DNA from: Bifidobacterium pullorum subsp. gallinarum
GTDB taxonomy: Bacteria > Actinomycetota > Actinomycetes > Actinomycetales > Bifidobacteriaceae
Reading direction: 5' to 3'
Assembly: GCF_000741215.1 (NCBI RefSeq)
Contig: NZ_JGYX01000005.1
Span: forward strand, 310,001-374,000
Length of the DNA: 64,000 nt
Notes under the pieces: model-generated
The model's input: only the letters and a program-made list of their open reading frames with translations
Database searches by the model: none
Told to the model about the DNA's origin: nothing
Part shown: positions 1 to 64,000 of the stretch, piece by piece
How positions within the stretch are numbered: position 1 is the stretch's first letter
Layout: every line of letters begins with the position of its first letter
Program-made: the position numbers and the translations under genes

Positions 1-1
1 C

Positions 2-130
2 TGCATAACCGACGCCATCGGCTTGCGCAACGAGCTGCGCCGTCCGTCGGTGCTGGCCACGCTGGCGGGGCTTGGCGCCGCCGCGTTGGTCGGCGTCGCT
101 GCGATGATTACCCGCCTGTTCAAACGCTGA
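2..130 (+). CDS. C-terminal end of a membrane-anchored protein (5' end outside window)
   Basis: The reading frame is open from the window edge and ends in TGA at 128-130, giving about 42 residues. An amphipathic stretch (IGLRNELRRPS) is followed by a hydrophobic Ala/Gly/Val/Leu segment of about 20 residues and a short basic end (RLFKR), which looks like one C-terminal membrane span. It converges on the next gene, whose stop begins one base later. The family cannot be identified from this fragment. Confidence 0.5.
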   Translation, partial: CITDAIGLRNELRRPSVLATLAGLGAAALVGVAAMITRLFKR

Positions 131-769
131 TCACGGGAAGAGGCTCACGCCTCGGCGGGCCATGCAGTACGCGTTGCCCAGCCAGGTGTGACGGGAGTTG
201 GGCCAGACCGCGCCCAGACGCGGGGCGTTCTGGCTCATCCAGATGCTGGGCACGCGGCCGTCGGCGCTGCGCGACCCCAGCAGGTTGAAGCCATTCTTCT
301 CCAACAGCCATTCCGGATGTTGGGTGGCGATGGCGAGCCCCTCCTCCAGGGTGAGCGGTAGTCGCTCGTCGGAGTCGATGAGTTTGCGCGCCACGTCGGG
401 TTCGCGGTTGATGTAGCAGGTGCCGGTGTGTGGTTCGACCACCAGGTAGAACGGCCCCTCGGGTGGGGTGAACCCGTCTTGCGGCAGGAAGCTGGCGATG
501 TCGCGCGGGGGCATGGTGGTGAATCCGGCCATGCGGTTGATGCTGGTCCGGGCGATCAGCGATTCCGGGGAGACCAGCTCGCGTGTGGGGATCAGAAGGA
601 TGTCGCTACCCAGATCGCTGTGTTCCAGCGCGGCGATCAGCGGCTGCGCGAGCGCGCGGAACGCGTCCTCGCTCATGTCGGCCACGTCCGCATATCCCAA
701 CGCCACAATACGGTCGAGCTGCCTCGACGCCTCTTCCGATGCCTTCGACATGCCTCCAGTATTCCACAT
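131..769 (-). CDS. DUF5701-like conserved hypothetical protein
   Basis: About 212 residues, soluble, with no signal peptide or membrane segment. The C-terminal half (TLEEGLAIATQHPEWL, then GRVPSIWMSQNAPRLGAVWPN) resembles the actinobacterial DUF5701 family as I remember it; function is unknown. Three ATG starts lie close together at 790, 769 and 751. I chose 769 because a GGGAG precedes it at good spacing; at 751 the GGAGG sits too close. It is convergent with the gene fragment to the left and divergent from asd. The family name is from memory and moderately sure; the coding call is solid. Confidence 0.7.
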   Translation of the reverse strand: MWNTGGMSKASEEASRQLDRIVALGYADVADMSEDAFRALAQPLIAALEHSDLGSDILLIPTRELVSPESLIARTSINRMAGFTTMPPRDIASFLPQDGFTPPEGPFYLVVEPHTGTCYINREPDVARKLIDSDERLPLTLEEGLAIATQHPEWLLEKNGFNLLGSRSADGRVPSIWMSQNAPRLGAVWPNSRHTWLGNAYCMARRGVSLFP

Positions 770-868
770 GCCCGCTCCCACGGCCAGCATGTGGAAAAGG
801 GCGAAAACGAAGTTCCCGCCGTCTCCTACAATGAGGGCACGTCATCCCCACGATTCCAGAGGTGAGAT

Positions 869-1963
869 ATGTCCGAAAAACTCAAGGTCGGCATCATCGG
901 CGCGACCGGTATGGTCGGCCAGCGTTTTGCGACGCTGCTTGACAATCATCCGTGGTTCGAGGTGACCACGCTCGCCGCATCCGCCCATTCCGCAGGCAAG
1001 ACCTACGAGCAGGCCGTGGGCGGCCGGTGGAAGATGGAGACGCCGATGCCGGCGGCCGTCAAGGACATGATCGTGCGGGACGCCGAGGATGTGGAATCGG
1101 TGGCCGCCGACGTGGATTTCGTATTCTCCGCCGTGAACATGCCGAAGGACGAGATCCGCGCGCTGGAGGAGCGGTACGCCAAGACCGAAACCCCGGTGGT
1201 CTCCAACAATTCCGCGCACCGCTGGACACCGGATGTGCCGATGGTGGTGCCGGAGATCAATCCGGAGCATTACGAGGTCATCAAGTACCAGAAGGCCCGT
1301 CTGGGCACCACGCGCGGGTTCATCGCCGTCAAGCCCAACTGCTCCATCCAGGCGTATACGCCGGCGTTGGCGGCCTGGCGCGAGTTCGAGCCGCGCGAGG
1401 TGGTGGTGAGCACGTATCAGGCCATCTCCGGCGCGGGCAAGACCTTTGCCGATTGGCCCGAGATGGAGGGCAACATCATCCCGTTCATCTCCGGCGAGGA
1501 GGAGAAAAGCGAGCGCGAGCCGCTGCGGGTCTTCGGCCATGTGGACGAGTCCAGGGGGCAGATCGTGCCGTTCGACGGGCCGCTGCGCATCACCTCGCAG
1601 TGCATCCGCGTACCCGTGCTCAACGGCCACACCGCCACGGTGTTCATCAACTTCGGCAAGAAGCCGTCCAAGGACGAGCTGATCGACCGTCTGGTCAACT
1701 ACACGTCCGAGGCGTCACGTCTGGGGCTGCCGCATGCGCCCAAGCAGTTCATCCAGTATCTGACCGAGGACGACCGTCCGCAGGTCCGCCTTGACGTGGA
1801 CTATGAGGGCGGCATGGGCGTGTCCATCGGCCGTCTGCGTGAGGATACGCTGTTCGACTTCAAGTTCGTGGGTCTGGCCCATAACACGTTGCGCGGCGCT
1901 GCGGGCGGCGCGTTGGAGAGCGCCGAGATGCTCAAGGCGCTGGGCTATATCTCCGCCAAGTAG
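869..1963 (+). CDS. asd: Aspartate-semialdehyde dehydrogenase
   Basis: 364 residues. It reduces aspartyl phosphate to aspartate semialdehyde with NADPH, the branch step to lysine/diaminopimelate, threonine and methionine. The N-terminal dinucleotide-binding motif GATGMVGQRF is at residues 10-19, the catalytic cysteine sits in KPNCSIQAYTP (about residue 155), and the substrate-binding NGHTA motif is near 250. The length fits the longer, yeast/archaeal-like Asd branch rather than the roughly 340-residue proteobacterial form. GAGGTGAG lies just before the ATG. It faces the aspartokinase genes, so both enzymes of the entry to this pathway are side by side, separated by a strong hairpin. Confidence 0.96.
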   Translation: MSEKLKVGIIGATGMVGQRFATLLDNHPWFEVTTLAASAHSAGKTYEQAVGGRWKMETPMPAAVKDMIVRDAEDVESVAADVDFVFSAVNMPKDEIRALEERYAKTETPVVSNNSAHRWTPDVPMVVPEINPEHYEVIKYQKARLGTTRGFIAVKPNCSIQAYTPALAAWREFEPREVVVSTYQAISGAGKTFADWPEMEGNIIPFISGEEEKSEREPLRVFGHVDESRGQIVPFDGPLRITSQCIRVPVLNGHTATVFINFGKKPSKDELIDRLVNYTSEASRLGLPHAPKQFIQYLTEDDRPQVRLDVDYEGGMGVSIGRLREDTLFDFKFVGLAHNTLRGAAGGALESAEMLKALGYISAK

Positions 1964-1976
1964 GTCGGTATGCTGA

Positions 1977-2013
1977 GGCGGGAGGCAGTGGCTGCCTCCC
2001 GCCGTTCTGTTTC
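1977..2013. terminator. Intrinsic terminator between convergent asd and aspartokinase genes
   Basis: An 11 bp perfect stem (GGCGGGAGGCA at 1977-1987 pairing with 1993-2003) with a 5-base loop is followed on the plus strand by GTTCTGTTTC. It sits 14 bases after the asd stop and just beyond the stop of the minus-strand ACT gene, so it can serve both directions, best for asd. Confidence 0.85.
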
Positions 2014-2029
2014 GGGGAAACCGACCGGT

Positions 2030-2596
2030 TCAGCGACCGGTGCCGCCGTAGACCACGGCCTCCACCTGATCGGCGTCCAGTCCATAGGCAGTGTGCAGGG
2101 CGCGCACCGCGTCGTCGAGCTCCGGCAGCGGCACCAGGGCGGCGATGCGGATCTCGGAGGTAGAGATCATCAGCACGTTGATGCCATGGTCGCTCAGCGC
2201 GTTGAAGAACTTGGCCGCCACGCCCGAATGTGTCTTCATGCCCACGCCGACCACGGCCACCTTGCCGACGTTGTTGTTGATCTCGAACGCCTGATAGCCC
2301 AGTTCGTCCTGCTTGACCTCCAGCACCTCCTGCACGCTGCGCACCGTGGTCTCCGGCACGGTGAAGGAGATGTCGGCGGTGCCGGTGGAGGCGCCGGCCT
2401 GCACGATCATGTCCACGTTCACGCCGGCCTCCGCCAGCTGGGTGAACACCTTGGCCGCCATGCCCGGCTCGTTCGGCACGCCGCGCAGCGTGGCCAGCGA
2501 CTCGGTGCGGTCGTGCGCCACGCCGGAGATGACCGGGGCCTCCGGGCCCAGGTCGGGGAACAGATCGCCCATGGACTTGTTGTCATTCTCGTTCAT
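2030..2596 (-). CDS. Aspartokinase regulatory subunit (two ACT domains)
   Basis: 188 residues made almost entirely of two ACT-like repeats: SLATLRGVPNEPGMAAKVFTQLAEAGVNVDMI (about 33-64) and VAVVGVGMKTHSGVAAKFFNALSDHGINVLMIS (about 113-145). These match the C-terminal regulatory half of LysC that binds lysine and threonine for feedback control. The residues before the first ACT domain carry no kinase motif. It has its own ATG with an AAGGCGG-like Shine-Dalgarno sequence, 30 bases after the stop of the catalytic gene, so this is a true two-gene arrangement. In Corynebacterium the same module is an in-frame internal start of one lysC gene. Confidence 0.9.
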   Translation of the reverse strand: MNENDNKSMGDLFPDLGPEAPVISGVAHDRTESLATLRGVPNEPGMAAKVFTQLAEAGVNVDMIVQAGASTGTADISFTVPETTVRSVQEVLEVKQDELGYQAFEINNNVGKVAVVGVGMKTHSGVAAKFFNALSDHGINVLMISTSEIRIAALVPLPELDDAVRALHTAYGLDADQVEAVVYGGTGR

Positions 2597-2626
2597 TGGT
2601 CCGCCTTATCCGATGATGGGTTGTTG

Positions 2627-3391
2627 TCAGTCGATGTTGGGAAGCGTGCGGGGGTCCACGCCGTCCGGCACCACCAATGTGCCGGGCCGGTGGGAGAAGG
2701 AGCTGCGCACATGCAGCGGCATCATGAACCGCTGCGCGTATTCCACGCAGCGCAGGGCCAGCACCTTGGACCCGCAGGACGCCATCTCGGTGATCGAGTC
2801 GTAGTCGATGACGGGGATGCGGCGGGCCGTCGGCACGATGCGCGGATCGGCGGTGAAGATGCCGTCCACGTCGGTGTAGATCTCGCAGATGTCGGCGCCC
2901 AACGCCACGGCCAGCGCCACGGCGGAGGTGTCGGAGCCGCCGCGACCGAGCGTGGTGGCGTCGCCGCCCTCGTTGACGCCCTGGAAGCCGGCCACGATCG
3001 CCACGCTGCCCTTGTCCAGGGCGCGCTGCACGCGGTCGGGCTTGACGGCCTTGATGTGGGCGGCGCCGAACTGGGCGTCGGTCATGAATCCGGCCTGCGA
3101 CCCGGTGAACGAATAGGCGTGGGAGCCGGCCGCATGGATGGCCATGGCCAGCAGGCTCATCGAGATGCGCTCGCCCGCGGTCATCAGCATGTCCATCTCG
3201 CGCGACGGCGGGTTGGAGTCGATGCTGAGCGCCTGGTCGATCAGATCGTCGGTGGTGTCGCCCATGGCGGAGACCACCACGGCCACGTCATGACCGGCGT
3301 TCTTCGTTTCGATGATGCGCCGCGCGACGCGCTTGATCGAATCCGTGTCGGCCACCGAGGAGCCGCCGTACTTCTGCACGATAAGAGCCAC
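2627..3391 (-). CDS. lysC: Aspartokinase catalytic subunit
   Basis: 254 residues, only the amino-acid-kinase domain. It phosphorylates aspartate, the first step to lysine, threonine and methionine. [11 protein letters not shown] near the start is the signature ATP/aspartate motif; the C-terminal half has [13 protein letters not shown] and [15 protein letters not shown]. The chain stops right after the kinase domain (DPRTLPNID), where an undivided LysC would run on into its ACT domains; those are in the next gene. It lies downstream of recR in the same direction with a 196-base gap, in which I see no clear signal. The catalytic and regulatory products probably form a complex. Confidence 0.94.
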
Positions 3392-3587
3392 AGTTGGTCC
3401 AATCCTCTTCTTCCAATACCGCCCACGATTCTACGCAAGCGCCACGATTATATGGACGTCGCGACGGCGCGGACCGCACCAAGACCACGATGCGGGCCGC
3501 GAGCGCCCGTATACCGGGCAGTACCGGGATGCCCGGCAATCCATGGATGACGGTCATCGGACAACACACGGCGGCCGCGGTGCGGGC

Positions 3588-4193
3588 TCACGCCTCCCGG
3601 CGACCCTCCAATGCGCGGCCCAGCGTGATCTCGTCGGCGTATTCCAGATCGCCGCCGACCGGCAGGCCGCTGGCCAATCGCGTGACGGTGATGCCGGACG
3701 GACGCAGCAGCGCGGACAGGAACCGCGTGGTGGCATCGCCCTCGATATTCGGGTTGAGCGCCAGGATGACCTCGTGCACGCCGCCGTCTTCCTTCAGCCG
3801 TTCCAGCAGTTTGGGGATGTTCAACGATTCCGGCCCCACGCCGGCCATCGGGTTGATCGCGCCGCCCAGCACGTGGTACAGGCCGCGGAACGTGTGCGTG
3901 CGCTCGATGCTCATGACGTCCTTGACCTCCTCGACCACGCAGATCACACCGCGGTCGCGCCGCGGATCCGCGCAGATCGGGCAGGGGCTCGATTCGCAGA
4001 CGTTGCCGCACACCTCGCAGAACCGCACCTTGGTCTTGACCTCGTCGATCGCGTCGATCAGGTTCTGCGATTCCTCGTCGGAGGCCGACAGCAGGTAGAA
4101 GGCGATGCGCTGCGCGCCCTTCGGCCCGATGCCGGGCAGTTTGGCGAACGCGTCGATCAGACGCTGGATCGCGCCGTCATACACCAGTGCCAT
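3588..4193 (-). CDS. recR: Recombination mediator RecR
   Basis: 201 residues, normal RecR length. It loads RecA at gapped DNA in the RecFOR pathway. An N-terminal helix-hairpin-helix ([20 protein letters not shown]) is followed by a four-cysteine zinc finger ([16 protein letters not shown], about residues 57-72) and a TOPRIM domain containing [13 protein letters not shown] strong GAGAGGAG precedes the ATG. It follows dnaX by 46 bases, the usual dnaX-recR pairing, so the two are likely co-transcribed. Confidence 0.96.
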
Positions 4194-4239
4194 CGTCGCA
4201 CTCCTCTCCGTTCCCGTCCGTGGGGACCACCGCGTCGAT

Positions 4240-6699
4240 TCAGTTCGACCCGTGCTTGGACGGCTGGGCGTTCTTCGGGTTCTTCGGGTCGTCCGCGGCG
4301 AATTCCTCGACCTTCTTGACCTCGAAGATCTTCGAGAGCTCCTCGACGCTCAGCGCGGCGGCCGTGCCCAGCGATTCGTCGCTCAGCGAGTATTCGTCCT
4401 CGTCCGGATCGACCTGGGGTCCGGATGGTTCGCCGGGGCCGGCGGTCTCGGCCGCGTGCGCATCGAATCCGCCTGCGGCCGGAACAGCCGACCACGGATC
4501 GTCCGCGGTGGCATCCGAGGCCGCGCCCGCAAGGAAATGCCGCTCATGGCCCGCAGCCGGCTGCGACGCCTGCCGTGGGGCCGGTGACGTCTGCGATACG
4601 CCCCCGTCCAGCACGGCCTCCGATGCCTGCGGCGCCGGCAGCGGATGCGCCCAGGGATCGTCGTCATCGCTCAGGTCGGGAACCGCGACATGCTTACGCG
4701 GGGACGACATCGGTGGTACGGGCGTGATCGGCGTCATCCAGGGGTCATCATCGTCCGGCGACTCCGCGTTGAAGACGGGCGACGATGCGACCGGGTGCGA
4801 CGGGGTTCCTCGGTGCCCGGGTTCGTCGGATTCGGAGGGCTCCTCGCCATCGTGAGCCGCGTGGCTCCCCGGTTCGGCCGCGGCGCGACCGGCGGTCATG
4901 GCCGCCGTGCTGGCCGCTGCGGCCTCGGCCTTGGCCATGAGGATCTGCGTCTTCACCTGCTTGACCTGTTCGGGGCTCAGACGCTTGATGGGCACCACGT
5001 GTTCGCCGTTCGCGGCCACGCCCGTGGGCGCGATCATCGTATGCGCGCCGAAGGTGCGGCGCACTTCATCCAACACCACATTGGCGGCCTTCTTGCCGCC
5101 GTGCTCCGCATCGGTGGCCACAGCCAGCGAGAACGCGTGCTGGCTCAGCGCGCTGTCGAAGGTCATCGACAGCCGCCCCTTGCCGGAGGCGTCCACGGCG
5201 TAGGAGACGGTCGGCACCTTGCCGTGATCCACGTACTCGCGAATCTCCCCGGGCAGCGCCGCCAGCACGGCCTCCCACTTCTGCTCCGGCGTGCGCGCGT
5301 CGGGTTGCCGCGGTTGTTCCGCAGCGGGTTGCGCGGCCGGCTGCGAAGTGCCGGCCGGTCCCTGGTGCCCGGCCACGGCATCGGACGACGCGCCCGCGAC
5401 GGGACGCTGCGCCGCCGTGGCGGCACCCTCCTGCGGGGACGCCGTGGATGCGCTCGGGACACTCGCCGGCTGAGGCTTCCGATTGCGCGCGGCACCGACG
5501 AACCCGACGTGGGGCGCGGGCTGGGACGCCGTCTGACCGGCGGCCTCCGCGGAACCGGATGATTGCGGGGCGGCGGACGCGGCCGGCACGAATCCCTGCT
5601 CACGGCCGGCCAGCAGTCGCGCGGCCAGCAGCTCAAGCCGCATGCGCGGCGAGGTGGCGCCGGACATCGACCCCAACGTCGTGTTGATCATCTCGGCCAT
5701 CGCCGTCAGCTCCGGCAGACTCAGCGCGGCGGCCTGACGATGCAGACCATCCATATCCGAGGCGGCGTCGTCGCCCAGCACGTGTTCGGCGCGTTCACCA
5801 CCCAACGTGAGCACCAGCAGATCGCGGACGCGAGCCAGCAGATCCTCCACGAACCGGCGTGGATCGAACCCGCCGATCACCACCTTCTGCACCACGCCGT
5901 ACAATGCCTCGCCGTCCTTGGCGATCACCGCGTCGACGGCTTCGCCGATCAGCTCCTCCGGCGTGAACCCCAGCAGCGCCACGGCCGAATCATAGGGGAT
6001 CGCACCGTCCACGGCGCCGACCATCAGCTGGTCGAGCACCGACAGCGTGTCACGCATGGAACCGCCGCCCGCACGCATGGCGAGCTTGAGCACGCCAGGC
6101 TCGGGCCTGATGCCCTCCTGCTCGCAGATGCGTTCCAGGTACGGCCCCATGACCTCCTGCGGCACCAGCCGGAACGGATAATGATGGGTGCGCGACCGGA
6201 TGGTGCCGATGACCTTCTCCGGTTCGGTGGTGGCGAAGATGAACATCACATGCTCGGGCGGCTCCTCCACGATCTTCAGCAAGGCGTTGAAGCCCTGCGG
6301 CGTGACCATATGCGCCTCGTCGAGGATGAAGATCTTGTACCGGTCGCGCGCGGGGGCGAAGCCGGCGCGTTCGCGCAGTTCACGGGCATCGTCCACACCG
6401 TTGTGGCTGGCCGCGTCGATCTCCACCACGTCGATCGACCCCGGGCCGCCGGTGGCCAGGTCCTTGCAGCTTTCGCATTCGCCGCACGGATGCGACGTGG
6501 GGCCCTGCGCGCAGTTCACGCAACGCGCCAGGATGCGGGCGGAGCTAGTCTTGCCGCAGCCGCGCGGCCCGGAGAACAGATAGGCGTGGGTGAGCTTGCC
6601 CTGGTCGAGGGCGCGCATCAGCGGCACCGTGACCTGGTCCTGGCCGATCACGCCGTCGAAGGTGTCCGGACGATACCGCCGATACAGTGCGAGTGCCAT
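4240..6699 (-). CDS. dnaX: DNA polymerase III subunit gamma/tau
   Basis: 819 residues from the start at 6699 ([14 protein letters not shown]), which has AAAGGCAGG upstream; an in-frame start at 6798 would add 33 residues that do not look like DnaX. The clamp-loader ATPase has Walker [11 protein letters not shown] near residue 45, a zinc-binding group CVNC...CGECESC, Walker B ILDEAHM and the sensor region SRTHHYPFR. From about residue 380 the protein becomes a long Ala/Pro/Gln/Ser-rich linker, then ends in an acidic tail, typical of actinobacterial tau. I saw no A-rich slippery heptamer that would make the short gamma form, so only tau may be produced. Confidence 0.94.
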
Positions 6700-6844
6700 G
6701 GCCGCCTGCCTTTCACATCCCCGTGCCGCCGTTGTCGATTCTTGTAGTGTGTTCACATTACCCCACCGATGGGAACGGGCCACGGCGAAGACCCTCATCC
6801 ATACGCGCTGTCATGCGGAGGCTCGCCGCCGAACACGGCGGCCG

Positions 6845-7906
6845 TCAGCAGACGAATTCGCCGGTCAGCGAATCACGGCCGTCGCGGCGGATGACCACCG
6901 AGGACCGATCATCCAGCCGGCGCAGCTGCTGATCCGCGACCGCCGGGGGCACCAGCACGCGCAGCGCCCGGTCCATGGCCGTCACCCTCACCGGCAGATC
7001 ACCCACGTATTCGCCGTCCGCCATCAGCATGGGCGGCATCGGGTATCCCTCGATGTGGGAGATCTCCACTTCGCGGACGCGGCGCCATCCGAACAGCGGG
7101 TGGGCAAGCAGCCGGCCGTTGTAGACGTTCGGCACGATCCGCGCGAGCTCCCCGAGCTTGGGCATGTGGTCGAGCCACACCAGGTCCAGCAGCCCGTCAT
7201 CGAAACTCGCGTACGGGCAGACCTCGATGCCTCCGCCGATATGCCGCGAGTTGGCCACAGTCAGCAGCGGCGAGACGATGTCCCGCTCATCCACACGGCC
7301 GTCGGCCAGCACGGCACGGACATGGTATCCGTATGCCTTGAGCCGGGTCAGTTCCACCGCCACGGCGGCCAGGTACCGCAACGACCCGTTCGGCAGATGC
7401 GAATGGTTCGCCCGATCGTTGATGCTGGCGTCCACCCCGCAGGACAGCATGCCCGCATAGTAGCGGTCGATGGACGCGGATTCGCCGATGCCGGTCACAT
7501 GCCCCATGTCCACATCAAGGGACGTGCCGCATGCGATCGCGCCCACAATGCCTTCGACCGCCGTCTCGATACGGTTCACCGGCAGCTCCAGTCCACGGGC
7601 GAAGTCGTTGCCAGACCCCACCGCCACGATGCCCAACGGCTTGCCGCTGCCTCCGATGGCGTTGGCGCCGAGCGCGATCATGCCGTCGCCGCCCACCACC
7701 ACCAAGGCATCATAGAGTTCCGCGTGCTGCCGCGCGTTCGCCAACGACTCCTCGAAGCTGCCGCCGGTCAGATCCATGACGGCGAAGCCGTACCGTTCGC
7801 CCTCCCGGCCCAGCAGGTCGAACGCCCGCTCGTAGGCTTCCTCGCCATGACCCTTATCCGCGATGGGGTTGCCGATGCATGCCACCGTTCCGATCGTTTC
7901 TGCCAT
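6845..7906 (-). CDS. Diacylglycerol/lipid kinase family protein
   Basis: 353 residues. It matches the DAGK catalytic fold shared by YegS and actinobacterial lipid kinases: an N-terminal P-loop-like IGNPIADKGHG, the nucleotide-binding VVVGGDGMIALGANAI at about residue 75, GIVAVGSGNDFARGL around 100, and C-terminal lipid-kinase strands (DGEYVGDLPVRV). Such enzymes phosphorylate diacylglycerol or related lipids with ATP at the membrane. It has no membrane segment. The gene lies between dnaX and the tad genes in the same direction, 145 bases after dnaX. The exact lipid substrate cannot be told. Confidence 0.88.
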   Translation of the reverse strand: MAETIGTVACIGNPIADKGHGEEAYERAFDLLGREGERYGFAVMDLTGGSFEESLANARQHAELYDALVVVGGDGMIALGANAIGGSGKPLGIVAVGSGNDFARGLELPVNRIETAVEGIVGAIACGTSLDVDMGHVTGIGESASIDRYYAGMLSCGVDASINDRANHSHLPNGSLRYLAAVAVELTRLKAYGYHVRAVLADGRVDERDIVSPLLTVANSRHIGGGIEVCPYASFDDGLLDLVWLDHMPKLGELARIVPNVYNGRLLAHPLFGWRRVREVEISHIEGYPMPPMLMADGEYVGDLPVRVTAMDRALRVLVPPAVADQQLRRLDDRSSVVIRRDGRDSLTGEFVC

Positions 7907-7947
7907 ACCGTCACCTTATCCGATACCGGTGGTTCCACGCCAGTGTT

Positions 7948-8358
7948 TCACGGAATGTCGCACCGTTGCGGACCGGCACGGGATCGCCGTTCCACCCACG
8001 CCGCCACGGGAACGCCCGTGGGCGATCGGATCGTCACCGTCACATCCTCATCCTCGATGGTGCAGGACTCCAGCTGCGTATCCTGTGCGGAGGCGATTGT
8101 CCGCGCCGCCGCGCATGGGTCGGCGCCGCCCTCCAACAGCATCCGCGCCGCGGATACCGCGGCCGTGTCGGCCACGCCACGCGCCTTCGCCCCGGCGATC
8201 AGCACGGCGCCTCCCGCCGCAAGCGCCCCCATCAGCAGGGCGACCACCAGGATCAGCATGACGCCGGCCACCGTGCCCGACCCCTCGTCGCAATCGCCCC
8301 AACCGCGGCCACGACGCCACTTTCGTTCAACGGCCATGTATTTCGATTCGTCCACCAT
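7948..8358 (-). CDS. TadF/Rv3654c-like pseudopilin of the tad locus
   Basis: 136 residues from the ATG at 8358, which has AAAGGGG upstream (a GTG at 8364 is possible). After a charged N-terminus, DEGSGTVAGVMLILVVALLMG forms one membrane helix preceded by a Glu, the TadE/TadF pattern. The rest (DTAAVSAARMLLEGGADPCAAARTIA, then an antiparallel beta-like tail) fits the Rv3654c family of actinobacterial secretion neighbourhoods. It is the last gene of the tad block and probably a minor pilin of the Flp pilus. Confidence 0.82.
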   Translation of the reverse strand: MVDESKYMAVERKWRRGRGWGDCDEGSGTVAGVMLILVVALLMGALAAGGAVLIAGAKARGVADTAAVSAARMLLEGGADPCAAARTIASAQDTQLESCTIEDEDVTVTIRSPTGVPVAAWVERRSRAGPQRCDIP

Positions 8359-8403
8359 CAACACCCCTTTCCATCATCCACCGGATCGGCAGCGGCAACG
8401 CTG

Positions 8404-8838
8404 TCACTGTGCGACGCCGGTGGCCTCAGCCGTCACCACAGTGGGCAGCACACCCAGCGGATCAGGGATGACCGGGCAGGACACCGTGACGCTCACCGCT
8501 TCGCTGCCATACGTCACCGACACCGACGAGTCCGCTCCGGCCACAGCCTGGGCGGCTCCGACCGGGTCCGACTCGTCACCGGCGACGACGATCTCGCGAA
8601 CGGCAACGGCCGCCGCATCCTGACAGCTCATCGATACCGTCACCGTACGGGCGAGCGCGATCAGTACCACGGCAACCAAGATGACGGCGGGGAGCACCAC
8701 CGCGAATTCCGCGGTGACCGCTCCCTCATCCGCCGCCAGACGCCAGCCCCGCCACAGTCGATGGTTGCGCCGACGTTGCCCAGCGACTCCGAAGCGAATC
8801 CGCCAGGCACCACGCCGCCGATTCATCCGCTGGCTCAT
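8404..8838 (-). CDS. tadE: TadE-like minor pilin
   Basis: 144 residues. A basic N-terminus of about 37 residues precedes EGAVTAEFAVVLPAVILVAVVLIAL, the classic TadE motif (Glu at +5 of a G-x-x-x-x-E site before one hydrophobic helix). The distal part has two cysteines and a beta-rich look. The ATG overlaps the stop of the upstream pilin gene in ATGA, so translation is coupled. TadE is processed by a prepilin peptidase and needed for Flp pilus assembly; no such peptidase gene lies in this window. Confidence 0.88.
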   Translation of the reverse strand: MSQRMNRRRGAWRIRFGVAGQRRRNHRLWRGWRLAADEGAVTAEFAVVLPAVILVAVVLIALARTVTVSMSCQDAAAVAVREIVVAGDESDPVGAAQAVAGADSSVSVTYGSEAVSVTVSCPVIPDPLGVLPTVVTAEATGVAQ

Positions 8839-9119
8839 GCCACGTTCAACGCCTGCTTGACGATATCCGTCAGCAGGTTCTTCACCGTTCCGGATTTGAG
8901 AATCGCGACCAGCAGCGCCGCGAATCCGGTGGCCGCCACCAACACCACCGCGTATTCGGCGGTGGCCGCGCCCTCCTCCGGCTCCGCCGTCAACGTTCTC
9001 ATCCGTGCGTCCAACAGGCAGATCCCGCGTTCCGCCCGCTCACGCCATCCCGCCACGCGTTCGCGCAACGGCACCGATATGCCGGTCCTCGCGCCGATGG
9101 CATCCGTCTGCTTGCTCAT
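8835..9119 (-). CDS. DUF4244 Flp-type pilin
   Basis: 94 residues. A basic leader of about 45 residues is followed by EEGAATAEYAVVLVAATGFAALLVAIL, the Flp pilin signature with the conserved Glu-Tyr pair, and a short amphipathic end (LTDIVKQALNVA). This matches DUF4244, which occupies the same place (Rv3656c) in the mycobacterial tad locus. AAGGGGAC precedes the ATG. It heads the downstream half of the pilus genes, 298 bases after tadC, so it probably has its own promoter. It is the likely major fibre subunit. Confidence 0.88.
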   Translation of the reverse strand: MSKQTDAIGARTGISVPLRERVAGWRERAERGICLLDARMRTLTAEPEEGAATAEYAVVLVAATGFAALLVAILKSGTVKNLLTDIVKQALNVA

Positions 9120-9417
9120 GATGTCCCCTTACGTAGTAGTGCGCCCGATCGGATGACCGGGTGCACACCACTATGGACCACAACGGATTCCGGCGCCATG
9201 GCATCCGGGCAATGTGGTCGAACGATACCGGGTTATCCACACCCCGGGCATGTCGTCCACCGATATTGTGGACGGATGGCTCATACCCAGGAACCGCATT
9301 CGCCGCCGTAGTGCCAATCACTAGGCACGGCCCATGGGAATAACCGGCGGCTCCGACATCCGCCATCATCAGGATGAACCGCGTGGCGCGTTCCACGGAA
9401 GCCGCCACAATGGCGGG
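9120..9417. other. Intergenic region upstream of the pilin gene
   Basis: 298 bases without a convincing gene between tadC and the pilin gene. It holds one copy of a ~55 bp element also found upstream of the cpaE-like gene. Short open frames here lack ribosome sites and family resemblance. It most likely carries the pilin promoter. Confidence 0.6.
9207..9262. promoter_or_regulatory. Element A: tad-flanking direct repeat containing a DnaA-box sequence
   Basis: About 55 bp nearly identical (roughly six mismatches) to 12562-12618. The shared core includes AATGTGGTCGAACGAT, CCGGGTTATCCACACC and TCCACCG. TTATCCACA at 9233-9241 equals the consensus DnaA box. One copy precedes the pilin gene, the other the cpaE-like gene, in the same orientation. 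Co-regulation of the two blocks is inferred. Confidence 0.7.
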
Positions 9418-9969
9418 TCAGAGGAACGACGCCACCGAGGGGATCACCCCGACACAGATGAACGCGGGCAGGAAGCACAGCCCGGTCGGCATCAGCAAAC
9501 GGACGGACAGCTTCGCCGCGCGCCGTTCGATGTCGGCCCGTGCGGCCCCATCGACGCGTTCGATGGCGGCGGTCAATCGCTCCTCCGGCGAAGCACCGTA
9601 CAGCCACGCGTCCTCCAACGCATCCCTGACCTGCCGGCAGCTCACCCCATGCCGCCGTTCCTGACCGCACGGCACCACCCACGCCTCATGCCATGGCACG
9701 CCGCGGCGCAGCCCATCCGCTACTCCGCACAGATCGCCGCCGAACTCCCCGCCAACCACCCTCCCCACCTCGTCCAATGCCGTAGGGATCGATGACCCCT
9801 GCCGAATCACCACGGCCAGCATCCCCATCACCGCAGTCACGGAGGGGTCCTCCCACACCCCCTCCGATGATCCGCCGTCCGGCAGCCGGCCATGGCGTCG
9901 CTCCAGCAGCATCCACGTCATGCAACCCATTGAGACCGCCGCGCCCCACATCCACCACCCCATCGTCAT
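9418..9969 (-). CDS. tadC: Tad pilus platform protein TadC
   Basis: 183 residues, short for a T2SF protein but typical of actinobacteria. The middle has the T2SF-like SVTAVMGMLAVVIRQGSSIPTALDEVG and the C-terminus a membrane hairpin (RLLMPTGLCFLPAFICVGVIPSVASFL); an N-terminal helix lies at about 4-20. The ATG overlaps the tadB stop as ATGA. With TadB it forms the inner-membrane platform moved by the TadA ATPase. It corresponds in position to Rv3657c. Confidence 0.85.
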   Translation of the reverse strand: MTMGWWMWGAAVSMGCMTWMLLERRHGRLPDGGSSEGVWEDPSVTAVMGMLAVVIRQGSSIPTALDEVGRVVGGEFGGDLCGVADGLRRGVPWHEAWVVPCGQERRHGVSCRQVRDALEDAWLYGASPEERLTAAIERVDGAARADIERRAAKLSVRLLMPTGLCFLPAFICVGVIPSVASFL

Positions 9970-10619
9970 GAATCCCCCTCATCCTCGAACAAAGCGCGCA
10001 ACCACACCAGACCAATCAGATAGCAGACCCCTCCCAATCCCAGACACGCCATCCCGCCAGCCGAACCGAGCAGGAACCCCACCGGGTCGCCTCCCAGCAG
10101 CATGCCCATCGCCACCGTGAGGAACGGCAACGCCGACAACAACCTGACCGTGGCCAACGGCATGGCGAAGGCGTTGCGGCGCAGGTCCTCCATCATGCGC
10201 AGCCGTCGATAGTCGTCGGCCACCACGTCGAGGCAACGCACCATCTCGCAGCCCGAACGCTCGCTCAGCCGACACGCGGCCGTGAACTCGAACGCCATCG
10301 ACTCCACCTGCCGCATGGTCTCGTCACAATTCCGAGCACGCCGCAGCACCGCAACCATCCTGGCCACGGTAATGGACCGTGTGGCGAACGGATACCTTCC
10401 ATGACTCCCCAATGCCTCCTGCACCGTCCCACCGCCGCGCAGGCGGCCACGGACCTGGGCGAGGAACTCCCCCATGCCCTCGCCCGTCGGTACACCGGCA
10501 CCGGCGTTGCCCCCACCGCCGCAGGTCCGCCGCCGCAATCTGCATACCGCGCTTGGGCGCCATGCGGTGGCCACCGCGGCGGCAACCGCAACGGACGCGC
10601 ACACGGCCCAGCCCGTCAT
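9966..10619 (-). CDS. tadB: Tad pilus platform protein TadB
   Basis: 217 residues from the ATG at 10619, which overlaps the tadA stop in ATGA; longer in-frame starts run into tadA and are unlikely. It has an N-terminal membrane segment (GWAVCASVAVAAAVATAW), a T2SF domain with cytoplasmic helices (AACRLSERSGCEMVRCLDVVADDYR), and two C-terminal membrane helices (ATVRLLSALPFLTVAMGMLL and GMACLGLGGVCYLIGLVWL). It acts with TadC and TadA. Confidence 0.86.
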   Translation of the reverse strand: MTGWAVCASVAVAAAVATAWRPSAVCRLRRRTCGGGGNAGAGVPTGEGMGEFLAQVRGRLRGGGTVQEALGSHGRYPFATRSITVARMVAVLRRARNCDETMRQVESMAFEFTAACRLSERSGCEMVRCLDVVADDYRRLRMMEDLRRNAFAMPLATVRLLSALPFLTVAMGMLLGGDPVGFLLGSAGGMACLGLGGVCYLIGLVWLRALFEDEGDS

Positions 10620-11626
10620 GACCCCGCCGCCATCCATCGACGCCGGAACGGCTCCCATTCCGGCGCATACGCGGCGCGGCGGCCATCCCATGCGGCGATC
10701 GGCACGCCGGACAGGCTGCCGCGGTCATACACCAGGCAACCGATCTGGCCGATATACCGTCGGCCATTGCGCCGTTCCAGGTGCAGCACCACGTCGAAGG
10801 CACCGGCCATCAATATCGCCAACGCCTGGGGAGCCAATCCCGCCAATAGTCCCAGGGCTTCCATCCGCGCCGGCACACGGGCCACACCATCGGCGTGCAG
10901 GGTCGTCATACCGCCGTGATGCCCGGAGTTCAGCGCACGCAACAGATCGGCGATCTCCTCGCCCCGGCATTCGCCCAGCACCACACGGTCCGGACGCATA
11001 CGCAACGTGGCCTTCACCAGTTCCGGCAATCCCACCGCGCCGGCCCCCTCCACATTGGCCTCGCGCGAGACCAGCGACACATGGTTCGCCAGCCCCAGCA
11101 TGCCGAGCTCACGCACCTCCTCCACCGTTACGATGCGTTCGCTCGCGCCGCACTCGGCGAGCAGTGCCTTCATCAATGTGGTTTTGCCGGTGCCCGTACC
11201 TCCGGTGATCAGGATGGTCGCGCGCCTTGATACCAGCCCTCTGAGCAACGGCAGCCACGCCTCCGGCATAGCGCCCCGGACCGCCAACGATTCCAACCTG
11301 GGCACGCCGCATTCGGGGAAACGGATCGAGATCGCAGCGCCCTGTGGCACCAACGGCGCGATCACCGCATGCACGCGTATGCCGCCGGCGGTCGAGGCAT
11401 CGGCGATCGGACAGGCATCGTCCAGCCGTCGGCCAAGCTGCGCGCACAGCTGCACGGCGTAGTCGCGCACGGTCTGCGGGGAGCGGAACGCCGCATGCGG
11501 ATGAAACTCGTCCATCCCGTTGCCGCGATCAACCCACACACGCCCGTCACAGGTCACCGCCACATCGGTGATATACGGATCATGCGCCACATCCTCCAAC
11601 GGCCCCAGCATCAATCGGTCATCCAT
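10616..11626 (-). CDS. tadA: Tad secretion/pilus assembly ATPase TadA (CpaF)
   Basis: 336 residues from the ATG at 11626, preceded by GAGGGGG; a GTG at 11632 is an alternative. It is a hexameric type II/IV secretion ATPase that powers Flp pilus assembly. Walker A is ITGGTGTGKTTLMKALL near residue 178, with the arginine-rich RFPECGVP before it, an Asp box VTVEEVRELG, Walker B MRPDRVVLGECRG and the His box TLHADG. It overlaps the cpaE-like stop by a few bases and the tadB start by four, so the block is translated as an operon. It corresponds to Rv3659c. Confidence 0.93.
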   Translation of the reverse strand: MDDRLMLGPLEDVAHDPYITDVAVTCDGRVWVDRGNGMDEFHPHAAFRSPQTVRDYAVQLCAQLGRRLDDACPIADASTAGGIRVHAVIAPLVPQGAAISIRFPECGVPRLESLAVRGAMPEAWLPLLRGLVSRRATILITGGTGTGKTTLMKALLAECGASERIVTVEEVRELGMLGLANHVSLVSREANVEGAGAVGLPELVKATLRMRPDRVVLGECRGEEIADLLRALNSGHHGGMTTLHADGVARVPARMEALGLLAGLAPQALAILMAGAFDVVLHLERRNGRRYIGQIGCLVYDRGSLSGVPIAAWDGRRAAYAPEWEPFRRRWMAAGS

Positions 11627-12518
11627 CCCCACCCCCTCGGACCATCATCGACTCCACGCTGTCCGTCAGTCGCCGGATGGCACGACGGTTGCGGCCTCGG
11701 AGCGCGCGCAGCCCCAGCCCCTGGAGCATGTCGTCGTGCAGATGCCTGTCATAGCGCACACAGGCTTCGAGCGGCGCATCCAGATAGTCCTCGGCCTCCA
11801 CGCCGCTCACCACGCCTTTGCCGCGCGCGCCATGGGGATGGACTCCAACCAGCAGCGTCCTCTTGCGGAGCGTACCGGGGACGCGCTCCAGCCAGACCTT
11901 GGCCCTGGCCAATCCCAATACCGACAGCTCCACCGCCACAACCTGAACCCCGGCCGCCACACCCGGCAACCGTTGCCCGAGAGGACCCCGCCCGGCATCC
12001 ACCACCACCGTCTGGCTCGACTCGCACAGGGCGTGCAACACCGCCTCCACCTCCCACGAGCCCGGAGCATCGCCGCTCCATGGGTTGCATGCCAGCACAC
12101 CGATACGCCCCCACTGCGGCAGCTCATGGACCAGCGCCCCGCCGTCGATACGTCCGAGCGGGGCCTCCACCGTTTCGAAGCGAAGCCCGGATTCCCCTTC
12201 CAGGCCGAGCAGTACATCGAGGCCGCCGCCGTCGAAATCGGCATCGACCAGGGTGCACCGGCGGTCGCGCCGGTCCAATTCGGCGGCCATCATGGCCGAC
12301 ACCGTGCTGGCGCCGAGCCCGCCGCTGACGGCCGTGACCGCGACCAGGTTGGCGCGCAATGTGGCGGTGGCCAGCGCCGTCGGACGAACGCCCCCGCCGC
12401 GGCCAGCGGACGGCAACGCCACGGCTGGGACCGTCCGGTGCCGCGCCTGCACGGCGACGTCCGTGGTCTTGTCCCGCCGGCTGCGCGGCGGTGATGTGGT
12501 TCCTGGTGTGATACGCAT
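11619..12518 (-). CDS. CpaE/TadZ-like P-loop ATPase
   Basis: 299 residues from the ATG at 12518; no good ribosome site is visible, and a GTG at 12596 would add 26 residues. The core LVAVTAVSGGLGASTVSAMMA is a deviant Walker A (lysine missing, GGLGAST), followed by TLVDADFDGGGLDVLLG and VVVDAGRG, the pattern of MinD/ParA-type proteins used to place Flp pili at the pole. It matches Rv3660c (septum-site-determining-like) by position. The first 70 or so residues are basic and low in complexity. As first gene of the operon it follows element B. Confidence 0.82.
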   Translation of the reverse strand: MRITPGTTSPPRSRRDKTTDVAVQARHRTVPAVALPSAGRGGGVRPTALATATLRANLVAVTAVSGGLGASTVSAMMAAELDRRDRRCTLVDADFDGGGLDVLLGLEGESGLRFETVEAPLGRIDGGALVHELPQWGRIGVLACNPWSGDAPGSWEVEAVLHALCESSQTVVVDAGRGPLGQRLPGVAAGVQVVAVELSVLGLARAKVWLERVPGTLRKRTLLVGVHPHGARGKGVVSGVEAEDYLDAPLEACVRYDRHLHDDMLQGLGLRALRGRNRRAIRRLTDSVESMMVRGGGDG

Positions 12519-12561
12519 ACGACGATTGAATGCCCTGCCCCGGCTCGTACTCAAGCCCGAT

Positions 12562-12618
12562 GGGCCAATGTGGTCGAACGATGCCGGGTTATCCACACCG
12601 CCGGCGTGTCATCCACCG
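12562..12618. promoter_or_regulatory. Element B: second copy of the tad-flanking repeat with DnaA-box sequence
   Basis: Same element as 9207-9262, here upstream of (and partly in the possible leader of) the cpaE-like gene. TTATCCACA lies at 12589-12597. Conservation across a non-coding region, at the head of both blocks of the pilus locus, argues for a shared control site. Confidence 0.7.
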
Positions 12619-12643
12619 CGGCACCCCCATATGGCGTCCCATA

Positions 12644-12757
12644 CGACAACACGGCATCCAAGCGATGTCTTCGAAGCCGTGTCGTCAAACGACCATGACG
12701 ACACGGCATCCTAGGCATCGGTCAGAAGCCGTGTTGTCATGAACGTGCGACAACACG
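12644..12757. repeat. Two tandem ~52 bp palindromic repeats plus a half unit
   Basis: Two units, each with arms CGACAACACGGCATCC / GCCGTGTCGTC and ATGACGACACGGCATCC / GCCGTGTTGTCAT around a ~17-base loop, followed by a half unit (GCGACAACACGCC). The right arms of the two loops end in GAAGCCGTGT. A related half unit, GGCCGTGTTGTCGCACG, occurs at 59780-59796 next to the damaged restriction gene. The function is unknown. Confidence 0.75.
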
Positions 12758-12820
12758 CCTTCGAACGGTCATGGGGCTAACGGTCAGGGGTTATAGGCCA
12801 TGGGCCGACGGCCTGCACAC

Positions 12821-12850
12821 ATAACGAAAAGACCCGCCGAAGCGGGTCTT
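12821..12850 (-). terminator. Minus-strand intrinsic terminator without an assigned gene
   Basis: A 9 bp perfect stem (AAGACCCGC at 12829-12837 with GCGGGTCTT at 12842-12850) closed by a CGAA loop. Read on the minus strand it is followed by TTTTCGTTAT; on the plus strand no T-run follows. Nothing recognisable is encoded on the minus strand upstream (12851-13282). Confidence 0.6.
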
Positions 12851-13282
12851 CCGACAAGTCCAACAACGGCGGAATCGCAACACAACATCATCGTTGTAAC
12901 GGTAAGTCTTTCCAATGCCCGTTCAACGTAACAGTCCTTTGTGACCATACACTTTTGTGGGCTTCCACCTGTTCAGTTGTCCTTGTACTTGCCATTATGC
13001 TCGGCGCTGCGCCAGGCGCAACCCGAAAACCACGAATGTGTTCTTTTTTGCCGAAGTGTTCTGCAACCGAACATCGTCACGCCCTCCATGAGAGGTCCTG
13101 CGACTATCGAACGGGTTCCGATGTTCATTTCTGTTCGCATCGCCGCAGCGCGGCGTGTCGCAGCGCCGTCCTGCGGCCCGATCGCCCAACCATGCCCCCA
13201 ACGAGACAGTTTATGTAAACAGCGGTTGAATTCTTGCGTTTTCGCGTGCGCCGCAATCGTTGTCATCCTAAAGTAGAGGACT

Positions 13283-15520
13283 ATGGCACAGATATTCGAC
13301 GCATCATCGAAGGCGATCCTGCGCAGCCAAATCGCTGAGCACATCGCCGAAACCGATAAGGACGACAGGCGCGAGGCTCGCGACGGCGAGGCCCCGCTGC
13401 CCGATGACCGCTTCTTCGAGCGTGAGCTGAGCTGGCTCAAGTTCAACTGGCGTGTAATGGAGCTCGCCCAGGACGAAAGTTTGCCGCTGATCGAACGCGC
13501 CAGCTTCGCCGCGATCTTCGCCTCCAACCTGGACGAATTCTTCATGGTCCGTGTGGCCGGCCTGAAGCGCCGCATCGATACCGGCATCGCCGTAACCTCC
13601 TCCAGCGGACTGAGCCCACGCCAGCTGCTCCGTTCCCTGAGCGAGCAGGCGCACGTCATGCAGGACGAGCACGCCCACTACGTGGTGGATACGTTGCTGC
13701 CGGCCCTGGCCGACGAGCGCATCGTGCTGCTCAACTGGGACCAGCTGAGCACCTCCGAACAGGAGCGTCTGTCGCGCTACTACCGTCAGCAGGTGTTCCC
13801 GGTCCTGACCCCGCTGGGCGTGGACCCGGCCCACCCGTTCCCGTACGTCTCCGGCAAGTCGCTGAACCTGGCCGTCATCGTGGAGAACCCCACGTCCGGC
13901 AAGTCGCACTTCGCTCGCGTGAAGATTCCGGACAACCTCAACCGTCTGGTGCCGGTCGACGACCGCACCGACGAGGAGGGCGCCGAGGAGCGCTACGGCT
14001 TCATCACGATGGAGAACCTGATCATCGCGCACCTGGAGTCGCTGTTCCCGGGCATGATCATCAAGGAGGCCCGTTCCTTCCGCGTGACCCGTAACGAGGA
14101 CATCGACGTGGAGGAGGACGACGCCGAGAACCTGCTCAACGCGATGGAGAAGGAGCTGCTGCGCCGCCGCTTCGGACCGCCGATCCGCCTGGAGATCTCC
14201 GACGCGACCAGCCCGTTCCTCTCCCAGCTGCTCGCCGACCAGCTCGGCGTGACCAGCGACGAGGTGTACCGTCTGCCGGCCCCGCTGGATATGACCGTGC
14301 TGTTCGAGCTCGGTGGCATCGACCGTCCGGACCTGAAGTACCGTCCGTTCGTGCCGACCACGAACCGCCAGATCGCCGAGGTCGAGTCCAGCCGTGCGCA
14401 GGACATCTTCGCCGCGATCCGTCAGCACGACATCCTGCTGCACCACCCCTACGACTCGTTCTCGACCTCCGTGCAGGCGTTCCTGGCGCAGGCCGCGGCC
14501 GACCCGAAGGTGCTGGCCATCAAGCAGACGCTGTACCGCACCTCGAGCAAATCCCCGATCATCGACGCGCTGATCGACGCCGCCCACGCCGGCAAGCAGG
14601 TGCTGGCGCTGGTCGAGATCAAGGCGCGATTCGACGAGGACGCGAACATCGCCTGGGCACGCAAGCTCGAACGTGCCGGCGTGCACGTGGTCTACGGCAT
14701 CGTGGGCCTGAAGACCCACTGCAAGATCTCGCTGGTGGTCCGCCAGGAGGCCGACGGTCTCAAGCGGTACTGCCATGTGGGCACCGGTAACTACAACCCG
14801 AAGACCGCGCGCCAGTACACCGATCTGGGCCTGCTGACCTGCGACCCGGTGGTCGGCCAGGACCTGACCCGCCTGTTCAACCAGCTGTCGGGCTACGCGC
14901 CGAAGTCGAGCTTCCACCGCCTGCTGGTGGCGCCGCGCACCATCCGCACCGGCCTGATCCAGCGCATCCGCCGCGAGGAGGACGCCGCACGCGCCGGCAA
15001 GGAGGCGTGGATCAAGATCAAGGTCAACGCGATCGTGGACGAGAAGACCATCGACGCGCTGTACCGCGCCAGCCAGGCCGGGGTCAAGATCGACATCGTG
15101 GAACGCGGCATCTGCGCGCTCAAGCCGGGCGTGCCGGGACTGAGCGAGAACATCCGCGTCCGCTCGATCCTCGGCCGGTTCCTGGAGCACAGCCGCATCT
15201 ACGCCTTCTGCAACTCCGACGGCCCGCAGATCGGCGAAGGTCCGGTCTCCGGCCCCGAGGTGTGGATCGGTTCCGCCGACCTCATGCACCGCAACCTGGA
15301 CCGCCGCGTCGAGGCGCTGGTGCGCATCACCGACCCGGATCAGATCAACGAGCTGATCAGCTACGTCGATCTGCAGATGGCGGACAGCACCGCCTCCTGG
15401 CATATGCAGCCGGACGGCACCTACATCCGCCACTCCCGCGACGAGGAGGGCCGTCCGCTGGTCGACAGCCAGGACTACCTGATCAAGCGTCATCAGCGCC
15501 GTCCGCGCGGCAACAGCTGA
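13283..15520 (+). CDS. ppk: Polyphosphate kinase 1
   Basis: 745 residues, full length for PPK1. It builds polyphosphate from ATP reversibly via a phospho-histidine. The N-terminal domain starts [21 protein letters not shown], followed by the SLFPGM head-domain region. The catalytic core has [20 protein letters not shown], the autophosphorylated His of [21 protein letters not shown] near residue 498 and the second conserved His in [10 protein letters not shown]. The start has GTAGAGG upstream. mutT1 follows after a terminator, the same order as Rv2984-Rv2985 in mycobacteria. Confidence 0.97.
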
Positions 15521-15540
15521 CGCCGTATTCCGCATACCGC

Positions 15541-15582
15541 ACGATGGCCGGCCCCACGGGGTCGGCCATCGTCGTTTCTTAA
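15541..15582 (+). terminator. Terminator after ppk
   Basis: ACGATGGCCG at 15541-15550 pairs with CGGCCATCGT at 15563-15572 (extended by GCCCC/GGGGT in the middle), followed by CGTTTCTTAAG. It begins 20 bases after the ppk stop. Confidence 0.8.
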
Positions 15583-15618
15583 GAAAACTACGTAGCCGCA
15601 ACCCGGGAGTGACCTACA

Positions 15619-16695
15619 ATGAGAGGAATGGGAAACAAAGTCAGACGAGTCGTGGAAGCGGCGGGCGGCATTCTCTACCGTTGGCGCGAAACGCCGCCGA
15701 ACGCATCCGATTCCCCGGAACATGACCTCGACAACCTCCAGGTCTGCATCGTCCACCGTCCCAAATACGACGACTGGAGCTGGCCGAAGGGCAAACTCGA
15801 TCCCAACGAGTCGCATCGCCACGCCGCGGTCCGCGAACTCGGCGAGGAAACCGGCACCACCGTGGAGCTCGGCCCATACCTCGGCGAGGTCGAATACCCG
15901 TTGTCCGAAGAGGGCAAGAAAACCCGGCGGTCTAAGGACCGTACCGTCGACACCAAGCACGTCATGTTCTGGATGGCGCGTCCGGTCGAGGCCGTGGACG
16001 CCGAACACCTGATCGACGCCTTCGGCCCCGTGCACCGCGCCGACGTCGGCGAGATCGACGGCATCAGCTGGATGTCGGTACGCGAGGCGCGGCGCATCCT
16101 GACCCATTCCACCGACAAGGACCTGTTGGCGATCTTCGTGGACCGCGTCAGGGAAGGCGCCGCTCGCTCGCACGCGATGATCATCGTGCGGCACGGCAAG
16201 GCGGAGGCCCGCAAAGTATGGAAAGGCACCGACGCGAACCGCCCGATCACCCCTCGCGGCGCGGCCTACGCCTTCGCCCTGAACCGCGAACTCGCCTGCT
16301 ACAACCCGACACAACTGGCCACGTCGCCGTGGATGCGCTGCCAGGAAACCCTGCAGGTGCTCTCCTGGCAGACCGACCGCCCGATGAACCACGTGGACGA
16401 GCTGACCGAAGACGCCTTCGCGGAGGACCCCGACGCAACATGGCGGCGGTTCCTGCAGGAGATCCAAGACACCCTCAACAACCGTCGCAACACGGTCATC
16501 TGCATGCATCGTCCGGTCATCGGGGGCATGTTCGACCACCTGCGCGGCATGTGCGCCACCAAGCTGCTCGGCAAACGGCTCATCGCCAAATCCCCGTATA
16601 TGCCCACCGGTAACGCCGTGGTACTGTATGTCATCGATTCACCCAACGGTCCCCGCATCATCGACATCCAGAAGGTGGCCCCCATTGTCTACTAG
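15619..16695 (+). CDS. mutT1: MutT1-type Nudix hydrolase fused to a histidine phosphatase
   Basis: 358 residues, two domains. The N-terminal Nudix domain has a complete Nudix box ([20 protein letters not shown], then TG) at about 57-79, which binds metal and cleaves nucleoside-diphosphate bonds. The C-terminal domain starts [13 protein letters not shown] at about 188 (RHG catalytic histidine) and has [10 protein letters not shown]. This arrangement is that of mycobacterial MutT1, which removes 8-oxo-dGTP and 8-oxo-GTP; the phosphatase half can take the product to the monophosphate. GGAGTG precedes the ATG. Placement after ppk is conserved in actinobacteria. Confidence 0.9.
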
Positions 16696-17422
16696 CGCAC
16701 TGCACTACGGTTCCGGTTCGATCCTGCCCAGCCGCTCCGGGTTCGCCGCCTCCACGGGCGGCGCGCGGCCGGCGCGCCCCGGTCAGCTCAGCCAAGGGCT
16801 GCTGGACGGCCTGGCGGGCGGCGCCGATCCCGAAACGATTCGCGAGCTCAGCCATACCTCCGCGGCGGCCCTGCTCGACCGGGTCCATCACACCGAGGAC
16901 CCGGAAGTGGTCGCACGCGTGCTGACGCTGGTCGACCACGAGGGCGTGGACGTCATCGCGGAGCTGTGGAGCCACGCGGAGCCCGACTCGCTGCCGGGGG
17001 TGCTGTGGCGGCTGTACCTGCTGCGGACGTGGATGCGCAAGCGGACGACCGCGATCGCGCAGCTGTGGCGGCTGGGCGAGCCGACCGTGACCTCGGCCTC
17101 GGTGATTGCGGGCGTGAACCAGGCCCCCACCGAAGAGGACATCGCGGCCACCGCCGATTCGATTCTGGCCGGTGCGTTCACGGGTGATTTCGCCGTGGCG
17201 TTGGACCGTGCGGCAGTGTTCACCGACGTGGTGGCCAACGGGCTGCGGCTCCAGGCGCACCGGATGGTGGCGGGTTACGGCCCCGACGCCGCCGCATCGG
17301 ACGAGGAGAAAGCGGCGCGCACCAAGGCCGCGCGCCTCATGCACACGGCCGCCAACCTGATGAGCACCGCCAAGGTGTTCCATCACGGCGCCGCGCTCTG
17401 GCGCCACGGCAAGCTCGAATAA
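16685..17422 (+). CDS. Conserved hypothetical protein after mutT1
   Basis: 245 residues if it starts at the TTG at 16685 ([11 protein letters not shown]), which has AGAAGGTGG at the right distance and overlaps the mutT1 stop by 11 bases; a farther upstream start would run inside mutT1. The protein is Ala-rich and largely helical ([41 protein letters not shown]), soluble, with no motif I recognise. The overlap suggests translational coupling with mutT1. Confidence 0.75.
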
Positions 17423-17562
17423 TCCGGCGTGGCATACGACGCGAGCCTGTACAATGTAGATTCGCGCCGGACCGTGCTTAAGCCCCGGGCTCCATTTGTT
17501 GCCGCCGCGAGCGGCGTTTGCGCCGACAGGCGCTTTCACGGTTCGGCGCTTCGCCTAATCTT

Positions 17563-18597
17563 CTATCGCGTGGAATCGCGGCGCACCAAATCGAACGAGG
17601 TCACGTATTTGCGCGCCGGTTCCGACGACCCCTCGATGCGCGCAATCAGCATATCCACCGCGTGGCGTGCGTAATCGTCCACGTGCGGGTCGATCGTCGT
17701 CAATCCAGGCATGCAGTACTCGGCATCCGGCACGTTGTCGAACCCGATGACCTGCATATCCTGCGGCACGCGCACACCACGCCGCTGCAGCTCATGGATC
17801 ACCCCGATGGCGAGTGCGTCGTTCAGGCACATGACCGCATCCGGACGCGGCACATCCGGATCATCCAGCAGTCCAGCCACGGCGTCCCGGCCGCCGGACT
17901 GCACCCACGTGGCGTTACGTACCAGCCGCCAATCGACCTGCAGGCCTCGCTCCTCATGGGCCAGCACATATCCGCGGGTACGCATCGTGCTGGTGGTCTC
18001 GGGCAACGGCTCGCGGTCGGCGTCCGGGCACGCGTTCTCCGCGGTGCCGCCGATCAACGCGATCCTGCGGCATCCCGAATCCAGCAGCGACCCCACCGCG
18101 GTACGCACGGCCTCCACGTTCGGCATCGTGACCCAATTGGCCAGCCCCTGCGTATCGTAATCGCCCACAATCACCAACGGATACGGCTGATGCAGTATCG
18201 TGCGGTCCACGATCGGCGAGCCCATGAAGAAGATCCAGCCGTCCGCGGCCAGCTTCTTCGTCTCCGGAATCGCCTGTGCCAAGCCGCCGGCGCTGTTGTA
18301 GGTATCAGTGATCACCGCGTACCCGCGGGAACGTGCCGCCGCCACGATGCTGTCGGCGAGATAGGGCATGAACGGCTGGGAGAAATCGGTGATGGCCAGT
18401 CCGATGAGCTTCGTACCGCCGGTTTTCATGGCCCGGGCGGACACGTTGACACGGTATCCGAGGCGTTCGATGGCATCCTGGACACGCTGGCGCGTCTCCG
18501 GGCGCATACTGCCGGTGTTGTTCAGCACATTCGACACCGTCTTGATGGAGACGCCCGTCTCGCGCGCCACGTCGGTGATGGTCACCCGTTTCGCCAC
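17563..18597 (-). CDS. LacI-family transcriptional regulator (arabinoside-linked)
   Basis: 344 residues from the GTG at 18597, which has GAGAGGGG upstream; the frame is open further upstream but has no plausible start and lies over another gene. The N-terminal LacI helix-turn-helix and hinge read TITDVARETGVSIKTVSNVLN and SARAMKTGGTKLIGL. The periplasmic-binding-like effector domain ends with LPQDMQVIGFDNVPDAEYCMPGLTTID-type motifs. It lies 170 bases downstream of a GH51 gene in the same direction and most likely represses it in response to an arabinose-type sugar. Confidence 0.9.
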   Translation of the reverse strand: MAKRVTITDVARETGVSIKTVSNVLNNTGSMRPETRQRVQDAIERLGYRVNVSARAMKTGGTKLIGLAITDFSQPFMPYLADSIVAAARSRGYAVITDTYNSAGGLAQAIPETKKLAADGWIFFMGSPIVDRTILHQPYPLVIVGDYDTQGLANWVTMPNVEAVRTAVGSLLDSGCRRIALIGGTAENACPDADREPLPETTSTMRTRGYVLAHEERGLQVDWRLVRNATWVQSGGRDAVAGLLDDPDVPRPDAVMCLNDALAIGVIHELQRRGVRVPQDMQVIGFDNVPDAEYCMPGLTTIDPHVDDYARHAVDMLIARIEGSSEPARKYVTSFDLVRRDSTR

Positions 18598-18767
18598 AGC
18601 ACCCCTCTCGTCGTACCATCGGGCATGTTCCGCACGGTTCAGGCGGAACGCCCGTCTGATTCCAGCATAACGCGTTTTCCCCAGCCGGCCCGTTCCCTTC
18701 CGCCCGGCCCGGGGAGCAGGGCCGTGCGATCCGTCCTTCTCCGGAACGGACCGCGCGGCCCATCGCG

Positions 18768-20315
18768 TCACTTGACGTGCAGGGCGGTCCAGCTCACCGG
18801 CGGCAGAGAGACGCGGACCACGCCGGACTCGGCATCGTACATGGCCGACCCGTTGGCGTGCGGGGTCACACGGTTCTGGTCGTCGAGCGTATTCGCGGCG
18901 AACAGATCGTCGTCGTGCAGCGTCTGCGCCTCGACGGATGCCGGCTGCGCGCCGTCCTGCAGCCTGATCTCGAACTCGGCGGTCGCCTCGAGCGAACGGT
19001 TCACCGCAAACACGGCGAGCGAGCCGTCGGCGCAGCGCACGGCCACGGCGTTCACGCCGTCGACCTCGCCATAGCGCGGCGTATCCACCGTGCCGGCGGA
19101 CAGCTTCGGCTCCAGCACGGTGCCGCCCTTGGCCAGGCGCGCGGTCACGGAGAACGGGTGGAACGTGGTCTGGCGCCAGGCCGGGCCGCCCGGCTCCGTC
19201 ATGATCGGGGCGATGACGTTGACCAGCTGCGCCAGACTGGCGGCATGCACACGGTCGGCGTTCTTCAACAGGGTGATCATCAGGTCGCCGAACACCACGG
19301 CATCGGCGGCGGTATAGATGTCTTCGAGCAGGCGCGGGGCCACGGGCCAGTTGCCGATGCCTTCGGGGGTCTTGCTCGGCTCCTCGCCCTGATACCAGAC
19401 GTTCCACTCGTCGAAGGAGATGTACACGTCGTGCGTGCTCTTCAGGTGGGCCTTCGTGGCGTCGATGACGGCGGCGACGTCCTTGATGAAGCCGTCCATG
19501 TCCACGCCGGAGGCCAGGAAGCTGGCCATGTCGCGCGTGCCGTCCTCCTTGAAGAACGGCTGGTAGTAGGCGTGGCAGGAGATGAAGTTCACGTTCTCGT
19601 AGGTCTTCTCAAGAACGGTCTGCTCCCATTTGCCGAAGGTGGGCATGCCGTGGGCGGAGGAACCGCAGACCACCAGCTCCACGTTCGGGTCGATCTGGCG
19701 CATGCCGGCGGCCACGGAGGCGGCGAGCGTGCCGTAATCCTCGGCGGACTTGTGGCCGAGCTGCCACGGGCCGTCCATCTCGTTGCCCAGGCACCACATG
19801 CGGATATCGAACGGCTTGTCGGCGCCGTTGGCGCGGCGACGTTCGGAGAGCTCGGTGCCGCCGGGCACGTTCGCGTACTCCAGCAGGTCGAGCGCCTCCT
19901 CCAGACCGCGGGTGCCGAGGTTCACGGCCTCCATCAGTTCGTTGCCACCGGTGGCCTCAAGCCATTCGGCCATCTCGTGCAGGCCGAACTCGTTGGTTTC
20001 GGTGGAATGCCAGGCCAGATCCAGACGGCGCGGGCGGCTCTCCTTGGGGCCGACGCCGTCCTCCCAGCGGTAGCCGGACACGAAGTTGCCGCCCGGGTAG
20101 CGGATGGTGGTGGCGCCGAGTTCCTTGACCAGGTCGATGACGTCCTTGCGGAAGCCGTGTTCGTCGGCGGTCGGGTGGTCGGGCTCGTAGATGCCGGTGT
20201 ACACGCAACGGCCAAGGTGCTCGACGAACGAGCCGAACAGACGATTGTTGACCGGGGCGACCTCAAAATCGTCATCGACGACGAGACGTGCGGTCAGATG
20301 GTCCTGCTGGGGCAT
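18768..20315 (-). CDS. GH51 alpha-L-arabinofuranosidase (short form)
   Basis: 515 residues, typical of intracellular GH51 enzymes that remove terminal alpha-L-arabinofuranose from arabino-oligosaccharides. Conserved stretches include RYPGGNFVSGYRWEDGVGP, the acid/base Glu of CLGNEMDGPWQ near residue 178 and the nucleophile Glu of SFDEWNVWYQG near 302; a beta-sandwich domain closes the chain. The start at 20315 has AAAGGAA upstream, and earlier in-frame ATGs do not. No signal peptide. An odd palindrome just upstream (20350-20364) is a likely operator for the adjacent LacI regulator. An imperfect GC-rich hairpin follows the stop near 18720-18760. Confidence 0.94.
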   Translation of the reverse strand: MPQQDHLTARLVVDDDFEVAPVNNRLFGSFVEHLGRCVYTGIYEPDHPTADEHGFRKDVIDLVKELGATTIRYPGGNFVSGYRWEDGVGPKESRPRRLDLAWHSTETNEFGLHEMAEWLEATGGNELMEAVNLGTRGLEEALDLLEYANVPGGTELSERRRANGADKPFDIRMWCLGNEMDGPWQLGHKSAEDYGTLAASVAAGMRQIDPNVELVVCGSSAHGMPTFGKWEQTVLEKTYENVNFISCHAYYQPFFKEDGTRDMASFLASGVDMDGFIKDVAAVIDATKAHLKSTHDVYISFDEWNVWYQGEEPSKTPEGIGNWPVAPRLLEDIYTAADAVVFGDLMITLLKNADRVHAASLAQLVNVIAPIMTEPGGPAWRQTTFHPFSVTARLAKGGTVLEPKLSAGTVDTPRYGEVDGVNAVAVRCADGSLAVFAVNRSLEATAEFEIRLQDGAQPASVEAQTLHDDDLFAANTLDDQNRVTPHANGSAMYDAESGVVRVSLPPVSWTALHVK

Positions 20316-20349
20316 GGGGTTCCTTTCTACATATCTGCATACGCTCTGC

Positions 20350-20364
20350 ATACGTGACACGTAT
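20350..20364. promoter_or_regulatory. Palindromic operator candidate upstream of GH51
   Basis: ATACGTGACACGTAT is a perfect odd palindrome with 7-base arms, 35 bases before the GH51 start. TCTGCATACG is directly repeated beside it (20333 and 20345). It is a likely site for the LacI regulator encoded at 17563-18597. Confidence 0.5.
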
Positions 20365-20486
20365 CCATACAACGATGTACCGCGGAGGCGCGGGCAACCG
20401 GGGACATCCGCGTGACAGCCACCAGTGTAGTACAACCTTGCACTGACTGCCGGAAGACGTGTCGCAGAGTCGGCTGAGGCCCTTCC

Positions 20487-20735
20487 GGTGCACCATCACC
20501 GCGCCACTGCTACAAAAGGACCTCTTAGACCTCATCAACGGGTCCAAATGACGCACTGGCACCATAAAGCTGCCGCAAAAGGACCCCGAGAAGCCGCTTT
20601 ACGGTCCCATCTGACGCAAAATCACCGTGAATATGCAGCAAACGGACCACTCAGCAGCACGTCTTAGTCCCATCGCACGCAGAATCACCGCCCACATGCG
20701 CCAAAAGGAACTCCAGAACGTCCCATCCGTCAGGC
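20487..20735. repeat. Degenerate 63 bp tandem repeat, about 4.5 units
   Basis: The anchor AAAAGGACC (allowing one or two changes) falls at 20514, 20577, 20640 and 20703, exactly 63 bases apart. Between anchors a second conserved block reads GTCCCATCTGACGCA with ATCACCG after it. A further half unit precedes the first anchor. A single diverged copy is found at 44457-44505. Confidence 0.8.
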
Positions 20736-20760
20736 CACAGGGCATGGCATCGGGATACGA

Positions 20761-20802
20761 CAGGGGGCCGCGAACCGTGCGATGACGGTTCGCGGCCCCC
20801 TG
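20761..20802 (-). terminator. Long hairpin downstream of kup
   Basis: An 18 bp perfect stem (CAGGGGGCCGCGAACCGT at 20761-20778 with 20785-20802) and a 6-base loop, 49 bases past the kup stop on the minus strand. There is no T-run, as is common for actinobacterial terminators. Confidence 0.65.
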
Positions 20803-20850
20803 ACATGCCATTAGGCCGCCCGGCTCGCGCCGGCTGTTCGGTCTGCCGGT

Positions 20851-23130
20851 TCAGCCCTCGCGCTTGGGCGCCTGGCTGGCCACGCGGGTCAGGCGCGGCG
20901 GGCGGCGCGTGGACACGAACAGCGGCTGCACCTCAACCAGCGGGTTGTACGGCGCCAGGCCGAACCACTTGACCGGGGAACCGGCCACGCGGCGAATCGC
21001 GTACTTGATCTGCAGCGAGAGGGCGCCACGGCCGGAGACCTTCGATTCGGGCATCAGCGCCTTGTGGATCACCACGTAGCGGATGGTGCCGATGCCCGGA
21101 TCGGCGTCAAGCTTCGGGTAGATCGACTGCTGGTTCGGCAGTTCGCCGGTCTTCTCCAGATCGTGCATGATCTGATGCAGGTAGGCCGGGATGGACTGCG
21201 AGACCTTGAAGCCGAGGCGGATGCGCACACGGAACAGGTAGTCGGTACCGAAGCTCTCGACCGAATACTCGCGGGTGAACGGCTCGTCGGTGGTCTCGAC
21301 GGCCACCGCCCACCATGCGCGGGCGCGCTTGGGGTGGTCGGCGAAGATCGAGAAGAAGATGTCCGTATCGAGACGCTTCAGATCCGGATCGCTGGTCAGG
21401 TAGACGATGTTGTCCGCGAACCGGTGGATGCGGCTGTCGTCGTGCAGCTTGTCCAGCGCGGGGAGGAAGTCCTTCGGCATCATGTGCCGACGCTGCGAGC
21501 GCTCCAGCTTGGTGCCCTCATTCCACGTGTACATGACCATGAGAATCGCCAGCGTGAGCAGCAGCGTGAACCAGCCGCCATGCAGGAACTTGGCCATCGA
21601 AGCGGCGAAGAACAGGACCTGGATCGCCAGGAACACGATGGTGAACACAACGGCGCCGAACTTGTTGCTGCGGTGCCACAGGTAGATGCCCAGCAGGATC
21701 GTGGTGGTGATCATCGTGATGGTCAGCGCCAGGCCGTAGGCCGCCGAGATATGTTCCGAATCGCGGAACAGCAGCAACACGGCCAGCGTGGCCACGCACA
21801 GCACCACGTTGACGACCGGAATGTACAGCTGGCCGCGGGTACGGGCAGGGTAACGGACCTGCAGATGCGGCATCCAGTTGAGGCCGGTGGCCTCGGAGAC
21901 CATGGTGAACGCGCCCGTAATCAGCGCCTGGGAGGCGATGATGCCGGCGGTGACCGACAGCACGACGGCCACATAGCGCACGTTCGGATCCATCATCTGG
22001 AAGAACGGGTTGATCCCCTCGGCGTCGGCCAGTTCGGGGTTGTTCTGGTTGCGCAGCATCCACGCGCCCTGGCCGAAGTAGTTGAGCACCAACGCCACCT
22101 TGATGAACGGCCAGGTGAAGTAGATGTTGCCGCGGCCCACGTGGCCCATATCCGAGTACAGCGCCTCGGCGCCGGTGGTCGAAAGGAACACGGTGCCCAT
22201 CAGTGCCAGTCCGGCGGCGTTATTCGGGCTGAACAGGAACTTGATGCCGTAGTACGGGTTGAGCGCGGCGAGCACGGACCAGTCGTTGCCGATGGCCACC
22301 ACGCCGACGATCGCCAGGAACGCGAACCAGACCATCACCACCGAACCGAAGACCTTGCCGATCGATTCGGTGCCGCGCGACTGCACGGCGAACAGGATCA
22401 CGATGATCACCGCGGTGATCATCATCGTCAAATCCTTATTCTCGGTGAACAGATGCTCCAACGCCGGCAGCGTCTTCAGGCCTTCGACGGCGGACGAGAT
22501 CGACACGGCCGGCGTCAGCACCGAGTCCGCCAGGAACGCCGCGCCGCCGAGCATGGCCGGTATGACGAGCCATGCGCCGTATTTGCGAATCAACGAGTAC
22601 AGGGCAAAGATGCCACCTTCGCCGTTGTTGTCGATGCGCATGGCGATCAGCACGTACTTGACCGTGGTGATCAGCGTGATCGACCAGAACACCAGCGACA
22701 GCATGCCCAGCACCGCCTCACGACCGGTGTTGGCCAGGCCGCCCTGACCGGACAGGAAGGTTTGCGCGGTGTACAGGGGCGAGGTGCCGATGTCGCCGTA
22801 GACGACGCCGAGCGCCACGATGGCCATGCCGAGGCTGACCTTATCCGGACTGGACTGCAGTTTGCACCACCAGCGACCGATCGGACCGCGGGCGGCGACC
22901 TTGTCGAGCTTCTCGGCCTCCTTGCGTTCGGCCTCCTGCTGCTTGGTGATTTCCTCGCGCTCTTCCTTGGTCAGCTTGCTGCGCGAGACCTTCGGCGCGT
23001 TAGTGAATGAATCCGCCCTGAGCAGGGCTTGATCGGGTTTCTCGGCATTTCGATTAGCCGGGGAGGCACCGTTACGTTTCCCGGACTGCTTCCCGTTCTG
23101 CGACGACCCACGCTGACGTGATTCCGCCAT
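20851..23130 (-). CDS. kup: KUP-family potassium uptake protein
   Basis: 759 residues. It is a K+/H+ symporter of the KUP/HAK/KT family in the plasma membrane. A hydrophilic Lys/Arg/Glu-rich N-terminus of about 85 residues precedes SLGMAIVALGVVYGDIGTSPLYT, the family signature, then about twelve membrane helices (for example GAWLVIPAMLGGAAFLADSVLTPAVSIS and GTVFLSTTGAEALYSDMGH) and a soluble C-terminal domain. GGAGGATAT lies before the ATG. A GGGGAAGGTCCCC hairpin sits in the leader, but I do not see a known riboswitch such as ydaO. Confidence 0.95.
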   Translation of the reverse strand: MAESRQRGSSQNGKQSGKRNGASPANRNAEKPDQALLRADSFTNAPKVSRSKLTKEEREEITKQQEAERKEAEKLDKVAARGPIGRWWCKLQSSPDKVSLGMAIVALGVVYGDIGTSPLYTAQTFLSGQGGLANTGREAVLGMLSLVFWSITLITTVKYVLIAMRIDNNGEGGIFALYSLIRKYGAWLVIPAMLGGAAFLADSVLTPAVSISSAVEGLKTLPALEHLFTENKDLTMMITAVIIVILFAVQSRGTESIGKVFGSVVMVWFAFLAIVGVVAIGNDWSVLAALNPYYGIKFLFSPNNAAGLALMGTVFLSTTGAEALYSDMGHVGRGNIYFTWPFIKVALVLNYFGQGAWMLRNQNNPELADAEGINPFFQMMDPNVRYVAVVLSVTAGIIASQALITGAFTMVSEATGLNWMPHLQVRYPARTRGQLYIPVVNVVLCVATLAVLLLFRDSEHISAAYGLALTITMITTTILLGIYLWHRSNKFGAVVFTIVFLAIQVLFFAASMAKFLHGGWFTLLLTLAILMVMYTWNEGTKLERSQRRHMMPKDFLPALDKLHDDSRIHRFADNIVYLTSDPDLKRLDTDIFFSIFADHPKRARAWWAVAVETTDEPFTREYSVESFGTDYLFRVRIRLGFKVSQSIPAYLHQIMHDLEKTGELPNQQSIYPKLDADPGIGTIRYVVIHKALMPESKVSGRGALSLQIKYAIRRVAGSPVKWFGLAPYNPLVEVQPLFVSTRRPPRLTRVASQAPKREG

Positions 23131-23630
23131 AGTACATATCCTCCATCGCCGGGGACCTTCCCCGCACGCGAGTTTCTCTCACTAGTACGAGAAACGGCGC
23201 CGATTTTCGACGCCGCTTCCCTGCACTGTTGGATAGTCTATACGGTTCCTTCACCATTGGCGAATCGAATTGTGAAGACGACCCCGAAAACCGTTGTCCC
23301 GCAACGTCTTCCGAGCTTCGGCAACACACCGCGCCCATATGTGAAGAAGCCGTCGGCGGGACGACGGGAACCCATCGTTCGCCGACGGCGCCTGCACCGT
23401 GGGCGTCGAAACCGACGACGCACCCGTGCGTCTGACCGCCGATTACGAGCTGGTCGTGCGCGAATCCACGCGACGGCAGACGGACACCCATCCGCCTCGC
23501 CTCGGAAAAACGTTACAAAACCACCCTCCATGTATGCGAAAAGCGTTACAACAGACATTCTCCGCTGTCGGAAAAACGTTACAATAGAGACACACCAAAC
23601 GCAGAAAAACGTTACAAGCGAGGTGACGAC
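23131..23630. other. Intergenic region between divergent kup and ATPase genes
   Basis: 500 bases. The left part is the kup promoter/leader with hairpins near 23150 and 23200. The right part is the 33-base-period repeat array (23505-23617). Open frames that span it encode only low-complexity Arg-rich or repeat-derived sequence and are not credible genes. Confidence 0.6.
23505..23617. repeat. Four 14 bp repeats at exact 33 bp spacing upstream of a DUF4143 ATPase
   Basis: GAAAAACGTTACAA occurs at 23505, 23571 and 23604, with a one-base variant (GAAAAGCGTTACAA) at 23538. Starts are exactly 33 bases apart, about three helical turns, and the 19-base spacers between them are unrelated. The last copy ends 13 bases before the ATPase start codon. 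Each copy holds the palindrome AACGTT. This looks like a cooperative operator array. Confidence 0.85.
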
Positions 23631-25013
23631 ATGCTGTACCGCAATGCATGGGAGCAGCTTGAGACTTGGCGAACCGGCAATACCGCGGCCAGAAAACATG
23701 GCCGGCACACCAAAGCCCTGATGATCACCGGCGCACGCCAGGTCGGAAAAACCACACTGGTAAGGGAATTCGGAAGCCGACATTACAAGCGCCTCGCGGA
23801 ATTGAACTTCCTCACCGACCCGGTAGCCGCCACCGTCTTCGACGGGGCCCTCGACGCGGACAGCGTGACGGCCAATCTCACCGCCTATCTCAAAACGACG
23901 CTTCCCCCTGGCGAGACACTGGTCCTCCTTGACGAGATACAAGAATGCCCACGAGCGCGAACGGCCATCAAATTCCTCGTGGAGGACGGACGATTCGATT
24001 ACGTGGAGACCGGATCGCTGCTCGGCGTGCGAACGAAGGAGGTCCCTTCATACCCGGTGGGTTTCGAGGAATCCTTCCGCATGTATCCGTTGACCTTTGC
24101 CGAATACTGTCTGGCCAACGGCGTACCCGAGTCCACCCTGACCATGCTCCGGGAGCATTTCGATACGGCCACCCCCGTCAGCGACGCCATACACAACACC
24201 ATGCAACGACTGTTCATGTCGTATATCGTGGTCGGAGGCATGCCGGAGATTGTGCAACGCTACGTCGACACCCATGACATAGCCCAGGTCGTTGATTTGC
24301 AGCACAATCTGCTCGACCTCTACCGCATCGACATCACGAAATACGCCGACAAAACCGACATGCCGAAGATACGTGCCATCTTCGACGCGGTGCCCGCACA
24401 GCTCGACGACCGCAATCGCCGGTTCGTCCTCGCGGACCTTGGCAAGACCGCACGCCAAAACCGCTACGCCAGCAGTTTCCTCTGGTTGGCCGACGCAGGC
24501 GTGACCCTGCCCTGCTACAACGTCACCGCTCCCACCGTGCCGCTGCAGGCAAACCGCAAATACAGCCTGTTCAAACTGTTCCTTGCGGATACGGGCCTGC
24601 TCTGCGCCTCGTCGATGGAGAACGTGCAGTTCGCCATTCTCAACGGTCAGATCGACATCAACATGGGGGCGATCGCGGAAAACGTGGTGGCGCAGGAACT
24701 GGCGGCGAACGGATTCGCCCTGCATTATTTCCACACCAAACGCCTGGGAGAGGTGGACTTTGTGGTGCAAACCGGGAATGCGGTGCTGCCCATCGAAGTC
24801 AAATCAGGCAGGGACTGGACTCAACATACGGCGCTGGACAACGTCATGGCCGTGCACGAGTGGAATCTTGACCGCGCACTCGTGCTATGCAACGGCAACC
24901 TCAGCCAAGACGGCAATGTGACATATCTGCCGTTGTACATGACGATGTTCATCAAGCCGCAGCAGCAGCCGGCAAGTATGCCGTTCGAGATAGACCTCAG
25001 CGCGTTGCGGTAA
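23631..25013 (+). CDS. AAA-type ATPase with DUF4143 domain
   Basis: 460 residues. The N-terminal AAA_14-type ATPase has Walker A ITGARQVGKTTLVREF (about 32-47) and Walker B LVLLDEIQECP (about 98-108) with the sensor-like VETGSLLGV. The C-terminal DUF4143 region ends in GEVDFVVQTGNAVLPIEVKSG, which has the D-x(n)-ExK look of a PD-(D/E)XK nuclease fold. Function is not established; such genes are common accessory genes of bacteria and archaea. GAGGTGAC precedes the ATG. Four regularly spaced repeats in front suggest autoregulation. A second, diverged gene of this type is at 38591-39910. Confidence 0.85.
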   Translation: MLYRNAWEQLETWRTGNTAARKHGRHTKALMITGARQVGKTTLVREFGSRHYKRLAELNFLTDPVAATVFDGALDADSVTANLTAYLKTTLPPGETLVLLDEIQECPRARTAIKFLVEDGRFDYVETGSLLGVRTKEVPSYPVGFEESFRMYPLTFAEYCLANGVPESTLTMLREHFDTATPVSDAIHNTMQRLFMSYIVVGGMPEIVQRYVDTHDIAQVVDLQHNLLDLYRIDITKYADKTDMPKIRAIFDAVPAQLDDRNRRFVLADLGKTARQNRYASSFLWLADAGVTLPCYNVTAPTVPLQANRKYSLFKLFLADTGLLCASSMENVQFAILNGQIDINMGAIAENVVAQELAANGFALHYFHTKRLGEVDFVVQTGNAVLPIEVKSGRDWTQHTALDNVMAVHEWNLDRALVLCNGNLSQDGNVTYLPLYMTMFIKPQQQPASMPFEIDLSALR

Positions 25014-25017
25014 CCGC

Positions 25018-25974
25018 TCACACCCCGTACACGGTGCGGGTCACGCGGCGTGTGGCGCGTGCGACCTCGGCCACCGGCAGATCGAACACGTCCGCCAGCG
25101 CGGCCAGCGTGTAGGGGATCATGTACGGGGCGTTCGTCCGGCCGCGGTACGGCATCGGTGCCAGGTACGGCGCGTCCGTCTCCACCATCACATGGTCGAG
25201 GCCCACAATGCGCGCCGACTCGCGGATGCCGTCGTTGCCCTTGTAGCTCACCGTGCCGGACATGCTCAGGTACCAGCCGTGCTCGCGAGCCACCTTGGCC
25301 ATTTCCGCGTCGCCCGAATAACTGTGGAACACGGTGAATTCCGGGGCGCCGTCCGCCAGCAGCGTCTCGATGACCTCGCGGTGCGCGTCGCGGTCGTGGA
25401 TCTGCATCGGCAGGTTCAGCTCCTTGGCGAGCGCGATATGGTCGCGGAACGCCTGACGCTGCAGTTCACGCGCCGAACCGCCGGTGCGGAAGAAGTCCAT
25501 GCCGGTCTCGCCGATGGCCACCACCTGCTCGGGGTAGGCGACGGCCAGCCGGTGCACCTCGGCGAGCGCCTGGTCGAAGGGCACGTCGTGATGCGGCTTG
25601 TACTTGAGCTCCAACCCGTCCGGCCCGGGTACACCGCGGTGCCCGTGCAGCACCGACTCGTTGGGGTGGATGGCCAGAGCCGCGTGCACCACACCCGGAT
25701 GGTCCAGGGCCATCTGCACGGCCGTCATCAGATCCGGCAGCTCGCAACCGGAGTCGATGACGCCTTCGATGCCGACAGCCGCGGCCTGGTCAAGCAGCTC
25801 GCTGACGCTGTAGACGGGAACCGGCGGCTGCCTCTTCATCTCCGCCTCGTGGCTCATCGCCTTGGAGAAGGGGACGACGGAGGCGACATGCGTATGGTTG
25901 TCGATGGTCCGGGCGTCTTCGGGCAGCGGCTCGGGGGCCGGTGCCCAGCTGCGGTCGCGGTGATGCTTGCTCAT
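25018..25974 (-). CDS. tatD: TatD-family metal-dependent hydrolase/DNase
   Basis: 318 residues from the ATG at 25974; a longer frame upstream lies in an inverted repeat and is not likely translated. The metal-binding DNHTHVASV is near residue 30, then ALAIHPNES, VAIGETGMDFFRTG (catalytic Glu region), LPMQIHDRDAHRE, FHSYSGD and VMVETDAPYLAPMPYRGRTN. TatD proteins act as 3'-5' exonucleases on DNA and are usually next to metG; metG here lies about 28 kb away. It converges with the ATPase gene four bases away. Confidence 0.92.
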   Translation of the reverse strand: MSKHHRDRSWAPAPEPLPEDARTIDNHTHVASVVPFSKAMSHEAEMKRQPPVPVYSVSELLDQAAAVGIEGVIDSGCELPDLMTAVQMALDHPGVVHAALAIHPNESVLHGHRGVPGPDGLELKYKPHHDVPFDQALAEVHRLAVAYPEQVVAIGETGMDFFRTGGSARELQRQAFRDHIALAKELNLPMQIHDRDAHREVIETLLADGAPEFTVFHSYSGDAEMAKVAREHGWYLSMSGTVSYKGNDGIRESARIVGLDHVMVETDAPYLAPMPYRGRTNAPYMIPYTLAALADVFDLPVAEVARATRRVTRTVYGV

Positions 25975-25999
25975 GGTTCCCCAGTGTAGCCGGGAGGGG

Positions 26000-26078
26000 G
26001 TTCGCACTACCTCGCGATTCAAATCAGGAGGCCTTGATTTTCCTTGCCTCCGTTTCCGAAAGTCGAGGTAGTGCAAAC
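26000..26078. repeat. Long inverted repeat between GH51 and tatD
   Basis: GTTCGCACTACCTCG at 26000-26014 and CGAGGTAGTGCAAAC at 26064-26078 are complementary except at one position. A smaller stem (AAATCA/TGATTT) lies in the loop. It may be the transcript end for the GH51 gene or a cruciform-forming insertion; there is no T-run. Confidence 0.65.
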
Positions 26079-26090
26079 CTCAGTTGGGTA

Positions 26091-28481
26091 TCACTTCAAC
26101 GCAATGACCGTGAACGACCACGCCGGCGCCTCGTACATGCCGGATGCCAGATCACACGGCCGTTCGACCGGGCGAGTCGGCGCCTCCTCACCGCGAACAC
26201 CCGCATATGGATTGTCGGCAGTCAACACGGTTGCCATGGCGGAAGCGCGAGATGCGGCGGGAATGCCCAGTGCATCAAGGGTCTGCGACAAGCCTACCGA
26301 CACAGGTTCGGCCATCGCGTTGACGATGCGCAGGTAGGTCACGCCGGCCGCTGAATCCCGGGCAACGGCCACCGTACGCCGCGGTTCGTCCAGCTCCTCC
26401 TGTCCCGAGGCGATCGGCTTGCCATCGACACTCAACTCCATACCGGCACCACGGTCGGTCACCTTGACCTGCACGTGCCAAGTGGTGCCCGGACGCACCA
26501 TATCCATGGAGACCTCGGTGCCGACGAGGGTGGATCCGCATCCCTCGCGCACCAGCTGCAGCTCGAAACTGCGTCCGAGCGAGACAACGTTATGGTCCGG
26601 ACCGTCCACATCGCCCATGTGCACCTGCACGCCCCACATGCCCTCGTGGTAGGTCACGGTCATGTCCACCGTGTACGAGTCGGCTTCGAGCGCCAACCCG
26701 GTCACGACCGGCCCGTTGCCGCGATACGCGATGTCCGGCAGTTCGACTCGTTCCCCGGTATCGGTGGTGACGACGATGTCCGTGAGGTCCGCACTCGCGC
26801 CGCCTGTGACGGACAGGCCCACCGTGCGCGGCAGTTCCCGGCGGAACAGGACATCGCCGTCCACGACGACCGGCCATGCCGTGTCGGCCGTGGTGGTGGC
26901 GAACATGCGCTGCACCCAATAGTTGTAGGTAGGGAACACACGCTCGTTGTCGAAATAGATGAGATCGGGGTCCCAGCTGTTATGGCCGTTCTTACAGAAC
27001 AGCGGCGCGTACGAGGCCATCGCCACCACGTCGCCGTTGGCCTCCATCCGGCCCATGACCGCGGCCTCGGCCAAACCGTTGATCAGCCGCGTGTCCCAGG
27101 AACCGTATTCGCCCAGGTAGATCCTCGAACCATTCCGGTCGGCGTGGTCGTAATGGTCGAGGTGATGGAACCACCAGCTGGGCGAACGGTAGGAGTGCTC
27201 GTCCACGATCGGGATTCTCAGTTCGCGGGCGATGCGCCATCCCTCGTCGTAATCGCGGCCGCTCGGGTCGGGGCCGACCGTGCCGACGATGGTGATCTCG
27301 GGATGCGCGGCACGCACCGCGTCATAAATACGACGGAACCGGTCCTCGAAAACGGGATCGATCCGGTCCTCGTTGCCGATGCCGAGGTATTCCAACCCGA
27401 ACGGCTCCGGATGCCCCATTGCGGCGCGCTTCGCCGCCCACGCGTTGGTCTCGGAGTCCGCATTGCAGAAGTCGATCAGGCCGATGACGGAGTCGATGTA
27501 GCCGGGCATGTCCTCGTCGGCGATGGGCACCGGCCCCTGGCTGGTGTTCTGGCAGCTCACGCCGGCGGGCAGCACCGGCAGCGGCTTCGCGCCGATCGTC
27601 TCGCACAGCCGGAAATACTCGTAGAAGCCGATGCGAAAGCTCTGATGATAGCCCCAGACGTTGAAGTTGTGGGGACGGTGTTCGACTGGGCCGATCGTGC
27701 GCTCCCACCGATACATGTTGTCCAATCCCAGGCCGTGGGTGATGCAGCCGCCAGGAAACCGCATGAACCGCGGATGCAGCTCGTCAAGCGCCTGCACCAG
27801 ATCGGGGCGGCAATGCTTCAACCCCTTGTAAGTGGTCGTCGGCTCGCAGGAGACGAAGTCCACGTCCACCACGCCGGCATCCCGGAACAGCACCCGCAGC
27901 GTGCCCTGCGTCGCGATGACTCCCCGCGACCCCCTATCCGTCGGCCCATCGGCGGCCGTCGTCGGGGAGGGAACGGACAGCGTCGTCTCGTATTTCGCCC
28001 ACGATTCGCCGGTCACGGACAGTTCGGCGTCCGCCACCGACTCGCCGTCGTCACCCGCCAGCGCCACATGCACCGGCATCGCGCCGCCGGACATCGAACG
28101 CGCCCACATGGAGAACCGGTAGGTCTCCCCGGCGCGGAACACCATGCCGTCGAACCCGGTGTTCTCCAGGCCGACCGGGCCGCCCGCCACGGAACGGATC
28201 TCGATGCGCGCATGATGGGGGTTCTCCTCCGCCACCGATGTCACGGTCCGCACGCCGAACGTGGCGAACGAGCCGGATGGCACCAGCTTGCGCCACGCCG
28301 TGTAGTTACTCCAATCCGGATGATCGGCGCGAGAGTATTCGAACGCGCCGTTCTGGACGAGTTCGCTGGCCAGACCGCCGTCGGCCGACGATGAGATGTC
28401 CTCGAAGAAGATGCCCCACAGGTCGGTGCTGATTCGGCGGGCGGCGGAGGTGTCCACGGTTGCGGTCAGGGTGTCGGTCAT
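26091..28481 (-). CDS. GH51 alpha-L-arabinofuranosidase (long form with N-terminal sandwich domain)
   Basis: 796 residues from the ATG at 28481 (AAAGGAG upstream). The chain begins with a short strand region (ISTDLWGIFFEDIS), then a CBM4-like beta-sandwich of about 180 residues (GLENTGFDGMVFRAGETYRF), then the GH51 barrel: HPRFMRFPGGCITHG, the acid/base Glu of EYLGIGNEDRI near residue 370 and the nucleophile Glu of RIYLGEYGSWD near 458. A long C-terminal sandwich follows. There is no signal peptide, so it should cut imported arabinosides. The palindrome ACAACGTTGT at 28571 lies about 90 bases before the start and the divergent LacI gene is likely its regulator. Confidence 0.92.
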   Translation of the reverse strand: MTDTLTATVDTSAARRISTDLWGIFFEDISSSADGGLASELVQNGAFEYSRADHPDWSNYTAWRKLVPSGSFATFGVRTVTSVAEENPHHARIEIRSVAGGPVGLENTGFDGMVFRAGETYRFSMWARSMSGGAMPVHVALAGDDGESVADAELSVTGESWAKYETTLSVPSPTTAADGPTDRGSRGVIATQGTLRVLFRDAGVVDVDFVSCEPTTTYKGLKHCRPDLVQALDELHPRFMRFPGGCITHGLGLDNMYRWERTIGPVEHRPHNFNVWGYHQSFRIGFYEYFRLCETIGAKPLPVLPAGVSCQNTSQGPVPIADEDMPGYIDSVIGLIDFCNADSETNAWAAKRAAMGHPEPFGLEYLGIGNEDRIDPVFEDRFRRIYDAVRAAHPEITIVGTVGPDPSGRDYDEGWRIARELRIPIVDEHSYRSPSWWFHHLDHYDHADRNGSRIYLGEYGSWDTRLINGLAEAAVMGRMEANGDVVAMASYAPLFCKNGHNSWDPDLIYFDNERVFPTYNYWVQRMFATTTADTAWPVVVDGDVLFRRELPRTVGLSVTGGASADLTDIVVTTDTGERVELPDIAYRGNGPVVTGLALEADSYTVDMTVTYHEGMWGVQVHMGDVDGPDHNVVSLGRSFELQLVREGCGSTLVGTEVSMDMVRPGTTWHVQVKVTDRGAGMELSVDGKPIASGQEELDEPRRTVAVARDSAAGVTYLRIVNAMAEPVSVGLSQTLDALGIPAASRASAMATVLTADNPYAGVRGEEAPTRPVERPCDLASGMYEAPAWSFTVIALK

Positions 28482-28570
28482 CAGAGCTCCTTTGCGGGGA
28501 TGTGCAGAATCGGGTCGGGCTGCGGTCGGCGCCGGCGCGACGCGGCGTCGGTATGGCGACGGCGTTCGGG

Positions 28571-28580
28571 ACAACGTTGT
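28571..28580. promoter_or_regulatory. LacI-type operator candidate upstream of long GH51
   Basis: ACAACGTTGT is a perfect 10 bp palindrome with the central CG typical of LacI-family operators, 90 bases before the GH51 start. AACGTTGTA followed by a C also occurs upstream of the GH27 gene (33459). Confidence 0.5.
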
Positions 28581-28639
28581 ATCGTCGGCCTAGTGTAGAC
28601 CACGGCGACACAACACGCTAATCGATTCAATCATTGTCG

Positions 28640-28653
28640 TACGGCATGCCGTA
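28640..28653. promoter_or_regulatory. Perfect 14 bp palindrome before the LacI gene
   Basis: TACGGCATGCCGTA is fully self-complementary and lies 65 bases before the regulator start. CGGCAT/ATGCCG reappears with a 3-base spacer upstream of GH127 (37432-37446). It is a candidate autoregulatory operator. Confidence 0.5.
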
Positions 28654-28717
28654 TCCGCCGCGGACCGCGGGGCGGCGCGATATACCATGGAGCCGGAGCC
28701 GTTTGGAAGGAGATGCC

Positions 28718-29761
28718 ATGGTCACGCTCGACGATGTCGCCGCACGCGCCGGCGTCTCACGCATGACGGCGTCGAACGCGCTCCGGGGCAAGACGATCGT
28801 GCGCCCGGAAACGGCTCGCAAGGTCATCGCGGCCGCCGAGGAGCTCGGCTACCACCCCAACCTTGCGGCGCGCCAGCTCAGTTCGGGACGCACCCACGTC
28901 ATCGGTCTGACCGTCGCCGACTTCGACCTGATCTTCCCCGCCGCCCTGGCCGCGGCCATCTCCGACCGGGCCCAGACGCTCGGATACCAGGTCATCGTGC
29001 AGCAGACGCGGTTCTCGCACGACTTCGAACGCCGCATGCTGTCCAGCGCCACCAGCCAGATCTGCGACGGCACGATCATCTGCTGGCCCAGTTCCGCCTC
29101 CGCCGAGATGGAGACCTTCGCCCGCACCCACCCGCTGGTGCTGCTGGACGGGTTCGGCCTGGAAGGGCGCTGCGACTGCGTGTTCACCCCCTGCGCCGAA
29201 GGCATGGCGGCGGCGATGCGGCATCTGATCGAGCATGGCTGCCGCAGGGTGCTGATGCTCGGCGGCAGCTATCTGCCGCCGGAACGGTTCGCGGAGGCCG
29301 ACACCTCCGAACGACGCCGTATCTGGGGTGCGGCCGAAGGACTACTGTCGAACGGCCTGCCGTACCGCGCCGACGACGTCTACCCCTGCGGCTGGACGCG
29401 TGAGGCGGGGTACCGCCGCATGCGGGCCATCCTCGAGGAACGCCGCGACTTCGACGGCGTCTGCTGTCTGAACGACCCGATCGCGATCGGCGCGCTCACG
29501 GCGCTGACCGACGCCGGGATCCGCGTGCCGCAGGATGTGGCGGTCATCGGGTTCGATGGCGTGGAGGACGGCCGATATCTCTCCCCCGGTCTGACGAGCG
29601 TGGCCATCGACCCGAGGCAGGCCGCCGAGGTCTGCCTGGATCTGCTCATCGAACGCATCGGACAGCGGCCGGACGTCCCCACGGATGACGGAACCGCACC
29701 GCCGCGGACGATCACCCTCGGGTACCGGCTCGAATCGCGCGGCAGCGGTGAACGCCTGTGA
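28718..29761 (+). CDS. LacI-family transcriptional regulator of the glycosidase cluster
   Basis: 347 residues from the ATG at 28718, with GGAAGGAG six bases before; the longer frame upstream crosses the operator region. The DNA-binding domain reads TLDDVAARAGVSRMTASNALRG, with the hinge LAARQLSSGRTHVIGLTVADF. The effector domain ends with RVPQDVAVIGFDGVEDGRYLSPGLTSVAID. It is divergent from the long GH51 gene and directly upstream of GH31 in the same direction, so it probably controls both. The inducer is unknown. Confidence 0.92.
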   Translation: MVTLDDVAARAGVSRMTASNALRGKTIVRPETARKVIAAAEELGYHPNLAARQLSSGRTHVIGLTVADFDLIFPAALAAAISDRAQTLGYQVIVQQTRFSHDFERRMLSSATSQICDGTIICWPSSASAEMETFARTHPLVLLDGFGLEGRCDCVFTPCAEGMAAAMRHLIEHGCRRVLMLGGSYLPPERFAEADTSERRRIWGAAEGLLSNGLPYRADDVYPCGWTREAGYRRMRAILEERRDFDGVCCLNDPIAIGALTALTDAGIRVPQDVAVIGFDGVEDGRYLSPGLTSVAIDPRQAAEVCLDLLIERIGQRPDVPTDDGTAPPRTITLGYRLESRGSGERL

Positions 29762-29817
29762 TTCGCAGGCGCACCCCTTGATATCGCCGCCCAAGCCACA
29801 CGTGCTTGCCGCACCGA

Positions 29818-29835
29818 AATTTTAGCGCTACAATT
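29818..29835. promoter_or_regulatory. LacI-type operator upstream of GH31
   Basis: AATTTTAGCGCTACAATT is an 18 bp palindrome with one mismatch, centred on AGCGCT, the commonest LacI/CcpA-like operator core. It lies 105 bases before the GH31 start. TCACGTGA follows at once. Confidence 0.65.
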
Positions 29836-29939
29836 CACGTGACAACAGGGAATGCATCCCGCGCATCCCGGCGGAGCAGCATCGCCCCGACCGCATAAAC
29901 CCGCGGACGCATTCCACCCAACACAGCGAAGGAGCTTCC

Positions 29940-31991
29940 ATGACCATCACCTCGCCATTCACCGCCGCCGACGGCGCCCTGACCTGGGTCGGCGACGGCG
30001 AAACCGTCCGCATCGAACCATGGGGCGCGAACAGCATCCGCGTCCGGGCCCGCTTCATGCAGCCGATCGCCGACGCCGACTGGGCGCTGCTGCCGCCGCC
30101 CGCCGACGCCCCCGCACCGACCATCGTCATCGCCGATGACGGCTCCCAGGCCTCCCTGACCAACGGAGGCATCACCGTGACCGCGCGCATGCCCCGTTGG
30201 GACGGCCGCTGCGAGCTCACGTTCACCGACGCCGACGGCACCGTGCTGTTCAAGGAGGCCGACGACGGCGGCGCGTTGCGGCTCAAGTCGCGCAAGTACG
30301 AGCCGCTGCCCGGCGGCGGCGTCCGCACCACCGTCACATTCGACGCCGACCCACATGAACACCTGTACGGCATGGGCGAATACCAGCAGCCCGTCATGGA
30401 CCTCAAGGACACGACCCTGGAACTGGCGCACCGCAACTCGCAGGTGTCGGTGCCGTTCGTCGTCTCCTCGAAGGGCTACGGCTTCCTGTGGCACAATCCG
30501 GCGGTCGGCCGCGCCACGTTCGCCAAGACCGGCACGCAGTGGCAGGCAGCGGCCTGCGACCAGATCGACTACTGGGTCACCGCCGGCGACTCCCCGGCGC
30601 AGATCGAGCGCCAGTACGCCGACGCGACCGGCCACGCGCCCGTCATGCCCGAATGGGGCCTGGGCTTCTGGCAGTGCAAGCTGCGCTACTGGAACCAGGA
30701 GCAACTGCTCGAGACCGCGCGCGAGTTCAAGCGCCGCGGCATCCCGATCGACCTGATCGTCATCGACTTCTTCCACTGGCCGCTGATGGGCGACTTCCGG
30801 TTTGACGAGGAGTTCTGGCCCGACCCGAAGGCCATGACCGACGAGCTGCACGAGATGGGCATCAAGCTCATGGTCTCGGTCTGGCCGCAGATCGATCTGG
30901 AATCCGAGAACTACGACGAGATGCGCGCCCACAACTACCTGGCGCACGTGACCTCGGGCAAGGATGTAGGCATGTGGTGGCCGCGCGACAACCAGTTCCT
31001 CGACGCCACGAATCCGGAGGCGCGCGCCTTCGTGTGGGGCCTGGCCAAGCGCAACTACACCGACATGGGCGTCGACGCGTTCTGGCTGGACGAGGCCGAG
31101 CCCGAATGGGGCGGCGACTACGACTACGACCACTACCTGTTCCATATCGGCCCGGTGAACAAGGTCGGCAACGTGTACCCGCAGCTGTACAACAAGACGT
31201 TCTACGACGGGCAGCTGGAGATCGGCCGCGAGGGCGACATCGTGAACCTGACGCGCGCCGCCTGGGCCGGCTCGCAGCGCTACGGTTCGCTGGTGTGGTC
31301 GGGCGACGTGCACTCGACGTTCGACGATCTCAAGGCGCAGATCACCTGCCAGGTGCATATGGGCATGGCCGGCATCCCGTGGTTCACCACCGACATGGGC
31401 GGGTTCGCGGGCGGCGACCCGAACGACCCGGACTTCCGCGAGCTGTACGTGCGCTGGTGCCAGTTCTCCTGCTTCTCGCCGGTGATGCGCAACCACGGCG
31501 ACCGTTCGCCCGCCACCAAGGTGCCCGGCAAGCCGACGTTTGATCGCAAGGGCAACCCGATCGACCACATCCACACCGGCGCGGACAACGAGCCGTGGAG
31601 CTACGGCGAGGACGTCGAGCGGATCGTGTGCAAGTACATCGCCGTCCGGGAGGCGATGCGCCCGTATACGCGCGACCTGTTCGCGCAGGCGCACGCCGAC
31701 GGGCAGCCGGTCGCCCGCGGCCTGTTCTACGAGTTCCCGGACGACGAGGCCGCAGCCGACGTGGCCGACGAGTATCTGTTCGGCCCGGACCTACTCGTGG
31801 CACCCGTCACCGAACTCGGCGCGCGCTCGCGCGAGGTCTATCTGCCGGGCGACGAGTCGACCACGTGGACGAATCTGCACGACGGCGCCGAGTACGCCGG
31901 CGGCAGGACTGTCACGGTCGACGCGCCGCTCGACGTGCTGCCGCTGTTCGCCCGCAACGGCGCCGATCACGCCCTGAACGGCATGATCTGA
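29940..31991 (+). CDS. GH31 alpha-glycosidase (alpha-xylosidase-like)
   Basis: 683 residues. An N-terminal beta-sandwich (about 1-210) precedes the GH31 barrel: GLGFWQCKLRYWNQEQLLETA, IDLIVIDFFHWPLMGDF, the nucleophile Asp in DAFWLDEAEPEWGG near residue 384, and the acid/base Asp in LVWSGDVHSTF near 454, followed by GFAGGDPNDPDF. The overall layout is that of YicI-type alpha-xylosidases and related enzymes. There is no signal peptide. GAAGGAGCTTCC precedes the ATG. Whether it takes xyloside or glucoside cannot be decided from sequence; the arabinose-oriented neighbours make a plant cell-wall substrate likely. Confidence 0.9.
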   Translation: MTITSPFTAADGALTWVGDGETVRIEPWGANSIRVRARFMQPIADADWALLPPPADAPAPTIVIADDGSQASLTNGGITVTARMPRWDGRCELTFTDADGTVLFKEADDGGALRLKSRKYEPLPGGGVRTTVTFDADPHEHLYGMGEYQQPVMDLKDTTLELAHRNSQVSVPFVVSSKGYGFLWHNPAVGRATFAKTGTQWQAAACDQIDYWVTAGDSPAQIERQYADATGHAPVMPEWGLGFWQCKLRYWNQEQLLETAREFKRRGIPIDLIVIDFFHWPLMGDFRFDEEFWPDPKAMTDELHEMGIKLMVSVWPQIDLESENYDEMRAHNYLAHVTSGKDVGMWWPRDNQFLDATNPEARAFVWGLAKRNYTDMGVDAFWLDEAEPEWGGDYDYDHYLFHIGPVNKVGNVYPQLYNKTFYDGQLEIGREGDIVNLTRAAWAGSQRYGSLVWSGDVHSTFDDLKAQITCQVHMGMAGIPWFTTDMGGFAGGDPNDPDFRELYVRWCQFSCFSPVMRNHGDRSPATKVPGKPTFDRKGNPIDHIHTGADNEPWSYGEDVERIVCKYIAVREAMRPYTRDLFAQAHADGQPVARGLFYEFPDDEAAADVADEYLFGPDLLVAPVTELGARSREVYLPGDESTTWTNLHDGAEYAGGRTVTVDAPLDVLPLFARNGADHALNGMI

Positions 31992-31992
31992 T

Positions 31993-33396
31993 TCACTTGG
32001 GATCGAGGGCGATCCACAGTACGCCGTGGGGCGGAATCGTGCCGCGGATCACGCGGTCGGCCCCCTCGCCCTCGATCCGCACGTCGGCGGGCGTGGCGCC
32101 GTCCTCGATGCCGGCGAACAGGTCGCTCAGCGTCCAACGGCCGTCGCGTTCGTCCAGTCCCACAATCGACTGCAACTCGATGTTCCGGCCGAGCTCGTAC
32201 GCATCGTCGCCGGTCCAGAACAGCGCGGCGTAGTGGCCGCCGTCGTGCGCGGACATCGTGCCGTCTGCCCAGTCAGCGGCGTCGGCGGCCCACACGATGA
32301 GTTCGCCGCGGTAGGAGTTCTCGTCGTCCCAGCTGGCGAAGATCCGCTCGCGCACGGTCTCGTGGTTGTTGCGGGATCCGGCGGTGACCTCACGCAGCGC
32401 GGGATTGGCGAGCGCGACGATGGTCTGAGACGTGGAGGTGGGCAGGTCGCCGCCGACCATGAGCGGGCTGCGGCCCATGCACCACAGGGCGAGCAGCGAT
32501 CGGCGCTCGTCGGGGGTCAGGCGGCAGTCGCGGTCGTCGCCGCGCTCGGCGCGCAGGCCGATGTGGCCGAGCGGGAGCATGTCGGCGTCGGCCCAGTGGC
32601 CGGTGGTCTGGAACGGCGCCCAGCGGGCCAGGCGTGCGAACTGCTGGTAGATGTCCTCCCAGCGGTCCCACAGGTCGTCGGAGATGCGCCACATCTCGGC
32701 GTTGCCGCGCAGGAAGTCCACGTAGCCGGTGGATACCCAGCCGCCGGGCGACAACGACAGCGTGATCTCACGCCCGTATTTGGCTTCGGCTTTGGCGATG
32801 GCGCGATGGTAGGCGGCGATTTCGTCGGCATGGAACGGGGTCTGCATGTCGTCGACCTTGAGGAAGTCGAGTCCCCAGGCGGCGAACTGGTCGATCTGCG
32901 CGTCGTACCAGGCCTGTGCGCCGGGATGGTTCTGGTTCAGGCCGTAGTTGTCGGGGTTCCAGACGCATACGTGGTCGAGGTCGGCGATGTCGCGGGCCGT
33001 GTACGTGGTACCGAGCACCGGCAGGTTGTTCTCGACGGCGATGCGTGGGATGCCGCGCATCATGTGCACGCCGAGTTTCAGGCCGAGCGCGTGCACCTGT
33101 TCGGCGATCGGCCCGAAACCGCGGCCGTTGACCGATGACGGGAACCGCTGCGGGTCGGGCAGCTGCCGGCCGTATTCGTCGAGGATGAGCGGCGCGTTCT
33201 CGTTGTAGCCGTGGGCGCGGGCGGTCGGGTCGTACCAGTCGATGTCGATGACGAGCGTATCCCACCCGGCGTCCAGTAGATGTTCGGCCATGAACCGCGC
33301 GTTGGCGAGCACCTCGGCCTCGGTGACGGTGGTGCCGTATGAATCCCAGCTGTTCCAGCCCATCGGCGGACGCCATGCTTTGGTTGCCGCGCTCAT
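31993..33396 (-). CDS. GH27-family glycosidase (alpha-galactosidase or beta-L-arabinopyranosidase)
   Basis: 467 residues. Signature PPMGWNSWDSYGTTVTEAEV at the N-terminus, VIDIDWYDP, KLGVHMMRGIPR, the nucleophile Asp in LDFLKVDDMQTPFHAD near residue 180 and the acid/base Asp in MWRISDDLWDRWED near 239, plus SPLMVGGDLP. Family GH27 and its clan-D relatives include alpha-galactosidase and beta-L-arabinopyranosidase; the arabinose context makes either plausible, for instance for side chains of arabinogalactan. AAAGGGG precedes the ATG. It converges on GH31 with one base between the two stops. Confidence 0.87.
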   Translation of the reverse strand: MSAATKAWRPPMGWNSWDSYGTTVTEAEVLANARFMAEHLLDAGWDTLVIDIDWYDPTARAHGYNENAPLILDEYGRQLPDPQRFPSSVNGRGFGPIAEQVHALGLKLGVHMMRGIPRIAVENNLPVLGTTYTARDIADLDHVCVWNPDNYGLNQNHPGAQAWYDAQIDQFAAWGLDFLKVDDMQTPFHADEIAAYHRAIAKAEAKYGREITLSLSPGGWVSTGYVDFLRGNAEMWRISDDLWDRWEDIYQQFARLARWAPFQTTGHWADADMLPLGHIGLRAERGDDRDCRLTPDERRSLLALWCMGRSPLMVGGDLPTSTSQTIVALANPALREVTAGSRNNHETVRERIFASWDDENSYRGELIVWAADAADWADGTMSAHDGGHYAALFWTGDDAYELGRNIELQSIVGLDERDGRWTLSDLFAGIEDGATPADVRIEGEGADRVIRGTIPPHGVLWIALDPK

Positions 33397-33449
33397 TGAT
33401 TCCCCTTTCCGCCGCGCCGATCGCCTTTGGGCGCGGGTCGGCGACGACC

Positions 33450-33467
33450 TGTACGAAAACGTTGTAC
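33450..33467. promoter_or_regulatory. Operator-like palindrome between GH27 and the GH43 fragment
   Basis: TGTACGAAAACGTTGTAC has GTAC at both ends and a central AACGTT. It shares AACGTTGTA with the operator candidate at 28571, so one LacI regulator may serve both. It lies between two divergent genes. Confidence 0.45.
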
Positions 33468-33562
33468 CGTTACGGTTGATATACTATCAGCATCGCTGGC
33501 AGCAATCACCGCCGCCCGGCGCAGGACGGCGGGATATACGCGTTTCCGCACGAGGAGTCCAG

Positions 33563-34105
33563 ATGAACGCTTCAGAACCCACCACCGCCGATTTCCGCAC
33601 GTTCTCCGATCCGGTCAAGTGGATCGACCGCAAGAACGTGATCATCGACACCACCATGCTGCGCGACGATGACGGCTGGTGGTACCGCGTGTCCAAGGAT
33701 TCCGAGATCACGATCGAGAGGACCCGCAACCCGTACGCGGTCGCGCGCGAGGTGCTGCGCACCGACGACCCGAACGAGTGGAGTTTCGTCGGCACGCTCA
33801 CCGATCTGTTGGGTAACGGCCGCTATTCGGAGCACTATCTGGAGGGGCCGGAGCTGTTCGTGTTCAATGACGACGACGTGGCGACGGTGAACGGACGTCC
33901 GATGCGCTACGGCCTGATGTGCGATCAGTATGCGGAGGGCAAGGGGTACACGCCGTTCCGTTCGGCGGATCTGGGGTCACGCGACCCGCTGGATTGGGCG
34001 GCGGCCGACGACATCGACTTCGGCCGGCTCAAGAAGCGCCACGGCGCGATCCTGCCGATCACCGAGGCCGAGTACGAGGCGATCGAGGACACCTTCGCCA
34101 ACTGA
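33563..34105 (+). CDS. N-terminally truncated GH43-like protein
   Basis: 180 residues with its own ATG and a GAGGAG ribosome site. The sequence matches the later blades of a five-bladed GH43 propeller: DPVKWIDRKNVIIDTTMLRDDDGWWYRV (pKa-modulator Asp region), YLEGPELFVFN (general-acid Glu) and YGLMCDQYAEGKGYTPF, ending LPITEAEYEAI. The first blades with the catalytic-base Asp are missing, and the DNA upstream does not encode them in any frame. It is thus probably inactive as a glycosidase, either a remnant or a repurposed carbohydrate-binding protein. It might be called a pseudogene, but it has an intact start and stop. Confidence 0.7.
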   Translation: MNASEPTTADFRTFSDPVKWIDRKNVIIDTTMLRDDDGWWYRVSKDSEITIERTRNPYAVAREVLRTDDPNEWSFVGTLTDLLGNGRYSEHYLEGPELFVFNDDDVATVNGRPMRYGLMCDQYAEGKGYTPFRSADLGSRDPLDWAAADDIDFGRLKKRHGAILPITEAEYEAIEDTFAN

Positions 34106-34207
34106 TCCGGCGCATCGACGAGACACACCATGCCGATGGCACAGACCGTCGCCCCGACTCCCGCGCCATCGTCGGCCACCGCCTCATCGCCCGCGAATCC
34201 ACCGACC

Positions 34208-35179
34208 TCACTCCGTGTTGAACAGGCGCGCGGGGAAGGCTTCACGGTATTGGGTCGGCGTCAGGCCGGTACGGCGTTTGAAAACACGCATGAAATACTT
34301 AGGGTCGTCGTATCCCACCTCGGCGGCGATATCGGTCACGGGGCTGGTGGTGGACGACAGCAGTTCGCGCGCCCGGTCGATCCGGTATTCGGCGATCTGC
34401 TCGGCGACGCCGATGCCGAACACCCGCCGGTACAGCGAGGTCAAGTAACTGGGCGTGTAGTGGAACCGTTCGGCCACGCCGGCTACGGTGACATCCTCAT
34501 ACGTGTTCGCCCTCAGCCATGCGCGTACCGACCGCATGGCCGCCAGCCCGGAATCCGATGTCCGCCCCGATCTCCGCGCCCGCTCCTGCGCCGAGACCTC
34601 CAGCAACAGGCTGGTGGCGAAGTAATCGCAGTACGCGTTACGGTATGGGCCGAATTCGGCGAACAGATCGACCATCTGGGCGAACATGACGGACAGTCGA
34701 TCCGGATTCGCGACCTCGGCCAGATCAGGCAGGATAAGATACCGGTCATCCTTCGGCAGCGCACTGCCGGACATCATGGGATGCAACCCGTCATCGCCGT
34801 TTCCTCCGACCGCGCGATGCCCTGCATCCACCTCCGCTGCCGTGTCCATGCCGACGGCACACCCCGCAACCGTCCGGCCGGCATCGGCCTGCGCAACGGC
34901 GCACACGGGCAATCGGAAATGCATCCAATAGAACTCCAGGTCGGCAGTGATGGACTCGGTGCCGGCATGTTCCACACCAAGCGGGAACAGCGCCACCTCA
35001 TGCGCGGCGATGTGCATCCGGCGTTCCCCGACACGGATCGGAAGCACACCCCGGCGCACAAACACCAGTTCATGCTGGTCCATCGTGCGCCGCATATGCC
35101 GCCACCCCGGCCCGGACACGAACCGCCCGACCGATTGGAACGCCACCGGCCCATCCAGCCGCCCAACCATCACCGCCAT
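34208..35179 (-). CDS. AraC-family transcriptional regulator
   Basis: 323 residues from the ATG at 35179; a GTG at 35191 would overlap the GH127 stop by 8 bases. An N-terminal cupin-like sensor (HELVFVRRGVLPIRVGERR, then HAGTESI) is followed by two helix-turn-helix motifs in the last 100 residues (VAERFHYTPSYLTSLYRRVFG and VTDIAAEVGYDDPKYFMRVFKRRTGLTP). It is directly downstream of GH127 in the same direction, so it is probably co-transcribed and sets up feedback control of that enzyme by an arabinose-type ligand. No ribosome site is evident, consistent with translational coupling. Confidence 0.9.
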   Translation of the reverse strand: MAVMVGRLDGPVAFQSVGRFVSGPGWRHMRRTMDQHELVFVRRGVLPIRVGERRMHIAAHEVALFPLGVEHAGTESITADLEFYWMHFRLPVCAVAQADAGRTVAGCAVGMDTAAEVDAGHRAVGGNGDDGLHPMMSGSALPKDDRYLILPDLAEVANPDRLSVMFAQMVDLFAEFGPYRNAYCDYFATSLLLEVSAQERARRSGRTSDSGLAAMRSVRAWLRANTYEDVTVAGVAERFHYTPSYLTSLYRRVFGIGVAEQIAEYRIDRARELLSSTTSPVTDIAAEVGYDDPKYFMRVFKRRTGLTPTQYREAFPARLFNTE

Positions 35180-35183
35180 ACGC

Positions 35184-37370
35184 TCACACACGCAGCCAGA
35201 CGGTCATCTCGGTCTCGCCGCGGTTGGCCCATGCGAAGTACGGGATCAGCGTGATCGACGCGGACTCGCGCTCAGCCGGATGCCAGGCGGCATACAGCGG
35301 GCCGCCGGTAACACTCCGAACGTCACCGGACTCACGCCAGCCGGGAACCGTCAGTCGGACGATGTCACGCTCGACGGATTCGACCTCGCCGGTTCCTCGC
35401 TCATCCAGACCTTCGGCTCCGGCGTGGAACCCGGTCCGCTCGATGCGCACCTCGTCCGGGTCGGCCGCGACCGCCGCAGCGTCCACGTGCAACAGGTGCA
35501 ACGCCGCGCCATTATCGATACCCTCGGCGCAGTACGTCACCGGTCCGCGCATGAACGCCACCTTGCCGGCGTCCTCGCGCACATTCGGGTTCGCGGCGAG
35601 CATCCGCACCTGCATCGGGAAGTCGAACGTCACCGTATCGCCATCCCGCCATTCGCCGGTGAGGTACAGGTAGCCGTCACGCACCTCGCGCGAGAGGCGG
35701 CTGCCGGCGGCGCCCTCAACGCGGATCGCGTCGGCCGCCGCCTCGCCGCCCGCCCAGGCCGGCAGGCGGAAGGCCAACGTGGCAGTGGTCACAGCATTGG
35801 CAGGCATGTCCGATTTGTCCGCAATCCGCACCACCGCACGGCCGTCGCCCCGCCACGGCAGGTTCGCGTCCATCACGAGCGCCACCGGCCGCCCGCCAAG
35901 CTCGACCGTTGCCTCACCACCCACGTACAGATGAGTGTACAGGGTGGACGAATCGTCGCTCACCGTTGTGGCGTACTGCTGGATCGACTCGACGATGCGG
36001 GCGATGTTCGGCGGGCAGCAGGCGCATCCGAACCATTTCTGACGCACGGATTTCACGTGAAACTTGCGCTCGTCACGATGGCAGGCGGTCGGGTCCACCT
36101 CCAACGGGTTCACATAGAAGAAGCTCTTGCCGTCCATCGCCATGCCCGCCAGCACGGTGTTGTACAGGGCCAGCTCCATGACGTCCGCATATTCCGACAC
36201 CGGGCGAATCTGCAGCATACGGCGGGCGAAGAATGCGAGCGCGATCGCCGCGCAGGTCTCCGAATACGCGATGTCGTTCGGCAGGTCGTAGTCATAGGAG
36301 AACGCTTCGCCGATGTGTGTGCCGCCGATGCCGCCGGTGATGTACAGCTTGCGGTCCACGATGTTGCGCCACAGCCGATCGCATGCGGCCAGCAGGTCGG
36401 AGTCGCCGGTCAGGCGGGCCACGTCGGCCACGCCCGAGTAGAAGTAAGCGGCACGCACCGCATGCCCGACGGCCTCAGTCTGCTCGACGACCGGCTCGTG
36501 CGCCTGATAGTAGGCGTACGGCTTGGGCAGGTTCGTGTTCGGTTCGACCGCCGTGCCGTCGAGTTCGGCGCGACGACGGTCCTCGGCCTCGAAATACAGC
36601 GGCGAGCGTCCGCGTTCGGTGACGAAGTAGCGCGCCAGATCCAGATACCGGCGTTCGCCGGTGGTCTCGTACAGCCGCACAAGCGCCATCTCGGCGATCT
36701 CATGCCCCGGATAGCCGTGCAGCTTGCCCTCGTCGCGTCCGAAGACCGAGTCCACGTAGTCGGCGAAGCGGCAGGCGGCCTTGAGCAGCTTGTCCTTGCC
36801 GGTGCCCTGGTAGTAGGCCACGGCGCCCTCGACCAGATGCCCCAGGCAGTACAGTTCGTGGTGGTCCTTCAGGTTGGTGAACGCGCGGTCCATGCCGTTG
36901 AGGATGTAGTAGGTGTCCAGGTAGCCGTTGTCCAACTGGGCGTTGCAGACGATGTCGATGGCGGCGTCGGCAGTGGCCTCGAGTTCGGAATCGGGGTGCT
37001 GCGCCAGGCTGTAGCCGACCGCTTCGATCCACTTGGAGAAGTCGGAGTCCTGGAACACGAAGCCATAGAACGCGTCCGGATCGGGGTGCGCGGGATCCTC
37101 CGGCAGCGCCTCGAAGCCGCGGAACGTGTAGGCCGGGGGCACGAACGCCTTGCCCTGGGCGGCCTTGGACGCGTTCTGGCGCGCGGCGGCCTTGAAGTTG
37201 TGCATGCAGTAGCTGGGGGCGGCACCGGGCACGTTGTCGTTCAGCGCGTCCCACTGGAAGGGGATGACCGCGGTGCGCACCAACTCCTGTTCGGTGTGCC
37301 AGAACGCGTCGGTCACGGTGACGCGGGACACCTCCAGCGGACGGCTGTGTTGTGCGTTGTGCTCTTGCAT
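35184..37370 (-). CDS. GH127 beta-L-arabinofuranosidase
   Basis: 728 residues from the ATG at 37370 (GTAAGGAAGG upstream). It resembles HypBA1 of Bifidobacterium longum, which frees L-arabinose from beta-1,2-linked arabinofuranosides of hydroxyproline glycoproteins. The zinc and catalytic residues are visible: Glu and Cys in AYSETCAAIAL near residue 371 and the Cys-Cys of FGCACCPPN near 447, which keep the 76-77 residue spacing of HypBA1. An alpha/alpha barrel is followed by two beta-sandwich domains. No signal peptide. The partner GH121 enzyme that would release the disaccharide outside the cell is not in this window. Confidence 0.94.
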   Translation of the reverse strand: MQEHNAQHSRPLEVSRVTVTDAFWHTEQELVRTAVIPFQWDALNDNVPGAAPSYCMHNFKAAARQNASKAAQGKAFVPPAYTFRGFEALPEDPAHPDPDAFYGFVFQDSDFSKWIEAVGYSLAQHPDSELEATADAAIDIVCNAQLDNGYLDTYYILNGMDRAFTNLKDHHELYCLGHLVEGAVAYYQGTGKDKLLKAACRFADYVDSVFGRDEGKLHGYPGHEIAEMALVRLYETTGERRYLDLARYFVTERGRSPLYFEAEDRRRAELDGTAVEPNTNLPKPYAYYQAHEPVVEQTEAVGHAVRAAYFYSGVADVARLTGDSDLLAACDRLWRNIVDRKLYITGGIGGTHIGEAFSYDYDLPNDIAYSETCAAIALAFFARRMLQIRPVSEYADVMELALYNTVLAGMAMDGKSFFYVNPLEVDPTACHRDERKFHVKSVRQKWFGCACCPPNIARIVESIQQYATTVSDDSSTLYTHLYVGGEATVELGGRPVALVMDANLPWRGDGRAVVRIADKSDMPANAVTTATLAFRLPAWAGGEAAADAIRVEGAAGSRLSREVRDGYLYLTGEWRDGDTVTFDFPMQVRMLAANPNVREDAGKVAFMRGPVTYCAEGIDNGAALHLLHVDAAAVAADPDEVRIERTGFHAGAEGLDERGTGEVESVERDIVRLTVPGWRESGDVRSVTGGPLYAAWHPAERESASITLIPYFAWANRGETEMTVWLRV

Positions 37371-37431
37371 GGGGTTTCCTTCCTTACAGGTGCATTCCGG
37401 GCGCGGATGCATCGGTTCGCGCATCATATTC

Positions 37432-37446
37432 CGGCATGGGATGCCG
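37432..37446. promoter_or_regulatory. Inverted repeat upstream of GH127
   Basis: CGGCATGGGATGCCG has 6-base arms and a 3-base spacer, 62 bases before the GH127 start. The half-site CGGCAT is shared with the perfect palindrome at 28640. It is a candidate regulator site. Confidence 0.4.
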
Positions 37447-37665
37447 TCCACGATAGCGAACATGGCCACCGGCAGCAGGTGGACAAATCGTCGATGCGGT
37501 GGACTGTACACGCCGATGCGGAATCATCGTCGCACATCCTGCGTCAGCGGACAACTCAACTGGACTCCGTCAATCCACCATCGCCGGCAATCGCCGAGGG
37601 CCCGGCACCCACTGAACGAGCCGGAACCCAGTAACCGGAGGCGTCTGGTCCAGACACCTCGGAAA

Positions 37666-38475
37666 TCAGGCGAAATCGAGGAATTCCACGAACGCCCGCG
37701 GGTATTCCACGCCGGTCTCCGTCACGTTGGAGAAGCACAGCACCGCGTCTTCGGGCAGGTCGCCGTCCGCCGTCCATTCGGCGGAACGGTCCAGGTCGAG
37801 TCCCTTGAGCGGCAACCGATCGCCCTGCGCATCCTTCACACCGGAATCGACCGTGATCCCCGCCGACTCGAACGCCTCAATCCGGTCCGCGGGCAGCACC
37901 TCCTCCAGCGCGGACGTCAATCCACGCTGACACAACTCACAGAACGTCTCCTCGTCGGTGATGATGGTGTTCACCTGCCCGACGGAGGCCATCGTGAACA
38001 ATCGGGAGCTGCCGTCCACCATGCCGCCGCTCACACCGGTTTCGGTGATGGTGAAGTTCGCATCGTAGGTGACCAGCTCGGAGTCCAGCCCCTCATCGGC
38101 CACGAACCGCCGTTCCAGGGCTTCCATCGGCTCGGTATACCCCTGCGACATATTCACGCCGGCGATGTACAGCAGCGGATCCGGCGGCTGGGTCACGAAA
38201 TTCACCACGAACGCGATCACCGCCACCACGGCCGCCACAATGGCCACGGTGGCACCGAGGAAATGCTGGGCGAAGAACGGCCACTTGTCCTTCATCGGCA
38301 GTTCGCGCAACGTCTGCCATTTCGACTGCTTGGCGTAGGTGTTCTCGCTGGCCAGCCCGGCCAGCGCCTCCCGCTGCTCTTCGGTAAAGACGATGCCCTC
38401 GCGCGCACCGGGATCATCGTGGCGTTCGGCGCCATCTGACGTACCGGCCATATCATCGTCGTTCCGCTCCGACAT
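37666..38475 (-). CDS. Single-span membrane protein with extracellular domain, unknown function
   Basis: 269 residues from the ATG at 38475 (GGAGGTG upstream). A charged cytoplasmic N-terminus of about 85 residues leads into one membrane helix (GATVAIVAAVVAVIAFVVNFV, residues about 88-108), then an acidic external domain of about 160 residues with a CELC motif and no recognised fold. The orientation would be N-in, C-out. I do not recognise the family. A short palindrome (GTCTGGTCCAGAC) follows the stop near 37646 but is a weak terminator. Confidence 0.7.
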   Translation of the reverse strand: MSERNDDDMAGTSDGAERHDDPGAREGIVFTEEQREALAGLASENTYAKQSKWQTLRELPMKDKWPFFAQHFLGATVAIVAAVVAVIAFVVNFVTQPPDPLLYIAGVNMSQGYTEPMEALERRFVADEGLDSELVTYDANFTITETGVSGGMVDGSSRLFTMASVGQVNTIITDEETFCELCQRGLTSALEEVLPADRIEAFESAGITVDSGVKDAQGDRLPLKGLDLDRSAEWTADGDLPEDAVLCFSNVTETGVEYPRAFVEFLDFA

Positions 38476-38590
38476 CGAGCACCTCCATCCCACCATGGTG
38501 ACCGTATGCGTTCCCGCTCAGTCTACACCGCCGTCCTCGGCGTATGCCGAATGCGCGAACCCATGGGCGTCGTACACCTATCAGCGCCGC

Positions 38591-39910
38591 TCACACGCCC
38601 AACGTATCCAGTGGAATAACCTGCACGCCATCGTCGCGACGGTATGCGAAGCTCCCCACCCCCACGATGACGGCCTTCACCGAAGCAGGACGCTGCCCCC
38701 GTTCGCTCATCTTACGATCAAGCCGCAGCACATTGGCGGCTCCCTCATCAATCTGCACGGCACCCAGCTTCACCTCGAACGCACCCCACGTCCCGTCCCG
38801 CATCTCCACGATCAGATCCACTTCCAGACCAGAATCATCCCGGTAGTGCATCACCTGCGCATCCATGGCACGGGCATATACCAGCACATCATGCGTCACC
38901 AATGATTCGAACAGGAACCCCAACGTCTTCGGATCGGTCCGCAACGTTTCCGCGGTACCGCCGATAGCCGCCGCAGCCAGCGAAGGGTCGGCCAGATGCC
39001 GTTTCATGGCCGCGCGGATGCGCACCGGCGAACGCAGGGCAGGCCGCCATGCAGGGATGTCCTCAATAACGTGCATACGGTTCAACGCACCCAGATAGTC
39101 GTCCAGCGTCGTTTCGGACAATGCAACCGGGCCGCGTCCTCCCCTGCGCTTGACACCTTTGCCCTCGGCGTCCTCGGGTAGATATTCGGCGGTATCCCGC
39201 AGCAACGCTGCCTTGCTGGACAACGTAGCCTCGTTGCGTCCCAGTGAGGTCAGCACCCGACGGATCCTCGCAGGATCACGTGCCGCGCCGTCGACCGCAG
39301 ACAAGTCGTCATCCGCCACAGCGTCAAGATAGCTGCGGGCCGTCAATTCGGCGTGGTAATCGTCCATCCCCAGATTCGCGGGCCATCCGCCGCGCACCAC
39401 AAGCGAAGCTATCCTCTCCAGGTCAAGGCTGGAATTCGCCGTATATGATTCGCCTGCGAACAATCCTCGTAACGAAACTTTGCCGCAGGACACTCCTTGC
39501 TCCATCAATGTCATGGATGACATGTGCAGCCGGGCAATGCGCCCGGCACCGCTGTGCATCGGCCGTTGCGCCGCTCTCGGCGTGGCCGATCCAGTCAGCA
39601 AGAAACGCCCGTGCCCCACACTTCTATCGCACTCGAACCGCACAGCATCCCACAATGCGGGAGCTTCCTGCCATTCGTCAATCAACCGCGGCTCCGCACC
39701 TTCCAACGCAAGCGCGGGATCAAGCTGCGCGATACTCCGGTTACGGAAGCTGCCAGAGGGGTCAGCAAGGCTGAACTGCGAAGCCGCATGCTGACTGGCC
39801 GTTGTGGTTTTGCCGCACCATTTCGGCCCCTCGATGCAGACCGCCGGAAACGCTTCAAGATAGTCACGGACAGCAGCGTCCACGATGCGCGGAACATATG
39901 ACTCCGACAT
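38591..39910 (-). CDS. Second AAA ATPase with DUF4143-type domain
   Basis: 439 residues. Walker A is IEGPKWCGKTTTASQHA near residue 24 and Walker B-like PRLIDEWQEAP near 73, with LLTGSATP as sensor. The C-terminal part contains YRDDSGLEVDLIVEMRDGTW, then GAFEVKLG, a D-x(n)-ExK pattern as in the gene at 23631. The two proteins share layout but little identity. GGGAGGGG precedes the ATG. The upstream region has a 23 bp tandem repeat (39988-40102) unlike the 33-base array of the other copy. Its function is unknown. Confidence 0.85.
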   Translation of the reverse strand: MSESYVPRIVDAAVRDYLEAFPAVCIEGPKWCGKTTTASQHAASQFSLADPSGSFRNRSIAQLDPALALEGAEPRLIDEWQEAPALWDAVRFECDRSVGHGRFLLTGSATPRAAQRPMHSGAGRIARLHMSSMTLMEQGVSCGKVSLRGLFAGESYTANSSLDLERIASLVVRGGWPANLGMDDYHAELTARSYLDAVADDDLSAVDGAARDPARIRRVLTSLGRNEATLSSKAALLRDTAEYLPEDAEGKGVKRRGGRGPVALSETTLDDYLGALNRMHVIEDIPAWRPALRSPVRIRAAMKRHLADPSLAAAAIGGTAETLRTDPKTLGFLFESLVTHDVLVYARAMDAQVMHYRDDSGLEVDLIVEMRDGTWGAFEVKLGAVQIDEGAANVLRLDRKMSERGQRPASVKAVIVGVGSFAYRRDDGVQVIPLDTLGV

Positions 39911-39987
39911 GACCCCTCCCTTGCCACGACTGCGCGCACCGGGTGGCTCCTAGCGCACATCCTACACATGAGAACAATGCAAACTTG

Positions 39988-40102
39988 CTTTTTCAACTAT
40001 TGTACTATGGTTTTTTCGAATGATTCACTAAGGCTTTTTCGAATTAGTTAGACTGGATTTTACAAATGATTCAGACCCGATTCTTCGAACATCACGGCAT
40101 AT
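39988..40102. repeat. Five degenerate 23 bp tandem repeats upstream of the second DUF4143 ATPase
   Basis: Units start at 39988, 40011, 40034, 40057 and 40080 with no gaps. Two central units read TTTTTTCGAATGATTCACTA and CTTTTTCGAATTAGTTAGAC, each followed by three bases ending in GG. The core TTTTTCGAA and the ATTCA/GTTAGA part recur in the others. The array begins 78 bases before the ATPase start, on its promoter side. Confidence 0.8.
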
Positions 40103-40210
40103 TCGGATAACGGTAGGTGTTAATCTCGCCTCGTTCCACAACTGGCGAAATCGAACCGGAGCGGCCAAAGTCCCTCGCCAGCAACACATCTCCCTCCGCC
40201 CTCGATCTTC

Positions 40211-40346
40211 CTTCACTGGGCGGGTTGACGCTTCAGTGGGCGCCCCACAGCCGAGACCCGGCCCGTTAATCCTTGCAATATCAAGGCGCCTCGCGGAGGA
40301 AATCCCCCGCGAGGCGCCCACTGAAGCCATCATCCGCCCACTGAAG
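40211..40346. repeat. Nested inverted repeats downstream of the ABC exporter operon
   Basis: A 34 bp left arm (40211-40244) and right arm (40313-40346) are imperfectly complementary; both contain two CTTCAGTGGGCG-like motifs. Inside the loop, GGCGCCTCGCGG (40285-40296) pairs perfectly with CCGCGAGGCGCC (40307-40318). The inner stem overlaps the outer one at 40313-40318, so the two folds compete. It lies 30 bases after the exporter stop and may act as its terminator. Confidence 0.7.
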
Positions 40347-40375
40347 CGATGTTCCGTTCCAGCAGGGGCCGAGGC

Positions 40376-42181
40376 TCACAGATCCGCGTTGTGCGCGGCG
40401 CGGATCATCGCGTACTGCGACTCGTACAGGCGGTAGTACGCGCCCTTCTGCGCCAACAGCTCGTCATGCGAACCGTGTTCCATGATCTGCCCGTGGTCGA
40501 TGTAGAAGATCTCGTCCGCGTTCTCGATGGTGGACAGGCGGTGCGCGATGATGAACGAGGTACGCCCCTTGAGCAGGTGGTTCAGACCCGCCTGCAGCGC
40601 TTCCTCGGTGCGGGTGTCGATATTCGACGTGGCCTCGTCCAGGATCAGGATCCGCGGATCGGCGAGCAGCACACGCGCGAACGCGATGAGCTGGCGCTGC
40701 CCAGCCGACAGCGTCGAGCCGCGCTCCTCCACCACGGTGTCGTACCCGTCGGGCAGCTCCATGATGAACTCGTGGGCGTGCACGGCCTTGGCCGCGGCCT
40801 CGATCTCTTCATCCGTGGCGTCCAGCTTGCCGTAGCGGATGTTCTCGCGCACGTTGCCGGAGAAGATGAAGGTATCCTGCAGCATCACGCCCATCTGCCG
40901 GCGCAGCGATTCGAGCGTCACGTCGCGCACATCGTACCCGTCGATCGTCACCGAGCCTTCGGAGACGTCGTAGAACCGAGAGAGCAAGCTGATGATCGTG
41001 GTCTTGCCGGCGCCGGTGGGGCCGACCAGCGCAATCGTCCTGCCCGGCTCCACATGGAAGTCCACCAGGTTCAGGATGTTGCGGCCACCCTCCTCGTAGC
41101 GGAACACCACGTCGTTGAAGTCCACGCGACCGCGGATCTGCGGCAGGTCGCAGGCGTTCTCCTTGTTGCGGATCTCCGGCACCACGTCCAGTGTCTCGAA
41201 GATGCGCTCCAGGTAGGCCGAGCAGGTGATCAGCTGGTTGTAGAAGTTGCCGATGTTGATGACCGGGTTCCAGAAGTTGTTCGCGTAACCCACGAACGCG
41301 ATGAGTACGCCGGTGGTCACGCTCACGCCGCCGAATCCCATCACGCCCACGTAGTAGATGAACGAGATCGTCATGACGGAGATGGTCTGCACGCCGGGCC
41401 ACATGAGGAACTGGATGTGCACCGCGTGCATCCAGGCGGTGCGCTGGTCGGCGTACTGCTCCTGGAAGGTCCGGTACTGGGCCTGCTCCTGAGCGAAGGT
41501 CTGCGTGGTCTTGACGCCGGCGATCGACTCGTGGATGTAGGCGTTCAGGTTGCTCTGCTTGTTGGAGAGCTTCTGGTAGGCCTTGCGCTGGAAGTACTGC
41601 AGCACGCGCACCCAGATGATGAGCAGCGGGAACAGGATGAGGCTGAACAGGGCCAGCCGCCAGTCGATCACGAACATGACCACCAACGTGATCAGGAACG
41701 TGAACACGTCGGAGATCACGTTGATCAGGCCGGAGGAGAGCGTGTCGGACAGCGTATTCACGTAGTTGACCACGCGGATCAGGATCTTGCCGTGCGGACG
41801 CGAGTCGAAGTAGCTGAACGGCAGGGTCTGGATGTGGGTGAAGATGTCGCGGCGCATGTCCTTGAGCATCAGCTGGCCCACGCGCGTGATCGCCACCGTG
41901 CGATACCGCAGGCAGAGCTCGAATACGACGATCGCCGCCAGGAACACACCGCCCAGGATCAGCAGTCCGGTCATATCTCCGGCCGGGATGATCTGGTCGA
42001 TCATGATCTTGGTCATGTACGGGATGGACACGGCGATGCAGCTCATGAAGATCACGACGGCCAGGATGCGGAACACGTCGGCCTTGTAGGGCTTCAGATA
42101 GGCGCCGATGCGCAGGATGTCCTTGAGGTTGATCTGCTCCTCAAGCGCCTCGTCCTCGCGGTAGGTATTGCGTTGTGCCAT
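40376..42181 (-). CDS. ABC exporter half-transporter B (membrane plus ATPase)
   Basis: 601 residues from the ATG at 42181 (AAGGAAGGAGG upstream). Six membrane helices in the first 330 residues (DVFRILAVVIFMSCIAVSIPYMTKIMIDQ is the first) precede an ATPase with Walker A VGPTGAGKTTIISLL, signature TLSAGQRQLIAFARVLL, Walker B ILILDEATSNIDTRTE and the H-loop IIAHRLSTI. It follows its partner by 17 bases. Such pairs act as heterodimeric multidrug or lipid exporters. The substrate is unknown. Confidence 0.92.
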   Translation of the reverse strand: MAQRNTYREDEALEEQINLKDILRIGAYLKPYKADVFRILAVVIFMSCIAVSIPYMTKIMIDQIIPAGDMTGLLILGGVFLAAIVVFELCLRYRTVAITRVGQLMLKDMRRDIFTHIQTLPFSYFDSRPHGKILIRVVNYVNTLSDTLSSGLINVISDVFTFLITLVVMFVIDWRLALFSLILFPLLIIWVRVLQYFQRKAYQKLSNKQSNLNAYIHESIAGVKTTQTFAQEQAQYRTFQEQYADQRTAWMHAVHIQFLMWPGVQTISVMTISFIYYVGVMGFGGVSVTTGVLIAFVGYANNFWNPVINIGNFYNQLITCSAYLERIFETLDVVPEIRNKENACDLPQIRGRVDFNDVVFRYEEGGRNILNLVDFHVEPGRTIALVGPTGAGKTTIISLLSRFYDVSEGSVTIDGYDVRDVTLESLRRQMGVMLQDTFIFSGNVRENIRYGKLDATDEEIEAAAKAVHAHEFIMELPDGYDTVVEERGSTLSAGQRQLIAFARVLLADPRILILDEATSNIDTRTEEALQAGLNHLLKGRTSFIIAHRLSTIENADEIFYIDHGQIMEHGSHDELLAQKGAYYRLYESQYAMIRAAHNADL

Positions 42182-42198
42182 GGTCGAATCCTCCTTCC

Positions 42199-44046
42199 TT
42201 ACTCGTCGTATCCCTGCGAACGCCCGGACTGCATGCCGAGCTGTTTCTTGTAGATCTCCCAATACCGGCCGTGCGATTTGACCAGGCTGGCGTGGTCGCC
42301 GCGTTCCACGATCTGCCCGTGTTCGAGCACGAGGATCAGGTCGGCATCCTTGATCGAGGAGATGCGGTGGGCGATGGTGATGATGGTCTTCGACCCGCCC
42401 ATTTCCTTGAGATGCCGCTGGATCTCGGCCTCGGTCTCCATGTCCACGGCGCTGGTGGTGTCGTCCATGATCAGGATGGCCGGGTCGTCCGCGAGCGCGC
42501 GGGCGAGCGACAGGCGCTGTTTCTGTCCGCCGGACAGGCCGACGCCGCGTTCGCCGACGACGGTGTTGTAGCCGTCGGGCATCGAGCGGATGAATCCGTC
42601 GGCGCCGGCGATGGTGGCCATGCGACGGATGTAGCGCTCGTCACGGTTGTCGCCGGCGCCGAATGCGATGTTGCCGCCGATCGTATCGGAGAACAGGAAC
42701 GTGTCCTGCGCGACGACGCACACCTGCGAACGCAGGGTGGTCAGCGGCCAGTCGCGCGCGTCGATGCCGTCGATGACGACGTGGCCGACGGTCGGGTCGT
42801 AGAACCGGGAGATGAGGTTGACGAGCGTGGACTTGCCCGCGCCGGTTTCGCCGAGGATGCCGAGTTTGGTGCCCGCGGGCACGAAGAAGTCGATGTCCTT
42901 GAGGATCGGGGTGTTCGGGTCGTCGGGGAACGCGAAGCTGACGTGGTCGAACCGGATCTCGCCGCTGATGCGGTCGGGGGCGGCCGCGCGCTGCTGGCCG
43001 ACCTGGCTCTGGATGGTCACGGCCTGCTTGACCGATTCCTCCGCGTCGGGCTTCTCCACGATGCGCGACTTGGCGGTGAGCAGGCGGCGGATCTTCACGC
43101 AGCTGGCGTTGAAACGCTGCAGGTCGTTGAGCAGCCAGCCGAACTGGCGCACCGGGCCGTCGATCATCCACAAGAAGCTGTTGAAGCTGACCAGGTTGCC
43201 GAGGGTCATGTATCCGTTGATCACGAGCCAGCCGCCGAACACCAGCGTGATCAGCTGCAGGGAGAACGAGCAGCCGTCCAGCCAGGGCAGATAGCGGCGG
43301 GAGTTGTAGGCCTGCGCCATGTTGCGCTGCATGTAGTCGTCGTTGCGCTCGTCGAACTTCTCGGTCTCATGATCCTCGCGCACGAAGGCCTTGACCACGC
43401 GGTTGCCTTCGATGTTCTCCTCCACCATGGAGTTGAGCGAGGCCAGGGAGTTGCGGATGTCGAGGAACAGCGGCCGCGCATGGCTGGACAGCTGGCGGGC
43501 GAAGATCCAGATGAACGGCGTCACGCAGGCCAGCGCGAGGGCGAGCCGCCAGTCGATGGCGAACATCACGCAGATCGCGCCGACGAACATCACCACGCAG
43601 TCGAGGATGTTGTAGGTGGTCCAGGACAGGAAGTGGCGCATCGCGTCCGTGTCGGAAGTCATGCGGCTCATGATGTCGCCGACGCGGGTGTGGTTGAAGT
43701 AGGTGAAGTCGAGCTGGTGCAGCTTCTCGTACTGGTCGGAGACCAGACGGAAGATGGTGTTCTGCCCGAAACGCTCCATGAACATCTGGTAGCCGTAGCG
43801 GGAGCCCACGCGGATCAGCGTGAACACGATCATGATCAGGCACAGCCGTGTCAGCATGTCGGCGTGGCCGCCGGTGATGACCTGGTCCACGATCACACCG
43901 GTGATCAGCGGGATGATCAGCGCCATCGTGTCATTGACGATGAACAGCAGCACCGCGCCGAGCACTCGTGGCAGGTCGGGTTTGCAGTACGGCAGGATCC
44001 AACGGAGGTTGCTGGCCTGCTGGTTGCGGTTCGGATCGACATACAT
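42199..44046 (-). CDS. ABC exporter half-transporter A (membrane plus ATPase)
   Basis: 615 residues from the ATG at 44046. N-terminal membrane domain (VLGAVLLFIVNDTMALIIPLITGVIVDQV first), then an ATPase with Walker A LGETGAGKSTLVNLI, signature GLSGGQKQRLSLARALA, Walker B ILIMDDTTSAVDMETE and IAHRISSI. The residue after the Walker B Asp is Asp instead of the catalytic Glu (LIMDDTTS), while the partner has Glu (LILDEATS). This is the mark of an asymmetric heterodimer with one degenerate ATP site. It is first in the operon. Confidence 0.92.
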   Translation of the reverse strand: MYVDPNRNQQASNLRWILPYCKPDLPRVLGAVLLFIVNDTMALIIPLITGVIVDQVITGGHADMLTRLCLIMIVFTLIRVGSRYGYQMFMERFGQNTIFRLVSDQYEKLHQLDFTYFNHTRVGDIMSRMTSDTDAMRHFLSWTTYNILDCVVMFVGAICVMFAIDWRLALALACVTPFIWIFARQLSSHARPLFLDIRNSLASLNSMVEENIEGNRVVKAFVREDHETEKFDERNDDYMQRNMAQAYNSRRYLPWLDGCSFSLQLITLVFGGWLVINGYMTLGNLVSFNSFLWMIDGPVRQFGWLLNDLQRFNASCVKIRRLLTAKSRIVEKPDAEESVKQAVTIQSQVGQQRAAAPDRISGEIRFDHVSFAFPDDPNTPILKDIDFFVPAGTKLGILGETGAGKSTLVNLISRFYDPTVGHVVIDGIDARDWPLTTLRSQVCVVAQDTFLFSDTIGGNIAFGAGDNRDERYIRRMATIAGADGFIRSMPDGYNTVVGERGVGLSGGQKQRLSLARALADDPAILIMDDTTSAVDMETEAEIQRHLKEMGGSKTIITIAHRISSIKDADLILVLEHGQIVERGDHASLVKSHGRYWEIYKKQLGMQSGRSQGYDE

Positions 44047-44456
44047 GGTATGGGAACCCTCACTCCTGTGGTAGGTAGGCAATCCGCAAGGCGTCGGCGC
44101 CGCTGGACGGACACGTCCGCGCAGAATCCGGTGGCATGGCTACGCCACCGTCTCGTTCGACGGTCACCGGCTGACTCTTGGATTGTGTTTGCTTGGTTTT
44201 CGGTTTCGGTTTTGTGGTGCGGCCATTCCGCGGCCGCTACGATTCACGTCCGTCGTGTTTCGAGTAGTCCCGTCACCGGCTCTTCTCCCGGCCGAACCCC
44301 CTGTTCGGATTCGCAAACGCGGTTCATTCTAGAACAACCGCCACCGACTGCAACCTTGTACCACATCCGCGTGTTGCCGCACCATCACAACGTTTTCCGG
44401 TTGCTCAGCCCCATGCGGACGTATATGGTTTTTTCGTGATTGCCTGCCCCCGTCAG

Positions 44457-44505
44457 GTCCATATGGCGCACCAGTACCGGCACCGTGCATCAAAAAGACC
44501 ACTTA
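44457..44505. repeat. Dispersed single copy of the 63 bp repeat
   Basis: GTCCATATGGCGCACCAGTA, then CCGGCACCGTGCATCAAAAA and GACCACTTA, aligns with the unit at 20603-20650 (GTCCCATCTGACGCA, ATCACCG, GCAGCAAACGGACCACT). The match covers both conserved blocks in order, so chance is unlikely. It directly abuts a terminator hairpin. Confidence 0.6.
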
Positions 44506-44506
44506 A

Positions 44507-44541
44507 GTGTGGCCCAAACGAATTTGGGCCACACCATTTTT
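44507..44541. terminator. Intrinsic terminator below the aldo/keto reductase
   Basis: A 12 bp perfect stem (GTGTGGCCCAAA at 44507-44518 with TTTGGGCCACAC at 44523-44534) with a CGAA loop, followed by CATTTTTG on the plus strand. On the minus strand, the direction of the reductase, TTAAGTGGTCTTTTT follows. It lies 18 bases past that gene's stop. Confidence 0.85.
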
Positions 44542-44558
44542 GTCCGCTCCCCTAACCG

Positions 44559-45536
44559 TCAGCCGATGTGGCGTTCGAAACGGCGGAAGCCGAGGATACG
44601 ATCGATTTCGGCGAGCGCGTCCGCCGGCAGCTCCACGCCCGAGGCCGCCAGGTTGGATTCGAGCTGGCTGGGCTTGCTGGCGCCGACAATCACCGAGCTG
44701 ATGACCGGCAAGCGCAGAATCCATGCCAGCGCGAGCACCGGCATCGCAAGGCCCAGCCCGTCGGCCACCTTGCGCAGCACCTCGACCTTGTCCAGGTTCT
44801 CCTCGGTGAGCAGGTCGTTGATCTGGCGGTCGGCCTGCCAGGTGGCACGGGAGCCTGCGGGCAGCGGCTGGCCCTTGCGGTACTTGCCGGTCAGCAGGCC
44901 TTGTGCGAGCGGAGAGAACGGCGTGATGCCGATGCCGTAGCGTTCGCAGGTCTCTACGATCTCATGCTCGATATATCGGTCCAGCATGTGATACTGCGGC
45001 TGGACCACCGTCATCGGGTGCAGGCCGCGCTCGGAGATGATGCGCTGGGCGCGCTCGAGGCGGGCGGCGCTCCATTCCTCGGAGACGCCGTAATACAGGA
45101 TCTTGCCCTGATCCACCAGATCGCTCAACGCCTGCAGGGTCTCCTCCATAGGGGTGGTCGGGTCGAAGCGGTGGCAGTAGTACAAGTCGATGTAGTCCAT
45201 GCCGAGGTTCTTCAGGCTCCGCTCGCAGTTGGCCAGGATGTGCTTGCGGGACAGGCCGTGCTGGTTCGCACCGGGGCCGGTCGGGAAGAACACCTTGCTG
45301 GACACCACGACCTCGTCACGGGGATACTCCTTGAGCACGCGGCCGAGGAAGATCTCGGCGTCGCCGCCGGAGTAGGCGTCGGCGCAGTCGAAGAAGTTGA
45401 CGCCGGCCTCCCATGCCTTGCGTACGATCTGCGCCGCGTTCTCCACGGCCGCCGTGTCCTCGAGCCGGGTCATCCAGCTGCCCAGCGCGATCTCGCTGAC
45501 CTTGATGCCGGCCTTGCCGACGTTACGATACTGCAT
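44559..45536 (-). CDS. Aldo/keto reductase (voltage-gated K+ channel beta-subunit-like)
   Basis: 325 residues, an (alpha/beta)8 NADPH-dependent reductase. The catalytic tetrad is visible: Asp and Tyr in FFDCADAYSGG (about 51-61), Lys in VVVSSKVFFPTG (about 80) and His in IDLYYCHRFDP (about 120). It resembles the YghZ/KCNAB branch, which reduces small aldehydes such as methylglyoxal. The C-terminus shows VISSVIVGASKPSQLESN. AAAGGAACC precedes the ATG. Monocistronic, with a terminator below. Confidence 0.93.
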   Translation of the reverse strand: MQYRNVGKAGIKVSEIALGSWMTRLEDTAAVENAAQIVRKAWEAGVNFFDCADAYSGGDAEIFLGRVLKEYPRDEVVVSSKVFFPTGPGANQHGLSRKHILANCERSLKNLGMDYIDLYYCHRFDPTTPMEETLQALSDLVDQGKILYYGVSEEWSAARLERAQRIISERGLHPMTVVQPQYHMLDRYIEHEIVETCERYGIGITPFSPLAQGLLTGKYRKGQPLPAGSRATWQADRQINDLLTEENLDKVEVLRKVADGLGLAMPVLALAWILRLPVISSVIVGASKPSQLESNLAASGVELPADALAEIDRILGFRRFERHIG

Positions 45537-45836
45537 GTACGGTTCCTTTCACATGCGGGAATCGCTCCCCAATCCTCATCGTCGGGCCGGTATCCGCTGC
45601 GATATCCCACTGTTGTGCCCACCACCATAGTACATCGTTTACCTTTCTTCAACCCACCCTCCATCGAAAAGACGAAACACGATACCGCCGGTTTGCCCGC
45701 CAGAGTCAACTGAGGACACGCGCCAATCTGGGAATACGCCTCGATGACATTCCAAATAGCGAAGGAAATGCACGCATGCAGCTTGATGAGCCCGCCGAGC
45801 AGACTGGAAACGCAAACTATTAGTCTATTCTCTAGT
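45537..45836. other. Intergenic region upstream of the aldo/keto reductase
   Basis: 300 bases between the reductase start and the AlbA_2 gene stop. It should contain the reductase promoter; apart from the left inverted repeat at its right end (45819-45840) I see nothing distinct. Confidence 0.5.
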
Positions 45837-45840
45837 CTAT
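45819..45840. repeat. Left 22 bp inverted repeat flanking the AlbA_2 gene
   Basis: Two TAGTCTAT motifs 12 bases apart (45821 and 45833), preceded by AT and separated by TCTC. It is complementary at 20 of 22 positions to 47519-47540 on the other side of the gene. It overlaps the gene's stop codon. Confidence 0.8.
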
Positions 45841-47510
45841 TCGTCTAACATCCACTGTGCGTTCCCCCGTGCGCCGTCAGGCCTGATGCGGCGCTCCTTG
45901 CGTAGTTCCTGAAGCAAATAGCTCACATGCTTCTTGCGCTGTGCGTCGTTCATGTCTTCCGGGAGTGCGTGCGATATGGCGGAAACAACTTCCGCCCGCG
46001 TGCATGGACGAGTACGCAGAAACTTTATGATGAGCTCTTTGCAGATGCTCGCGTCTAACCCCTTCCGCCGCACATACTCCTCATGGGTACCGATAATCCC
46101 CGCGACTTTCGACGAGAGCGTAAGCTTCGGATAGCGGCCCTCGACAAGGCCCCTGCTGCGAAGAACCCTCGCTTGTTCCCGAGTGATAGGACTTCTCTTC
46201 TGAACGAGGTCAAGCATGAAGACTGTCTCAAGGTCCATCTCCGGCTCCGCAGCGAGCAATCGCGTATACGCTTCGTCAAGAACCCTGCCATAAATGGTGA
46301 CCGAGACACGATTTCGTTCCGAAAGGTCGTAGGTGGGCAAAGGCAGCATCCTGCCACGCTGGATCTCGTAAACGTTCCTGATACCTATAGCGTTCTGATC
46401 AATCATCTCCGTATCGACCATCGCGTCCGCAAGCAGGCGATTCCGGTAATACGGCGGCTTATAGCCGGGTTCCAGCGCCCTTTCAATGGTTCCGGGAATG
46501 AAGGAACCCTCATTCTTGAACACGAGGCGGTCCTCGTATTCCAACACGTTGATCTTGCCTGAATTTCGGTAGTCCTGATGGGCGATGGCGTTATGCAACA
46601 GCTCACGGATGACCTCAGGGTCGTATTTGTTGGCGAGGGTAGGAAATAGCGTGACCCGACTATCGAAATAGCGGTACCGCTCGTTCCTGATTTTCCCCAG
46701 CACCTTGTCCACCTGAAGGATGAACGGCGGATCGAAATGCTCATATGTCTCCACGCGTCCATCGGAGGCGTAAAGAGTCCACGTGATTCTGGGGGCCGCC
46801 CCTCCGAGGAAGACGGTCGACTCGGGGCGTCCAAGAAGCACAATCGCAGCGTTTGTGATGTGGCCGTGGACGAGGAAACCCATCTTGCGAAGCATCTCCC
46901 CCTCGTCAAGCGACTTTACGGCAGGTTGCTTCACGGCGTACTTGTCAACGTAACGCTCGCATGCGAATCGAATCGCCTCAGGATCGAGGTCGTCGAGATT
47001 CGCCTCGAATGACACCTTTTTCGACCAGTCGGGGCGCGACTGTCCCCAAATCGCCTCCAGTTTGAACCGGGGCATCTGCACAAGCGACTTATTCTCCCGC
47101 GACCACGGAATACCGCGCCACGTTGTCGGAGAGGCAAACTCGCACGGCGGTATCTGAAACGCCACCACACGTTTCCCGTCTACGTCGAACTCGTAAATCT
47201 CTTCGAATGTAAGACCGTTGTTGAGGTTCTCCGCGATTTCGTGTTTAAGGCTACGAAGCCCGACACTCGGATGTCGTTGCTCCTGCCGATAAGCAGTGCC
47301 GCATATCTCCCTCTTATTGGTCACCCCGAATAGAAGCCATCCGCACTCCATGCCGCGAAGATTCGCTTCGTTGCTAAGCGCTGAAAAGTATTTGCCCAGC
47401 TTCTCGAAATCAAAATTTCGTTTTGCTTCCTTGTATTCAACAACCTCGGTTTCCACATCCCCCAGTAGGAAATGAACAAGCGCTGGCATTTCCGACAAAT
47501 CCCTGATCAT
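45837..47510 (-). CDS. AlbA_2/Schlafen-like ATP-binding protein
   Basis: 557 residues. The N-terminal AlbA_2 (Schlafen-like) domain reads TEVVEYKEAKRNFDFEKLGKYFSALSNEANLRG at about 21-53 and GWLLFGVTN, with the usual acidic site. The middle region (about 260-400) has VIRELLHNAIAHQDYRNSGKINVLEYEDRL, the HATPase_c_4 motif of this family. Winged-helix-like segments follow (RSPITREQARVLRSRGLVEGRYPKL and RPCTRAEVVSAISHALP). Such proteins are linked to transcription control or phage defence but rarely studied. Codon use is visibly less GC-rich than its neighbours, suggesting transfer. A 22 bp inverted repeat flanks it, and its ribosome site lies within that repeat. Confidence 0.82.
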   Translation of the reverse strand: MIRDLSEMPALVHFLLGDVETEVVEYKEAKRNFDFEKLGKYFSALSNEANLRGMECGWLLFGVTNKREICGTAYRQEQRHPSVGLRSLKHEIAENLNNGLTFEEIYEFDVDGKRVVAFQIPPCEFASPTTWRGIPWSRENKSLVQMPRFKLEAIWGQSRPDWSKKVSFEANLDDLDPEAIRFACERYVDKYAVKQPAVKSLDEGEMLRKMGFLVHGHITNAAIVLLGRPESTVFLGGAAPRITWTLYASDGRVETYEHFDPPFILQVDKVLGKIRNERYRYFDSRVTLFPTLANKYDPEVIRELLHNAIAHQDYRNSGKINVLEYEDRLVFKNEGSFIPGTIERALEPGYKPPYYRNRLLADAMVDTEMIDQNAIGIRNVYEIQRGRMLPLPTYDLSERNRVSVTIYGRVLDEAYTRLLAAEPEMDLETVFMLDLVQKRSPITREQARVLRSRGLVEGRYPKLTLSSKVAGIIGTHEEYVRRKGLDASICKELIIKFLRTRPCTRAEVVSAISHALPEDMNDAQRKKHVSYLLQELRKERRIRPDGARGNAQWMLDE

Positions 47511-47518
47511 AAGCCCCC

Positions 47519-47559
47519 ATAGACTAGAATATAGACTAATTTCTTGCAGATTAGTCTAT
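47519..47559. repeat. Right inverted repeat and operator upstream of the AlbA_2 gene
   Basis: 47519-47540 is the complement (20 of 22) of 45819-45840, with two TAGACTA motifs. A third site, ATTAGTCTAT at 47550-47559, forms a perfect 10 bp inverted repeat with ATAGACTAAT at 47531-47540 (9-base spacer). The array starts 9 bases before the start codon, overlapping the ribosome site, so a bound protein would block expression. Confidence 0.8.
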
Positions 47560-47609
47560 CGCAGCTATACGGCTGCACGCAAACGGCGTAGCGTTTATGT
47601 TGGATCCCA

Positions 47610-47648
47610 CTGAAACAAAGAGAAACCCGGCGGAGGGAGCCGCCGGGT
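47610..47648 (-). terminator. Terminator-like hairpin below the RR-HK operon
   Basis: ACCCGGCGG at 47625-47633 pairs with CCGCCGGGT at 47640-47648 around AGGGAG. On the minus strand it is followed by TTTCTCTTTGTTTC. The nearest minus-strand gene upstream is the histidine kinase, ending at 48187 on the far side of the 94 bp repeats. Confidence 0.6.
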
Positions 47649-47846
47649 GAGAGAGAAGAGAGAAGAAGGGTTCAGTTATGGGGTTCTGCCAGGAACCTCG
47701 CCACCAGCCGTAACTGCTGACGACATCCATATAACCGCCCGTTGCTTGGAGGAAAATCCGCGTTTCCCTCAAAGCTCCCTGAGAGGAATGTGGCGGGAAT
47801 GTGAGGGCCAGACAACGCCGACGACACTGTGTGATTCGCCGTTTTC

Positions 47847-48130
47847 CCAACAGTTGAAGCGTCGGCGCGAACGACGTGGTTGGCGCATACTTTCAACAGG
47901 TAATCCGCCGGACAACCGTAGTCGGCCCAGCGTCAATATCTCAACAGTTGAATACCCTGCGCAAACGAGGCAGTTGGCACATACTTTTCAACAGGTGCCC
48001 CGGCAGATAATCCCAGACGACCCGACGTCAACTTCCCAACAGTTGAATACATGCCGCAAACACGGCGGTTAGCGCTAATACTTCAACAGTCGAGCAGCGG
48101 CAATCGCAAACGAACCGCCAACATAGCCGA
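47847..48130. repeat. Three ~94 bp tandem repeats with palindromic ends
   Basis: Units begin with CCAACAGTTGAA at 47847, TCAACAGTTGAA at 47941 and CCAACAGTTGAA at 48036 (94 and 95 base steps). Within each, a ~56 bp element ends with TTTCAACAGGT or a variant and contains GCGCAAACGAGGCAGTTGGC-like sequence. On the minus strand each reads CTGTTGAAA...TTCAACTGTTG. A fourth relative lies at 53175-53229. Confidence 0.8.
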
Positions 48131-48186
48131 ACAATGACGGCTGCCACCGAATGCCACCGCTCCATTCAGCGACGCATCCGGCCTCA

Positions 48187-49563
48187 TCAGCGACCAGTCA
48201 CCGCCTCTGCCCCTCCCAGCCGGCCGCGAGGGGCAGGGCCGCCAGCGAGCGAGGCCCCACGCTCCTGACGAACCTCACGCCCCGTCAGGAACGGCACGGT
48301 TACCGCGCAACTCCAATACCCCGCATCATCTCGGACCTCGAATCGTCCTCCGCGCGCCTCTACGCTGGCTCGAAGATGGTCGAGGCCGAAGCCCATGCCC
48401 AGACCTCCACGATTGTTTTGCGTCGCCACGTCATTCCCACCCACGTCCCGCTGGGGAACATCGGCACAGGAGACGCACACTTTGTCAAGACCAGCGGTGA
48501 CGGCCACAACGTAGCCGGCAGCGGGATTGGCGTGTTTCATGATGTTCGCGAACAGTTCCCGAATCACCGCACGGATCAGCTCCCCCGTCGCCGCATCCAA
48601 GCGATCCAGGCACCACCGGGGATCGGTCACCACCGTTTCGCCGGCTATGCCGAGCGCCGCTGCATCCCGCCGGCATCGGTCAACCAGGCCTCGCACGGAA
48701 TCCGCCCGTCCCCTCGCCGATACCGCCCCGGCACCCTCCCCTGAACTGACAGACGCCGGACCCTCACGTAGGGAATCATCGCCCGCCCCGACCACACCAC
48801 CCGTGTCAGCGGAGCCCTCCCGGAGCATCGCAATGACGGCGTGGGTCTGTTCGAGCGCACGACCGGCCGTCGCGCGCATCCGTCGCAGGGAATCGGCCAC
48901 CGTCGCTCCAGCCTCCGGCGTCCCCAAGAGATGGTCGATGTCCATGATGAGATACGACAATTCGTTGGTCGTCGAATCATGCAGTCTGGCCGCCACGCCC
49001 ATAGCCTCGGTGCGACGGCGCGCCTCCGCCGCACGTTGCCGTCGGATGCGCCGCCATCTGAGTAGCACCCCCGCCATCACGGGCACGACGAGCGGCATCG
49101 CTAACCACGGCATCACCGTCAGCACCCGCCACCACATCGGTCGATCCGGGAACGCGTCTAAGCTGCACAGTTGCACAATCCGCGACGCCATGGCAGCCCC
49201 CATCAACGCAATGCCCCACACCGTGCGCCGGTACGACAGCACGACCAACGGCAGGGCAATCACCACGCTCAGGGACATCGACAACCCTACCGGCAACGGG
49301 AACGCCACGCACCACGTGACCCCCAGTAGCACGCTGCCCGCCACAGGCCGGGCGATACCCGCCGCCATCGCGGCCAGCAGCACCGCCTCGGCGACGGCTG
49401 TACGCCAGTCGAATACCGGCGCGGCGAACAGCTCGATTGCCGAATCGATCGCAGCCAACAACGTGCAGGCGAGCATGACGACACGCAGATCACCGTCGTC
49501 CGTGGAACCGCGCACGCGCCCGCTCGCGGGAAGACTCCTTCGTCTGCTCGCGTCACAGCACAT
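48187..49563 (-). CDS. Sensor histidine kinase (HisKA_3 type)
   Basis: 458 residues if it starts at the ATG at 49563, which overlaps the response-regulator stop by 11 bases; a GTG near 49515 is an alternative. About five to six membrane helices in the first 170 residues ([56 protein letters not shown]) precede the phospho-acceptor helix [20 protein letters not shown] (His about 195) and a HATPase domain with [14 protein letters not shown] and [21 protein letters not shown]. It signals to the NarL-type regulator upstream. The divergent bacteriocin-type ABC genes are its likely target. Confidence 0.88.
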
Positions 49564-50230
49564 GGTACCGGTCACAGTAATCGAGCAGTTCGCGGCGATT
49601 CGCCACATTGATCTTGCGCATGGCGCGTTTGACGTGGCTGTACACAGTTTCAACGCCGATACCAAGCCGGTCCGCAATTTGCGTCGTCGATAGTCTGCGG
49701 CCGTACAGGCGGAGTATTGACAGCTCCCGTTCTGAGAACGGAGGATGTTCCAGTAAACCGCCATTCCCATTCGCGTCCACGGCCAGACGGTTCGCCTTGC
49801 ACACATTCGGAAAACCACCATCGCTCGGGTACGTTGATCCGGAGGCAATGGCCCGGATCGCGCGCCACGCATCACGGGCGAAGTCCCGTTTCGGGATCAT
49901 CCCCTGCGCCCCACACGCCACGATGTCTTCCCGGTAGGCCGACGGATCATACGAGGTGACGATCAATACGGCGATCGGCGATTCGCGATGGCGGAGCCGT
50001 GCCGTCAGCTGCACCCCGTCCAGCCCGTCCATGATCAGGTCGGCAATGAGCACGTCCGGTTTGACGACGTCGAACAGGCATCGCTCCAACGCCAGCGCAG
50101 GGTTGTCCGTAGACCACAACAACCTATCACCATGCAATGCCCTGCCAATCAACAGCGTCATCATGTCGGCCGAACAGCGGTCGTTGTCCACCACGGCGAT
50201 ACGTAATCCCGAACTACGATCTCGTTCCAT
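49553..50230 (-). CDS. NarL/FixJ-family response regulator
   Basis: 225 residues from the ATG at 50230 (AGGGGGCGT upstream). The receiver domain has [15 protein letters not shown], the phospho-acceptor Asp in [14 protein letters not shown] near residue 60 and IVTSYDPS. The C-terminal LuxR-type helix-turn-helix reads [20 protein letters not shown] and [20 protein letters not shown]. It precedes the histidine kinase gene in the same operon and is divergent from the membrane protein at 50385. A 7-base-arm palindrome between the two (50278-50296) is a fitting binding site. Confidence 0.92.
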
Positions 50231-50277
50231 ACGCCCCCTATCGCATCGCTTTCCGGCATTCGCCCCAACCATACCAC

Positions 50278-50296
50278 TGTGACGTTTCCCGTCACA
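50278..50296. promoter_or_regulatory. Inverted repeat between the response regulator and ABC genes
   Basis: TGTGACGTTTCCCGTCACA has perfect 7-base arms (TGTGACG / CGTCACA) and a 5-base spacer. It lies 48 bases before the regulator start and 89 before the membrane-protein start, as expected for a site controlling divergent promoters. Confidence 0.6.
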
Positions 50297-50384
50297 CCGG
50301 CTTTCTCGCGCAACCGCGGACCATTAGCGTCGGTAACCACGACCACAAGGTCGCACCCATCAACGAAAGGCACAGTAATCCAAT

Positions 50385-52352
50385 ATGCATTGGGTGTATA
50401 AGATCGCTTCGATTCTGGCTGTGATTCTCGTCATTGCGACAGGCGGGTTGTATGCGCAAAATTGCGAGGACACCTACCCTTCGGGCCCTAGCCAGTGCAT
50501 CGGCATTTCCGATGCACACGGCCACACGCTGTCCGACATGTTGAACATAGCGAAAAAGAACCACGTCATGCTTGCCAAGGTCACATCGGAATCCAATGCG
50601 GAACGCGGTTTCGAACGACAGATAACGATATTCGGGCCCTCCGATACGTATGCCTCTTTTGTCAAGAAAGCAACATATCCGGATTACGGGTTCAATGCTC
50701 ACACCGTTGTGCGAAAGGGCGATGACCTTACCAATCCGCTCGGTCGTTGGCTCATCTATGGCCAGGCGGACGATGCGCAGCAAGCCGCCGACGCAATCCA
50801 CGCCAGGGGATTTGAATTCGTCAACCGCACCGCCATCAGCGCTTCCGAGCGAATCGGGAGCTTCTTCTCGAACAGTATCTCGCAAATCATCTTCGCCGGG
50901 ATTGTCATGACGTTCATCGCCGCGGCGGTATCCGCGTCGGCCTCGTCCAGAATCAGCGTGGTCCAGGAGTTCCACGGCAGGCGGCACATCAGTGTCATTG
51001 CCCGTCAAGGATTGCGGCATATGCTGTTTGCGCTAGGGACCATGCTCATCGGATGGCTGGTGTGGATCGGCATCGGGCTTATCTGTTGGCCGCACGCTTC
51101 ACCATTCGTTTTTGCCGGCCGAGTGTTCCTAGGCATCATGTCGATAACCACCATGCTCACAATGCTTGCAGCACTTGCGGCCATCATCATTGTCCGACTC
51201 GCCGTACCCGGCATCATCGCCCAAATCAATGGAAAGCGCCCATTGCGTTTTCTTATGGTGGCAAGCTGTCTAGCCACTGTAGTGGTGCTGAGTTTGACTA
51301 TGACCAGCATGAACAACGCCATCACACAACGCGCTAACACTGAGGCAGAGTCAACATCTCTGACGCAGTTACGTACATCACAGCCAGGTTTCCAGCTTTT
51401 GCTATGGTTCGTCAGCGATCAGACACAAGCGCAATATATGCCCAAGTGGAATACATTCATTGATCATGCAGCCAATGCCAAACGGATACGGTTCTCCTCG
51501 TTCCAAACGGGATGCACATGGATCGATGGCGGGCAGATGCCGAATTCGACATGCATCATCATGGATCCGGACACAGCGGAGCAACAGCATCTCCTTACTC
51601 CGTCAGACAGAACACCGGTCACCGTGCTCATGCCTACGGGAGGCACCTATGTCCCCTCATCTGTCAAGACCAATGCACTATTTTCCTATGCATTTGAACA
51701 GGAAGTCGCAGCGAGCAACCATCAATCTCTGCCGGACATCACTACACAGGACGTAACCGTCACAACCATGCCCACAAAGGCGACGCCATGGGCGTTCAAC
51801 GCAACGCCGGAAGACCGTACCACCGGCGTCCCAGTCGTCGTCCTAGACGCGCAATCGCTCAGCGGGAGCACCACGACGGCGATGGCCAGCACTGGCGGCA
51901 TGACGTTCACTTATCAATCCCGCCGGGCCATCATCGCGGCATTGCGCGACGCCGACACGCTTCCACTGGTATCGTCGGCTATTCGGCCCCGCGACGAGAT
52001 TGCCAACCAACTGGCCATCGATCAACAAGAGACGATCTTCTTCACCATTGTCGCAGCGATCGCCTTCGCCTGTTCCCTCGGCATCGGCGTCATGCTGGCA
52101 CTGATCATGTGCACCTTGCGGCGTCAAGTCATGTTCGTCGAATTTATTCACGGTGCCACGTCGCGGCTACGGTACAGCGCCATCGTACTGCTGATGCTGG
52201 CTCTTTGCGCGGCGGCGGTGCTGCCGTGTGCGCTGATGCAGCTCAACGTCATCTGTCTGGTGGCGGCCCCAGTCGCCTTCGCCATCACAACGATGGCCAC
52301 CACCATGGTTTACGATTCACGGCTCCGTGCAGACAGCATCAAGCATCCGTAA
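50385..52352 (+). CDS. Bacteriocin-associated integral membrane (immunity-type) protein
   Basis: 655 residues. One helix at the N-terminus (IASILAVILVIATGGLYA), an external domain, a group of about four helices from residue 165 to 305 (SQIIFAGIVMTFIAAAVSAS, MLFALGTMLIGWLVWIGIGLI), a second external domain, and three helices at the C-terminus. The architecture and length fit the putative immunity/permease proteins encoded with lactococcin-972-type bacteriocins, partnered with the small ABC ATPase that follows. Codon use is noticeably less GC-rich than its surroundings. Function is inferred from architecture and pairing. Confidence 0.72.
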   Translation: MHWVYKIASILAVILVIATGGLYAQNCEDTYPSGPSQCIGISDAHGHTLSDMLNIAKKNHVMLAKVTSESNAERGFERQITIFGPSDTYASFVKKATYPDYGFNAHTVVRKGDDLTNPLGRWLIYGQADDAQQAADAIHARGFEFVNRTAISASERIGSFFSNSISQIIFAGIVMTFIAAAVSASASSRISVVQEFHGRRHISVIARQGLRHMLFALGTMLIGWLVWIGIGLICWPHASPFVFAGRVFLGIMSITTMLTMLAALAAIIIVRLAVPGIIAQINGKRPLRFLMVASCLATVVVLSLTMTSMNNAITQRANTEAESTSLTQLRTSQPGFQLLLWFVSDQTQAQYMPKWNTFIDHAANAKRIRFSSFQTGCTWIDGGQMPNSTCIIMDPDTAEQQHLLTPSDRTPVTVLMPTGGTYVPSSVKTNALFSYAFEQEVAASNHQSLPDITTQDVTVTTMPTKATPWAFNATPEDRTTGVPVVVLDAQSLSGSTTTAMASTGGMTFTYQSRRAIIAALRDADTLPLVSSAIRPRDEIANQLAIDQQETIFFTIVAAIAFACSLGIGVMLALIMCTLRRQVMFVEFIHGATSRLRYSAIVLLMLALCAAAVLPCALMQLNVICLVAAPVAFAITTMATTMVYDSRLRADSIKHP

Positions 52353-52444
52353 TGCCGGGCCAGCCGGAGTCGGCATGACCGGACACGTCTGCCCCACGGC
52401 AATCCTGCCAATTCACATCACTATATTCCGAAAGAAGCATCACC

Positions 52445-53104
52445 ATGTCAGCAGCATCACAGATTCCCAACAAAACCCTAGCCGTGCGCGGCTTAACCAA
52501 ACGCATGGGCGAACGGGTCCTGTGGTCCGGTCTCAATCTGGAATTCCTGCCCGGGCAGATGACGGCGCTCACCGGCCAAAGTGGCTGCGGTAAGACCACA
52601 CTACTCAACGTGCTCGGTCTGCTGGAACGGCCCACCGGCGGGGTCGTCACCTACGGCACACGCGACCTGACCGACGGGAGCCCTCGGACACGGCGGCTCA
52701 TGCACCGCAACGTCATGGGGTTCATGTTCCAGAACTACGCGTTGGTCGAACAATGGACCGTCGCTCAGAACCTGCAGCTGGCCTTGCGCTGCGTCGGCGT
52801 GGCAGCGTCCGAACGACGCCGGCTCATACGACGCGCGCTGCACGTCGTCCATCTGGACGGGTATGACAAGCGGCTCGTGTACACGTTGAGCGGCGGCGAG
52901 CAGCAGCGCGTCGCCATCGCGCGGATCGTCATCCGTTCGCCGCGCATCGTGCTGGCCGACGAGCCGACCGCGGCATTGGACGCGGACAACCGGGCCGTGG
53001 TCATGCATCACCTACGACGCTTCGCCGACGACGGGGCAATCGTAATCTACACGACGCATAACGAAGAGGACGCCGCGGACGCCGACCGCATCATCAAACT
53101 GTAA
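52445..53104 (+). CDS. ABC transporter ATPase, bacteriocin-export type
   Basis: 219 residues, a stand-alone nucleotide-binding subunit. Walker A is LTGQSGCGKTTLLNVLGLL (about 40-58), the Q-loop FMFQNYALVEQWTV, the signature TLSGGEQQRVAIARI near 147, Walker B IVLADEPTAALD and the H-loop IYTTHNEED. It follows the membrane protein by 92 bases and resembles the LolD/MacB-like ATPases of lactococcin-972 export systems. It would drive the permease encoded upstream. Codon use is GC-rich, unlike its partner. Confidence 0.88.
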   Translation: MSAASQIPNKTLAVRGLTKRMGERVLWSGLNLEFLPGQMTALTGQSGCGKTTLLNVLGLLERPTGGVVTYGTRDLTDGSPRTRRLMHRNVMGFMFQNYALVEQWTVAQNLQLALRCVGVAASERRRLIRRALHVVHLDGYDKRLVYTLSGGEQQRVAIARIVIRSPRIVLADEPTAALDADNRAVVMHHLRRFADDGAIVIYTTHNEEDAADADRIIKL

Positions 53105-53174
53105 CGGATGTACACCGCCACATCAGCCACCTGTTCTCCGTAGCGGTTTCGTCATTCCGTCGTCCAAACAAGTG

Positions 53175-53229
53175 AACTGTTGAAAAGATGGCGCGGACGA
53201 AGGGTCCAGCGCCACCTTTTTAACAACTG
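53175..53229. repeat. Fourth copy of the CTGTTGAAAAG palindromic element
   Basis: AACTGTTGAAAAGATGGCGC at 53175-53194 pairs imperfectly with GCGCCACCTTTTTAACAA at 53210-53227 around GGACGAAGGGTCCA. The left arm matches the minus-strand start of the 94 bp repeat units at 47.8-48.1 kb. It lies 70 bases after the ABC ATPase stop and could serve as terminator for it. Confidence 0.65.
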
Positions 53230-53311
53230 ACTACCGTTACGCCGACGGCGTAGCAGCGTCGATCGGTCATCCGTTGCACGACGGACGACCGGAGTCAACC
53301 ACCCGCCAAAC

Positions 53312-55180
53312 TCACTCGGCGGCGAGCTTGGCTTTCTCGGCGGCCAGGCGCTGGGCCTCGGCCTCACGGCGGGCGGCCAGCTCGGACTCGAAGCGCGCCA
53401 GCTCCTCCTCGACGGCCTCCTTCGGGATCTTCGCGAAGATCGGCGTGGGCTTGGCCACCGGGGTGCCGGGAACGATCGGCTCGCTGGCCCACGGGCGCAC
53501 GGTCTCACCGAGCTTGTAGTCGCCGGTGATGATCGGATAGGTGAAGCCGGGCTTGTCCAGATCCTCGACCTCCTCGATGCGCGGCAGCGGCGAGAACACG
53601 CCCGTGCCGCCCAGCGCCTCCCACACCTTCTGCGCGGAGTGCGGCAGGAACGGGGCCAGCAGGTGGTTCGCGTCGGACACAGCCTGCGCGGCCACGTGCA
53701 GCACGGTGCCCAGTCGCGCCGGGTCGTCCTTGATCTTCCATGGTTCGGTGGCGGAGATGTACTTGTTGATGTCGCCGACCACGCGCATCGCCTCGGTCAG
53801 CGCGTTCTTCTGGCGGTGGCGTTCGATCAGGTCGCCGACCGTGGCGAACGCGGTCCGGGTCTCCTCCAGCAGGGCACGGTCCTCGTCGGTCATCTTCGAT
53901 TCGTCCAGCGCAGGGATCTCGCCGAAGTTCTTGTGCATGAGGTTGGCCACGCGGTTGACCAAGTTGCCCCAGCTGGCGGCCAGCTCCTCGTTGTTGTGGC
54001 GCACGAACTCGCTCCAGGTGAAGTCCGCGTCGGAGGTCTCCGGACCGGCCACCGAGATGTAGTAGCGCACGGCGTCCACGGGGTAGCGCGCCAGGATATC
54101 CTTCACGTAGATCACGATGCCGCGCGAGGAGCTGAACTTGCGCCCCTCCATCGTCATGAACTCGCTGGCCACCACCTGTTCGGGCATGTTGAGCGGACCG
54201 AGCTTGCCGGCCTCGCCGCCCTTGGAGCCGGCACCGTTGTAGCCGAGCATCTCGGAGGGCCAGATCTGCGAGTGGAAGGTGATGTTGTCCTTGCCCATGA
54301 AGTAGTAGCCGGGCGTGGAGGGGTCACACCACCACTTGCGCCAGTCCTCCGGGGTCTCGCCGAAGCGGCGGGCCCATTCGATCGAGGCCGACAGGTAGCC
54401 GATCACCGCGTCGAACCACACGTACAGGCGCTTGTTCGGGTTGTCGATCCAGCCATCCACCGGCACCGGGATGCCCCAGTCGATGTCGCGTGTGATGGCG
54501 CGGGGCTTGACCTCCTTGAACAGGCCGATCGAGAAGTTGATGACGTTGGTGCGCCAGTCGGTGCGGGTCTTGAGCCACGCCAGGTTCGCCTCGGCGAGCG
54601 CCGGCAGGTCCAGGAAGAAGTGCTCGGTCTCCTCGAAGCGCGGGGTCTCGCCGTTGATCTTCGAGACCGGGTTGATCAGCTCGTCCGGATCCAGCTCGTT
54701 GCCGCAAGCGTCGCACTGGTCGCCGCGCGCGCCGTCGGTGTGGCAGATCGGGCATTCGCCCTCGATGTAGCGGTCGGGCAGCGTGCGCCCGGTGGAGGGG
54801 CTGATCGCCACCTTCTGGGTGCCCTTATAGATGTATCCGTTCTTCAGGCACTGCTTGAACAGCTCCTGCACCACCCGTTCGTGGTTGCCGGTGGTGGTGC
54901 GGGTGAACAGGTCGTAGCTCAGGCCCAGGTCACACAGGTCCTTGGCGATCACGCGATTGTACCGGTTCGCCAGCTCCTGGGCGCTCAGCCCCTCCTTCTC
55001 CGCTTCCACCAGGATCGGGGTGCCGTGCTCGTCGGTGCCGGACACCATCAGCACGTCATTGCCCTTCATACGCTCATAGCGCGCATACACGTCCGAGGGG
55101 ACGCCGAATCCGGCCACATGGCCGATATGGCGGGGGCCGTTCGCATACGGCCAGGCAACATTCACCAGTACATGAGTCAT
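53312..55180 (-). CDS. metG: Methionyl-tRNA synthetase
   Basis: 622 residues. It charges tRNA-Met. The class I HIGH motif is intact (RHIGH, residues 17-21), the KMSKS loop reads GRKFSSSRG near residue 347, and the connecting zinc knuckle has [18 protein letters not shown]. The anticodon-binding helical domain is followed by a charged helical tail ([20 protein letters not shown]) instead of the EMAP/Trbp111 dimerisation domain. The start overlaps no other gene. Two DnaA-box-like sequences lie upstream (55257-55274). Confidence 0.96.
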
Positions 55181-55256
55181 AGCCCCGATTATCAGGCTCA
55201 GCGCGGACAGTTCGTCAACCCCGACTTACGCACCATACAGCGCGGTCCACCGGCGA

Positions 55257-55274
55257 TTATCCACATATCCACAA
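55257..55274. promoter_or_regulatory. Tandem DnaA-box-like sequences upstream of metG
   Basis: TTATCCACA at 55257-55265 is the consensus DnaA box; TATCCACAA overlaps a second near-box right after it (55266-55274). They sit between divergent metG and the AbiEi-like gene. Whether DnaA binds here is untested. Confidence 0.45.
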
Positions 55275-55324
55275 CTTTCCCTCCGGCGCTGGCACCGACC
55301 ACTGCCGACGCGTACCGTCGAACC

Positions 55325-55903
55325 ATGGATACGACATCACCAACCACGGCAGCCATGTTCCCGCTGCTCCGCGACGACGCGCTTCCGGGCCCCATGAGCA
55401 TGCATCGACTCGCCGAGATCGGCGCGATCCACCAGCTCGACGACGACAGCGCCTACCTGTCCGAGGACGCGGAGACGCTGTTCGGCAGGGCCAACATCAC
55501 CAACATCCTCAAGCCGTTCAATACGGTGTCCTGCGCCGTCAGCGCCGCGTGGGTCTGGCTGGGCGGTCGCTTCCCCGACACCATCGACGTCATCTCCACC
55601 TCGCATTACCGCGCCCCGATACGCGGACGACGGGTCCGGGTGTTCAACCGCAAGGCCCCGCGCGACCACATCGCCACCATAGGCTCGCTGCAGGTCACCA
55701 CGCCGGCGCGGACGGCATGCGATCTGGCGCTGCTCCCCGCCACCGAGCACCCCGGCAGGGAAGCCGCCGCCATGATCTACGCCATGATGGATTCCGGACG
55801 CTGCAAACCACGCGACTGCCTGGACATCCTCGACGAGAACCGCTACTGGGCCAACGCCCCTCGCGCCCGCACATTCTTCGAATATCTCGCACCCTGTTTC
55901 TAA
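55325..55903 (+). CDS. AbiEi-like (type IV antitoxin-type) protein
   Basis: 192 residues from the ATG at 55325; the frame is open further upstream in the region opposite metG, but no better start is seen. The core TVSCAVSAAWVWLGGRFPDTIDVISTSHYRAP, then RRVRVFNRKAP and IATIGSLQVTTPARTACDLAL, is the pattern of AbiEi antitoxin C-terminal domains and their DUF559 relatives in actinobacteria. The N-terminal part is about 55 residues. No AbiEii toxin (nucleotidyltransferase) gene lies nearby, nor a DUF559 endonuclease part. Confidence 0.65.
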   Translation: MDTTSPTTAAMFPLLRDDALPGPMSMHRLAEIGAIHQLDDDSAYLSEDAETLFGRANITNILKPFNTVSCAVSAAWVWLGGRFPDTIDVISTSHYRAPIRGRRVRVFNRKAPRDHIATIGSLQVTTPARTACDLALLPATEHPGREAAAMIYAMMDSGRCKPRDCLDILDENRYWANAPRARTFFEYLAPCF

Positions 55904-55947
55904 CTACGCCCGACCACCCCCGACCGCATACAGCACCGAAGCCCCCC

Positions 55948-56277
55948 ATGACCGCCCGACTTGCACGACTACAGACGCACACGCAGCAGCGCAGCGCATC
56001 TACGACACAAGAACGGCTGCACGCCCTCACACTGCAGCGCATCCGACAGGCAACGGCCGCGGTTCCCCCGCCGCCGTTGCAGCCCACGCCGGCCATCGCC
56101 TGCGCACCGGACACGCCGGTTGAGACCTTGTGGGCCATAGCCCGCAGCCATCCGGAGCTGCGACGTTGGATTGTGGCCAACCCCAATGCCGACGCCGATC
56201 TCCTGGAATACATCTCGCAGCAAGGCGGCCCCCATGTCAGGCGCTCACTGGATATCCTGCTCGCCTCGCTCGCATGA
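55948..56277 (+). CDS. Small protein with a variant-leucine-repeat-like C-terminus
   Basis: 109 residues. The N-terminal 65 residues are low in complexity and rich in Gln, Thr, Ala and Pro. The end (LWAIARSHPELRRWIVANPNADADLLEYIS, then RRSLDILLASL) looks like one or two variant leucine-rich repeats of the kind that recur in bifidobacterial proteins. No good ribosome site precedes the ATG, so the start is uncertain. It converges on rsmI, 18 bases apart. Confidence 0.55.
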   Translation: MTARLARLQTHTQQRSASTTQERLHALTLQRIRQATAAVPPPPLQPTPAIACAPDTPVETLWAIARSHPELRRWIVANPNADADLLEYISQQGGPHVRRSLDILLASLA

Positions 56278-56295
56278 GACCTGAGCCCGGTCCCG

Positions 56296-57339
56296 TCACG
56301 ACTTCATCGCCAGCACCGCGGCATACACCTGCTTGCGGTTCGCCAAGGAGCCGTCCGGCAGCGGATGCTCCTCCACCACCTGCATGATGGCGTCCTTGAT
56401 GCGCAGCCCGTCCTCCAGCGCGCGGTCGACCGCCAACACCGCCAAATCCGCCACCGACAGCGACGCCGGAGCGGCGGCCTGCACGTCCGTCTCGGATGCG
56501 CCACCCACCACCAGCACCATCTCCCCGCGAGGCGGGTCATCGACCACGCTCTGCCGAATCTCGCCGATCGTGCCGCGCCGCACCTGCTCGTATTCCTTCG
56601 TCAGCTCGCGGCACAGCGCCATCGGACGGTCCGGTCCGAACGCCTCCAGCAGGTCCGCCATCGACTCGTCGATGCGGTGCAACGTCTCATAGAACACCAT
56701 CGTGCGGCGTTCCGCGCGCATCGTGCGCAGGTACTGCATCCGCTCCGAGTGCTTCCGCGGCAGGAATCCCTCATAGCAGAACCGGTCGGTCGGCAGGCCG
56801 GACAATGCGAGCGCGTCCAGGACCGCGGAGGGGCCGGGCGCGCAGGTCACCGGCAGACCGCGCTCGATGGCCCGGCGCACCACCGCCAGACCGGGGTCGT
56901 TGATCGTCGGCATGCCCGCATCGGAGACGACGAGCACCGTGGCGCCGGATTCCACCCGGTCGAGCAGGCCGTCGGCTTTCTCGCGTTCGTTGTGGTCGTG
57001 GTAGGCGACGACATGGCCGCCGACGTGCACGCCGAGACGGTTGGCGAGCGCGTACAGCCGTCGCGTGTCCTCGGCGGCGACGATGTCGGCGTGCTCCAGC
57101 AGGGCGATCAGACGCGCGGAGGCGTCGCCGTCGTTGCCGATCGGCGTGGCGGCCAGCACCACGGTGCCCCGGGGAATGGCAATCGCACGCGTCGCGGTGC
57201 GTTCCGACGACCGGGAGTCGCCAACGTCGGCCGCGGAATCGTCAGTACCGGTTATGGCAGTCGTATGGTCCATGGCTGCGGCCGAGTCGTCGGAACCGTC
57301 GGGGGTCATCGCATATGTCAGGTGCTGCACGTCTTCCAT
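56296..57339 (-). CDS. rsmI: 16S rRNA (cytidine-2'-O)-methyltransferase RsmI
   Basis: 347 residues. It methylates the ribose of C1402 of 16S rRNA with SAM. The SAM-binding GTVVLAATPIGNDGDASARLIALL starts near residue 57 and is followed by DIVAAEDTRR, VLVVSDAGMPTINDPG and ERTMVFYETLHR-type motifs (RRTMVFYETLHRI). The first 55 residues are a low-complexity Thr/Asp/Ala-rich extension absent from E. coli RsmI; ATGs at 57309 and 57273 would shorten it. In many actinobacteria rsmI is next to metG; here two small genes lie between. Confidence 0.92.
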   Translation of the reverse strand: MEDVQHLTYAMTPDGSDDSAAAMDHTTAITGTDDSAADVGDSRSSERTATRAIAIPRGTVVLAATPIGNDGDASARLIALLEHADIVAAEDTRRLYALANRLGVHVGGHVVAYHDHNEREKADGLLDRVESGATVLVVSDAGMPTINDPGLAVVRRAIERGLPVTCAPGPSAVLDALALSGLPTDRFCYEGFLPRKHSERMQYLRTMRAERRTMVFYETLHRIDESMADLLEAFGPDRPMALCRELTKEYEQVRRGTIGEIRQSVVDDPPRGEMVLVVGGASETDVQAAAPASLSVADLAVLAVDRALEDGLRIKDAIMQVVEEHPLPDGSLANRKQVYAAVLAMKS

Positions 57340-57398
57340 ACCATCCAGTATCCCGCAACCGGTCGATGCGCCGGCCCGCGGTCGTTGCTCGACGTGAG

Positions 57399-57719
57399 CT
57401 AGTTCAGGCGTTTCAACAGGTCGGCGAGTGTGGTTTGTGCGAGACGGTGTTCCAACGCCGCCTGGGCGTCGGCCAGCTCTCCGTCCAGCACCTCGTGGAT
57501 ATGGCCGCCGACCGGACAGTCCGGGTTGGGATGGGTGTGGAAGTCGAACAGGTTGCCGCCATCCAGCGAATCGACGGCACGGAACACATCGAGCATGGTG
57601 ATATCCGCGGGATCCTTGGCCAGTGACGCGCCGCCCACGCCGGCTTCCACGGTGACGAGGTCGGCGTGCCGTTCGTCATCTTCACCGTATTCACCGACCG
57701 CGATGAGGAGCTCTATCAT
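57399..57719 (-). pseudogene. Rrf2-family regulator remnant (C-terminal half only)
   Basis: About 106 residues. GGASLAKDPADITMLDVFRAV and FDFHTHPNPDCPVGGHIHEVL, then LADAQAALEHRLAQTTLADLL, match the second half of Rrf2 regulators of the YwnA type closely. The DNA-binding half is missing: what precedes HADLVTVEAGV is unrelated and soon runs into the Sir2 remnant on the other strand. An intact Rrf2 protein would have 130-160 residues with an N-terminal winged helix. Confidence 0.75.
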
Positions 57720-58299
57720 GACCTGCTTGACCGTTGACCCAACCTCGACGTCACCCTTCGAAGCGGCACCTGCGGCGAGGAACGAGATCCCGTCCGATCC
57801 CGCATTCGCCGCCGCACGCGACGCGCTGCGCCGCGCCGACCACATCCTGATCGGCGCCGGCGCGGTGCTGTCGACCGCAGCGGGACTCGCCTACAACGGC
57901 CCCAGGTTTAAGCGTCTGTTCGCCGCGTTCATCGAGCGATACGGCATGACGGACATGTACTCCGCGGGCTTCTACCCGTTCCGCACACTCGCCGACTATT
58001 GAGCGTACTGGTCGCTGCAAATCGCCGTCAACCGGTACGACGCCCAGGCGACGGCGCTCTACCGCACCATCGCCGATTGGACCGCACAGCGCGATACGTT
58101 CGTCATCGTGGTCATCGAGGTCGCTTTCCTGGCGATCTTCTTCTTCGTGCCGTTCGTGCGCGTGTTGGCCGTCATCTTCGGTTTCTCCTGGATCACCTAT
58201 GCCAAGTCGCTGGTGTTCCTCAAGGCGTTCGACAAATTCTCCGACCCGGCCAAGGCCATGGAGCAGCCCACCTACGTCAACAGCAGCGCCTCGTTGTAA
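57718..58299 (+). pseudogene. Sir2-family deacylase remnant with in-frame stop, fused to a membrane-protein tail
   Basis: It starts at the ATG at 57718 with GAGGAG upstream. ADHILIGAGAVLSTAAGLAYNG and RLFAAFIERYGMTDMYSAGF match the N-terminal NAD-binding part of a Sir2 subfamily. At 58000-58002 TGA replaces a Trp codon (expected ...DYWAYW...), then AYWSLQIAVNRYDAQATALY continues the family in the same frame. After IADWTAQ the sequence changes to a membrane helix (VIVVIEVAFLAIFFFVPFV) and a soluble end (QPTYVNSSASL) unlike Sir2. So there is a nonsense mutation plus a deletion that joined two genes. Confidence 0.75.
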
Positions 58300-58336
58300 C
58301 GGGCGCAACCGCAGACTTCATCTCCCTCCTTCCTCT

Positions 58337-58375
58337 GGGGCTCCCGGACGTTCAACCGGGAGCCCCGCCTTATTT
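58337..58375 (+). terminator. Intrinsic terminator after the pseudogene
   Basis: GGGGCTCCCGG at 58337-58347 pairs perfectly with CCGGGAGCCCC at 58356-58366 (8-base loop), followed by GCCTTATTT. It lies 38 bases after the pseudogene stop and was probably the terminator of the gene that donated the membrane tail. Confidence 0.85.
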
Positions 58376-58528
58376 CGCACCGCCACACCCGGCCACGCCG
58401 CCTTGCCTGGACTGCGATGCATTTCTTACTCCTCCCCTATCTTCACAATCCAATCCCACGATTTATCGGGAATAGTTCACGGTCACAATAGATCCAAGTC
58501 CGAGGGACGACGCCACGACGCTGCGGAT

Positions 58529-58557
58529 TTGCATTTGGGCAGGGGTAGCACTATAGT
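58529..58557 (+). promoter_or_regulatory. Promoter of tRNA-Ala
   Basis: TTGCAT at 58529-58534 and TATAGT at 58552-58557 are separated by 17 bases, a good sigma-70-type promoter. Transcription would start about 30 bases before the tRNA body. Confidence 0.7.
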
Positions 58558-58561
58558 TGCC

Positions 58562-58590
58562 GATGTTGTCCTGCGGAGCAAGACAACATC
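58562..58590 (+). other. Hairpin in the tRNA-Ala 5' leader
   Basis: GATGTTGTC at 58562-58570 and GACAACATC at 58582-58590 form a perfect 9 bp stem with an 11-base loop, ending three bases before the mature tRNA 5' end. It may guide leader processing. Confidence 0.6.
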
Positions 58591-58593
58591 CAC

Positions 58594-58666
58594 GGGGCTG
58601 TAGCTCAGTTGGTAGAGCGCTTCGTTCGCATCGAAGAGGTCGTGGTTTCGATTACCATCAGCTCCA
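58594..58666 (+). tRNA. tRNA-Ala (anticodon CGC)
   Basis: A 73-base cloverleaf: acceptor GGGGCTG / CAGCTCC with discriminator A, D arm GCTCAGTTGGTAGAGC, anticodon stem CTTCG/CGAAG with loop TTCGCAT (anticodon CGC at 58627-58629, reading GCG), five-base variable loop AGGTC and T arm GTGGT-TTCGATT-ACCAT. The CCA end is not encoded. Confidence 0.95.
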
Positions 58667-58671
58667 CGAGG

Positions 58672-58706
58672 ACCCTCCGGATTCCACCCCGGAGGGTTTT
58701 CTTTTT
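58672..58706 (+). terminator. Terminator of tRNA-Ala
   Basis: ACCCTCCGG at 58672-58680 pairs with CCGGAGGGT at 58689-58697, followed by TTTCTTTTTCC. It starts six bases after the tRNA. Confidence 0.9.
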
Positions 58707-58929
58707 CCACATGCCCACCGCAATCCTCCCCTCAGGCAGAAGCCGGATGTATCGCTACTCACATATTCGCAATATTGACACGACTGAAGAGTTCAAGTAC
58801 ACGTATAGGTACGCGACGAACATCAGGAAACGGCCGTCTTCCGCAGCCTTCTACACAGGTTCCGCCGTTCGGCTGTTTCTTGGCATGCACGCGCCACCGC
58901 ATATCTGCCGCATAGCGGTATCGCTGGGT

Positions 58930-59760
58930 TCACAATCGCGTCGAGTTGACGAATTCAACCAACGGAGACAAATCCGATGACCAGAACAGGAACGCGCCCG
59001 CATCTTGTGCGGAGACGAGATTAGCCGTCTTGAAACAGTCCTGAAGGACGGCACCGGACACACATTGCTCCCCGAATGCGGCACGCCATTTGAATACCTT
59101 GTCCACCGCCTCGTGATTCAACCGTTTGAACGAGTTGACCTCGCTGTTCGACACCTTGCATTCAAGGCACATGATGCGACCGTCGAAAAGGCCGAGCACG
59201 ATGTCCGCCTTGGTCCCCGCCACCTTCGTCTCCCGCTCGAACACTTGCCCGCGTGCGGGCCCATCGGCAGACAGACGGAAATCATGTCCTTCGACAGGAC
59301 TCATGCCGCATTCCGACACCAATGTCTCCCTGACGATGTTTTCCTGCGCCTTGCTTGATCCGCCGCGCATATACGTTTTCGTCTTCTGATCGGCCACCAG
59401 TGCCGCGATCGCGACGCAAGCGGCATGACGCTGCTCGTCGGTCGGTTCCATGCCGGAAGCCACCCAAGGGAACACATCCGTGTTGATGTTCCTTGCGAGA
59501 TAGTCGAGTGCGGCCTCCGCCAGCTCACCATCCCTAAATCGGCTTGCGCTGGAGGTCCCCGCACCGGACAGGTTCTTGAAATCGTCCTCGCTGACGGTCG
59601 GCCGGTCCGTGTTGCGCAACGTCAGCAGAAGACCGTCAATCAGAAGACTTTGACCTTGTTCCTTCAGCAGGAGCAGATCGTTCGTACGGGCAAGAACATC
59701 GGAAACGGCGGCATACGCCTCACTGAAACACGCGTGATAATACCCGCCTAATCGGGCCTC
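58930..59760 (-). pseudogene. XamI-type restriction endonuclease lacking its N-terminus
   Basis: The C-terminal 229 residues are intact: TKADIVLGLFDGRIMCLECKVSNSEVNSFK carries the D-x(n)-ExK nuclease site and AVDKVFKWRAAFGEQCVSG, then LFWSSDLSPLVEF, matches XamI-family enzymes as I recall them. Protein-like sequence continues upstream without ATG or GTG (TTG at 59619, then SLLIDGLLLTLRN preceded by YYHACFSEAYAAVSDVLART) to about 59755, where it meets a repeat (GGCCGTGTTGTCGCACG) and a stop at 59830. The original start is lost. There is no methyltransferase nearby. The left end (58671-58929, about 260 bases) shows nothing. Confidence 0.7.
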
Positions 59761-60185
59761 TTCTACGCTACGGTCCGAAGGCCGTGTTGTCGCACGCGGG
59801 GCTGGCGGTGTCTCGGCGGAAAACGCATGTTATGGTCGCAGCCGATGAGACTTGATGGGCGGAAAAACCCGTAGGAACGGCCTATATGGGCATATAGGAA
59901 CTGAACGTGTTTGCCTAATATTGGGTTGAACTTGAGACGGTAGGCGTGACACGGTGGTTTTGACGCAGAGGGCCGGTGTCCGAAGACACCGGCCCAACGC
60001 CTGTCATACAAGCGGCATACCGAAAGATGCCGACCGGTTTCAGCCATCCCCGAACATCGTGCATGCCCACCTGATTTGGGGAAGTTAGCGGCGCCTCAGC
60101 CAACAGCGCCATTCTAGTGGATACGATTGCGCATGTTGATAGCACGGCTTGCGGTGGAGCAATTCCATCGCAAGCATTATTCACG
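59761..60185. other. Intergenic region with palindromes
   Basis: 425 bases. It holds the repeat half unit at 59780-59796, a perfect 18 bp palindrome with a 2-base centre (CCTATATGGGCATATAGG at 59881-59898) bracketed by direct TAGGAAC repeats, and an 11 bp stem with CGAA loop (GGGCCGGTGTC at 59970-59980 with 59985-59995). No gene is supported. Confidence 0.6.
59970..59995. terminator. Perfect 11 bp hairpin with CGAA loop
   Basis: GGGCCGGTGTC pairs with GACACCGGCCC without mismatch. No T-run follows on either strand. It is downstream of the small membrane protein gene (minus strand) and is its likely transcript end. Confidence 0.5.
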
Positions 60186-60467
60186 CTAACCTTTGGGATG
60201 CGATGTCTTGACATCGAACAAGTCAGTTCCGCCGACACTGGCCACAAGAACGGCGAATATAACGGCCTTGACAATCAGACCGGCAATTCCCCTGACCGTA
60301 AACAATGCGCCGCCATATTGCATGAATTCGACGAGAGCAAGCAGCACAATGAAAACCAGCGTCGAGATGCCCACACGAATCCAAGTGCGAGGCGTCTTCC
60401 GATTCGGAATCCGCCCATCCCCGCGGTTCTCTCGAACCATCATCATCGCCTTCTTTTTCGTGTACAT
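60186..60467 (-). CDS. Small two-span membrane protein
   Basis: Up to 93 residues. A basic N-terminus is followed by two hydrophobic segments (WIRVGISTLVFIVLLALVEFM at about 29-49, IAGLIVKAVIFAVLVASV at about 61-78) and a hydrophilic end. AAGAAGG precedes a run of three ATGs (60446, 60443, 60440), so the true start may be there rather than 60467. The family is not recognised. An odd palindrome TTAAGTCTTAA lies upstream at 60475-60485. Confidence 0.55.
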   Translation of the reverse strand: MYTKKKAMMMVRENRGDGRIPNRKTPRTWIRVGISTLVFIVLLALVEFMQYGGALFTVRGIAGLIVKAVIFAVLVASVGGTDLFDVKTSHPKG

Positions 60468-60695
60468 GGAGAATTAAGTCTTAACTCCCACAGGAGATTA
60501 TAGGTGCCGAAGAATCCCCGTCAACAACGGAATCCGGAGATTCTTCGCCCCAATCCCACGCCTCGCTAGACGTTTGCAGTCGAGGGAATCATAGGACACC
60601 GTTGAACTTCTAGCAAATGCGTCGAGCTCGACTTAGATGAGAACTTGTCAATAAGGTCTTCATAACTCTCATTAACTCTCAGCATGCGACGCGAC

Positions 60696-61373
60696 TCACC
60701 GCGTGGCGAGCCGCCTGCGCACGATCACGTCCAGTGCGGCGGCGTCGATGCCGTCGTAGGAGTCGATGGACAGGAACTGGCCCAGGCCGGAGGTATCGGT
60801 GCGAATCCAGCCGGTCTGCGCGATGACGGTGGCGCCGGACGCCACGCCGGAACGCAGGCCCGAGGATGAATCCTCGAACACCACGCAACGCGGCATATCG
60901 TCGGCGCTCAGTCCCAGACGGCTGGCGGCCTCCAGATACGGCGCGGGATCGGGCTTATGCGCCACGGGGTCGTCGCCGCACACGTACCCGGCGAACAGCC
61001 CCTCCGACTGGCGTATGACGTTCTCCACAATCGGCCTGGGCGAGGTGGATACCAGCATCGACGGCACGCCAGCATCCTTCAGCGCATGCAGCACGTCCAG
61101 CACGCCGTCGATCCACGGCAGACCCTTCAATTCGGATTCGTAGACGTACCGTTTGAGCTGCACGTCAATCTGTTCGACGGACAGCGTGCATCCCTTGGCG
61201 ATCATGCGGCGGGCCACGTCGGGAACGGGCGTGCCGGAACCGGCCCAGCCGTCGTCCTCGTTCCATTCACCGCCGTTGGCGTGGGCGATCTCGATCTCAC
61301 CCTGATGCCACAGCGGCTCCGAATCGATCAGGGTGCCATCCAGATCCCAGAATACGGCCTTCAGCTCCATCAT
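60696..61373 (-). CDS. HAD-superfamily phosphatase (beta-phosphoglucomutase-like)
   Basis: 225 residues. Motif I is FWDLDGTLIDSEPLWHQ (nucleophile Asp9, acid Asp11), motif II SMLVSTSPRP with its Ser/Thr, motif III Lys in VAHKPDPAPYLEAA and motif IV VVFEDSSSGLRSGVASGATVI. The cap domain after motif I places it with subfamily IA phosphatases/phosphomutases acting on small sugar or nucleotide phosphates; the substrate is unknown. GGAGGGCA precedes the ATG. A 17 bp inverted repeat lies about 110 bases upstream. Confidence 0.9.
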   Translation of the reverse strand: MMELKAVFWDLDGTLIDSEPLWHQGEIEIAHANGGEWNEDDGWAGSGTPVPDVARRMIAKGCTLSVEQIDVQLKRYVYESELKGLPWIDGVLDVLHALKDAGVPSMLVSTSPRPIVENVIRQSEGLFAGYVCGDDPVAHKPDPAPYLEAASRLGLSADDMPRCVVFEDSSSGLRSGVASGATVIAQTGWIRTDTSGLGQFLSIDSYDGIDAAALDVIVRRRLATR

Positions 61374-61479
61374 TGCCCTCCGATGTTCGTGTTCTCAACG
61401 CCATCTCATCAGAGGTCCGGGACGATTCGCCGCAGGGCGGGTGGCACCATCGCGCCCAAAAACATTGCATTGCATACGC

Positions 61480-61519
61480 AATATGCGATTGGTTGCCGAT
61501 CCGCAACTAATCGCATATT
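61480..61519. repeat. 17 bp inverted repeat between HAD gene and hspR
   Basis: AATATGCGATTGGTTGC at 61480-61496 and GCAACTAATCGCATATT at 61503-61519 are complementary at 16 of 17 positions with a 6-base loop. It lies between the hspR stop and the HAD start. It is AT-rich at the base and has no T-run, so operator or attachment-like function is as likely as termination. Confidence 0.65.
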
Positions 61520-61571
61520 CGAAGGTAAGTCCCATTCACGCCGCGTTCGCGGCTTGCCCGCATTCCACCGC

Positions 61572-62144
61572 TTACGCCATGCGCCAGACGACCACGGCCT
61601 GGGACCCGCTGCCGTCGTCCGTCCCACCGTCGTCATACCGTTCGCGGCGCGCGGGCAGCGCCCGGGGGTCGACGTGAATCTGCCGACGCCACCGACGGGC
61701 ACTGCCGCTGCGTTCGATTTCCACGATGCCGCCGTCCGCGTCCGCGGCGAACACGCTGGAGCCGGAGGGTTTGCGCAGACGGGCCACCTGCCGGCGCAGC
61801 TCGCGATTCTCCTCCTCCAACTCGAGGATGCGGGTGATGCCGGCCAGGTTGATGCCCTCATCCTGGCTGAGCTGCTGCGCATGCGCCAGACGCGAGACGT
61901 CGCGCAGGGAGTAGCGACGGGCGCCGCCATCGGTCCGCTGCGGCACCACGAGTCCGAGACGGTCGTACTGGCGGAGGGTCTGCGGGTGAATGTGGGCCAG
62001 TTCGGCGGCGCGGCCGACCGTGAACACAGGCAGCTCGACATCGAACCCCACCTCGCTGGCACCGTCGAGGTGCGCGCGTCCGGAGACCAGCGCCACGGCG
62101 CACATCTCATACAGCTGCCGCACCTGCTGCGCCACCCGTGCCAT
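61572..62144 (-). CDS. hspR: Heat-shock repressor HspR (MerR family)
   Basis: 190 residues. The MerR-type winged helix reads FTVGRAAELAHIHPQTLRQYDRLGLVVPQRT (about residues 40-70), followed by RYSLRDVSRLAHAQQLSQDEGINLAGI and a coiled coil (LELEEENRELRRQVARL). HspR binds HAIR sites upstream of dnaK and is held there by DnaK. AGGAGGGCG precedes the ATG, 16 bases after dnaJ. The final 60 residues are longer and more charged than in Streptomyces HspR. HAIR sites would be upstream of dnaK, outside the window. Confidence 0.93.
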   Translation of the reverse strand: MARVAQQVRQLYEMCAVALVSGRAHLDGASEVGFDVELPVFTVGRAAELAHIHPQTLRQYDRLGLVVPQRTDGGARRYSLRDVSRLAHAQQLSQDEGINLAGITRILELEEENRELRRQVARLRKPSGSSVFAADADGGIVEIERSGSARRWRRQIHVDPRALPARRERYDDGGTDDGSGSQAVVVWRMA

Positions 62145-62160
62145 ACGCCCTCCTAGTTAC

Positions 62161-63168
62161 TTACCGTTGCGAGGCGAGTTCGTCCGCAAAACCGCCGGAT
62201 TCCTTGTCGAATTCCTTGGCCGCCCGCTTGAGTCCCATGCCGGGCTTGGCGGGCACACGGATCTCCACGCGGCCGATCAGATCGCCGGTGCCGCGTGAGG
62301 CCTGCACGCCCTTGCCGGACACGCGAACCTCCGTGCCACTCGATGAACCGGCAGGAACCTTGAAGGTCACCGATTCGCCGTCGATATCCCGAGCCTCGAC
62401 CTTGGCGCCGCACACGGCCTCGCCCACGGTCACGGGCAAGGTCATGACCAGGTCATGGCCGCGCAGCATGAAGCGGTCATCGGGTTTGACGCTCAACTCC
62501 AGATACAGGTCGCCGGCCTTGCCACCGTTACGGCCGGGCTTGCCCTTGCCGGCCAGTCGGATCTTCTGACCGTCCTTGACCCCGGCGGGGATGTGCGTCT
62601 TGAACTTCTTGCCGTCCACGCTCAGGGACACCGTGGCGCCCTTGACCGCCTGACGGAACGTCAGCGTGACCTTCGAGTTGCGGTCCTCGCCGTTCTCGGG
62701 ACGAGACGCCTCCTGATACCCACCGTACGGCGACCCGCCATAGGCGCCGCCGGCAGGTCCGGCACCGCCACCGAACATCGAGAAGATGTCGTTGATGTTC
62801 GTCGGGCCTCCGCCGTTGGTCTGGAAGCGGATGTGCGAGCCGTTGCCGCCGCCGAACATCGAACCGAAGATGTCGGAGAAGCCGCCGGCATCGAACCCGC
62901 CGCCCCCGGCACCGCCGGCGAAGCGCGCCCCGCCCATGCCGAACTGGCGGATGGCGTCGTACTTCTGGCGGCTGTCCTTGTTGCTCAGCACATCGTAGGC
63001 CTCGGAGATGTCCTTGAACTTCTCCTCGGCCTCCTTGGTCTTGTTCAGATCCGGATGGTATTGGCGAGCGAGCTTGCGGTAGGCCTTGGTGATCTCCTGG
63101 TCGCTGGCGTCCTTGGAGACACCGAGGACCTTGTAGAAATCCTTGGAGAGCCATTCATTCTCAGCCAT
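62161..63168 (-). CDS. dnaJ: Co-chaperone DnaJ without zinc finger
   Basis: 335 residues. The J domain ([35 protein letters not shown] at about 38-40) stimulates DnaK ATPase. A Gly/Phe-rich region follows (about 75-150), then directly the two C-terminal substrate-binding domains ([30 protein letters not shown]). The four CxxCxGxG zinc repeats of type I DnaJ are absent, so it is a type II (CbpA-like) protein. AAAGGAGGC precedes the ATG. It lies 157 bases after grpE and next to hspR in the heat-shock operon. Confidence 0.94.
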
Positions 63169-63325
63169 TCTCGCTGCCTCCTTTCGTTGCGAAAATCATG
63201 AGTTTGTACAGATGCCGGGTGCCCCGCGAATGGGAGAGGCGCCCGGCCACACGTAGCGTAAATCAGTAGGGGCGGTAGGGCCGGCCGCACGGGTCATCCG
63301 CCTCAGCGGCCGCCCTGCCGATCAC

Positions 63326-64000
63326 TCAGGCCTGTGGAGAAGCGACCACCACACGCGCGGCGCGAATCACTCGATCGCCGATGCGGTAGCCCGCCTCGAC
63401 CACGGTGTCCACGATCTCCTTGTCGGCGGTCGGGTCCGGTCTGTGCAGGATCGCGTCGTGACGGGTCGGGTCGAAGTCCTCGCCCTTCTCGCCGAACTTC
63501 TCCACGCCGAACTTCTCGAAGGCCTTGTCGATCTTGGCGGAGACGGCCTTGAAGGAGTCGTCCATCTCGCTGTGCTCGCGGATGCGGTCGATGTCGTCGA
63601 GCGCGGGCAGCAGTGCGGTGAGCACGTCGATGATGCCGTGCTGGCGGAAGCGCTCCTGCTCCTTGGCCGCGCGGTTGCGGTAGTTGATGAACTCCGCACG
63701 CTCGCGTTGCAACGCCTCCAGGTATTCGGCGGCTTCCTGCTTGGCCTTGCCCAGCGGGGTCAGCGTGTCCTCGGCGGGCTCGGATCCGGACTCGGACTGG
63801 GACTTGTCGCCGGAGTCGGCACCGGCGGCCGCATCCTGCTCGGTCTGCGCGTCGCCGTCGGCCGGGACCGACGCCCCGGTCTCGGAGCCGTCTCCGGCAT
63901 CGCCCGCACCCGGCGCAGCCTGGCCGTCGACCGGGGCCGTGCCGTCGGCGGGGGCCGACCCGGCCGGGGCCGACGCCGCGGTCTTGTCCGCGAAGTCGTC
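63326..64000 (-). CDS. grpE: Nucleotide exchange factor GrpE (5' end outside window)
   Basis: The 224 residues in the window are open to the edge. The N-terminal part seen is a long acidic, Ala/Pro/Gly/Asp-rich disordered segment of about 95 residues; after it come the coiled coil and head: QRERAEFINYRNRAAKEQERF, GIIDVLTALLPALDDIDRI, then the beta domain HDAILHRPDPTADKEIVDTVVEAGYRIGDRVIRAARVVV. It releases ADP from DnaK. The operon order is grpE, dnaJ, hspR, with dnaK expected just upstream of the window edge. Confidence 0.93.
   Translation of the reverse strand, partial: DDFADKTAASAPAGSAPADGTAPVDGQAAPGAGDAGDGSETGASVPADGDAQTEQDAAAGADSGDKSQSESGSEPAEDTLTPLGKAKQEAAEYLEALQRERAEFINYRNRAAKEQERFRQHGIIDVLTALLPALDDIDRIREHSEMDDSFKAVSAKIDKAFEKFGVEKFGEKGEDFDPTRHDAILHRPDPTADKEIVDTVVEAGYRIGDRVIRAARVVVASPQA

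What the first reader, a model, noticed from the sequence alone, without database searches (positions are those of the whole stretch)
23505..23617. Exact 33-base-period operator array in front of a DUF4143 ATPase
Four copies of GAAAAACGTTACAA (one with a single change) start exactly 33 bases apart, with 19-base spacers of unrelated sequence, and the last ends 13 bases before the start codon. Equal phasing over about three helical turns suggests a protein, perhaps the ATPase itself, binding cooperatively on one face of the DNA. The target and function of this ATPase family are poorly known, so a dedicated control array is a handle on it.
Basis: partly seen in the sequence, partly recalled or inferred. 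Interest (0 to 1): 0.72.

Follow-up and report, generated by a model that had tools for sequence, protein, structure and literature searches.

The report
Self-addressed repeat arrays before PDC-S01 ATPases
A widespread but unexplained bacterial and archaeal gene, listed as a candidate phage-defence gene, usually carries its own private set of evenly spaced DNA repeats just before its start; the repeat sequence changes with the protein and the spacing (two or three turns of the helix) depends on the protein's branch of the family, which points to the protein binding and controlling its own gene.

Summary
The array is real and exact: copies start at 23505, 23538, 23571 and 23604. It is a family-wide feature. 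The gene (AAA_14+DUF4143; PADLOC candidate PDC-S01) has relatives in 71 of 112 genomes of the genus. In 82 of 89 examined, the best upstream repeat lag is 32-34 bp, with motifs that differ between paralogues; likewise in 66 of 78 loci found mostly outside the genus, one archaeon among them. A second protein clade uses 21-24 bp (19 of 20 strong arrays) against 31-35 bp (146 of 151) in the first. One such gene, with a 23-bp array, lies in this window (38591-39910, minus). Best explanation: each protein, predicted to be a STAND-like ATPase with a winged helix and a PD-(D/E)XK nuclease-like domain, binds its own promoter-proximal array cooperatively and autoregulates. Shown: the array, its co-variation with the protein, the predicted fold. 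Inferred: binding, repression, defence. My literature searches found no description of this.

The parts
23505..23518 (+). repeat copy 1, GAAAAACGTTACAA
23538..23551 (+). repeat copy 2, GAAAAGCGTTACAA (GAAAAACGTTACA in sister genome G064)
23571..23584 (+). repeat copy 3, GAAAAACGTTACAA
23604..23617 (+). repeat copy 4, ends 13 bases before ATG; followed by a GAGGTG stretch that looks like a Shine-Dalgarno site (by eye)
23631..25013 (+). AAA_14-DUF4143 ATPase, 460 aa, clade I, PADLOC PDC-S01: AAA 1-165, helical 166-240, winged helix 241-320, PD-(D/E)XK-like about 345-440 (domain bounds read by me from the predicted model)
39986..40090 (-). second array in the window: five repeats of [AG]TTCGAAAAA-like sequence, period exactly 23 (13-base units at 40090-40078, 40067-40055, 40044-40032, 40021-40009, 39998-39986)
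38591..39910 (-). second AAA_14-DUF4143 ATPase, 439 aa, clade II, PADLOC PDC-S01

Best explanation
The array is a private, promoter-proximal operator array of the gene it precedes. The gene product is a small STAND-like ATPase (AAA domain, helical domain, winged helix) ending in a PD-(D/E)XK nuclease-like domain. Its winged helix most likely reads the about 13-bp motif, and several protomers (or dimers) bind neighbouring repeats cooperatively on one face of the DNA. Clade I proteins need sites three turns apart (33 bp) and clade II proteins two turns apart (22-23 bp). Binding next to or over the promoter and start codon most likely represses the gene and keeps a potentially harmful nuclease scarce until it is needed. 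Motifs differ between paralogues so that units in one cell do not cross-regulate. Shown: array, phasing, co-variation of motif and period with the protein, predicted fold and conserved catalytic-type residues. Inferred: who binds, cooperativity, repression, role in defence.
For: Best lag 32-34 upstream in 82 of 89 Bifidobacterium genes. Strong arrays (score 28 or more of 39) at those lags: upstream 68 of 89, inside the gene 0 of 89, downstream 0 of 53 (4 of 53 downstream were strong at other lags); any strong score in 3 of 4450 shuffles. Mostly outside the genus 66 of 78 loci at lag 32-34; without the two Bifidobacterium rows 64 of 76. Summed autocorrelation, clade I (n=164): lag 33, 522 per 10,000 against 0.6 shuffled, and at 22-23 no more than shuffled; clade II (n=75): lag 23, 117 against 0. 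Period follows protein clade: strong arrays 146 of 151 at 31-35 in clade I, 19 of 20 at 21-24 in clade II; on a tree of 95 proteins the 20 two-turn ones are one side of a branch (1 change; 0 of 500 shuffles as low). This genome, G253 and G285 hold strong arrays of both periods, so period follows the protein, not the species (five genomes looked at). Motif similarity is flat (median 0.30-0.32) below 50% protein identity, then rises to 0.50 at 60-75% and 0.89 above 90%. Among 61 pairs of paralogues of one genome none passes motif similarity 0.6 (best 0.59). Arrays end a median of 35 bp before the start codon. TATAAT-like boxes are 130 against 44.9 shuffled around Bifidobacterium arrays and 122 against 68.5 elsewhere. 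A scan of other ORFs picked out two unlisted DUF4143 paralogues by their arrays. A DUF234 sister family gave 0 of 20 strong arrays at 21-24 or 31-35.
Against: No binding or expression data. The link to the winged helix is weak: its partial correlation with motif similarity is the highest of four protein parts (0.118, against 0.058, 0.024, -0.058) but small and not corrected for phylogeny, and among pairs 35-75% identical the nuclease part correlates slightly better (0.254 against 0.232); the column-by-column search was inconclusive. Part of the TATAAT excess comes from motifs that themselves contain TATAAT. No sigma-70-like promoter reaches the scan threshold in 23150-23660, so the promoter here is unknown. 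Exceptions: L022 irregular, L023 copies 12 bp apart, some clade II genes with dyads instead of direct repeats. In clade II 27 of 75 have a best lag outside both ranges and 5 at 31-35; its autocorrelation also shows 19 per 10,000 at 32 and 33; 5 of 202 clade I genes have best lag 21-24. Winged helices of many STAND proteins do not bind DNA (recalled).
Confidence: 0.68

Rival explanations
1. The array is bound by the ATPase but mainly as an assembly or parking platform: the ATP-driven nuclease is stored on its own array in an inactive polymer and released, or fired, when invading DNA, a transcription block or competing sites disturb it. Regulation of its own gene is then a by-product.
For: STAND/NLR-like predicted fold (2qen Z 16.6, 269 residues, rmsd 4.8; 2fna Z 15.6; CED-4 and plant NLRs about 14-15), conserved Walker motifs and E350/D376/E389/K391, tight spacing over 3-6 copies, PADLOC defence candidate.
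Against: Arrays sit close to start codons (median 35 bp), which ordinary repression explains without a platform. No evidence on nuclease activity or storage.
Confidence: 0.17
2. Another protein, such as a host regulator or nucleoid protein, binds the array; the ATPase only happens to be downstream.
For: No binder has been shown; some arrays lie in intergenic regions shared with a divergent neighbour (9 cases).
Against: Motif and period follow the ATPase's own sequence and clade, in distant phyla and with two periods in one genome; the motif is nearly absent elsewhere in the genome; array and gene stand together as an accessory block between kup and tatD.
Confidence: 0.08
3. The repeats act in RNA (5' leader, attenuator or CRISPR-like RNA) or are protein-coding repeats (33 = 11 codons).
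For: The last copies lie so near ATG that they are probably transcribed; a + strand ORF (23257-23721) reads KNVT or KSVT at each unit.
Against: No Rfam match up to E 0.1 in 23000-24000. Periods of 32, 34, 22 and 23 break the frame; spacers are not conserved; spacing in whole helical turns is a DNA-level signature.
Confidence: 0.04
4. Chance or recent tandem duplication without function.
For: Two G031 spacers resemble each other, so some arrays grow by duplication.
Against: Motif kept while spacers differ; same period in many genes across phyla; strong scores in 3 of 4450 shuffles.
Confidence: 0.01

Closest known systems
PDC-S01 (PADLOC phage-defence candidate; AAA_14+DUF4143)
   Same: Both window proteins match PDC-S01 models (E 1.2e-166; 2.9e-63). 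A 2026 survey calls it the fourth most common defence across all prokaryotes; PDCs remain unvalidated (PMC12988326, passages read).
   Different: The passages on PDC-S01 that I read mention no upstream array. None of the three held papers that name PDC-S01 was read whole (the third, PMC12733099, was seen in the listing only), and the source preprint (Payne 2024) is not held.
RptR, repressor of a defence island (PMC12255303, abstract and passages read)
   Same: Represses its own defence-island promoter by binding three direct repeats, two of which overlap the -10 box.
   Different: RptR is a small separate dimeric regulator with a 6-bp palindromic site; here the putative binder is the ATPase-nuclease itself, motifs differ between paralogues, and spacing is 2 or 3 helical turns.
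Archaeal Orc1/Cdc6 and origin boxes; plasmid iterons (recalled)
   Same: AAA+ protein with winged helix on phased direct repeats; Foldseek's first hit is Cdc6/Orc1 on origin DNA (2qby, E 9.2e-06); iterons are often about 22 bp apart (recalled).
   Different: No sign of a replication origin or plasmid was looked for or seen here; the array stands before a single gene between two chromosomal genes. TM-scores to 2qby are low (0.29 and 0.34).
STAND/NLR ATPases (SSO1545 2fna, PABY2304 2qen, CED-4, plant NLRs, EfAvs5)
   Same: Predicted AAA-helical-winged helix arrangement, aligned over 253-286 residues for the leading STAND rows.
   Different: A C-terminal PD-(D/E)XK-like domain and a private DNA array; no sensor repeats seen in the model.

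Membership tests
PDC-S01 (PADLOC) | matches the PDC-S01 profile HMMs | tested here: met
   (residues 1-448, E 1.2e-166); second gene (E 2.9e-63, best stretch 1-238)
PDC-S01 (PADLOC) | protects against phage | not testable with these tools
   [quoted passage not shown] PDCs called unvalidated
AAA_14 / DUF4143 (Pfam) | both domains above the curated cut-off | tested here: met
   (DUF4143 112.6, AAA_14 91 bits); for the second gene (89.1 and 41.8)
PD-(D/E)XK nuclease superfamily | conserved E...D...ExK constellation in an alpha/beta core | tested here: met
   D376, E389, K391 invariant and E350 at 90% or more in 51 proteins; helix 345-359 then strands; weak YraN hits below cut-off. Naming the pattern is from recall
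PD-(D/E)XK nuclease superfamily | cuts DNA | not testable with these tools
   none
STAND NTPases | AAA-helical-winged helix fold | tested here: met
   predicted model pLDDT 89.5; the leading structural neighbours are STAND proteins; same for clade II
STAND NTPases | signature motifs such as the GLPL-like motif | tested here: inconclusive
   G202-G203-M204-P205 invariant; likeness to GLPL is recalled, not scored
Autoregulatory operator array | phased repeats close to the gene's start, tracking the encoded protein | tested here: met
Autoregulatory operator array | product binds the array and changes transcription | not testable with these tools
   none
CRISPR array | longer repeats (recalled) with acquired spacers and adjacent cas genes | tested here: not met
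   14-bp repeats and 19-bp spacers; the two flanking genes are a K+ transporter and a TatD DNase; no Rfam match. cas genes further away were not looked for

The most novel reading that the evidence does not exclude
PDC-S01 is a class of DNA-addressed immune switches. Each unit is a STAND-like ATPase-nuclease plus its own phased 'address' array, spacing set by the protein clade (two or three turns) and address set by its winged helix. The array is the resting platform and sensor as well as the operator, so that disturbing it (invading DNA, blocked transcription, competing sites) releases or fires the nuclease. Many mutually insulated units of this kind would then be spread over bacteria and archaea.
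Probability: 0.2. Interest if true: 0.95.

Novelty: new variant of a known kind. Interest (0 to 1): 0.82.

Why it matters
PDC-S01 is described as the fourth most common (candidate) defence gene in prokaryotes and as unvalidated. A private array before most of the members examined gives, from sequence alone, a predicted DNA ligand for each protein, many natural protein-site pairs with built-in orthogonal controls, and two protein clades whose geometry can be compared (two against three helical turns). It turns an unapproachable family into one testable with a gel shift and a reporter, and may also supply a toolbox of orthogonal regulators.

Tried and rejected
General regulator site: rejected because. 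RNA element or coding repeat: rejected. Phage-borne arrays of the exact motif: 0 viral contigs with two spaced copies; relatives of the protein at 26 viral loci, 19 of 29 ORFs tested with best lag 32-34. Locating specificity residues: inconclusive; the top 40 columns are scattered over the domains. Exact insertion ends of the block between kup and tatD: not found; blastn of the gap matched one locus, over 61 bases at the kup end only. Solved relatives by sequence: none at E below 0.3. The score alone is a poor control: 28 or more is reached by 60 of 795 tiles of the tatD loci in GC-rich, largely coding DNA, 4 of them at lag 32-34 (one being the array of another DUF4143 paralogue) and 9 at lag 21-24; the lag together with the place before this gene is the specific part.

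Rows dropped before counts: L037 (no start found); L147 and L197. Of the 78 rows, L154 and L166 are runs of N and count as misses, and L161 and L169 are Bifidobacterium repeats of loci already held; these two were left out but are still. Ten of 30 DUF234 loci were dropped (nine without a recognised Walker motif, one short). The 89 Bifidobacterium genes are 30 best-match loci plus 60 chosen by me from the roughly 150 matches printed (a cut list), mostly in rank order. The 60 extra phylum loci were likewise chosen from the cut list; 85 ORFs were scored from those 90 loci. The spacings were measured only among lags 31-35. The tree holds 70 three-turn proteins drawn at random, all 20 two-turn and 5 other.

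Full report
Observation. Four copies of GAAAAACGTTACAA, one with A to G, start exactly 33 bases apart at 23505, 23538, 23571 and 23604 and end 13 bases before ATG 23631. In the whole genome the 13-base core with up to one mismatch is found there and once elsewhere; the reversed control pattern is found twice. So this does not look like a site of a general regulator.

The gene. The 460-aa product has AAA_14 and DUF4143 domains and matches PADLOC's defence candidate PDC-S01 along residues 1-448 (E 1.2e-166). In an alignment of 51 relatives the Walker-type residues (G34, G39, K40; D101, E102) and D376, E389, K391 are invariant and E350 nearly so: an intact ATPase and an intact PD-(D/E)XK-type site, both named from recall, the latter weakly echoed by YraN models below their cut-off. 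The AlphaFold model (pLDDT 89.5) gives AAA, helical bundle, winged helix (helices 244-259 and 276-288, strands 292-298 and 309-318) and the nuclease-like domain. Among 996 PDB chains re-aligned, the best are the archaeal ATPases 2qen (Z 16.6, 269 residues, rmsd 4.8) and 2fna (Z 15.6), then CED-4 and plant NLRs (about 14-15): the STAND arrangement. A shared fold does not show function.

Not a local oddity. Relatives (E 1e-40 or better) occur in 71 of 112 genomes of the genus, often several per genome. I took 90 loci (30 best matches and 60 more of those listed) and could set a start codon in 89. In the 260 bp upstream, the best three-copy direct-repeat lag among 16-60 was 33 in 65, 32 in 15 and 34 in 2: 82 of 89. 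A strong score (28 of 39 or more) at lag 32-34 was found upstream in 68 of 89, inside the gene in 0 of 89 and downstream in 0 of 53, where 4 were strong at other lags; any strong score came up in 3 of 4450 dinucleotide shuffles. The motifs differ widely: GAAAAACGT[TG]ACA, AAAACGTCGCA, CTATAATGTGACA, GGTTGGAAAATGCAA, GGTTTGCAAAGTG, TATATTTTGTGAA and others.

Far relatives. Of 78 scored, 66 have best lag 32-34, and 60 of these also stand out from shuffles (at most 1 of 100 as high). Two of the 78 are runs of N and two are Bifidobacterium; without the latter 64 of 76. The Treponema locus (L181) missed, and the Methanoplasma locus (L220) has best lag 33 but does not stand out from shuffles. The Methanocorpusculum gene (50% identical) has GAAAAACGTYKCA three times, 33 bp apart. 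Of 166 genes, 142 gave arrays of 3-6 copies when scanned at lags 31-35; successive spacings were 33 (272), 32 (73), 34 (6), 31 (3); the last copy ends a median 35 bp before the start codon.

Two clades, two periods. A phylum-wide search for DUF4143 (68 of 198 genomes) brought in a distant clade: scores against the Bifidobacterium model are bimodal (5-65 against 205 and above). Its arrays have a period of 22-24. Strong arrays: clade I 146 of 151 at lag 31-35 and none at 21-24; clade II 19 of 20 at 21-24. All scored genes, weak ones included: clade I 173 of 202 at 31-35, 5 at 21-24, 24 elsewhere; clade II 43 of 75 at 21-24, 5 at 31-35, 27 elsewhere. Summed autocorrelation peaks at 33, 66 and 32 in clade I (522, 250, 154 per 10,000 against at most 1.7 shuffled) and at 23, 22 and 46 in clade II (117, 47, 45 against 0), where 32 and 33 also show 19 each. 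On a tree of 95 proteins with strong arrays (all 20 two-turn, 70 three-turn drawn at random, 5 other) the two-turn proteins are one side of a branch (SH-aLRT 90, one change, 0 of 500 shuffles as low). One protein with lag 32 (L258) falls beside them, on a very long branch. Both periods occur strongly within this genome, G253 and G285, three of five genomes looked at for this. The period thus follows the protein and not the species. Both kinds stand in this window: a second DUF4143 ATPase at 38591-39910 (minus) is preceded by five repeats exactly 23 bp apart; its model (pLDDT 93.6) has the same architecture and the same two best structural neighbours.

Motif and protein. Motif similarity is flat (median 0.30-0.32) below 50% protein identity and then rises: 0.40 at 50-60%, 0.50 at 60-75%, 0.63 at 75-90%, 0.89 above 90%. 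For reverse-complement comparison it stays at 0.25-0.28, a weak hint that the orientation to the gene is kept. Of four protein parts, after holding the others fixed, the winged helix correlates best (0.118), then nuclease (0.058), helical (0.024), AAA (-0.058); but among pairs 35-75% identical the nuclease part is slightly ahead of the winged helix (0.254 against 0.232). These are small and not corrected for phylogeny; single columns were inconclusive. Among 61 pairs of fetched paralogues of one genome none passes similarity 0.6 (best 0.59) and none exceeds 60% protein identity, which fits insulation but also ordinary paralogy.

Position. TATAAT-like boxes are enriched around the arrays (130 against 44.9 shuffled in 79 Bifidobacterium genes; 122 against 68.5 in 63 others), and the one nearest ATG lies inside the array in 45 of 79 and 19 of 63, after it in 19 and 29, before it in 2 and 3, with none in 13 and 12. 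Some motifs contain TATAAT themselves, which inflates this. In this window no sigma-70-like promoter reached the scan threshold. Between kup (PF02705) and tatD (PF01026) the block array+ATPase is present only in G000 and G064 of 30 tatD loci read; 25 of the other 28 show kup next to tatD without it, and in 3 kup was not seen within reach. The unit is accessory, as expected of a defence-type gene, but no insertion ends could be set.

Controls against me. A score of 28 alone is not rare in GC-rich coding DNA: 60 of 795 tiles of the tatD loci, 4 of them at lag 32-34 (one being the array of another ATPase paralogue) and 9 at lag 21-24. In front of 135 other long ORFs in the far loci, 20 were strong and 15 at array lags, against 62 of 75 strong and 58 at lag 31-35 before the ATPases in the same call. 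Of the 15, nine share the ATPase's intergenic array, two are further DUF4143 paralogues recognised only by their arrays (L188, L189; confirmed by Pfam), two are low-complexity (L169), and two (L194, L218) remain unexplained. A sister ATPase family, DUF234, gave 0 of 20 strong arrays at 21-24 or 31-35 (10 of 30 loci dropped); by eye several have dyads near the start instead.

Mechanism. The simplest account is that each ATPase reads its own array with its winged helix, cooperatively and on one face, and thereby controls its own gene, most likely as a repressor. That the array tracks the protein is shown; that the protein binds it is inferred; that it represses is inferred from position; a defence role rests on PADLOC's guilt-by-embedding and on literature that calls it unvalidated (PMC12988326, passages read). 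The closest working parallel I found is RptR, a small separate repressor on three direct repeats of a defence-island promoter (PMC12255303, abstract and passages read).

Literature. 'DUF4143' occurs in 1 held paper (listing only), with Bifidobacterium in none, COG1373 in 7 (passages of two read), PDC-S01 in 3 (passages of two read). Wider searches (listings) brought nothing on such arrays. None of the passages seen mentions an upstream array. Many subscription papers and all preprints are not held, so this is absence from these searches only.

Noticed in passing
L006 about 1470-1735 (G031): An array of six or seven GAAAAACGTTAC-type copies runs straight into what looks, by eye, like the last fifth of a DUF4143 gene (joined near the GEIDF motif): a deletion between array and gene, or a remnant unit.
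   Followed up: partly
L023 upstream (G030): Instead of 33-bp spacing, AGAAAACGTGAC-type copies stand 12 bp apart in two groups of three; the protein is 67% identical to the window's. A natural test of spacing.
   Followed up: no
L338-L367, upstream of DUF234 ATPases: The sister family shows no phased arrays, but several have palindromic sites near the start (L344, L358, L360, L367 by eye): perhaps also self-operators, of dyad type.
   Followed up: partly
L104 and L110 (G000 C5:234426 and C5:388608): Other DUF4143 paralogues of this genome, by eye: L104 has three CCCGGGACTTT-TTGCA repeats about 33 apart, L110 has TACACTTTTTTC/GAAAAAAGTGTA inverted copies.
   Followed up: partly
L194 3517-3776: A 23-24-bp period array of CCAAATTTGGTAA-type dyads lies between the ATPase's end and the next ORF; owner unknown.
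   Followed up: no
window 12640-12760: Repeated CGACAACACGGCATCC-like units in both orientations (lag 52) in front of a terminator-like hairpin seen by eye.
   Followed up: no
L334 (G088), on the other side of tatD: Another DUF4143 paralogue with its own array (CTGCCAGTTTTACC-type units) lies beyond tatD: such units reached this neighbourhood at least twice in the genus.
   Followed up: no
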